From: a virus
Strand: one strand, 5' to 3'
Virus record (IMG/VR): IMGVR_UViG_3300020472_000153
Location: 1 to 25,317 of that record
DNA length: 25,317 nucleotides
In this document: piece by piece, positions 1-25,317 of the stretch
Layout: the number at the start of each line of letters is the position of its first letter
Numbering within the stretch: position 1 is the first letter of the stretch
The notes under the pieces: generated by a model
Databases searched by the model: none
What the model was told of the DNA's origin: nothing
What the model saw: the letters and a program-made list of their open reading frames with translations, nothing else
Program-made: the position numbers and the translations under genes

Positions 1-187
1 TTACTTAATCCAACTCTATATGAAAATCGTGCTACCTCAAGGAAAGCACGTTGCAACGTCTTAAACGGACGTAACGCAGAGTTACCTCTATTATCGTATG
101 CATCCGATGCATCAAAGTCGTCGGGGTTGACGTATATAATACGACCAGTCCTCGACGTGATGATATTTTTAAGACGGGTTAGTGCCA
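1..187 (-). CDS. Cyanophage virion structural protein, N-terminal part (cut by window edge)
   Basis: Only the first 62 codons are present; the gene runs off the left edge of the window. It starts at ATG 187 with a good Shine-Dalgarno (GAAGGA) about 8 bases upstream, and a NATAAATA late promoter precedes it. The visible protein has the segments YVNPDDFDASDAYDNRGN and LRPFKTLQRAFLEVARFSYR. From memory these mark a large structural protein found in most T4-like cyanophages, often near fibre genes. No enzymatic motif is visible. It follows two other fibre-like genes on the same strand. The exact place in the virion (fibre or baseplate periphery) is an inference from neighbours. Confidence 0.72.
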
Positions 188-207
188 TTAATCTGTTCCT
201 TCAGAGG

Positions 208-215
208 TATTTATT
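208..215 (-). promoter_or_regulatory. T4-type late promoter (AATAAATA)
   Basis: Read on the minus strand this is AATAAATA, matching the NATAAATA late motif of T4-like cyanophages. It lies in the 34-base gap between the 729-residue gene and the truncated structural gene, about 20 bases before that gene's ATG at 187. The short distance would give a very short leader. The assignment is by motif and position only. Confidence 0.55.
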
Positions 216-221
216 GTGAAA

Positions 222-2411
222 TTATTCCTTCGGTAGGTGAATAATAGGGTAATCTGATGATGCAGTTTCAAAACCTTGAACTACAACACTAACACCTGTA
301 CCTGATGCCCTTGCAATCAAATTCTGACCAGGACCAACGACAATTGCAGCATCACGTTGTTGTGTGTTTGCAGCAACATCTAAATCATAATGTAGATAAT
401 CTTGATCTTCAATTGCAGTAGCAGCAACAGTAATACCAGTAGTAACAGTATTAACATCAAATGTTAAGTTCGCTGCTCCACCAGCACCAAGAACTGAGTC
501 AGCAATAGTAATAGTTTCAGAGTTAACAAACCCCTTACCACCATCTACTATAGTTACAGTAGCAGCACCAGAACCATCAACTACAACATTGAATGTTGCA
601 CCAGATCCACTGTTCTGTGCTGAGTATGCTACAGAAGTATATGTACCAGCAGTTCTACTACCATCTGCACCACTCTGAGAAGCAATGGTTAAAATCTTAC
701 CATCAACAACCTCTGTCAATACACGATTAGCAGCAATTTTAGTAGGAGTATCATATAACAAATCACCATTTGCAAATGCTTGAGATCCGTGCTGTAAAGA
801 TACCTTCAATAATGCAGTAGAAGCATCATAAGCATGTACATAACCATAAGGTCCAGCAGTTATACCACCTGATTGTACAGTTTGAGTACTACCACCAATG
901 GTGAATGTATCAGCAACAGCAAATGGTTCTCCTTGCAAATCATAGATAAAGATCTCTTCATATGCAGGTGCCAATATTGTAGAAAATTCAAAACCCGCAC
1001 CCTCGTCAGCAGCAGGACCACCAGCAGTACCAGCGTCACTATACGTATATAAGGTTGTAGGTATGTTATCATCAATAGTTATTTGAGAATAAGCACCCGC
1101 TTGACCAGCAGTACCAACTTTCTGAACACCAGTAGTAAATTCTGTACCAGTTGGGGAGTTTGCACCCTCTTCATTGTCACTGGAGAATTTCAATGGGTGA
1201 CCAGCATTACTTGCATCAACCTGATCAAACTTATAAACACGCTCATTATTTAAAATGATTGGTTCAACGATCTCATGATCTGTAGCAGCAACACCAGTAG
1301 TTGATAGTACATAACTAGGTGTCACCTCAATACTCGATGCTGCAACTGTAAAGTTACAGGTTGCAGTTGCATTACTTGTACCAAAGGTAAGGTTTTCTCC
1401 CTCTGTGAAATAGTTCACGAGATAATCACCACCATCTGTAAGTACAGTAACAGCAGTAGTATTGTTATGGTCTACATCCGCAGTACCATACATACCACGT
1501 GTTACAGTTAAGTCATTACCATTAACATCTGTAATTTCTAAAATTTCATTTTCACATATAATAAATGCACCCGTAAGGAATCCCGTTGCATCTGTGATAG
1601 TTAGAGTTACATCACCAGCAGAATAAGTTGCACCTTCGTTAATTGTCGAAGCAGTTGCAGAAACGCTATATGCCTTTACAAATTCTCCTTCCTTAATTGC
1701 TCTAGCAGTGGTTGCATGTGCACCACGTGTTACAGTTAAAGTATTAGTAGTTGTGTTAATACCACTACCATCAATAGTAATAATTTCAGTGTCAGCAGCA
1801 GTCTTTAAACCAACAGTCAACTTCATTGCATCTGCAAGACCCGTGTTACGGGAAACCTTAATTGAAGTTGAACCTGAAGCAACGTCAGCAATCTCAACAT
1901 GTGCTGTCTCAGTTGCAGCAAGATAACCACGATTAGTTGCAGTTAAACCTGAAGTTGCACCTGTTATGGTTTCTCCACCAACAGGAATACCAACAACACT
2001 ATCAAGTACAAGATCAGATAGATCTACAAACTTAGTATAGTATGTAATAGTATCCGTGGGTTTAAATACGTCGAGAATTTTTGCCTGTGCACCATTATTA
2101 GAGGTGATCTGTGCACCAGGAATTGCTTCCTGATATGTAAATCCTGGACTGAGTTTTAGTTTATATCCACTAATAGGATTACCCTTTTGAAACTCATGGA
2201 TGGAAGCAACACCACCATTAGAGTTCTCTTGGGGTCCCGATACTTGAAGAATTTGATCATAATCTCGGAGTGCGAGACGATAATCCAGCACACCTGCTGT
2301 GCGGTTGGCAGCAGTAACGAGCACACTTGCTGTGTGTTCAATATCTGCTGTATAAACCACTGTATTCGTAGTAGCGGCAAGATTTGTTGCTTTAAGTCTT
2401 CCTGCTGTCAT
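222..2411 (-). CDS. Large beta-rich virion structural (fibre-like) protein, 729 aa
   Basis: A 729-residue protein rich in Thr, Ala, Gly and Val with no membrane segment or signal peptide, as expected for a beta-structured fibre or appendage. Three recognisable stretches are seen. Residues 205-325 hold two copies of a unit with the cores LTVTRGAHAT and LTVTRGMYGT. Residues 392-457 hold a domain (VYKFDQVDASNAGHPLKFS ... GAYSQI) that I recall from many marine cyanophage structural proteins. Residues 592-652 hold a GSGATFNV / GGKGF / ETITI unit also common in phage fibres. The ATG at 2411 follows the upstream stop by three bases, so translation is probably coupled to the 444-residue gene. The precise structure it belongs to is unknown. 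Confidence 0.72.
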   Translation of the reverse strand: MTAGRLKATNLAATTNTVVYTADIEHTASVLVTAANRTAGVLDYRLALRDYDQILQVSGPQENSNGGVASIHEFQKGNPISGYKLKLSPGFTYQEAIPGAQITSNNGAQAKILDVFKPTDTITYYTKFVDLSDLVLDSVVGIPVGGETITGATSGLTATNRGYLAATETAHVEIADVASGSTSIKVSRNTGLADAMKLTVGLKTAADTEIITIDGSGINTTTNTLTVTRGAHATTARAIKEGEFVKAYSVSATASTINEGATYSAGDVTLTITDATGFLTGAFIICENEILEITDVNGNDLTVTRGMYGTADVDHNNTTAVTVLTDGGDYLVNYFTEGENLTFGTSNATATCNFTVAASSIEVTPSYVLSTTGVAATDHEIVEPIILNNERVYKFDQVDASNAGHPLKFSSDNEEGANSPTGTEFTTGVQKVGTAGQAGAYSQITIDDNIPTTLYTYSDAGTAGGPAADEGAGFEFSTILAPAYEEIFIYDLQGEPFAVADTFTIGGSTQTVQSGGITAGPYGYVHAYDASTALLKVSLQHGSQAFANGDLLYDTPTKIAANRVLTEVVDGKILTIASQSGADGSRTAGTYTSVAYSAQNSGSGATFNVVVDGSGAATVTIVDGGKGFVNSETITIADSVLGAGGAANLTFDVNTVTTGITVAATAIEDQDYLHYDLDVAANTQQRDAAIVVGPGQNLIARASGTGVSVVVQGFETASSDYPIIHLPKE

Positions 2412-2414
2412 TTG

Positions 2415-3749
2415 TTACCAACCTGCTTGGAAATAAGATTGTAGTCGTACTGAACCTGCTAATACAGGTGCAGCTAAAGGTCCACCGAAACTAATAGCAA
2501 CGTCACTTATATTGTTCGTTGATAGTAGCGTTGCGTCTGCATTTGGAAACTGTATAGTTACCGCATCGGTGATATTACTTGCGTCAATCGTTACTCGACC
2601 ATTAACCTCGGCAGGGTTATCAAAACTTGTGTTCTGTAAGATCTTGTTGTTGACTATTTGTGTTGCTTGTTCAGCAACCAAAACATTTGAGTTACCTCCA
2701 TTATTTAGAGGATATGCAATACTTCCTTCTGGGAATGTATAGTCTAAAGTGGAGTTTGTATTTAAGTTTGTAAGATTAATATTAATCTTCTTAGTTACAT
2801 CTGCTGTATCCTGTAAAACTGCACCAGCATATGCCTTGTTAGTTAATGTCTGTGTTGATGCTTCACCAACAACAATAACATTGAGGTCTGGCCACGTAAC
2901 TGTTCTATCCTGTGTAATTAAACTTTGATCAAAGATAATTTTCTCAGTAGGATTATTAGGATCAGTTGATGGAGTTCCAGAGAACGTGGGGTTAACCATG
3001 TTCTTGTTACTAACATTCTGCTCTGTAATATCATCCAATAAAGTTGATTGAGTCTGAGCAGCACCGAAGTCAGGGAACTTGTAAGTATGTGTACCTGGTG
3101 CCTCCCATGAGTCAGTTTCAAACTTCGCTACTTTAGATGCGTTTGATGAACCAATGACCTGAAAGTCTTGGTCTTTAATCAAGATCGTCTTATTACTAAT
3201 AGTCTGGACAGTATTGTCTGCTAAGAGAGTAGTAGATGTTAATGTACCAACATTCGGCATGTCGATACGACGTGTACCTGTCTGCGCAGATACAGTATCA
3301 GCATTAAAGTAGAACTTCTTACCTGGATTTTGTGCGCCTTGAACAATAGTATTCTGGTCTGTGAATTGTGAAACACCATTTACAGTAAAAAATCCAGATC
3401 CCTGTGGTGTGATCTGAAAATTAGAATTGGATGAAGCACTATCAATTACCCTTGCGGATACAGTACTAGATCCATCATTGTTCGCTGTTCTATCATAGTA
3501 TACTGAAGAACTACCAAAAGTAATACCAAGTTCATTAACTGATGATTGGTATATTCCAGTGTCCCTGTCTAAATCAAAAGCCAAACCAGGGGCAGCAGCA
3601 TCCCCTGCTGACACACCCCTGAACAATTGATTAACTTTTGCCTTTCTGTTAGGTATTAGGGGATCCGAGATAACTATAGGCATCACTGCCTCGCCTGTTA
3701 CCAAATCATCCCCAATCGTATCTAACTGCGATATTCTTTTAGTTGCCAC
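2415..3749 (-). CDS. Fibre-like virion structural protein with four repeats, 444 aa
   Basis: The start is GTG at 3749, reading V/M-ATKRISQLDTI, a typical opening for a cyanophage structural protein. Residues 57-76 carry AFDLDRDTGIYQ, the DTGIY element found in phage tail-fibre proteins. Four repeats of the type (S/T)xLLxxxTxQxxxNK occur near residues 174-188, 236-250, 292-306 and 355-369, about 60 residues apart, with TLTNK in the third. There is no enzyme motif. A TATAAATA late promoter lies about 30 bases upstream, and the 729-residue gene follows after 3 bases, so the two probably form a late transcription unit. A fibre or baseplate-appendage subunit is likely; the exact role is not visible. 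Confidence 0.72.
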   Translation of the reverse strand: MATKRISQLDTIGDDLVTGEAVMPIVISDPLIPNRKAKVNQLFRGVSAGDAAAPGLAFDLDRDTGIYQSSVNELGITFGSSSVYYDRTANNDGSSTVSARVIDSASSNSNFQITPQGSGFFTVNGVSQFTDQNTIVQGAQNPGKKFYFNADTVSAQTGTRRIDMPNVGTLTSTTLLADNTVQTISNKTILIKDQDFQVIGSSNASKVAKFETDSWEAPGTHTYKFPDFGAAQTQSTLLDDITEQNVSNKNMVNPTFSGTPSTDPNNPTEKIIFDQSLITQDRTVTWPDLNVIVVGEASTQTLTNKAYAGAVLQDTADVTKKININLTNLNTNSTLDYTFPEGSIAYPLNNGGNSNVLVAEQATQIVNNKILQNTSFDNPAEVNGRVTIDASNITDAVTIQFPNADATLLSTNNISDVAISFGGPLAAPVLAGSVRLQSYFQAGW

Positions 3750-3775
3750 AGGTTACAGATATTATTCTACTGATT

Positions 3776-3783
3776 TATTTATA
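3776..3783 (-). promoter_or_regulatory. T4-type late promoter (TATAAATA, exact consensus)
   Basis: The minus strand reads TATAAATA, the full T4 late consensus. It starts inside the last codons of the HNH gene, covers its stop codon, and lies 27-34 bases ahead of the GTG start of the 444-residue fibre-like gene. It is expected to be read by host RNA polymerase with gp55, gp33 and the gp45 clamp. Only gp33 of these is encoded in this window. Confidence 0.75.
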
Positions 3784-4321
3784 CACGACTTTTCTTAAGA
3801 TCGTTTGCTTTACGCATCCACTGATTAGTTGTGTAATCCTTCTCCGTAAGATTGTCTCCATAGTTGTTCAATTTGTTGTCATCTGCGTGATCAACTACAG
3901 GTGTCTCTGGCCAACGACCATTGTGTAGTGCAAATGCGACTGTATGGAATTGAATGTTACGCTGTACAATTTTACCCGAAAAAGTTTTTCCAGTTACCTG
4001 TACTGTACGATAGGTTTTCGCACCGTTCCAACCACCCTTAACTAGGTCACCATTCTTCTTGTAGATGTTACCACGACACTCAGCAGACTTACCCCACTTA
4101 GCAACGTATGAAGGTGGACCAATTTGCTCTACAGTTGCACGAAGGTCGTAGCGTTGTTGTAGATCTCTTACATCTAACTCTCTATACTTATTGATCTTCT
4201 TGAATACTCCTGCATCCTCAAGAAGTGCTCTGATGTCATAACCCGCTTCTTTTAGTTCTTTTGCGGATTCTACAAGAGTATTTACAGTTGGTGTCATGTC
4301 TTTAATTGATTTGATACTCAT
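3779..4321 (-). CDS. Free-standing HNH homing-type endonuclease, 180 aa
   Basis: The C-terminal half holds a clear HNH core: H126 in QFHTVAFALHNGRWP, then PVVDHADDNKLNN with D144 and H145, and N157 in DNLTEKD. This is the pattern of phage HNH nucleases of the HNH_3 type, which cut DNA using a beta-beta-alpha metal site. Residues 1-60 are helical and charged, and may help bind DNA. No AP2 or NUMOD domain follows; the protein ends shortly after the HNH. It stands alone between tiny unknown genes and the fibre genes, with no sign that it interrupts a gene, so it is probably a mobile free-standing homing nuclease. The ATG at 4321 has no clear Shine-Dalgarno. Confidence 0.85.
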   Translation of the reverse strand: MSIKSIKDMTPTVNTLVESAKELKEAGYDIRALLEDAGVFKKINKYRELDVRDLQQRYDLRATVEQIGPPSYVAKWGKSAECRGNIYKKNGDLVKGGWNGAKTYRTVQVTGKTFSGKIVQRNIQFHTVAFALHNGRWPETPVVDHADDNKLNNYGDNLTEKDYTTNQWMRKANDLKKSRV

Positions 4322-4351
4322 AGTATAATCGATTAGTTAAGACTATGCAAC

Positions 4352-4495
4352 TTAAGTGGACAGTTCATCATCTGTCTTTTTCATATCATCAATAGTACGC
4401 TGATAATCATCAGCACTATCAATGATTGCCTTCTTAAGATCTTCTAGAGACCAAGGTTCATTCTCCTTTCCGTCTGAGGGGGTCGTTATGCTCAT
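4352..4495 (-). CDS. Small acidic protein of unknown function, 47 aa
   Basis: An ORF of 47 codons starting at ATG 4495 with an AAGG ribosome site about 6 bases upstream. The product begins MSITTPSDGKENEPWSLEDL and ends KKTDDELST, and is acidic and probably helical. It overlaps the end of the next upstream ORF by 38 bases in another frame, and its stop is 30 bases before the HNH gene. No family is recognised. Support comes from its ribosome site, its fit into an otherwise empty gap, and protein-like composition, so confidence is moderate. Confidence 0.45.
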   Translation of the reverse strand: MSITTPSDGKENEPWSLEDLKKAIIDSADDYQRTIDDMKKTDDELST

Positions 4496-4673
4496 GCATT
4501 ACCTTGTCAATTTTTCTTTCTATATCTATGAGACAGGATGCTATATTCTCAGCATTACCTGTATAGAACTCCTGCTCATAAGCAATTAGAGTCCAATGGA
4601 ATTCATCATGATATGATATCTTGATATCAAGAGTTAAGTTCGGTTTCGAGTTCTCCAAGGGTTTCACGTACAT
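4458..4673 (-). CDS. Small protein of unknown function, 71 aa
   Basis: An ORF of 71 codons from ATG 4673 (an upstream TTG at 4688 is possible). The product has an aromatic, amphipathic middle (ISYHDEFHWTLIAYEQEFY) and a charged helical end. It overlaps the preceding gene by 47 bases and the following one by 38 bases. Neither start has a convincing Shine-Dalgarno, and a later TTG at 4658 cannot be excluded. No family is recognised. The composition looks protein-like, but the large overlaps make the start uncertain. Confidence 0.48.
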   Translation of the reverse strand: MYVKPLENSKPNLTLDIKISYHDEFHWTLIAYEQEFYTGNAENIASCLIDIERKIDKVMHEHNDPLRRKGE

Positions 4674-4896
4674 AATTTTGAGTGCCAACTGGATCTATGA
4701 ATTGATCTGGATCCGCAGGTAAGTCGGGTACCATTCCTATAGGTGGATTGACCTCCTGATTAGGAAGTGGCACCATCATTACCCTAGATCCATCCTCTCT
4801 AATAACTTTGATGGATGTTCCTCTCGTTACGAGATTTAGGCAAAACCCAAGGTTTTCTACCATTTCAGTTTCACTGACTTCTACTACATTATTCAT
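4627..4896 (-). CDS. Small protein, N-terminus faintly like Phd/YefM antitoxins, 89 aa
   Basis: ATG 4896 was chosen because it overlaps the upstream stop in an ATGA arrangement; an upstream TTG at 4911 is less likely. Residues 1-45 (MNNVVEVSETEMVENLGFCL ... IKVIREDGSRVMMVP) follow the beta-helix-beta pattern of Phd/YefM antitoxin-like N-termini. The remainder is proline-rich (NPPIGMVPDLPADPDQ). No toxin partner is evident next to it, so an antitoxin role is only a weak inference. The gene sits in a run of tiny overlapping genes downstream of gp5. Confidence 0.6.
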   Translation of the reverse strand: MNNVVEVSETEMVENLGFCLNLVTRGTSIKVIREDGSRVMMVPLPNQEVNPPIGMVPDLPADPDQFIDPVGTQNYVRETLGELETELNS

Positions 4897-5090
4897 TTGT
4901 ATACAAAGCAAACATCTTCTTCTGGTAAACTATCCACAATGTTAGTAATTGTCTCCTGAAATCCTTCAGCACCCTCCTCATCGAATTTCCATTGGATTTG
5001 TTCCTCAATACCGTCACTGGCTAGCAGTGTCAGTTTACGTTGAGGGATATTTATCCAAACGTGTTCTAGAGTAGACTCACTGTCGGGCAT
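4893..5090 (-). CDS. Small protein of unknown function, 65 aa
   Basis: Sixty-five codons from ATG 5090, just after gp5 on the same strand (31-base gap). The product (MPDSESTLEHVWINIPQRKL ... EEDVCFVYK) is acidic, with a predicted beta hairpin followed by a helix. It is coupled to the next gene by an ATGA overlap, which supports both starts. No family is recognised and no catalytic motif is seen. A GATAAATA sequence at 5048-5055 lies inside this gene and is probably chance. Confidence 0.65.
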   Translation of the reverse strand: MPDSESTLEHVWINIPQRKLTLLASDGIEEQIQWKFDEEGAEGFQETITNIVDSLPEEDVCFVYK

Positions 5091-5121
5091 AGATCAATCT
5101 CTGTTGTGGATCCAGTATACA

Positions 5122-7899
5122 CTAATTTAGGAGTAATGGCAACCCATACACCTGATTTGGACCTACAGCACACCCAAATGCAGCAAATCCAGTATTGACT
5201 CCATAGGAGCAAAGTCCAGTGGTAGTCTGGTTTATGATGGCACCACTAGCACATGTTACAATTTCCCCGATACCCCCAGTAGGAGTGGATACGAATGTAA
5301 AATGAACGCCTGGTTGACCACCAGTCATAATATCTGCAAACGCAGTGGGCACTGTATTTGCTACTGACATACGTATATGTGCAGCAGGGACAGCACCAGT
5401 TCCAGGTTGGTCAGTTGTCACATCAACAATAGCACCCTTCACAATATTATATTGTCCTGATAGGGTACTCAACGCATCAAACAATGCAACAAACTCAAAA
5501 CGACCACAGTTTAGGAATGATGTAATCCACTGTGCTTCATTAACAATCTCACCATCTGCACTATTAGTAATGTTATTACCTTCTATCTTAATCTGGTTAC
5601 CATTCAACTTAAGGTTGGTAATAGCAGCAATATGAACTTGGTTACCCTGTATCCTAACGTCACCAGAATATGCTATATCATGGTCACCAGACTTACGATC
5701 ACCAGAACGCTGCTCAGTATCATCTGTAGTTGCAGTCTGTAATGATGAATATTTCATCGGTGGACTTACCCTACCAGCACCCTCTGGAATAATAGGTTTA
5801 AGATTTGAATAAAATTCCTTGTCTTCCCTAAGAATCCTTTCTTCAAGTGATTCAATACGACTCTTATATGATGCTAGATCACTAAAACGAATCATTTCTG
5901 AACTGCTACTACTATCACTACTACTATCACTACTACCACCACTGGTTGATGCTCCAGAATCACCACTTAATGTAGCAGTATCCGATTTAGATGATCCAGA
6001 TGCCTCTGCCTGTGGTCCATTACCTTGACTATTATTAATTGCACCTTCAACCTCTATATGCCAGTTACCATGAACCTTAAGATGATAATCACCTTCAACA
6101 GTATGAATTAAATTCTTCTTAATGTTTACAGCATAGTCACGAGAGATAATCTTTGTTTCATTATTAGGTATATTCTTATGAACATTACCTTGGTTATCTT
6201 GGAAACTTGATACACCACCTGGTCCTTGTTCAGCAAAAAACTCTCTACCTTTAGTAGCATTGTGTATGACACGACTACCATCAAGGAATGACTCTACTTG
6301 TGTTACACGTGTATTAATATTAGTAAATAGACTATCGATATAACCAGAAGCACTAGTTATAGTATTACCTATACCACCACTAGTACCACTACCTCCAGTG
6401 GATTCCTTCCACTTATCATAACTTTGAGGAAGTGCTCCACCAGTAATAAACTCGGTAACGTTTTCGCAATCAGTGGATCCTATTAATGGGAACCACTGTT
6501 TCGTTTTGGGACGTTTTATTTTCCTCCCGCAATCTTTCTTGAATAATGCTCCAAGAATTGCCATGATGATACCAAGAAGACTACCCCAATCTAGATTAGC
6601 AAAATCAACTTGGAATAATTTGTCAAGACTACCTGCTAATTTACCGATACCTTCAATTGCATTCTTAACTGCGGAGATACCAGCAACAACAGTTGCAGCA
6701 ACGTCACGTACCTTAGCGATTGCACCACTTATCTCACCTAAAATTTTATCTGTTACACCCTGTACCTTAGAAGCAATTGTAGATACAACGTTGGTTATCT
6801 TTTGAGACACCATGCCTACGATCTGATCAGCAAATGCCGTGGCATCAGTCAATGCACTGGATACCAGACTCAACCATGCAGGGTGTGGCATACAGAACAT
6901 ATCCAATATCATCCCTATAAGACTCAATATTGCAGTGATTACACTAATAGGTATGAATTTTGATATTGCTTTAACTACTGCGTTTACAATCTTGACCATG
7001 ACTTGTGCCAAGAATTCCTTCAAAGGTGCAAGAATAGCAGATATTGCTGAAGAAATATAATTAGCGATATTACCTAGATGTTCTAATATCTTATCACCAT
7101 TAACCTTATGACCAGTAATCATGGAGATAAACTGACCATCACTTGCTGTTGCAAGACTTGCTGACATATTACCTAACTCGGTCAGCATACGAGTTAAACC
7201 TTTTTCAAACCCTCCTCCACCTGGACCTGCTGCACCATCTGCAACCTCTTGTGACTCAGTAGGTGGTTTAATTGGGTTAGTTACAGAGTTACCTGGAGTT
7301 ATAATCTCAGCAGTACTTAATCCTGCACCCCTAGATTCCTCATCTCCACCTTGAGGTGTTGCTGGTGTCTGTGATTGATCTTTAACGAACTGACCACCAC
7401 CATAATTCTTTTCTCCTGTTAACGTCTCTTGCTGTGGAGTGTTAGTAGCATGTTCCTCAGCATTTTTAATATCAGCAATAGTAGTTGCCTTTGTTGTTTC
7501 TGACGCTCCCTTCTCCTTTCCACTTGCGGATGATTGATCATCTGCCTGACGGAATCCACGGAATGAACCCATAACTACGGGTAGTTGTGCTTCTTCCCCG
7601 TCTAAGAAGAATCCTAAAACAAATGCACCAGGTTGTAGTTCTGTTGTTGAACCAGCGTTCTTGGTTTGTGGTTTATCAGTTGGGAGAAGAACAGTTGCCC
7701 AAGGCAAATTGTCTGTAGGTAATGTCTTAGTATATGAATCGGCACCATTATTTGAATTGGATCCAGTGTACCATCCAATAATACGAACTTTGATCCTACC
7801 CAAATGAGAAGGATCATCTATATTTTCAACTTCACCAATCCACCACGTGAATCCATCACGTCCAGCAAAGTCGGTTTTATATCCTTGAAATCCTTCCAT
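5122..7899 (-). CDS. 5: gp5-like baseplate hub/central spike protein lacking lysozyme, 925 aa
   Basis: Residues 1-115 match the OB-fold of T4 gp5 and VgrG-type spikes (DGFTWWIGEVENIDDPSHLG, GRIKVRIIGWY, PGAFVLGFFLDGEEAQLPVV). In T4 a lysozyme domain follows; here none is seen. Instead residues 120-230 are low complexity, and residues 275-455 form a long hydrophobic and amphipathic helical region. Residues 590-620 (NLIHTVEGDYHLKVHGNWHI) and 740-780 (DVRIQGNQVHI, LKLNGNQIKIEGNNI) look like beta-helix spike repeats. A serine-rich linker lies at 650-668. Residues 790-925 are unrecognised. It should form the membrane-piercing spike below the gp27 hub. A late promoter precedes ATG 7899. Confidence 0.85.
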   Translation of the reverse strand: MEGFQGYKTDFAGRDGFTWWIGEVENIDDPSHLGRIKVRIIGWYTGSNSNNGADSYTKTLPTDNLPWATVLLPTDKPQTKNAGSTTELQPGAFVLGFFLDGEEAQLPVVMGSFRGFRQADDQSSASGKEKGASETTKATTIADIKNAEEHATNTPQQETLTGEKNYGGGQFVKDQSQTPATPQGGDEESRGAGLSTAEIITPGNSVTNPIKPPTESQEVADGAAGPGGGGFEKGLTRMLTELGNMSASLATASDGQFISMITGHKVNGDKILEHLGNIANYISSAISAILAPLKEFLAQVMVKIVNAVVKAISKFIPISVITAILSLIGMILDMFCMPHPAWLSLVSSALTDATAFADQIVGMVSQKITNVVSTIASKVQGVTDKILGEISGAIAKVRDVAATVVAGISAVKNAIEGIGKLAGSLDKLFQVDFANLDWGSLLGIIMAILGALFKKDCGRKIKRPKTKQWFPLIGSTDCENVTEFITGGALPQSYDKWKESTGGSGTSGGIGNTITSASGYIDSLFTNINTRVTQVESFLDGSRVIHNATKGREFFAEQGPGGVSSFQDNQGNVHKNIPNNETKIISRDYAVNIKKNLIHTVEGDYHLKVHGNWHIEVEGAINNSQGNGPQAEASGSSKSDTATLSGDSGASTSGGSSDSSSDSSSSSEMIRFSDLASYKSRIESLEERILREDKEFYSNLKPIIPEGAGRVSPPMKYSSLQTATTDDTEQRSGDRKSGDHDIAYSGDVRIQGNQVHIAAITNLKLNGNQIKIEGNNITNSADGEIVNEAQWITSFLNCGRFEFVALFDALSTLSGQYNIVKGAIVDVTTDQPGTGAVPAAHIRMSVANTVPTAFADIMTGGQPGVHFTFVSTPTGGIGEIVTCASGAIINQTTTGLCSYGVNTGFAAFGCAVGPNQVYGLPLLLN

Positions 7900-7915
7900 T
7901 AATAATACAACCCTA

Positions 7916-8389
7916 TCATTTATTTATTCGAGTAAACATGAACTCACCTTCTTCTTCAGATTTACCCCATTTAAATTCTTTAGTAACAAGATCAAGTCCA
8001 GTATCCCTAGATCTATACTCATCACCATTAAAACGAACGTGAGATTTAACCAGTGAATTATTTAGAATACAATCACGACTGGGTTCACCCCACCACCATC
8101 CATTATAGAATCCCCAATGCCAATCACATGCATGTTCGCCTGTTAATGTATTGAGTGAAGTAGTGTGACAGTTACCCTCCTCATCATATCTATACGACAA
8201 ATGAAAGACCCCATATGGATCCTCTTCTCCCTTATATTTGTACCATGATTTGAGTTCTACTATACCATCTTCAACTAAAGAATTTTTAATGATGATGTGT
8301 GGCCAAAGAGAAGGATTACTCTGTGCCTGTTTCTTGTTCTCGTAATTCCCCTGAATCATCAGGTGGAATTGGTCGCATTGTGTAGTCAT
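7916..8389 (-). CDS. cpeT: CpeT/CpcT-like phycobiliprotein bilin lyase, 157 aa
   Basis: The sequence follows the CpcT/CpeT lyase pattern: ENKKQAQSNPSLWPHI near residues 17-32, a central EDPYGVFHLSYR, the Cys/Trp segment HACDWHWGF, GEPSRDC near 101-107, then YRSRDTGLDLVTKEFKWG (125-142) and a C-terminal GEFMFTR. In hosts these proteins attach or handle bilins at phycobiliprotein cysteines; cyanophage homologues are known. At 157 residues it is shorter than host enzymes (about 180-200), as in other phage copies. ATG 8389 has AGG six to seven bases upstream, but overlaps the oxygenase gene by 74 bases; ATG 8359 is an alternative. It is co-oriented with tail genes, so late expression is likely. 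Confidence 0.75.
   Translation of the reverse strand: MTTQCDQFHLMIQGNYENKKQAQSNPSLWPHIIIKNSLVEDGIVELKSWYKYKGEEDPYGVFHLSYRYDEEGNCHTTSLNTLTGEHACDWHWGFYNGWWWGEPSRDCILNNSLVKSHVRFNGDEYRSRDTGLDLVTKEFKWGKSEEEGEFMFTRINK
7921..7928 (-). promoter_or_regulatory. T4-type late promoter (AATAAATA) for gp5
   Basis: The minus strand reads AATAAATA, overlapping the final codons of the cpeT-like gene and lying about 21 bases before the gp5 ATG at 7899. It matches the NATAAATA late motif. Its position over the 3' end of the upstream gene is the same as at the 444-residue fibre-like gene. Confidence 0.6.
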
Positions 8390-8954
8390 ACCAACCTGTT
8401 GCTATTATCTTAGTTTCATTAGGTGCAGGTATTCCCTGATGAAAGTGTGTCCAATCTGCTGGCCAAAGTATTGTTAAACCTTTAACTGGTTTTATCTTTG
8501 CTTCCTGTGTTGGAAAATATGTATATCCTCCTTCATCTACTGTATTTAAATAAGTCATCCATGCCATTACTCTTTGAGCAACCTCATATTGACTTGCCAT
8601 CTTTTCAGTATGCATCTGGAAGAAACCTCCACCAGGTTCATACTTCTGAACATTAAAAGGTGAGATAAGATCCCAAGAGATCTTACCAAAGAAAGGATAT
8701 CTATCAATATATTGTACCGTAACTTCGCCCAATTGGTCAAGATAGTCCTGTACTCTCTTATCCTTTAAGTGTACAGGAATAGTCATATCTGTGGAATCTT
8801 TTATCTTCTTATCAACTCCATGCCCACAGGATCCTGGTTCTCTCAGTAAATAATCACAGGTATCAAAAAAGTCCACGAGACCATCGCAGACTTCTTCAGG
8901 AATTTTAGCACCCGCAATAAAACTCTTGGGTGCATCTACTTCAATAAGATCCAT
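8316..8954 (-). CDS. 2OG-Fe(II) dioxygenase with H-x-E metal motif, 212 aa
   Basis: A cupin-type (prolyl-4-hydroxylase-like) oxygenase. The double-stranded beta-helix core is visible as FFQMHTEKMAS, MAWMTYLNTVDEGGYTYFP, VKGLTILWPADWTHFHQG and NETKIIATGWY. Numbering from ATG 8954, the metal ligands would be H115, E117 and the distal His in WTHFHQG, with a later Lys for 2-oxoglutarate. The first motif is H-x-E rather than the usual H-x-D. The start is ATG 8954; a TTG lies three codons upstream. There is no clear Shine-Dalgarno. Such oxygenases are common beside cyanophage tail genes; the substrate is unknown, with hydroxylation of a virion or host protein being one possibility. Confidence 0.85.
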   Translation of the reverse strand: MDLIEVDAPKSFIAGAKIPEEVCDGLVDFFDTCDYLLREPGSCGHGVDKKIKDSTDMTIPVHLKDKRVQDYLDQLGEVTVQYIDRYPFFGKISWDLISPFNVQKYEPGGGFFQMHTEKMASQYEVAQRVMAWMTYLNTVDEGGYTYFPTQEAKIKPVKGLTILWPADWTHFHQGIPAPNETKIIATGWYDYTMRPIPPDDSGELREQETGTE

Positions 8955-8968
8955 AATAAACAAATAAA

Positions 8969-9235
8969 CTAATCGTCGTAAACTCTACATTCCTCAGCAT
9001 CAGGATGATTATCACAATATATCTCTAGGTGTTGATCTTGATGTCTTGTGTGCCAATCATTAATAGCACCATCATTTCTATCAACTTCTTCACCCTTATG
9101 ATATTCCTCATAATAGGCATGTGATGATTCTAAATCTGCCTTAGTGTACTCCATCTTACCATGATTAATATGTTCCTTGCCATCTTTGGGATCAAGGTAG
9201 ACCTCATGGTCTAGATCGTGCTTAATATCTGACAT
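8969..9235 (-). CDS. CP12-like protein (C-terminal GAPDH-binding motif), 88 aa
   Basis: The last 19 residues, LEIYCDNHPDAEECRVYDD, closely match the C-terminus of the Calvin-cycle regulator CP12, including two cysteines (C74, C83) separated by eight residues and the terminal ECRVYDD. In CP12 this disulphide loop binds GAPDH and, with PRK, shuts down the Calvin cycle. The rest is unlike standard CP12: there is no N-terminal Cys pair and no clear AWD-VEE core, and the protein is very rich in His, Asp and Glu. Cyanophages are known to carry cp12, so the call is reasonable, but this is a divergent form. It lies between the gp27-like gene and the 2OG oxygenase. ATG 9235 lacks a clear ribosome site. 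Confidence 0.7.
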   Translation of the reverse strand: MSDIKHDLDHEVYLDPKDGKEHINHGKMEYTKADLESSHAYYEEYHKGEEVDRNDGAINDWHTRHQDQHLEIYCDNHPDAEECRVYDD

Positions 9236-9265
9236 AGAATTAATTAAGTGTAATGATATTTAGTA

Positions 9266-10663
9266 TTATACTCTAACACTATCCCTTGTGAGTTGCAATG
9301 TTGTGGATACACCATCTTTCTGCCAAACATGAGAGCAACCAGCAACCAAATACTTACCAGAGTATGTCTTATCTTCTTCAACTTTACCATTATCAGATCT
9401 ACCTAGAGGTATCGATACATCAATAACATCTCCTGCTGCAATACCAGTATTGCCTGGTACCTCAATCTGTAATGATATTGCTCTTATCATCTGATACCTT
9501 GCCATAGCATATGTACCAACCTCTAAAGTATCCATATCTGCTGTTCCTGCTCCAGCATTAGGATCACCAGCAGGTTTTCCTTTAACTTGTTTTTGATCCT
9601 TCAAACCTGGAAGTATCCTCATCTTATTACGAGTTGGGAAATACTCCTCATACTCCTGTAAATGTGGTAATGGATTTCCTTTTTCAAGAGTATCCATCTT
9701 TCTAAACTGTTGTGATAATTTTGATTCACGGGGTCCAGTTATTGTACCTCCTCCACCACCAGAGGTATCCATTGCAATTGCTGAACGTGTCATCGCTGGT
9801 AGCATAATGCCAGCAGTCACATTCTTAATAACACCTGTTCTCAACTTCTCTAGAATATTAGTACGATCAGGGAATGAAATATTGTTTATAAGATAATAAT
9901 TCCTTTCAGTAACACTCTGAGATACGTTCGATTGTTCAAATGTATATTGCCACCTTGCCGCTTGAGAACATAGTAAATCAATACTTCTAAAATTGAATCC
10001 ATACTTACTCTCATAGAATATAAATCCTGATTGCTTCTTCGAACCTTGACCAGAATTAGTCCTTGTTACCTTATCACAAACATAGTTAATAAAATCAACA
10101 GGTCTCCAATTAGGAGAAACGAAATTAATATTAGAACATGCTTCTAATGCCCCTGCGTGTTTGATTTTATTTTCTCCATGTAACTTATTTTTGATTGCCC
10201 ATTTAACTATACCATCCTTCTGTGCTTTACCATCGCCAGCAGGACCAAATGTGCCGAAAATTCTATTTACCTCATTGTTGAATGACTCTGTACTAACACA
10301 GTTCAACGTATAGGCACAAGTTCTTTCAGTCTTTACAACACTACTTATCTTAAATATCTGTCCTTCCCATTTGAGTTCTTGACCTTTCGCTGCATCTGTG
10401 AGGAGATTCAAATGAACAATCTCTCCACCACGTAACACATTAAGGAAGTCAACTGATTCAATAATTGATATATCCAATCTACAGAATGGTGCATCAATTG
10501 ACTCATACCATATAAATTCTGCTGCTACTTGTCGTAGATCAAAACTATTTTTAGAATCCTTCTTAAATCTTGCTGCTATGTCACCAGTAGCCTGACGGTT
10601 AGTACCACTAGGAATGGTAACCGTAAGATCTTTAAGTTCATAATCTCTTGCTTGCTGTGACAT
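9266..10663 (-). CDS. Baseplate hub protein, gp27-like, 465 aa
   Basis: This soluble protein of 465 residues has the features of a gp27/gpD-type hub. The N-terminal beta-rich region includes SFDLRQVAAEFIWYES and VVKTERTCAYTLNCVSTESF. A middle segment (NINFVSPNWRPVDFINYVCD, then GFIFYESKYGFNFRSIDLL) is typical of hub proteins that sit under the tail tube. A glycine-rich linker (TSGGGGGTITG) is near residue 300, and the C-terminal domain (GIAAGDVIDVSIPLGR ... GKYLVAGCSHVWQ) resembles a spike-interface beta domain. Its place between the tape-measure-like genes and gp5 fits the hub-then-spike order. Identification with T4 gp27 rests on pattern and order, not on strong sequence identity. Confidence 0.65.
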   Translation of the reverse strand: MSQQARDYELKDLTVTIPSGTNRQATGDIAARFKKDSKNSFDLRQVAAEFIWYESIDAPFCRLDISIIESVDFLNVLRGGEIVHLNLLTDAAKGQELKWEGQIFKISSVVKTERTCAYTLNCVSTESFNNEVNRIFGTFGPAGDGKAQKDGIVKWAIKNKLHGENKIKHAGALEACSNINFVSPNWRPVDFINYVCDKVTRTNSGQGSKKQSGFIFYESKYGFNFRSIDLLCSQAARWQYTFEQSNVSQSVTERNYYLINNISFPDRTNILEKLRTGVIKNVTAGIMLPAMTRSAIAMDTSGGGGGTITGPRESKLSQQFRKMDTLEKGNPLPHLQEYEEYFPTRNKMRILPGLKDQKQVKGKPAGDPNAGAGTADMDTLEVGTYAMARYQMIRAISLQIEVPGNTGIAAGDVIDVSIPLGRSDNGKVEEDKTYSGKYLVAGCSHVWQKDGVSTTLQLTRDSVRV

Positions 10664-10664
10664 A

Positions 10665-13130
10665 TTAAGTTAGCATTGCTGCTGGAGTTTGATTTTCATT
10701 CATAAGACCAAATCTAGGTAGCATATAATCTGCTGCTGCCTGTTTTTTCCTTGGAAGACCTATGAGTTGTGGTTTACCACCACCTCCTCCACCTGCTACT
10801 CCTTGATTAACAGTTGGTAGTTCTTGGACAGATACCGCTGCATTTGATGCTGCGTTCTCTACTCTCTCATCTTGTGTTTGTTGTGATTGATTCATCCTAT
10901 CACCAACACCTGTATTATTTGTTGGTGGATTGAAATTCATGTAATCAGCACCATGAGATTTACCTTTTATTAGATTAATAATTGTATCTGCACGACGACC
11001 AACCTGATTAGCCCACTGACTATCCCTAAGTTCTTCACCTGCTTGGTTATAATTACCTTCTGCAAATGCTTTTTTAAATTTAGGGAACCCATCTGCCCAC
11101 GCTGGTCCCATATTAAATGTGAGATCAATTAGTGCTGCTTTTTGTGCTTCACTTGCACTCTTCCATCCTTTGATTCTCTCTGCTGCTTTCCTATGATGTG
11201 CAAAATCTTTATCAAATATTTTATCTGCTTGTTGCTTAGTTATAGTATCAGAAATAGACTCATTATTCTTAATTAAATGTCCATACCCTATAGTAGGAAA
11301 TCCCTCAGTGTCAGTATACTTCTGAAGACGTAACCCCTCATGGAGTTTAACCATCTCTTTAGCAAATCCAAACTGTCCACCTTCTTCAAAACCAGGAAGT
11401 TTATATCCTGCTAATGCTGCTTCCTTCATTCTCTTTCCAGTTAAGGAAGGATCCTTTCTAGTTGCAGGTGTATCAAACGGTATAACAAACCCACCCTTAC
11501 TCATCTGAGCAACATATTCTAGACCATGACCAATGAAATCTGTACCTCTACCATCTAAAGATACAGCATAACCTTCTTGAGGACCATTAATCCATCCCCC
11601 TGCTGCTAGTGCTGCTACAGCAGTTGCAGTCATAAGTCTTCCACCTTTTGCCTTACCATCACCATCACCATCCTGTACAGTATCAGGTTTACTTGCTGTT
11701 TCCTCACCTTTTATTGCTGCCATTACACGCTTTACTGCGTCAAACATTTTAAAAAACGGCATAAGATAAATCTCCAATCCAGTCTGAACTAAATTTTTAA
11801 GTTTGTTAATGTATGGTGATAAGAAATCTTTAATAGTGGTGAATATCTCTCCAAAGAATCCAAAAGTTGCATCCAATTGTTTCTTAAAGAATCCAATCAC
11901 CTTACCAAATATTGCCTTGATCTGATCAAACATCCCAAGGATGGGTTTCATAATGAAATCAAATCCTTTCTTCAGTGTAGCACCAATTCCTCCACCCTTT
12001 GCTTTCTTACTACCTTCCTCAGCATCCTTTGCAACTCTTGCTTTAATATCTTGAGCAGTGGTCTCTACAAATTCTTTGTTATCACCCATATTAGGTGTTT
12101 CCGTATCCATAAATTGACTAAGATCTACATCTTTTTCTCCTGAAAGAAAATCAAGATCACTTCCTTCTGGTTCTTCTTCCTCTTCACCACGATTCATTAA
12201 TTTATTAACACCCCATGCTGTAGCAGCAATACCACCCATTATCAATGCTGCTTTAGGATTCTTAACTGCAAATTTACCAACCTTGAACAACCCTTTCGCT
12301 GCTATCTTACCTAGGTTGAATATAAACTTACCTAAACCTTTCAGTAAATTCAGTACAGGTTTAAGTACCGCTTTTGGTTTAGTAATTAATGCAAACAACC
12401 CTGCCTTTATTAACGCAGGACCAGCAAATATACCACCCAGAACCATAAAGAATTTGAATAATCCAAATATCCCTTTAAAGGACTTAGGATTCTCCATGAA
12501 ATCACTAACACCACCAAGTGCAACACCAGTTAACCAACTAGCAATCTTAAATATAAATTTACCAATCTTAGCGATGGATTCAACCATCTTCTGAACTTTT
12601 TCTGGGTTCTTCGATATCCAATCAAGTGCTGCGTATCCTACTAATTTAAAGAAGAAGGCACCTAACTTCTGTAGGAATCCCATTATACCTTGACCAACCT
12701 TCCCTGCTACGAAACCAGCAACATATCCAGTTCTCTTTGCAAAGAGGTTAGCACCCTCCATCTTTGCTTCTGCATCATCATCTGCCTTTCTACCTAATGC
12801 TTTTTCTTTTTCTCTCTTATCATCTCTTTCTCTCTGTGCTTGATCATTAACTACTTTATCCTGTGCATTAGCAATCTTATCCTGTTGCTGTATCTGAAGA
12901 TTAATAGATTCCTTGAAAGAACTATTCATACTCTCCATCATAAGTGCCATGCTATTCATGGTGGCACCAAGACGGTTCAATGCAAATGACATCTGCTTGA
13001 ATCCAGAGTTTGCACTAGTAACAATCTGTTTAGTGTCAGACTGACCAAGCTTACGACTTTCAATTCCCTTAAAGGAAACCATCTTATAAAGTCTTGCTTT
13101 CGATTCTTTATTTGGTGCAGTTTTCGCCAT
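10665..13130 (-). CDS. Tape-measure-like tail protein with T4-type lysozyme domain, 821 aa
   Basis: Residues 1-120 are helical and charged (coiled-coil-like). Residues 130-310 and 385-475 contain repeated hydrophobic helices, as in tape-measure proteins. Residues 588-725 form a phage lysozyme (GH24) domain with E598 in KLHEGLRL, D607 and T613 in KYTDTEGFPTIGYGH; the 9- and 15-residue spacings equal those of T4 lysozyme E11, D20 and T26. FNMGPAWADGFP and QVGRRADTII also fit. The final 95 residues are low complexity with a glycine run. It shares LDWISKNPEKV (169-179) and overall plan with the next gene upstream, so the two are paralogues. It probably degrades peptidoglycan during tail entry. 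The start overlaps the upstream stop (TAATG). Confidence 0.82.
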   Translation of the reverse strand: MAKTAPNKESKARLYKMVSFKGIESRKLGQSDTKQIVTSANSGFKQMSFALNRLGATMNSMALMMESMNSSFKESINLQIQQQDKIANAQDKVVNDQAQRERDDKREKEKALGRKADDDAEAKMEGANLFAKRTGYVAGFVAGKVGQGIMGFLQKLGAFFFKLVGYAALDWISKNPEKVQKMVESIAKIGKFIFKIASWLTGVALGGVSDFMENPKSFKGIFGLFKFFMVLGGIFAGPALIKAGLFALITKPKAVLKPVLNLLKGLGKFIFNLGKIAAKGLFKVGKFAVKNPKAALIMGGIAATAWGVNKLMNRGEEEEEPEGSDLDFLSGEKDVDLSQFMDTETPNMGDNKEFVETTAQDIKARVAKDAEEGSKKAKGGGIGATLKKGFDFIMKPILGMFDQIKAIFGKVIGFFKKQLDATFGFFGEIFTTIKDFLSPYINKLKNLVQTGLEIYLMPFFKMFDAVKRVMAAIKGEETASKPDTVQDGDGDGKAKGGRLMTATAVAALAAGGWINGPQEGYAVSLDGRGTDFIGHGLEYVAQMSKGGFVIPFDTPATRKDPSLTGKRMKEAALAGYKLPGFEEGGQFGFAKEMVKLHEGLRLQKYTDTEGFPTIGYGHLIKNNESISDTITKQQADKIFDKDFAHHRKAAERIKGWKSASEAQKAALIDLTFNMGPAWADGFPKFKKAFAEGNYNQAGEELRDSQWANQVGRRADTIINLIKGKSHGADYMNFNPPTNNTGVGDRMNQSQQTQDERVENAASNAAVSVQELPTVNQGVAGGGGGGKPQLIGLPRKKQAAADYMLPRFGLMNENQTPAAMLT

Positions 13131-15475
13131 TAACAGTTAACAGTAGCAGATGGGTTAGGTGACATAACAAGAACTTCGGATGTGGATTGTGATGCAGTCT
13201 GTTCTCTAATTCTTTGTATTAGTATTGCTGCACTACCATTATCGAGTTGACGATCAAATTTCCTAGCAGTACTACTAGTAGATAGTGATGATACATTGTT
13301 ATTTATTGAGGGTGAACCAGTAATAGAACGAGACCACTGTTTAATGTGCGTAGGAACCTCTACATCAACTTCTGGACGTGGTGTTGATGGCATTATTACC
13401 ATTTTCTCTATAAACTCAGTTACAGATGCAGAGCTCTGCTTTAGTTTTTCAAGAGAGGTCTTAATTTTTGTGTTATTAAACCCTTTAACTTTTAATTGAC
13501 CAGTCTTAGAATCAAGATGTACAAGAGTTCTATCTGTATTAGATCTTACAAACTCGTCAGCTCTACGTTCTGCTGTTAATTCTTTTGCCTTACTATCATC
13601 AAATACTGCATCAGGAATATTTACCTTACCTTGAGTAATATCTTCTACAGTAATATTCGCTGGTGCTTTAGGATGATTAATAATATCTTGGTGATTCTCA
13701 ACCATGATATCCATATCTACTGATCCTATCTTCTCCTTAAAGAATGATTTAATTATAGTATGTTGTTCAGATACCTTATCAACAAAATTATCAAATTCAT
13801 TTACTTTATAAACGAATTGAGGTGGTAATATTTTACCTACTGTATCATTTATTAACTTACCACCTTCAGACTTCTCTTCTTTCTTACCAAACCAATTTAA
13901 AGGATTGACTGCATTTAATACCTTACCTGTTTTCTCCTTTACTCCTCCTGCGAAATTCATTACTGCCCTAGCACCATTCACAATTTTCATGACACCTTTC
14001 ACAATAACATCTACAGCAGTATCAGCTATAAACTCCACAAATGGTTTAATGTAATCAAGACCTTTCTGTATTATGTCAACGAACATGAAGACGAAATCCA
14101 ATGCAGGTTTCATCATCTTAATTTGAATATTTACTATCTTCTTAATTAAACCTTGTACAAATTCTCTCATCTTTCCTAAGAAAGTAAAGAACCCTTTAAA
14201 TGCACCTTCAATGATGGGACCAAGTTTTTCACCTACCCATCCACCTACCCACTCACCAACTATACTACCCAATATAGGTGCAAAAGGACCAATGAATGGA
14301 CCTAAGAAGGCAGTAGCAATTGCTGCACCTGCTAAACCACCTGCTGCTTTACCAGCACCAAGACCAATCGCTTGTGCATTAGTTTTACCTGCTGCAATTG
14401 CGTCTTGATATGCACTAACACCAGAGAATATAGCACCAACACCAGCACCAATCTTTGCAAACTTAGTAAGACCTTTTAATTTACCTAACTTACCTATCTT
14501 CGAAGTTAACTTCCTAGTATTCTTACCAAGTCTTTTTGTTGCTTGACTAAACCTATTATTCCTTATCTTACCACCAAATCTATTTCTAGACGCATTTTTA
14601 CCATAACGTCTCTGATATCTCTTTCTTGCATTCTTACTAGAATTTCTAGTTCTTTGATTTCTATTAGGTCTCTGATTAGGACCACCATCTTCACCCTGAT
14701 CACGTAATGCTGTGAATAGATTAGATAATCTCTGAAAATCTCCAACCAACTTCCAAGGCATGAATATCCTTGAAGCAGCCCATAGTCCACCTAATCCTCC
14801 AATTAATTGGAGTACACCCTTAACCCCTGAGAACATCTTCTCAATAAGGTTTCTCTTGGGATCCAGTATATCCCCAAAGGATGTTAATGAATCACCTATT
14901 CCACCAATCCCCCATGAGAGGATTTTCATTCCAAATCTAGCCCATCCAGCAAAGAACTTAATAACGTTCTCTACTTTTTCTGGATTCTTTGATATCCAAT
15001 CAAGAGTTGTAAATAAAAATAACCCTGCTGCCAACCCTCTTAAGGGTTTAAGTATTGCACCAATGAATCTAAATAGACCTAAAAATTTAGATAACTTACC
15101 TTCCTTTTCCTTATCTACTGCCTCCTGTGCTGCTTTCTCCTCTTCGGGAGTCATCTTTGTTTCTTGAAGATCTTCAGCAGCATCATCCTGTTTCCTGTTG
15201 AGAAGTTTTTCCTCAACCCTCTTCCTCTGATGGTAACGCTTCTCTGCTTCTTTAGCAGTATTATTAATTACCTTTACTCTATCATCTGTATGCTCTTGTA
15301 GGTATTCCGATTGAAACTCATGCAACGTATGAATACTTTTAGTTGAATTCGCAATGCCTGTAAGAGAAATACCTAGGTTATTTACTTGCTTAACATTAGT
15401 CACAAACCCACTAGAAAACCCCTTCCCTTGAGGGAGTTTTACTGGTTGGTATTTGTAGACTGATAGTTTTGCCAT
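13130..15475 (-). CDS. Tape-measure-like tail protein, 781 aa
   Basis: A 781-residue protein with a coiled-coil-like charged region (residues 50-130), several hydrophobic helices (140-240, 340-430 with many Gly and Ala, 440-510) and a very basic Arg/Lys/Asn-rich patch at 266-340. It shares LDWISKNPEKV (158-168) and the same layout with the following lysozyme-bearing protein. Its position directly after gp26 and the small frameshift ORF is that of a tape-measure gene after its chaperones, and the composition fits. No enzyme motif is seen. A gp29-like role is inferred from order and composition; no direct gp29 similarity is visible to me. The ATG at 15475 immediately follows the preceding stop codon. 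Confidence 0.62.
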   Translation of the reverse strand: MAKLSVYKYQPVKLPQGKGFSSGFVTNVKQVNNLGISLTGIANSTKSIHTLHEFQSEYLQEHTDDRVKVINNTAKEAEKRYHQRKRVEEKLLNRKQDDAAEDLQETKMTPEEEKAAQEAVDKEKEGKLSKFLGLFRFIGAILKPLRGLAAGLFLFTTLDWISKNPEKVENVIKFFAGWARFGMKILSWGIGGIGDSLTSFGDILDPKRNLIEKMFSGVKGVLQLIGGLGGLWAASRIFMPWKLVGDFQRLSNLFTALRDQGEDGGPNQRPNRNQRTRNSSKNARKRYQRRYGKNASRNRFGGKIRNNRFSQATKRLGKNTRKLTSKIGKLGKLKGLTKFAKIGAGVGAIFSGVSAYQDAIAAGKTNAQAIGLGAGKAAGGLAGAAIATAFLGPFIGPFAPILGSIVGEWVGGWVGEKLGPIIEGAFKGFFTFLGKMREFVQGLIKKIVNIQIKMMKPALDFVFMFVDIIQKGLDYIKPFVEFIADTAVDVIVKGVMKIVNGARAVMNFAGGVKEKTGKVLNAVNPLNWFGKKEEKSEGGKLINDTVGKILPPQFVYKVNEFDNFVDKVSEQHTIIKSFFKEKIGSVDMDIMVENHQDIINHPKAPANITVEDITQGKVNIPDAVFDDSKAKELTAERRADEFVRSNTDRTLVHLDSKTGQLKVKGFNNTKIKTSLEKLKQSSASVTEFIEKMVIMPSTPRPEVDVEVPTHIKQWSRSITGSPSINNNVSSLSTSSTARKFDRQLDNGSAAILIQRIREQTASQSTSEVLVMSPNPSATVNC

Positions 15476-15658
15476 TTATAGTGATTTTCGTTCCTGTGCT
15501 TTTTGTCTCTTCTCTTCCTCTTGCAAATGTGCAAGGAGTAGATTCACATAAACATCACGTTCCCAAGGTATCATATTTTCCAGTTCTGTTAAACTGTACT
15601 TATGATGTTGCATTAGTGCGAAATTCACCTTAAACATATTCATAAGGGAATCATGCAT
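15476..15658 (-). CDS. Small tail-assembly ORF, probable -1 frameshift extension of gp26, 60 aa
   Basis: Sixty codons from ATG 15658: MHDSLMNMFKVNFALMQHHK, then YSLTELENMIPWERDVY and a charged C-terminal helix. The layout resembles the short second ORF (T of G/GT) that follows tape-measure chaperone genes. The frame is open upstream, without a stop, back to a T-TTT-TTC heptamer at the end of gp26, so a -1 shift would give a gp26 fusion of about 297 residues. It could also be made alone from its ATG, where only a weak GGA ribosome site is seen. It ends directly before the tape-measure-like gene (TAA followed by ATG). Confidence 0.7.
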   Translation of the reverse strand: MHDSLMNMFKVNFALMQHHKYSLTELENMIPWERDVYVNLLLAHLQEEEKRQKAQERKSL

Positions 15659-15663
15659 GAGTG

Positions 15664-15691
15664 CTATCCGAAAAAAGCAGCAAGTCCTTCC
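15664..15691 (-). promoter_or_regulatory. Probable programmed -1 ribosomal frameshift site
   Basis: On the minus strand, gp26 codons GCT TTT TTC GGA TAG contain the slippery heptamer T-TTT-TTC (15676 to 15670) in the reading phase needed for a -1 slip. An SD-like GGAAGGA (15691 to 15685) ends 8 bases upstream, as in known stimulated frameshift sites such as dnaX. After the slip the frame continues CGG ATA GCA CTC ATG into the 60-codon ORF with no stop. No strong downstream hairpin is obvious. The signal and the gene order match the G/GT frameshift of lambda-type tail chaperones. Confidence 0.7.
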
Positions 15692-16368
15692 AGTGGAATA
15701 GTACTTTCTACATTAGTTTTAGGATTAGTCACAACCAAATCATGTTTAAGTTTTGGTATAGTATCAAAGAACTTCTGTACTTGTTGGAATTGATCCGAGT
15801 TTAGATCACCAATAAAGTCTAATGCTTCCTTTAAAGTGAAAGAATCAAACACTTCATCAGCATCATATACTTTATCAATACACTGAGCAGCAAGTTTAAA
15901 CATATCCTCGATATTAGGATCATCCCGTAAGTTTTGATCAATGAATAGATCCAATGATGGATACTTCATGACAAGACCAACAGATTCGTTTAGTTTAATA
16001 TCTTTGGTATGTTCCTCATCCTCATGTATCTCTATCTGTTCTAGAGGTAACTTAACATCAACAGTTGTTTTATTGTCATCTGGGCAAGTTACGGTAAACT
16101 CACTGATCTCACCAACTGCTTTTGCTCGGATACGAAGGAATAAGTATTCAATCTCAAAAGTTGGAATTTTGTTCAAATTCGCTTTTAGATCCGTGCAATT
16201 TTTAATAATAGTCTTTACTGCGTTAACCATTTCTTTCTCTTTTTGAGATTCCATAGCTAAGTACAATAATTTCTCCTCCTTAACAAGAAAAGGTCTATAC
16301 TTGACCTTTAAGTTCGATACAGGTAATTCGCATTCGTATTCAGGTATCGCTAACTTTGGTAATGCCAT
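15664..16368 (-). CDS. 26: gp26-like baseplate hub assembly protein, 234 aa
   Basis: The N-terminus (PEYECELPVSNLKVKYRPFL, then VKEEKLLYLAMESQ) and later segments (IEYLFLRIRAKAVGE, TVTCPDDNKTTVDVKLPLE) fit the T4 gp26 baseplate-hub family (T4_baseplate). T4 gp26 acts in hub assembly and is not an enzyme. The gene precedes the small ORF and the tape-measure-like genes, which matches a tape-measure chaperone. Its 3' end carries a slippery heptamer just before the TAG stop. ATG 16368 has no good Shine-Dalgarno; it lies 20 bases after the oxygenase stop. The length is close to the family's 208-235 residues. Confidence 0.85.
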   Translation of the reverse strand: MALPKLAIPEYECELPVSNLKVKYRPFLVKEEKLLYLAMESQKEKEMVNAVKTIIKNCTDLKANLNKIPTFEIEYLFLRIRAKAVGEISEFTVTCPDDNKTTVDVKLPLEQIEIHEDEEHTKDIKLNESVGLVMKYPSLDLFIDQNLRDDPNIEDMFKLAAQCIDKVYDADEVFDSFTLKEALDFIGDLNSDQFQQVQKFFDTIPKLKHDLVVTNPKTNVESTIPLEGLAAFFG

Positions 16369-16388
16369 AATTTAACATAGTATTGTAG

Positions 16389-16988
16389 TTATTTAGTAGG
16401 TTCAACCCAAGTGGTTATGATGTACTTATCTCCGTTCTTTGGTTGTATACCACGATGGATAAAATTCCATGTTGCAGGAACAAAAGTTAATCTACCACGT
16501 TTAGGTTTTATCTTGGTGCCATCTATTAATTCCGTCTCACCATCTTCAAAATTATCATTTAAATACCATATACAAAGTATTTGTCTATCACCTGCTGCAT
16601 CATGATGCCAATGATAATAATCATCATCAGATCTATACTTCTTTATATTAAATCCAGTATTATTCATACCATGTTGAAATAGTCCAGTAAAGTACTGTCT
16701 AATATGACTAAGATAGGATCCCAAATGGTTATCTAAAGAACCATATAAAACATCATCCTCATCTCGCCAGTCATCCTTATTGGTAACATAGAGTTCAGTA
16801 CACTTCTTTAATTCTGGGATAACTAGATCGTCTCCATTGACACGATACATACCCTGAGTTTGCCTTGTATCATACTCATACTTATCAATAACTTGCTTAC
16901 AAAATGATTCAGTAAGGACATTATCTATAGAATATACAAAATCAGAAAATTTCTCAATCTTCTTCACATTATCAAATTCCGTAATCAT
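16389..16988 (-). CDS. 2OG-Fe(II) dioxygenase, 199 aa
   Basis: A prolyl-4-hydroxylase-like oxygenase. The metal motif is H128-x-D130 in YYHWHHDAAGDRQ, followed by LCIWYLNDNFEDGETEL, a KPKRGRLTFVPATWNF segment, the distal H178 in FIHRG, and GDKYIITTWV, whose Lys may bind 2-oxoglutarate. All expected ligands are present, so it is likely active. The substrate is unknown. ATG 16988 overlaps the end of gp54 by 17 bases and has a strong GGAGGT just upstream. It sits between gp54 and gp26 in the late tail block. It is clearly different from the second oxygenase at 8316-8954. Confidence 0.87.
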   Translation of the reverse strand: MITEFDNVKKIEKFSDFVYSIDNVLTESFCKQVIDKYEYDTRQTQGMYRVNGDDLVIPELKKCTELYVTNKDDWRDEDDVLYGSLDNHLGSYLSHIRQYFTGLFQHGMNNTGFNIKKYRSDDDYYHWHHDAAGDRQILCIWYLNDNFEDGETELIDGTKIKPKRGRLTFVPATWNFIHRGIQPKNGDKYIITTWVEPTK

Positions 16989-17724
16989 TTACCTCCGCTT
17001 GATCTGCTCTTCCTGCTCCAAGACCCAAATTCTCTAAAACTTGGTTTCTAGGACTGAAATCTATTATCCTATCTGACTGACCATGACCAAATCCAACATC
17101 ACTCATAACCTGATCAAAACGATATCTCTCATATGCCCACTCAATATCCATCTTCATTAAAGTTGTTTGTTCATTATTTAAGTTCATCACACTGATATTA
17201 GTTGGGAAAGCACCATATAAATTCCAAACACCCGTTACTCTATTCAATCTACTTCTAGGTTTTGGAGTATTCTTCGAACTACTATCCTGATAAACTATAT
17301 TACTACCCAATTCCCACTTCTGTATAATGAGATTAGTAGTATATTGATCATAAAATGCTGTTCTATTCTCTTGATCACCTGCCATCTCATTCATCCAATG
17401 TTCAAAGACATGTCTTAAATATAGATCTTTAGATACAAGGAATGAAATAGTAATAGGACTATTAACCTGTCCAGTTGCATACTTCCTCTGCATACCAAAA
17501 TCTTTAACTTCCGCAGTAGTTACCTGTCTACTAGGTACAGTTACATCATCTGCTGCGAAATTCACATATTCATACCACTTACGCCACTGATATACTTCAT
17601 TATCTCGAAGAATAGCGGGAAAACCCGAAAATACGGAATATAGATTAGATCTAGCGGGTTCCGCACCTCCAGTGCGAACCCAATCCATAAATTCTGTAAA
17701 TGAATTTGGGGTTGTAAAAGCCAT
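16972..17724 (-). CDS. 54: gp54-like baseplate tail-tube initiator, 250 aa
   Basis: The protein has the tail-tube fold pattern: SNLYSVFSGFPAI near the N-terminus, PITISFLVSKDLYLRHVFEH in the middle with a W-N-E segment, a YDQYTTNLIIQ strand, and VWNLYGAFPTNISVMNLNNE followed by DIEWAYERYRFD. This pattern is shared by T4 gp19, gp48 and gp54. With 250 residues and a place in a baseplate cluster near gp48, gp53 and gp26, gp54 (which starts tube polymerisation on the baseplate) fits best; gp19 is less likely. The ATG overlaps the stop of the previous gene (TAATG). Confidence 0.72.
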   Translation of the reverse strand: MAFTTPNSFTEFMDWVRTGGAEPARSNLYSVFSGFPAILRDNEVYQWRKWYEYVNFAADDVTVPSRQVTTAEVKDFGMQRKYATGQVNSPITISFLVSKDLYLRHVFEHWMNEMAGDQENRTAFYDQYTTNLIIQKWELGSNIVYQDSSSKNTPKPRSRLNRVTGVWNLYGAFPTNISVMNLNNEQTTLMKMDIEWAYERYRFDQVMSDVGFGHGQSDRIIDFSPRNQVLENLGLGAGRADQAEVNDYGI

Positions 17725-18200
17725 TATGTACGACTCCAGATGTGACTACTAGGTACCTCCATCCATCTACCAACAACGCTCATTACGAACTGTTCCAATG
17801 GTAATGGGATTATGTCGGTAAATTCTTCTCTTGGCACCACTTTAATATTTGTAGCATTAGACATAAAGTATTTATGATGGCACTGCAAAGGATATTGTCT
17901 ACCACCCAAAGCCCATGATTTACCAACTGCTCTTCTCATCTCTGGTCTTAAATAATGGAGATTACCACCTTGAAATTGGAGATTTTGCATATCTCTATCA
18001 TATATTTGAACCATAGGATACTGGTCATACCAAGGTAACTTATCTGGTGATGTTGCTGCACCATAATTGAAGAATATAATATCACCAGATAGGAAACCAC
18101 CAGTATAGTCCTGTAACCCATAAAACATTTGTGAGCGATACCAGTCTTTTGACTGTGATGATCCTCCTGCAAGATCTTTTACATCCTGAAATATACTCAT
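17724..18200 (-). CDS. Conserved tail-block protein of unknown function, 158 aa
   Basis: No family is assigned with confidence. Segments visible are SKDWYRSQMFYGLQDY, FLSGDIIFFNYGAATSPDKL, PWYDQYPMVQIYDRD and GGNLHYLRPEMRR. I recall a similar 'FF-Y ... LPYYD-FP ... NLHYL-P' layout in small proteins of many T4-like myoviruses, without a known role. There is no signal peptide or membrane segment. It overlaps gp4 upstream (ATGA) and gp54 downstream (TAATG), so it is translationally coupled within the assembly operon. A structural or assembly role is inferred from position only. Confidence 0.75.
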   Translation of the reverse strand: MSIFQDVKDLAGGSSQSKDWYRSQMFYGLQDYTGGFLSGDIIFFNYGAATSPDKLPWYDQYPMVQIYDRDMQNLQFQGGNLHYLRPEMRRAVGKSWALGGRQYPLQCHHKYFMSNATNIKVVPREEFTDIIPLPLEQFVMSVVGRWMEVPSSHIWSRT

Positions 18201-18631
18201 ACCTTTAATTCTTTTTCTGTGAGTATCATAAATTCCATTTTGCGGTCTCTACAGTATTCCCGTGCTGCTTTCCACTTAGCAACGTTAACCCCATATGTTC
18301 TTACCTCAGTAAGATACCTCGATCCCTTACGACGTTTCGGTTGTTGAGTTTGAGCATAAGGTTTGACCTCAATGACTCTTTTCTTGGATCTTCCTGTTGT
18401 ACTCCTCGACTCGACATAGAAATCAGGGAAATAGCGATGAGGACGACGATCCACGGGACTAATATAGGGAATAATAATTTCTTCACTTGACCACTTAATA
18501 ACGTTTACATTTTTATCACACCAGTTCATGAACTTTAATTCCCACAAACTCCTATAAATAATATTTGTAGGATCACCTTTATACTTTTTAGGGTATGATG
18601 GTTTGAATTTTCCTTTATAGCCTTTTTTCAT
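18197..18631 (-). CDS. 4: gp4-like head completion nuclease, 144 aa
   Basis: This matches T4 gp4 (also called gp50/65), the head completion protein that finishes the DNA-filled capsid before tail joining. Segments are GKFKPSYPKKYKGDPTNIIY, WSSEEIIIPYISPVDRRPHR, FPDF with D70, VIEVKP with E88 and K90, and KWKAAREYCRDRKMEFMILT. The D ... E-x-K arrangement is a PD-(D/E)XK nuclease-like site. Its ATG (18631 to 18629) overlaps the ATG of gp48 on the other strand within one CATG, and the late promoter of gp48 lies inside this coding sequence. No late promoter for gp4 itself was found in the first 70 bases of gp48. Confidence 0.9.
   Translation of the reverse strand: MKKGYKGKFKPSYPKKYKGDPTNIIYRSLWELKFMNWCDKNVNVIKWSSEEIIIPYISPVDRRPHRYFPDFYVESRSTTGRSKKRVIEVKPYAQTQQPKRRKGSRYLTEVRTYGVNVAKWKAAREYCRDRKMEFMILTEKELKV
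18553..18560 (+). promoter_or_regulatory. T4-type late promoter (TATAAATA, exact) for gp48-gp53
   Basis: The plus strand reads TATAAATA, the full T4 late consensus, 70 bases before the gp48 ATG at 18630. It lies inside the gp4 gene, opposite the codons for the conserved IIYRS segment. It is the only exact NATAAATA seen upstream of the plus-strand block, so it probably drives gp48, gp53 and the following small gene. Confidence 0.7.
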
Positions 18632-19622
18632 GGCATTTGTATTCCCAAGAATAAAACCACTTGGAACCTCATCTGAAGGTTCGCGGAAGAGTATTGGTCG
18701 AAAATCCAGTTATCCAACTGAATCGATGGACTACCTAAAGATCGATATTTTCGATTCTAAGAAGAATAATCCATATAACTATGTAGGAGCAAATGCTGGA
18801 ACTGGACGTTCTGCTGGTGTATCTAAAGACTCGATATTCCTGTACCTACCAGGTAATTTATCAGAAGTCTATACAACAAGATATAACCAACAAACTGCAC
18901 TTGGTGCTGCTGGTGTTGCTGGTATTGGTGCTGCTGCTGCTGGAACTTTGAATGGAGTTGGGAATACCATATCGGATGCTGCAACACAGATTAAAACAAA
19001 CCTCGCTGCACAAATTGCTGCTGAAGCAGTGAATATATCAAACCTCGGAAATACGAATTTAAGTGCTAATGATTTTGCTGCCTTAACTAAAAAGGCAATA
19101 ATGAACCCATATGAAGAAACCACATTTCAAGGTACAGACTATAGGAATCATTCATTTGACTTTAAATTAGTACCAAAAGGTATGGAAGATGTTGGTATAA
19201 TTACAAACATTATCCAGAAATTACGTACATCGATGCTACCTGGCAAAAACTCAAGTAGTGGTCTTGATGCAAGTACAAATGATATATTTTCACAAATTGA
19301 ATCAGGTGGTAGTGGTAGAGGTGATCGTTGGTTAACAATACCCGACTTCTTTCATCTAAGTATCGTTAGGTATAAGGGTTCAGCAGAGAGAATAAACGAA
19401 AGTATGTCTAGACCTGAAACCCTAGGATTTATAATGCAATTTCCAACAAAATGCGTTCTATCATCAATGAACGTGAATCTAACTCCAGATGGTCAACTAT
19501 CAACTCTAAGAAATGGTGCCACTGGTGATAATGATCAAACTGATTATGGTCCTAATGCATATAACCTATCATTGACATTCAATGAAACCGCATTCCTCAC
19601 AAAAGACATGTTTCAAGGATAA
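18630..19622 (+). CDS. 48: gp48-like baseplate tail-tube cap, 330 aa
   Basis: Features of T4 gp48: a C-terminal half with the tube-like segments NPYEETTFQGTDYRNHSFDF, VPKGMEDVGIITNIIQKLR, DFFHLSIVRY and PTKCVLSSMNVNLTPDG. The N-terminal half has a Gly/Ala-rich stretch (residues 91-130) that is likely flexible or helical. gp48 binds the baseplate hub and, with gp54, begins the tail tube. The ATG at 18630 shares bases with the gp4 ATG on the minus strand; no good Shine-Dalgarno is seen. gp53 follows with a TAATG overlap. Confidence 0.85.
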   Translation: MAFVFPRIKPLGTSSEGSRKSIGRKSSYPTESMDYLKIDIFDSKKNNPYNYVGANAGTGRSAGVSKDSIFLYLPGNLSEVYTTRYNQQTALGAAGVAGIGAAAAGTLNGVGNTISDAATQIKTNLAAQIAAEAVNISNLGNTNLSANDFAALTKKAIMNPYEETTFQGTDYRNHSFDFKLVPKGMEDVGIITNIIQKLRTSMLPGKNSSSGLDASTNDIFSQIESGGSGRGDRWLTIPDFFHLSIVRYKGSAERINESMSRPETLGFIMQFPTKCVLSSMNVNLTPDGQLSTLRNGATGDNDQTDYGPNAYNLSLTFNETAFLTKDMFQG

Positions 19623-20506
19623 TGAGTAAGTATTTTTCCTATCTACCAAACGTATATGTACGCCTTGACAGTATCCGAAAGCAAGGTGTAGATCCATATG
19701 TTCAAGCAAAGAACATCTTCAGAAGAATTAAAATTCGATCTGACTTACAGGGTGCTGCTCTTGGATTTCAGCAATATTCAATCGGTGCTAATGAAAGACC
19801 TGATGAAGTTGCACAAAAAGCATATGGGGATCCAACCCTAGATTGGGTTATATTAATATCTAACAATATTATCAACATATACAATGAATGGCCAATGCAT
19901 GAGGGAGAACTCATGGATTATTGTGCCAAGAAATACAACGAGGCAGGTGGGATACACCATTATGAGACCTTAGAACTAAAAAACCCACAAGGGGATATTG
20001 TAGTTCAAGAAGGATGGGAAGTAAATCACAATTACACCTATACTGATTGGGAGAACATAACTCACACAGATTTGGTAATGCCAATATCTAATTATCAGCA
20101 CGAAATCACTCAAAATGACTATAAGCGCAATATATACTTATTAAAACCTGCCTACTTAACTGACTTTATTGCTGAATTTCAAAGTTTAGTCGAATATCTT
20201 CCAAATGAGGAAATTGACGAAAATGAGTTGAAAAAGACTTTTGCAGTTATTGACGAAAATTACCTTACTGCGAAAACCACTTATACTAGCGATATCGGTA
20301 GAACTGCTATTACCAAAAAAGCAGCAATGCAAGATTTCGCTGATAGAGTGTTTGCAGTCACCGCTGCGTCTTCTGACGCTGCTATCGCTGCCGCATCAAG
20401 TAACACTAACACATCAACTAACGACTCTGGAGTTGTGGCAGGTACACAAGATTCAAGTTCGACATCAACTACATCATCAAGTTCATCATCCAGTAGCGGA
20501 TACTAA
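19622..20506 (+). CDS. 53: gp53-like baseplate wedge protein with Ser-rich tail, 294 aa
   Basis: The first 190 residues fit T4 gp53, the wedge subunit that joins wedges to the hub: YFSYLPNVYVRLDS, FRRIKIRSDLQGAALGFQQY, RPDEVAQKAYGDPTLDWVIL, NNIINIYNEWP and a LysM-like region. T4 gp53 is 196 residues. This copy adds about 100: a charged region, then residues 248-294, which are almost only Ala, Ser, Thr, Asn and Gly and end in a serine run and GY. The tail is likely disordered. Translation is coupled to gp48 upstream and to the next small gene (TAATG at both ends). Confidence 0.85.
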   Translation: MSKYFSYLPNVYVRLDSIRKQGVDPYVQAKNIFRRIKIRSDLQGAALGFQQYSIGANERPDEVAQKAYGDPTLDWVILISNNIINIYNEWPMHEGELMDYCAKKYNEAGGIHHYETLELKNPQGDIVVQEGWEVNHNYTYTDWENITHTDLVMPISNYQHEITQNDYKRNIYLLKPAYLTDFIAEFQSLVEYLPNEEIDENELKKTFAVIDENYLTAKTTYTSDIGRTAITKKAAMQDFADRVFAVTAASSDAAIAAASSNTNTSTNDSGVVAGTQDSSSTSTTSSSSSSSSGY

Positions 20507-20733
20507 TGACAAAAAAACCATTACACAGATTACCTCTAGATGATTGGTTTGATGATGTCCCACACCCTTATGATACATGGCCAATGGCAACTAACGATAA
20601 AAAATCAAGAAAAGACGAAATTGAAGATATACACCAAGAGACGAAAATCCATGAAAAGATGTATATACTAGCAACAAAAAAACACTCACCTTGGAAAGGT
20701 GGTGGATCTGAGAATTTTCAAGAAAAACCCTAA
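20506..20733 (+). CDS. Small charged protein of unknown function, 75 aa
   Basis: Seventy-five codons whose ATG overlaps the gp53 stop (TAATG). The product starts MTKKPLHRLPLDDWFDDVPH and has a hydrophilic, probably helical middle (DEIEDIHQETKIHEKMY) and a glycine-rich end. No family is recognised. It is the last gene of the plus-strand block, and ends just before the hairpin that terminates the opposing operon. Coupling to gp53 supports it being real. Confidence 0.62.
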   Translation: MTKKPLHRLPLDDWFDDVPHPYDTWPMATNDKKSRKDEIEDIHQETKIHEKMYILATKKHSPWKGGGSENFQEKP

Positions 20734-20737
20734 AGAC

Positions 20738-20765
20738 AAAAAAATACCCCGATTTTTTTTCGGGG
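20738..20765 (-). terminator. Rho-independent terminator of the gp32 operon
   Basis: A perfect 6-bp stem, CCCCGA (20747-20752) with TCGGGG (20760-20765), closes a 7-base loop of T. Read on the minus strand the stem is followed by TATTTTTTTG, a proper U-tract, so it ends leftward transcripts from gp32 and the small secreted-protein gene. On the plus strand no T-run follows the stem, so it should work poorly, if at all, for the gp53 block. Confidence 0.85.
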
Positions 20766-20799
20766 CATTCTGGGAATCAAAGTTCGAATAATATACAAG

Positions 20800-21090
20800 T
20801 TACCGATAACATGGTGCTGGTCTTCTTTCAGTCCAACGCCTGACCCAACCAGGTCTCCACCTTCCTGATCTGCTGTAGTCACCAGCAATATACTCCTCGT
20901 GTTCTATGATCTCTACGCAATACATGCGACTGGGATCTGGTCTCCAATGTTTGTATGGTCTTCTATGACGAGGGTAACGGTGGACATGTACCTCCTCAGT
21001 AAACGGCTCCCAGAACTCAGCCCATGTCAGTGCTGATGCTGGTGCAGCAACGCTGGTGGAAAGAATTAGTGGGAGCAGTAACCATTTCAT
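20800..21090 (-). CDS. Small exported basic protein of unknown function, 96 aa
   Basis: The N-terminus is a typical signal peptide: MKWLLLPLILSTSVAAPASA, with a likely cleavage after ASA (about residue 20). The mature part is short, basic and rich in Arg, His, Trp, Tyr and Pro (HRYPRHRRPYKHWRPDPSRM), with two cysteines (MYCVEII and APCYR) that could form a disulphide outside the cytoplasm. No family is recognised. It starts three bases after the gp32 stop without its own Shine-Dalgarno, so it is coupled to gp32, and a terminator follows. An envelope or periplasmic role is inferred from the signal peptide. Confidence 0.7.
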   Translation of the reverse strand: MKWLLLPLILSTSVAAPASALTWAEFWEPFTEEVHVHRYPRHRRPYKHWRPDPSRMYCVEIIEHEEYIAGDYSRSGRWRPGWVRRWTERRPAPCYR

Positions 21091-21093
21091 AAT

Positions 21094-21990
21094 TTAGAGT
21101 TCTTTAGCTAGGTCTTCAAAGTAAGATAGATCGGGATCATCTGACTGTACTGATTCTACACGATTACCAAACCCACTTGGTACACTACCTGTGACAGTTT
21201 GTGTAGTGGTTTCTGGAAGAACTGCTTCCTCCTCTTCATTAAATGTTGCGACTTTACGCTTGTTTAATACAAGATTTAATCGTGTCTCTAACTGTTCATA
21301 TGACTTGAAGTTAGAACTATCAGTAAACTCAGTAAGAGAATACTCTTTGTTATAGACTTCTTCAAGTGCTGCATCATCTAATCCTGCGAGTACAGCAGGT
21401 GCAGAAAACTCAGACTTATCATAGTTCCAGAAACCTGCAACCTTAGTAATCTTCAGTTTAAAATCAGCACCCTTCCATAGGTCGAAAGGATTGATGGGTG
21501 TCTCATCCTCAAATTGAGGTTGAGCAGCAGCAACAATCTTGTCATGGATCTTCTTACCATACTTGTAGAGGAAGACTTTGCCTTCGTTCTCTGGATGGAG
21601 AGGATCCTTAACAACAAATATGTTACTGTAGTAAGAAAGCTTACGCTTCTGCTTACGTGCGACATCTTTGTCGGCATCTGCACCTGAGTTCCATAGTTGA
21701 CGGTTCAACTCACCAACTGGATCTTTCTGACCCAATGTAGTAAGACTATTCTCGATGTACCATCCACCTGGTCCTTGGAATGCATGAGACCAAACTTGTG
21801 CCCAAGGTAGGTCACTGTTTGTCTCAGGGAGAAATCTAATAACAGCATAACCGTTACCAGACTTATCAACTTCTGGTTTCCAGAAGCGTTCATCTACCTT
21901 AGCACCAGCAGGTTTGTTTAACTTCTCGATAGCAGTGCTAAGAGAAGCGAAAGAAGATCCACTGGACTTCTTTAAAGTGGCAAATGACAT
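21094..21990 (-). CDS. 32: gp32 single-stranded DNA-binding protein, 298 aa
   Basis: The core is clearly T4 gp32: KLSYYSNIFVVKDP, HPENEGKVFLYKYGKKIHDK, NPFDLWKGADFKLKITKVAG and NYDKSEF. The N-terminus (SFASLSTAIEKLN) serves cooperative binding, and the acidic C-terminus (DDPDLSYFEDLAKEL) is the partner-binding tail. The zinc-ribbon cysteines of T4 gp32 are absent; the protein has no cysteine at all, and residues 78-103 replace the zinc region. It coats ssDNA in replication, recombination and repair. ATG 21990 has GAGGA about 10 bases upstream, and a sigma-70-like promoter lies in the gap before it. Confidence 0.95.
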   Translation of the reverse strand: MSFATLKKSSGSSFASLSTAIEKLNKPAGAKVDERFWKPEVDKSGNGYAVIRFLPETNSDLPWAQVWSHAFQGPGGWYIENSLTTLGQKDPVGELNRQLWNSGADADKDVARKQKRKLSYYSNIFVVKDPLHPENEGKVFLYKYGKKIHDKIVAAAQPQFEDETPINPFDLWKGADFKLKITKVAGFWNYDKSEFSAPAVLAGLDDAALEEVYNKEYSLTEFTDSSNFKSYEQLETRLNLVLNKRKVATFNEEEEAVLPETTTQTVTGSVPSGFGNRVESVQSDDPDLSYFEDLAKEL

Positions 21991-22034
21991 AGTTTGTATT
22001 CCTCGTATTGAATGTGTTTGTATTTTGTTACTGG

Positions 22035-22066
22035 ATTATAGTAACATACTATTTAGTCGGTGTCAA
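22035..22066 (-). promoter_or_regulatory. Sigma-70-like promoter for gp32
   Basis: On the minus strand a perfect -35 TTGACA (22066 to 22061) is followed after 17 bases by TACTAT (22043 to 22038), which overlaps a perfect TATAAT (22040 to 22035) at a 20-base spacing. The -35 lies inside the last codons of the upstream gene. The gp32 ATG is about 45 bases downstream of the -10. It would allow early or middle expression of gp32 apart from the longer operon transcript. Confidence 0.65.
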
Positions 22067-22442
22067 CGACTCCTTCTTCTCTCATGATATCATTCTTCCA
22101 CTGCTTTAATTTATCTTCCATCGTGTTTAGGACATAAGTGAGATCCATACCACTAGAATACATCTGTGATACATCATCAATCCTCTGCTTTACATCAGCA
22201 ACAGTCTGATCATTAGCGTGATCCGTATCCTCTTGAACAAAGGTAGATGCCAAAGATAATCTAGCATAAAATATTTTCTGTTTAGCAATCAACTCAAGTG
22301 TTTTATTAATATGATCCAACCTTTCATGAGGTTTAAATCCTGCTAACTTATTACTCATCTTGAGTAGTTCAGTGTATGTCTCTTGTATATCTTCAAGCTC
22401 ATCTCTTACTACTTCTGAGTTGAAGAACTCCTCTTGGTTCAT
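22053..22442 (-). CDS. DUF1825-like cyanobacterial-type helical protein, 129 aa
   Basis: The segments EEFFNSEVVRDELEDIQETY and ELIAKQKIFYARLSLASTF resemble the cyanobacterial family DUF1825 ('FF-SE-VQ-E' opening and a later 'IF--R--LS'). The whole protein is predicted helical and acidic, ending in MREEGVVDTD. No function is known to me. It sits between gp33 and gp32, the place held by dsbA in T4, and overlaps the gp33 stop (ATGA). The family assignment is from memory of the motif and is moderate. A host origin is possible, because DUF1825 is typical of cyanobacteria. Confidence 0.58.
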   Translation of the reverse strand: MNQEEFFNSEVVRDELEDIQETYTELLKMSNKLAGFKPHERLDHINKTLELIAKQKIFYARLSLASTFVQEDTDHANDQTVADVKQRIDDVSQMYSSGMDLTYVLNTMEDKLKQWKNDIMREEGVVDTD

Positions 22443-22684
22443 AGTGGTAAAACCCCTCTACTTGTACGTTTAATATAATTTAATTGTTGAGCATTATATT
22501 TGATCTTATCCTTTAATGGTTTAGAGATCAACTTACTTACTGTTTCAACTTCAATTTCAAACTCATCACAGACGGATGTAACTGCTTCTATGTAGTTAAC
22601 AAGACCGTTAGATTCCTTCACAACTGATTCAACTAAGGCAGAAAACTTTGCCTGAGTCATAAACTTTTCTTCAATTTCTTTCAC
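22439..22684 (-). CDS. 33: gp33-like late transcription coactivator, 81 aa
   Basis: The C-terminal half (NYIEAVTSVCDEFEIEVETV, KLISKPLKDKIKYNAQQLNY, then IKRTSRGVLPL) matches the small cyanophage proteins annotated as gp33. In T4, gp33 links RNA polymerase with the gp45 sliding clamp to activate late promoters with gp55. The GTG start at 22684 was chosen because an AGGAGG lies exactly 6 bases upstream; an in-frame ATG at 22660 is the alternative. The start overlaps the 3' end of the exonuclease gene by 14 bases. Its targets would be the NATAAATA sites in this window. Confidence 0.75.
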   Translation of the reverse strand: MKEIEEKFMTQAKFSALVESVVKESNGLVNYIEAVTSVCDEFEIEVETVSKLISKPLKDKIKYNAQQLNYIKRTSRGVLPL

Positions 22685-23378
22685 GCTGTCCCTCCTGAAT
22701 TGCCCATGTTTCCAATGAATCCATACGATACTGTTCGATCCAATCAAGAAGCATATTCATGTAGGGAACTTTGTCATAACGTTGTTCAACTTGTATTTGT
22801 CCATCCTCTGCAACAGATAAGGTAACAAGTTTATCAACCTCAATACCTGTGCGTTCATAGTACATGTAAGCATACGCTGCTTCCTGTACAAAATACTTCT
22901 CCAACCACTCAACTTTCTTTAGTTTAGTTGTTGTTTTGAAGTCAATTATAGCAAGCTCCCCATCAAACTCACCAATGCAATCAACCCTGCCAGCAAGACC
23001 CAAATTGCAAGAGTAAAGAGGGGTTTCAAGGCAGTTAATAGTACCAATACGATCAAGAGTCGCACGACTAGCCCGAAAAAGGTAAGTGGGAAAACCCTCG
23101 CTCTTCTCAACTTTCTCCAGTTCATTGTTTAAATAGTCCTCTACAAGATTGTGGTACTGTGTACCTCTCCAAGAAGCAGCATGTCTGATCTTCTCTGCTT
23201 CAGCATAACCTACTCTCTGTTCCCACTTAGCGATCCCCTCCTTACCTTGATGACCTGTGACTGTAGTAACACTAGGAGCCCAGTGACCATCAGGTAATTT
23301 ATAAAATCTACCGTGAGGTAGGGTACGAGATTCAAGATCTACGATGTCAACAGGTGTTTCTAGATGTACAAATGGCAT
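22671..23378 (-). CDS. PD-(D/E)XK exonuclease (Cas4/MGME1-like), 235 aa
   Basis: Motifs of the RecB/Cas4-like nuclease fold appear in order: SWRGTQYHNLVEDYL with H76, GLAGRVDCIGEF with D133, LAIIDFKTTTK with D146 and K148, and EKYFVQEAAYAYMYY with Q165. An N-terminal PSVTTVTG segment is also typical of the MGME1-like group. It should degrade DNA ends with Mg2+ and may act in recombination or in host DNA breakdown. No Fe-S cysteine cluster is visible. It follows phoH by 8 bases, and the gp33 start is embedded in its end. Confidence 0.82.
   Translation of the reverse strand: MPFVHLETPVDIVDLESRTLPHGRFYKLPDGHWAPSVTTVTGHQGKEGIAKWEQRVGYAEAEKIRHAASWRGTQYHNLVEDYLNNELEKVEKSEGFPTYLFRASRATLDRIGTINCLETPLYSCNLGLAGRVDCIGEFDGELAIIDFKTTTKLKKVEWLEKYFVQEAAYAYMYYERTGIEVDKLVTLSVAEDGQIQVEQRYDKVPYMNMLLDWIEQYRMDSLETWAIQEGQRERN
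22691..22696 (-). promoter_or_regulatory. Perfect Shine-Dalgarno AGGAGG deciding the gp33 start
   Basis: AGGAGG on the minus strand, then six bases (GACAGC), then GTG 22684. It lies inside the end of the exonuclease gene. It is the strongest ribosome site noted in the window and favours the GTG over the ATG 24 bases further on. Confidence 0.7.
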
Positions 23379-23386
23379 AATAAAAA

Positions 23387-24139
23387 TTACATTCCTTGAT
23401 TGATTTTAGCAATCAGATATTCTTTAACGAAACCGCTTCGAACGATATCGCTGATTTCAAATTCAACTACGTCAACTGAAGGCATAGTCTGCATGATCTT
23501 CATGAAGTCTAGCACACCAGTTCTCTCATTAGTTTTAATAAGGTCAGACTGAGTGTAGTCTCCAGAGAAAATGATCTTAGAGTCCTGTCCTACACGAGTA
23601 GTGATTGAATCTAACTCGTGGAAGTTGAGGTTGGAGAACTCATCCACTATAATGATACAGTTATCCATAGTGCAACCACGGATAAAGGAAGTACTCCAGA
23701 AGGAAATGGTCTCCTGTGACTTTAGATTGTCATAGAGTGCTTCGAAAGCATTATCATCAGGCATACTGAACATGAACTTAACCATGTTCTTGTATGGTAT
23801 CTGATATAAATTTGACTTGTCCTCGTGGTCACCTGGTAGGAAACCAATCTCTCTAGTAGGTACAAGAGAGCGAACCATATACACTTTATCATAAGGTGTA
23901 GATTCGTCAAGCACTTCTTTCAATGCAAGGTAAAGACTAATGAATGTCTTACCTGTACCTGCAGTACCATGAAGAATTAAATTCTTACCTTCCTTAAAAG
24001 ATTCAAACACTGACTCTTGATTAGGAGTCAATGGTTTAATTACCTTTAGTTGGTCAGTATTAATTGCTTTTTTTCTTCTTTGATATGCGGGAACCTTTCT
24101 CCCATTGGTACTGTTACCATTTCTTTTCTTTGCTGGCAT
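23387..24139 (-). CDS. phoH: PhoH-like P-loop ATPase, 250 aa
   Basis: Walker A is HGTAGTGKT (residues 57-65), Walker B is CIIIVDEFSN (D166, E167), and SGDYTQSDL (193-201) is the PhoH sensor region. The N-terminal 30 residues are basic and likely disordered. PhoH proteins are common in cyanophages. The host gene is in the phosphate regulon in some bacteria, but the biochemical role (RNA or nucleotide metabolism) is not settled. It starts three bases after the upstream stop, within the thyX-pcyA-gp32 operon. No Pho box was recognised before it. Confidence 0.95.
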   Translation of the reverse strand: MPAKKRNGNSTNGRKVPAYQRRKKAINTDQLKVIKPLTPNQESVFESFKEGKNLILHGTAGTGKTFISLYLALKEVLDESTPYDKVYMVRSLVPTREIGFLPGDHEDKSNLYQIPYKNMVKFMFSMPDDNAFEALYDNLKSQETISFWSTSFIRGCTMDNCIIIVDEFSNLNFHELDSITTRVGQDSKIIFSGDYTQSDLIKTNERTGVLDFMKIMQTMPSVDVVEFEISDIVRSGFVKEYLIAKINQGM

Positions 24140-24142
24140 GAT

Positions 24143-24373
24143 TTAAGTATACCTCGATAGGTTAGCTCTAGGATGAGCATCCTGAATCTTAGACATCACA
24201 TCTTTAAATCCATCGGACTGTTTAGGTTTACCATACATGTGACCACCAATTCCTGCTTGCCAGTCCTTATCCCAATCGGGATTATCCTTACGCCATTGGT
24301 CATAGGATGCGACTGACATGGAGAGTTCTTTTTTCTCTCCAGTGGTATTATTTATTACTGGGTATGTCGGCAT
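24143..24373 (-). CDS. Conserved small cyanophage protein of unknown function, 76 aa
   Basis: ATG 24373 is chosen over a TTG at 24385. The product begins MPTYPVINNTTGEKKELSMS and contains YDQWRKDNPDWDKDWQAG, a sequence I recall from many T4-like cyanophages, without a known role. The opening MPTY resembles FmdB-type zinc ribbons, but there are no cysteines, so no zinc site is expected. Tryptophan and glycine are frequent (GIGGHMYGKP). It overlaps the pcyA end by 26 bases and is followed closely by phoH. Confidence 0.7.
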   Translation of the reverse strand: MPTYPVINNTTGEKKELSMSVASYDQWRKDNPDWDKDWQAGIGGHMYGKPKQSDGFKDVMSKIQDAHPRANLSRYT

Positions 24374-25061
24374 GAGGTTCGTCAAAAAGTACGGTTTCTA
24401 TGTAATGATCAGCCCACTGTGGTGTGAACCAACTGGATAATACATTAGAAGTTTTTCTATTCTTCTTCTGGCACTTACAGTACCAGATTTGATCATCCAA
24501 TCTCTTCATCTCATTGATCCAATTGCTATCAGGTTTAGCAACCTTAATAGCAGAAGTATAGATCTTTAGATATTGTAGCACAACTTCATGGAATTGTCGC
24601 ATTTCTTTGTCGTCTCTAAGACGTACAAACTTCATCTGCGATGAGAATATCTCCTCACCCCAGAGTGGTAGCACACGATGTTCCTTGAAGCTATACTTGT
24701 TACTGATCTTGTTTATATCTGAGTGTATTGATTCACTACCATGAACAGGTGATACATCAACGATTGCTGCTGTACACATGGTGGGAGTGGCAATAATATC
24801 TGCACCAAAGATAGGTAAATTATATTTAGGATCAGGAAACCAAACACAATGAAGCACATCTAGTTTACCTGTCTTGCAGATCTCTAGATGTGCTTTACGT
24901 ATTCCATCACACTTATACATCTCATTAAAGATGTATATATTATCTCTCTTAGTTTCCTTATGGATAACAGGGAACTCATTGTCTCCTGACTCCTCAAGAC
25001 CTGGCAAATCCTCCCAACCATGACGGATTAATATTGCTAGTTCTTTAACGATGTTAATCAA
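24348..25061 (-). CDS. pcyA: Phycocyanobilin:ferredoxin oxidoreductase (PcyA), 237 aa
   Basis: A ferredoxin-dependent bilin reductase. The core is AHLEICKTGKLDVLHCVWFP, then DPKYNLPIFGADIIA and MCTAAIVDVSPVHG, and near the end SSWFTPQWADHYIETVLFD. Counted from the start codon, E60, H71 and D88 correspond to E76, H88 and D105 of Synechocystis PcyA; H71 favours PcyA over PebS or PebA. It reduces biliverdin, here presumably to phycocyanobilin, using host ferredoxin. The only in-frame start after the upstream stop is TTG 25061 (or less likely ATT); it overlaps thyX by 8 bases. Members of this family are known auxiliary genes in cyanophages. Confidence 0.9.
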   Translation of the reverse strand: MINIVKELAILIRHGWEDLPGLEESGDNEFPVIHKETKRDNIYIFNEMYKCDGIRKAHLEICKTGKLDVLHCVWFPDPKYNLPIFGADIIATPTMCTAAIVDVSPVHGSESIHSDINKISNKYSFKEHRVLPLWGEEIFSSQMKFVRLRDDKEMRQFHEVVLQYLKIYTSAIKVAKPDSNWINEMKRLDDQIWYCKCQKKNRKTSNVLSSWFTPQWADHYIETVLFDEPHADIPSNK

Positions 25062-25317
25062 TTCTCAAACAGGGTTGTGTATCACCCCAATCAGATGTGG
25101 GATAGTTACAATCACAATCATCAGCGTCAGGACACCAGTCTAATGCCTTAGAGATGATTGGGAAGTTGCATATGAAATGGTCACGACATAGGTTTGCTAT
25201 GTCCATGTGCTCCTTCTGTGTGCCATTGGCAGTGCGTAATTGTATGTAGTGCATCCATGATCTCACAGAACCAGACATATAGATACGAGTAGGAGTAGCC
25301 AAGGGGAGCACAAATCT
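25054..25317 (-). CDS. thyX: Flavin-dependent thymidylate synthase ThyX, C-terminal part (cut by window edge)
   Basis: The last 87 codons are present; the gene continues past the right edge. RFVLPLATPTRIYMSGSVRS, then WMHYIQLRTANGTQKEHMDI and CNFP match the C-terminal half of ThyX, including the conserved LP-AT stretch and the R-S-W-x-H segment. The RHRxxSxNxxSxR motif would lie outside the window. ThyX makes dTMP from dUMP with FAD and methylenetetrahydrofolate. The tail has several cysteines (DWCPDADDCDCNYP). Its stop overlaps the TTG start of pcyA, so the two are coupled in the replication/metabolism operon. Confidence 0.9.
   Translation of the reverse strand, partial: RFVLPLATPTRIYMSGSVRSWMHYIQLRTANGTQKEHMDIANLCRDHFICNFPIISKALDWCPDADDCDCNYPTSDWGDTQPCLRID

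Follow-up and report, generated by a model that had tools for sequence, protein, structure and literature searches.

The window analysed here is a stretch of virus DNA of 25,317 nucleotides, positions 1 to 25,317 of IMG/VR record IMGVR_UViG_3300020472_000153. An 88-residue frame on its minus strand at 8969-9235 (from the ATG at 9235 to the end of the stop codon at 8969) is, by its profile and sequence matches, a cyanophage CP12 of the T4-GC 63 (P-SSM2) type, a further member of an already known kind. By analogy with other CP12s, its product is expected, with a probability of about 0.82, to be a GAPDH-binding, redox-responsive inhibitor of the Calvin cycle, an alternative form of phage cp12 in the usual slot of the baseplate block. 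This reading is supported by the family match, the invariant tail, the slot, the presence of one CP12-tail gene per record and purifying selection. Phage CP12 is believed to contribute to the shutdown of carbon fixation in the most abundant phototrophs of the ocean. The features are as follows.

9266-10663, minus strand: tail protein (phrog_350), upstream of the CP12 gene and defining its slot
9257-9263, minus strand: CTAAATA upstream of the start, late-promoter-like, of putative function; a TAAATA box is enriched before both CP12 types
8969-9235, minus strand: CP12-like gene of T4-GC 63 type (PHROG 2603), ortholog of P-SSM2 PSSM2_066 by profile and sequence matches
9029-9235, minus strand: front, residues 1-69, subfamily-specific, His/acid-rich and conserved (invariant His, purifying selection, similarity to the other type's front not significant)
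8972-9028, minus strand: predicted GAPDH-binding tail, residues 70-88, LEIYCDNHPDAEECRVYDD (PF02672 match, identity to the 3zdf tail, invariant Cys)
9014-9016, minus strand: Cys74, expected disulfide partner of Cys83
8987-8989, minus strand: Cys83, expected disulfide partner of Cys74
8316-8963, minus strand: 2OG-Fe(II) oxygenase (phrog_61), downstream, in the order seen in P-RSM6
7916-8389, minus strand: CpeT-like gene (phrog_488), a usual neighbour of phage cp12
5122-7899, minus strand: gp5-like baseplate hub and tail lysozyme (phrog_694), end of the slot

Conserved tail and distinct front

The sequence-only reading of this DNA had described a CP12-like C-terminus, which was confirmed by the Pfam search. 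Residues 63-87 align to positions 46-70 of PF02672 with 31.7 bits (E 2.7e-7; curated cut-off 22.7 bits), a match restricted to the 25 C-terminal positions of the profile and the only CP12 match in the whole 25 kb record. The PDB sequence matches are CP12 chains, the top one being a CP12 peptide (3zdf chain C) that is identical to the tail at 12 of 19 residues. Among phage families, PHROG 2603 matches the full length (residues 1-88, E 9e-24). The match to PHROG 627 (T4-GC 337 type) is confined to residues 33-88 (E 0.00046) and the front similarity is insignificant, so the protein does not belong to that family over its full length.

The last 19 residues (LEIYCDNHPDAEECRVYDD) hold a Cys pair spaced by eight residues and then a CP12-type ending, as had been described. 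In an IMG/VR scan, 212 stretches were found to encode a relative, of which 80 were retained, and conservation was read from an alignment of 63 relatives. All 63 match PF02672 and all 63 carry the CxxxPxxxxC pattern with C74, P78 and C83 invariant; E82, V85, Y86 and D87 are likewise invariant. The profile match and the conservation of the tail thus leave the sequence-only reading standing on both points at which it could have failed. A CxxxPxxxxC end is reported in review to interact with GAPDH in several different carrier proteins (PMC9406205), and the window protein very probably binds GAPDH through its C-terminus as well.

The earlier description of the first 69 residues was also correct. 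They contain nine His, 26% Asp plus Glu, no Cys and no AWD_VEE core, so that neither the N-terminal Cys pair nor the core of classical CP12 is present. Eight His (H6, H10, H22, H25, H39, H46, H62 and H65) are among the many front residues that are invariant in the 63 relatives. Outside the tail, similarity between the two phage CP12 types scored 12.8 against 7.4-16.0 for column-shuffled controls; this value is not significant, and common ancestry of the two types over their full length is therefore not supported. On this comparison the front is that of a different, well-conserved subfamily from ordinary phage CP12. AlphaFold returned no confident fold for the window protein (mean pLDDT 44). 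The protein is small and probably disordered for the most part.

Selection was estimated from rough pooled counts over related sequences. The aggregate dN/dS against the window is about 0.04, with synonymous sites near saturation, and on the same rough pooled counts of related sequences residues 1-60 give about 0.07. By these counts the window gene, front included, is under strong purifying selection. Such constraint, together with the many invariant His, exceeds the needs of a spacer, and the front has no detectable similarity to the other phage type. Both points favour a bifunctional protein, with a tail that binds GAPDH and a conserved front that engages something else, be it a metal ion, another enzyme or PRK contacted through a different surface. 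That proposal is possible but on the unlikely side, as other phage CP12s are equally rich in His and acidic residues, the shorter members from Syn1, ACG-2014f and S-B43 lack much of the front and still keep the tail, and no confident fold was predicted. Rather unlikely too is the suggestion that the T4-GC 63 front is a phage-made module, unrelated to the fronts of host and ordinary phage CP12s, that binds a metal or a second target of its own. If it were true, GAPDH would be held in a complex unlike that of any studied CP12.

Distribution and genomic slot

In whole-record searches of 21 named phage and three IMG/VR records, exactly one PF02672 match was found per record, of one type or the other. 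The ordinary type was present in eight named genomes (S-CREM1, WH25-B, P-RSM6, P-TIM40, S-WAM1, S-SM2, S-SRM01 and P-HM1) and the T4-GC 63 type in another eight (P-SSM2, RB11-B, ACG-2014f, Syn1, S-CAM1, Sf-CH11, S-B43 and Sf-FP1). The remaining eight records, of which five are virus contigs from single cells and three come from IMG/VR, are fragmentary and carry the T4-GC 63 type. The two types were not found together in any fetched locus. Most short T4-GC 63 members score 19-21 bits, under the Pfam cut-off.

No cyanobacterial genome in the genome scan had a relative of T4-GC 63 type. The only bacterial records that encode one were three contigs (L112, L113 and L114), filed as Gammaproteobacteria, Flavobacteriales and Actinomycetota MAGs. 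A phage-like tail protein lies upstream of the CP12 gene in L112 and L113, which are therefore probably misbinned phage contigs. A host origin of the gene was rejected on these grounds.

The position of the gene in the tail block had been regarded as odd, a view that did not survive comparison with other phages. P-RSM6 has the same gene order as the window (tail protein, CP12, 2OG oxygenase, CpeT, gp5) with an ordinary CP12 in place of the T4-GC 63 type. Ordinary cp12 occupies this slot also in S-SM2, WH25-B, S-CREM1, S-WAM1 and P-TIM40 and in most IMG/VR loci, and an earlier paper places cp12 near gp5 in some cases (PMC3037559). An unusual location was thus ruled out; the gene sits where cp12 is commonly found in the baseplate block.

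Because it is flanked by a tail protein gene and gp5, all three in one orientation, the gene might encode a component of the virion or baseplate. This is very improbable, given that relatives in P-SSM2, ACG-2014f, Syn1 and S-CAM1 lie outside the gp5 slot, that the slot also holds genes with metabolic annotations (2OG oxygenase and cpeT) and that the tail is a CP12 tail. It is also improbable, if less so, that a different phage protein gained a CP12 tail alone and uses it for another purpose, as a redox tether to GAPDH, much as ADK3 and GapB of algae and plants bear CP12-like tails. Homology is indeed significant solely when the tail is included, and such tails are found on different proteins (PMC9406205). 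However, the one-or-other distribution and the common slot indicate a gene that replaces ordinary cp12, the protein is CP12-like in size and composition, and no other Pfam family matched the window protein.

Among IMG/VR loci of the T4-GC 63 type, a recognisable tail protein adjoins the gene in 29 of the 69 with enough upstream DNA, and gp5 lies downstream in 46 of 62; the figures for ordinary cp12 loci are 60/76 and 39/46. The lower share of upstream tail proteins in T4-GC 63 loci may reflect partly distant tail proteins that were missed and partly genes located elsewhere. Tail proteins in these loci frequently share only 20-26% identity with that of the window, against 75-93% for the CP12s, which means either that the gene moved between phage lineages or that it is far more constrained than its neighbours. 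A recent swap between the CP12 types was rejected: in no pair of loci of different type are the flanks more than about 71% identical, and the best values between the window and loci of the other type are 49-58%.

Several other features of the region were observed. The window carries two 2OG-Fe(II) oxygenase genes (8316-8963 and 16389-16988) and, downstream of the gp5 block, an HNH endonuclease gene at 3779-4321. The oxygenase frame shares 74 bases (8316-8389) with the CpeT frame as listed, compared with an overlap of 11 bases in P-RSM6; an oxygenase extended at its C-terminus, or a CpeT that starts later, would explain the difference.

A TAAATA box is enriched at a fixed distance (about -25 to -34) before both CP12 types, in 29/70 and 47/60 distinct upstream stretches of the two types against a background of 3-4%. 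Late timing was not deduced from the CTAAATA of the window. The heptamer shows no excess over chance across the whole window, and the cp12 of P-HM1 is likewise preceded by a TAAATA box, while the cp12 of P-HM2, a relative of P-HM1, has been reported to belong to the middle cluster (PMC5082946).

Proposed function

In oxidised CP12 the C-terminal residues occupy the active site of GAPDH, and the cyanophage protein is held to bring the Calvin cycle to a stop (reviewed in PMC3906501, PMC4436894 and PMC9406205). The disulfide, GAPDH binding, inhibition and metabolic effect proposed for the window protein are carried over from these other CP12s. The two C-terminal Cys would form a disulfide, upon which the tail would fold and insert the acidic residues at its end into the active site of Gap2, the GAPDH of the host. 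With Gap2 inhibited, the Calvin cycle would run more slowly, and NADPH and carbon would be spared for the pentose phosphate pathway and the synthesis of phage nucleotides. In early studies the N-terminal Cys pair was deemed necessary for the ternary complex with PRK. Recruitment of PRK by the known AWD_VEE core is unlikely because this core is absent from the window protein, as from the other phage CP12s examined. The sequence-only reading therefore holds in part: the protein is CP12-like and likely to bind GAPDH by its C-terminus, but neither an altered inhibitor, as judged from the missing Cys pair and AWD_VEE, nor an odd position is supported. That two front modules go with the same tail, occupy a common slot and occur once per genome suggests that the GAPDH-binding tail is the selected function.

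Comparison with known CP12 proteins

The classical form of CP12 found in cyanobacteria and plants (PDB 6gve, 3b1j, 3qv1) shares the GAPDH-binding tail with the window protein but has an N-terminal Cys pair and an AWD_VEE core, both of which the window protein lacks. The marine cyanobacterial class CP12-C(M) is comparable through the literature, since the marine picoplanktonic group is reported in review to lack the classical form (PMC3906501).

Ordinary cyanophage CP12 (T4-GC 337, PHROG 627; P-RSM6, P-HM1, S-SM2) resembles the window protein in its C-terminal Cys pair and tail, in its richness in His and acidic residues, with a similar His content, and often in its slot by cpeT and gp5. It differs in its length of 70-75 residues and in a front without significant similarity. 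All eight ordinary cyanophage CP12s that were translated lack both the N-terminal Cys pair and AWD_VEE. These absences had been taken to mark an altered phage inhibitor. That interpretation was set aside, also in view of the marine picoplanktonic group (PMC3906501), and the missing Cys pair was rejected as a sign of alteration. A His/acid-rich front with neither element is normal for marine cyanophage CP12.

The closest named counterpart is P-SSM2 PSSM2_066 (T4-GC 63, PHROG 2603), with 72% identity across all 88 residues, although it sits among small hypothetical genes outside the tail-gp5 slot. Its GenBank product is 'hypothetical protein', and PHROGs v4 gives the function of both PHROG 627 and PHROG 2603 as unknown. 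Since this labelling covers the T4-GC 63 type, most of whose short members score below the cut-off, surveys based on annotation likely undercount phage cp12. In the CP12 entries of a 2010 paper, T4-GC 337 and T4-GC 63 are listed together as CP12 (PMC3037559). The lengths 267 and 231 in its CP12 row correspond to PSSM2_066 and Syn1_235, both T4-GC 63, an assignment made by length. Going by those entries, the kind was already known, and the window gene is another member of it.

Follow-up and report, generated by a model that had tools for sequence, protein, structure and literature searches.

Comparative evidence for a programmed -1 frameshift in gp26 of a T4-like cyanophage relative, predicted to yield short and long tail-assembly chaperones

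Introduction

The G/GT frameshift of phage lambda takes place on the heptamer G_GGA_AAG, and the -1 signal of the cellular gene dnaX of Escherichia coli combines an SD-like element, the heptamer A_AAA_AAG and a downstream stem-loop. In lambda, a minor -1 product extends the chaperone, the tape measure gene comes next, and neither product is present in the virion (Levin 1993; Xu 2004). A 2016 NAR review described G-T frameshifting as widely conserved "except T4" (PMC5009743). T4 encodes gp26 and gp51, which are listed as hub assembly chaperones, and gp51 is needed for assembly and is absent from the particle (PMC3004832). A chaperone -1 frameshift has also been described in Vandenendeviridae and Andersonviridae (phage Adele, PMC12846349), where a conserved T-rich motif, GTTTTT, ends TAC-N and the tape measure gene lies downstream.

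For T4-like phages, short and long chaperone genes were identified by Vladimirov, Gautam and Davidson (2022, Virology 566:9-15), according to papers that cite this work: it is the source given in PMC10885494 for T4-like phages that carry a short gene and a fused long one, and PMC12846349 (2025) refers to it for TAC-N genes with poly-T slippery sequences. Since these citations indicate that the core idea is already known, the phage that we describe here is a further, well-supported example. We analyzed a 25,317-base virus fragment from IMG/VR (the window), which derives from a marine relative of the T4-like cyanophages, and judge from sequence comparisons that its gp26 gene very probably (probability roughly 0.9) yields two proteins through a programmed -1 frameshift. 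A sequence-only reading of the window had proposed this frameshift and had added that such a chaperone pair was not established for cyanophages; the addition was only partly right, given the 2022 paper on T4-like chaperones and, as far as its later citations convey, the poly-T slippery sequences reported there.

The locus resembles lambda G/GT in that a presumed minor -1 product extends the chaperone and the tape measure gene follows, while it differs in its slippery heptamer and in that gp26 has no detectable sequence similarity to the lambda protein. It shares all three signal parts with dnaX, although the dnaX heptamer is different, and it has in common with phage Adele both a T-rich motif at the end of TAC-N and a downstream tape measure gene, although that motif differs and belongs to another phage lineage. 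T4 gp26 and gp51 are homologues of the unshifted and the shifted product, respectively, but are encoded by two divergently transcribed genes that have no slippery site.

Results

The gp26 junction in the window

The elements that the sequence-only reading had described at the end of gp26 are all present on the minus strand (Table 1). The gene ends in GAA GGA CTT GCT GCT TTT TTC GGA TAG, with the heptamer T_TTT_TTC in exact X_XXY_YYZ phase in the 0-frame ahead of the stop codon, GGAAGGA separated from the heptamer by 8 nt, and a -1 frame that stays open across the junction. Translation after a -1 slip would read FFRIALMHDSL... and give a predicted fusion of 297 amino acids, whose post-slip extension of ~64 residues (TAC-C) is labelled "gp51" in relatives. 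An in-phase T_TTT_TTN occurs at this one place among the 8241 codons of 30 plausible genes in the window, and the chance expectation of finding one in the final 10 codons of any single gene is ~0.001. The gene order of chaperone, extension and tape measure, which had been likened to the lambda G/GT plan, was borne out as well, with the short form and the predicted long form encoded directly upstream of a probable tape measure gene. The 781-amino-acid product of this gene would be the expected client of the chaperones.

Table 1. Features of the gp26 locus in the window
Feature	Position	Strand	Evidence
gp26 gene, predicted short tail-assembly chaperone (TAC-N / G-like)	15664..16368	-	234 aa, 0-frame product; PF12322 T4_baseplate E=7.5e-65, phrog_150 E=1e-72
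SD-like GGAAGGA, candidate internal stimulator	15685..15691	-	sequence; anti-SD pairing excess in 57 representatives
Slippery heptamer T_TTT_TTC	15670..15676	-	81/82 distinct relatives, phase invariant
5-nt spacer, heptamer to hairpin	15665..15669	-	
Two-tier RNA hairpin, candidate stimulator 3' of slip site	15610..15664	-	window z=-2.09; subclade covariation; subclade z=-3.17 vs synonymous shuffles
Open -1 frame	15476..15712 (upper end about)	-	stop-free; C-terminal extension TAC-C
60-codon ATG-initiated ORF within -1 frame	15476..15658	-	phrog_634 E=1.2e-27; phrog_150 C-terminus E=6e-5
Probable tape measure protein, 781 aa	13130..15475	-	phrog_167 tail length tape measure protein E=1.4e-14; phrog_973 E=9.5e-8

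Conservation of the slip site in relatives

Relatives of the 60-residue ORF together with gp26 were taken from IMG/VR viral contigs, yielding 90 loci with 82 distinct junctions after duplicate removal. The small ORF lay in the -1 frame of gp26, with the frame open across the junction, in all 90 loci, and an in-phase T_TTT_TTN was present in 89 of them (81 of the 82 distinct junctions). While the distance from the heptamer to the gp26 stop varied (-7, -10, -13, -31), its phase was invariant. The sequence-only reading had named the lack of a slip site or of an open -1 frame in relatives as what would speak against it; since both were found together in 89 of 90 loci, this argument against it failed, and the comparisons instead strongly support a programmed -1 frameshift. 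The only locus without the heptamer (L073, about 2970-3010) carries AGT GTT TTC in place of AGT TTT TTC with the -1 frame open, a change that is either a sequencing error or a weaker site. Eight loci (L038, L047, L049, L050, L072, L073, L074 and L084) have lost the 0-frame stop after the slip site, and their gp26 is ~7 codons longer, ending within the hairpin region.

The slip codons in the 81 distinct junctions were TTT TTC in 73, TTT TTT in 7 and TTT TTA in 1, and the codon before this pair varied in the residue encoded (Ser, Ala, Asp, Asn) but ended in T in every case. By comparison, the other FF pairs of these genes (n=80) were spelled TTC TTT in 52 cases, TTT TTT in 16, TTC TTC in 11 and TTT TTC in 1, these counts coming from sequences that are related to one another and carrying no formal probability. 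Because the choice of slip codons is unlike that of FF pairs elsewhere and the preceding T-ending is invariant, the nucleotides have been selected and not the amino acids alone. The site thus shows conservation beyond protein constraint, being spelled TTT TTC or TTT TTT in 80 of 81 junctions and lost where gp51 is a separate gene.

This loss was seen in a natural control set of 11 Straboviridae loci in which the 3' end of gp26 is readable and gp51 is present as a full-length gene of its own. No T6 run was found near the gp26 end in any of the 11 loci, the FF pair was kept in 7 (several of them very near T4) and spelled TTC TTT, and reading gp26 in the -1 frame led to the neighbouring gene 25 region with no extension. 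Decay of the slippery site is to be expected once the long form is encoded separately, and it was found.

Among 20 named phages, 14 belonging to several families carried the in-phase T_TTT_TTN, among them Kyanoviridae, Pelagibacter phage HTVC008M, Sinorhizobium phiM7, Rhizobium Pootjesviridae, Vibrio Schizotequatrovirus, Aeromonas phage 65, Stenotrophomonas Menderavirus and Vibrio Bakedbeans. Only a T_TTC tetramer was present in five Ackermannviridae and Vibrio K397. The -1 extension was kept in the Ackermannviridae loci (L091, L099, L102, L108, L111) and in L106, with the tetramer in the context ATT TTC AT., and an early start codon for the extension was missing in 4 of the 5 Ackermannviridae. 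Z_ZZN tetramers are frameshift motifs reported in E. coli (PMC4066793), and on sequence T_TTC is a possible minimal frameshift site in Ackermannviridae and L106. None of the phage records examined carried a joined gene annotation. In several GenBank cyanophage records (e.g. NC_026926.1 and KU686193.1) the extension is unannotated, and these genomes thus appear to be without gp51.

Correspondence with T4 gp26 and gp51

T4 gp26 (208 aa) and T4 gp51 (249 aa) both matched PF12322 over its full length (8.8e-64 and 3.9e-52, respectively) and are therefore paralogues, of which gp51 bears an additional C-terminus. The window gp26 belongs to this same family (PF12322, phrog_150), and its predicted long form carries a C-terminal extension likewise. 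When aligned with T4-type gp51, the predicted 297-amino-acid fusion matched end to end and straight across the slip site (hhalign E=6e-18), with T4 gp51 ...VFKLLVNPDEIF... falling exactly opposite ...FFRIALMHDSL... of the fusion; the extension alone also matched the T4 gp51 C-terminus (hhalign E=1.1e-6). The suggestion that gp26 and the small ORF act as a G/GT-like pair gains support because the fusion matches T4 gp51 end to end and T4 gp26 and gp51 share PF12322. By this homology, the unshifted product would be the counterpart of T4 gp26 and the shifted product that of T4 gp51, the two being short and long chaperones of a G/GT-like kind.

The AlphaFold (AF2) model of the window gp26 had a pLDDT of 85, and that of T4-type gp51 (pLDDT 87) showed the same order of elements plus three C-terminal helices. 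When the gp26 model was compared with 350,542 PDB chains, the top two matches were to the HK97 tail assembly chaperone (2ob9) at non-significant values (E=0.45 and 0.70), so that the likeness in fold between the model and the HK97 chaperone is only suggestive. When the PDB was searched with a sequence profile of gp26, nothing matched, and among Pfam and PHROGs families gp26 gave no match to the chaperones of lambda or HK97.

Signals flanking the slip site

Upstream of the heptamer, SD-like pairing in 57 representatives was stronger than in synonymous variants (mean -6.10 vs -5.36 kcal/mol, z=-4.0), and no such excess was seen in control stretches farther upstream. Pairing at the SD-like element, which the sequence-only reading had put forward for comparison across homologous loci along with the site and its phase, was in this way above synonymous expectation. 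Downstream, RNA beginning 5 nt past the heptamer folded more stably than dinucleotide shuffles (mean z=-2.16, against -0.07 to -0.61 elsewhere), and relative to synonymous-codon shuffles the mean z was -1.38 for all representatives and -3.17 for the subclade of the window.

RNAalifold returned no consensus structure for all 55 junctions and only 2 pairs for the 17-sequence subclade, for which reason we specified the hairpin in advance and compared it with controls. In the 17 subclade sequences, 81.4% of cells in the two-tier hairpin were paired, compared with 24-40% when the structure was slid, and the covariation score was 0.197 compared with at most 0.080 when slid. Changes on both sides were found at 5 of the 8 inner hairpin pairs, as where AGT...ACT in most sequences is replaced by CC...GG in the window and by AACC...GGTT in L004. 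Support was weaker over all 55 aligned sequences, and the hairpin of the window alone (-14.1 kcal/mol) was modest relative to synonymous variants, lying at the 14th percentile with 14% folding equally well; an Rfam search of the window found no family. Candidate stimulators thus comprise an SD-like element upstream and a hairpin that is evident in the window's subclade and weakly supported when the remaining relatives, or the window by itself, are considered.

Alternative explanations

The 60-residue ORF could instead be a gene in its own right, whose ATG is used through re-initiation or coupling once translation of gp26 has stopped, so that a small gp51 is made free and unfused. Databases annotate the ORF in this way ("baseplate hub assembly catalyst"), with GenBank records showing two ORFs, and in the window its ATG lies 8 nt beyond the point where the gp26 stop codon begins and is preceded by a weak GGA. 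Because the ORF keeps this ATG, the window may yield some separate product and by itself cannot rule out separate translation, but the relatives can: although an ATG occurs by codon 5 in 37 of 82, there is no ATG, GTG or TTG through extension codon 5 in 32 of the 82 junctions and no -1-frame ATG through codon 11 in 43, and the extension is therefore not readily made alone. The open frame and slippery codons are also kept in all relatives bar one, and T4 gp51 is itself the fused form, aligned through the junction. We consider it unlikely that the extension is made as a separate protein.

Slippage by RNA polymerase on the T6 run, such that a minority of mRNAs with an extra U would encode the fusion, would use the same T-run and give the same product, and some relatives do have 7-8 T. 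However, the run is mostly just six T, and a polymerase needs no codon phase, yet the phase is invariant at every distance from the stop at which the heptamer occurs. An SD-like element and a spaced hairpin are typical of ribosomal stimulators, and the Ackermannviridae homologues retain the -1 extension with only four T, which makes a transcriptional origin of the fusion very improbable. There is scarcely any likelihood that the run is a functionless accident of a T-rich genome in which FF is conserved in the protein, given that TTT TTC is so rare among FF pairs elsewhere in these genes and that T4 relatives with a separate gp51 spell FF as TTC TTT; the heptamer's presence in 81 of 82 distinct junctions makes chance untenable.

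Discussion

The scheme that we infer for the programmed ribosomal frameshift, including the slippage itself, its efficiency and the ratio of products, the binding of the tape measure and the chaperone role, would run as follows. The majority of ribosomes would stop at TAG and release the 234-amino-acid short chaperone (T4 gp26-like, TAC-N). On some ribosomes, the P- and A-site tRNA-Phe on TTT TTC would slip back by 1 base to pair anew with TTT TTT, with help from the SD-like element 8 nt upstream and the hairpin 5 nt downstream, and these ribosomes would continue in the -1 frame to produce the 297-amino-acid long chaperone (T4 gp51-like, TAC-NC). By analogy with lambda G/GT, many short and few long chaperones would coat the tape measure protein encoded next, the extension would recruit tail-tube or hub parts, and both chaperone forms would then leave. 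Such a scheme agrees with what is reported of T4 gp26 and gp51 as chaperones of hub assembly, the latter being required although the particle does not contain it (PMC3004832).

This analysis found the covarying hairpin, the excess of SD-like pairing, the Ackermannviridae tetramer and the disappearance of slippery codons from T4 relatives, and the RNA signal and the codon-level loss of the slippery site may be unreported so far. In a tentative scenario, to which we give somewhat less than even odds, the gp26 -1 frameshift is ancestral in the wider T4 superfamily, with a three-part signal (SD-like element, U_UUU_UUY and covarying hairpin), the T4 lineage put a duplicated gene in its place, after which the slippery codons were lost, and Ackermannviridae were reduced to a U_UUC tetramer. 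If this scenario is true, duplication followed by slippery-codon loss would be the reason why T4 looked exceptional to a universal rule.

For annotation, a programmed frameshift would mean that the "gp51, baseplate hub assembly catalyst" of many cyanophage records, or the unannotated ORF in its place, should rather be regarded as the C-terminal portion of a chaperone made by frameshifting. It would also assign a definite role to two assembly genes of T4 whose function had long been unclear, bring the phage group of the window under the tail-assembly rule that T4 was said to escape, and supply a testable signal in abundant marine viruses.

Elsewhere in the window, the N-terminal region of the probable tape measure ORF is 31% identical (E=2e-16) to that of the next, lysozyme-bearing ORF (10665-13130, minus strand, 821 aa), as if the two had arisen by duplication or carried a common assembly module. 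A 2OG-Fe(II) oxygenase-like ORF (16389-16988, minus strand; phrog_61) forms an insertion that separates gp26 from the tail tube gene, and a 180-amino-acid ORF (3779-4321, minus strand) that lies among structural genes resembles, by eye, an HNH-type homing endonuclease.
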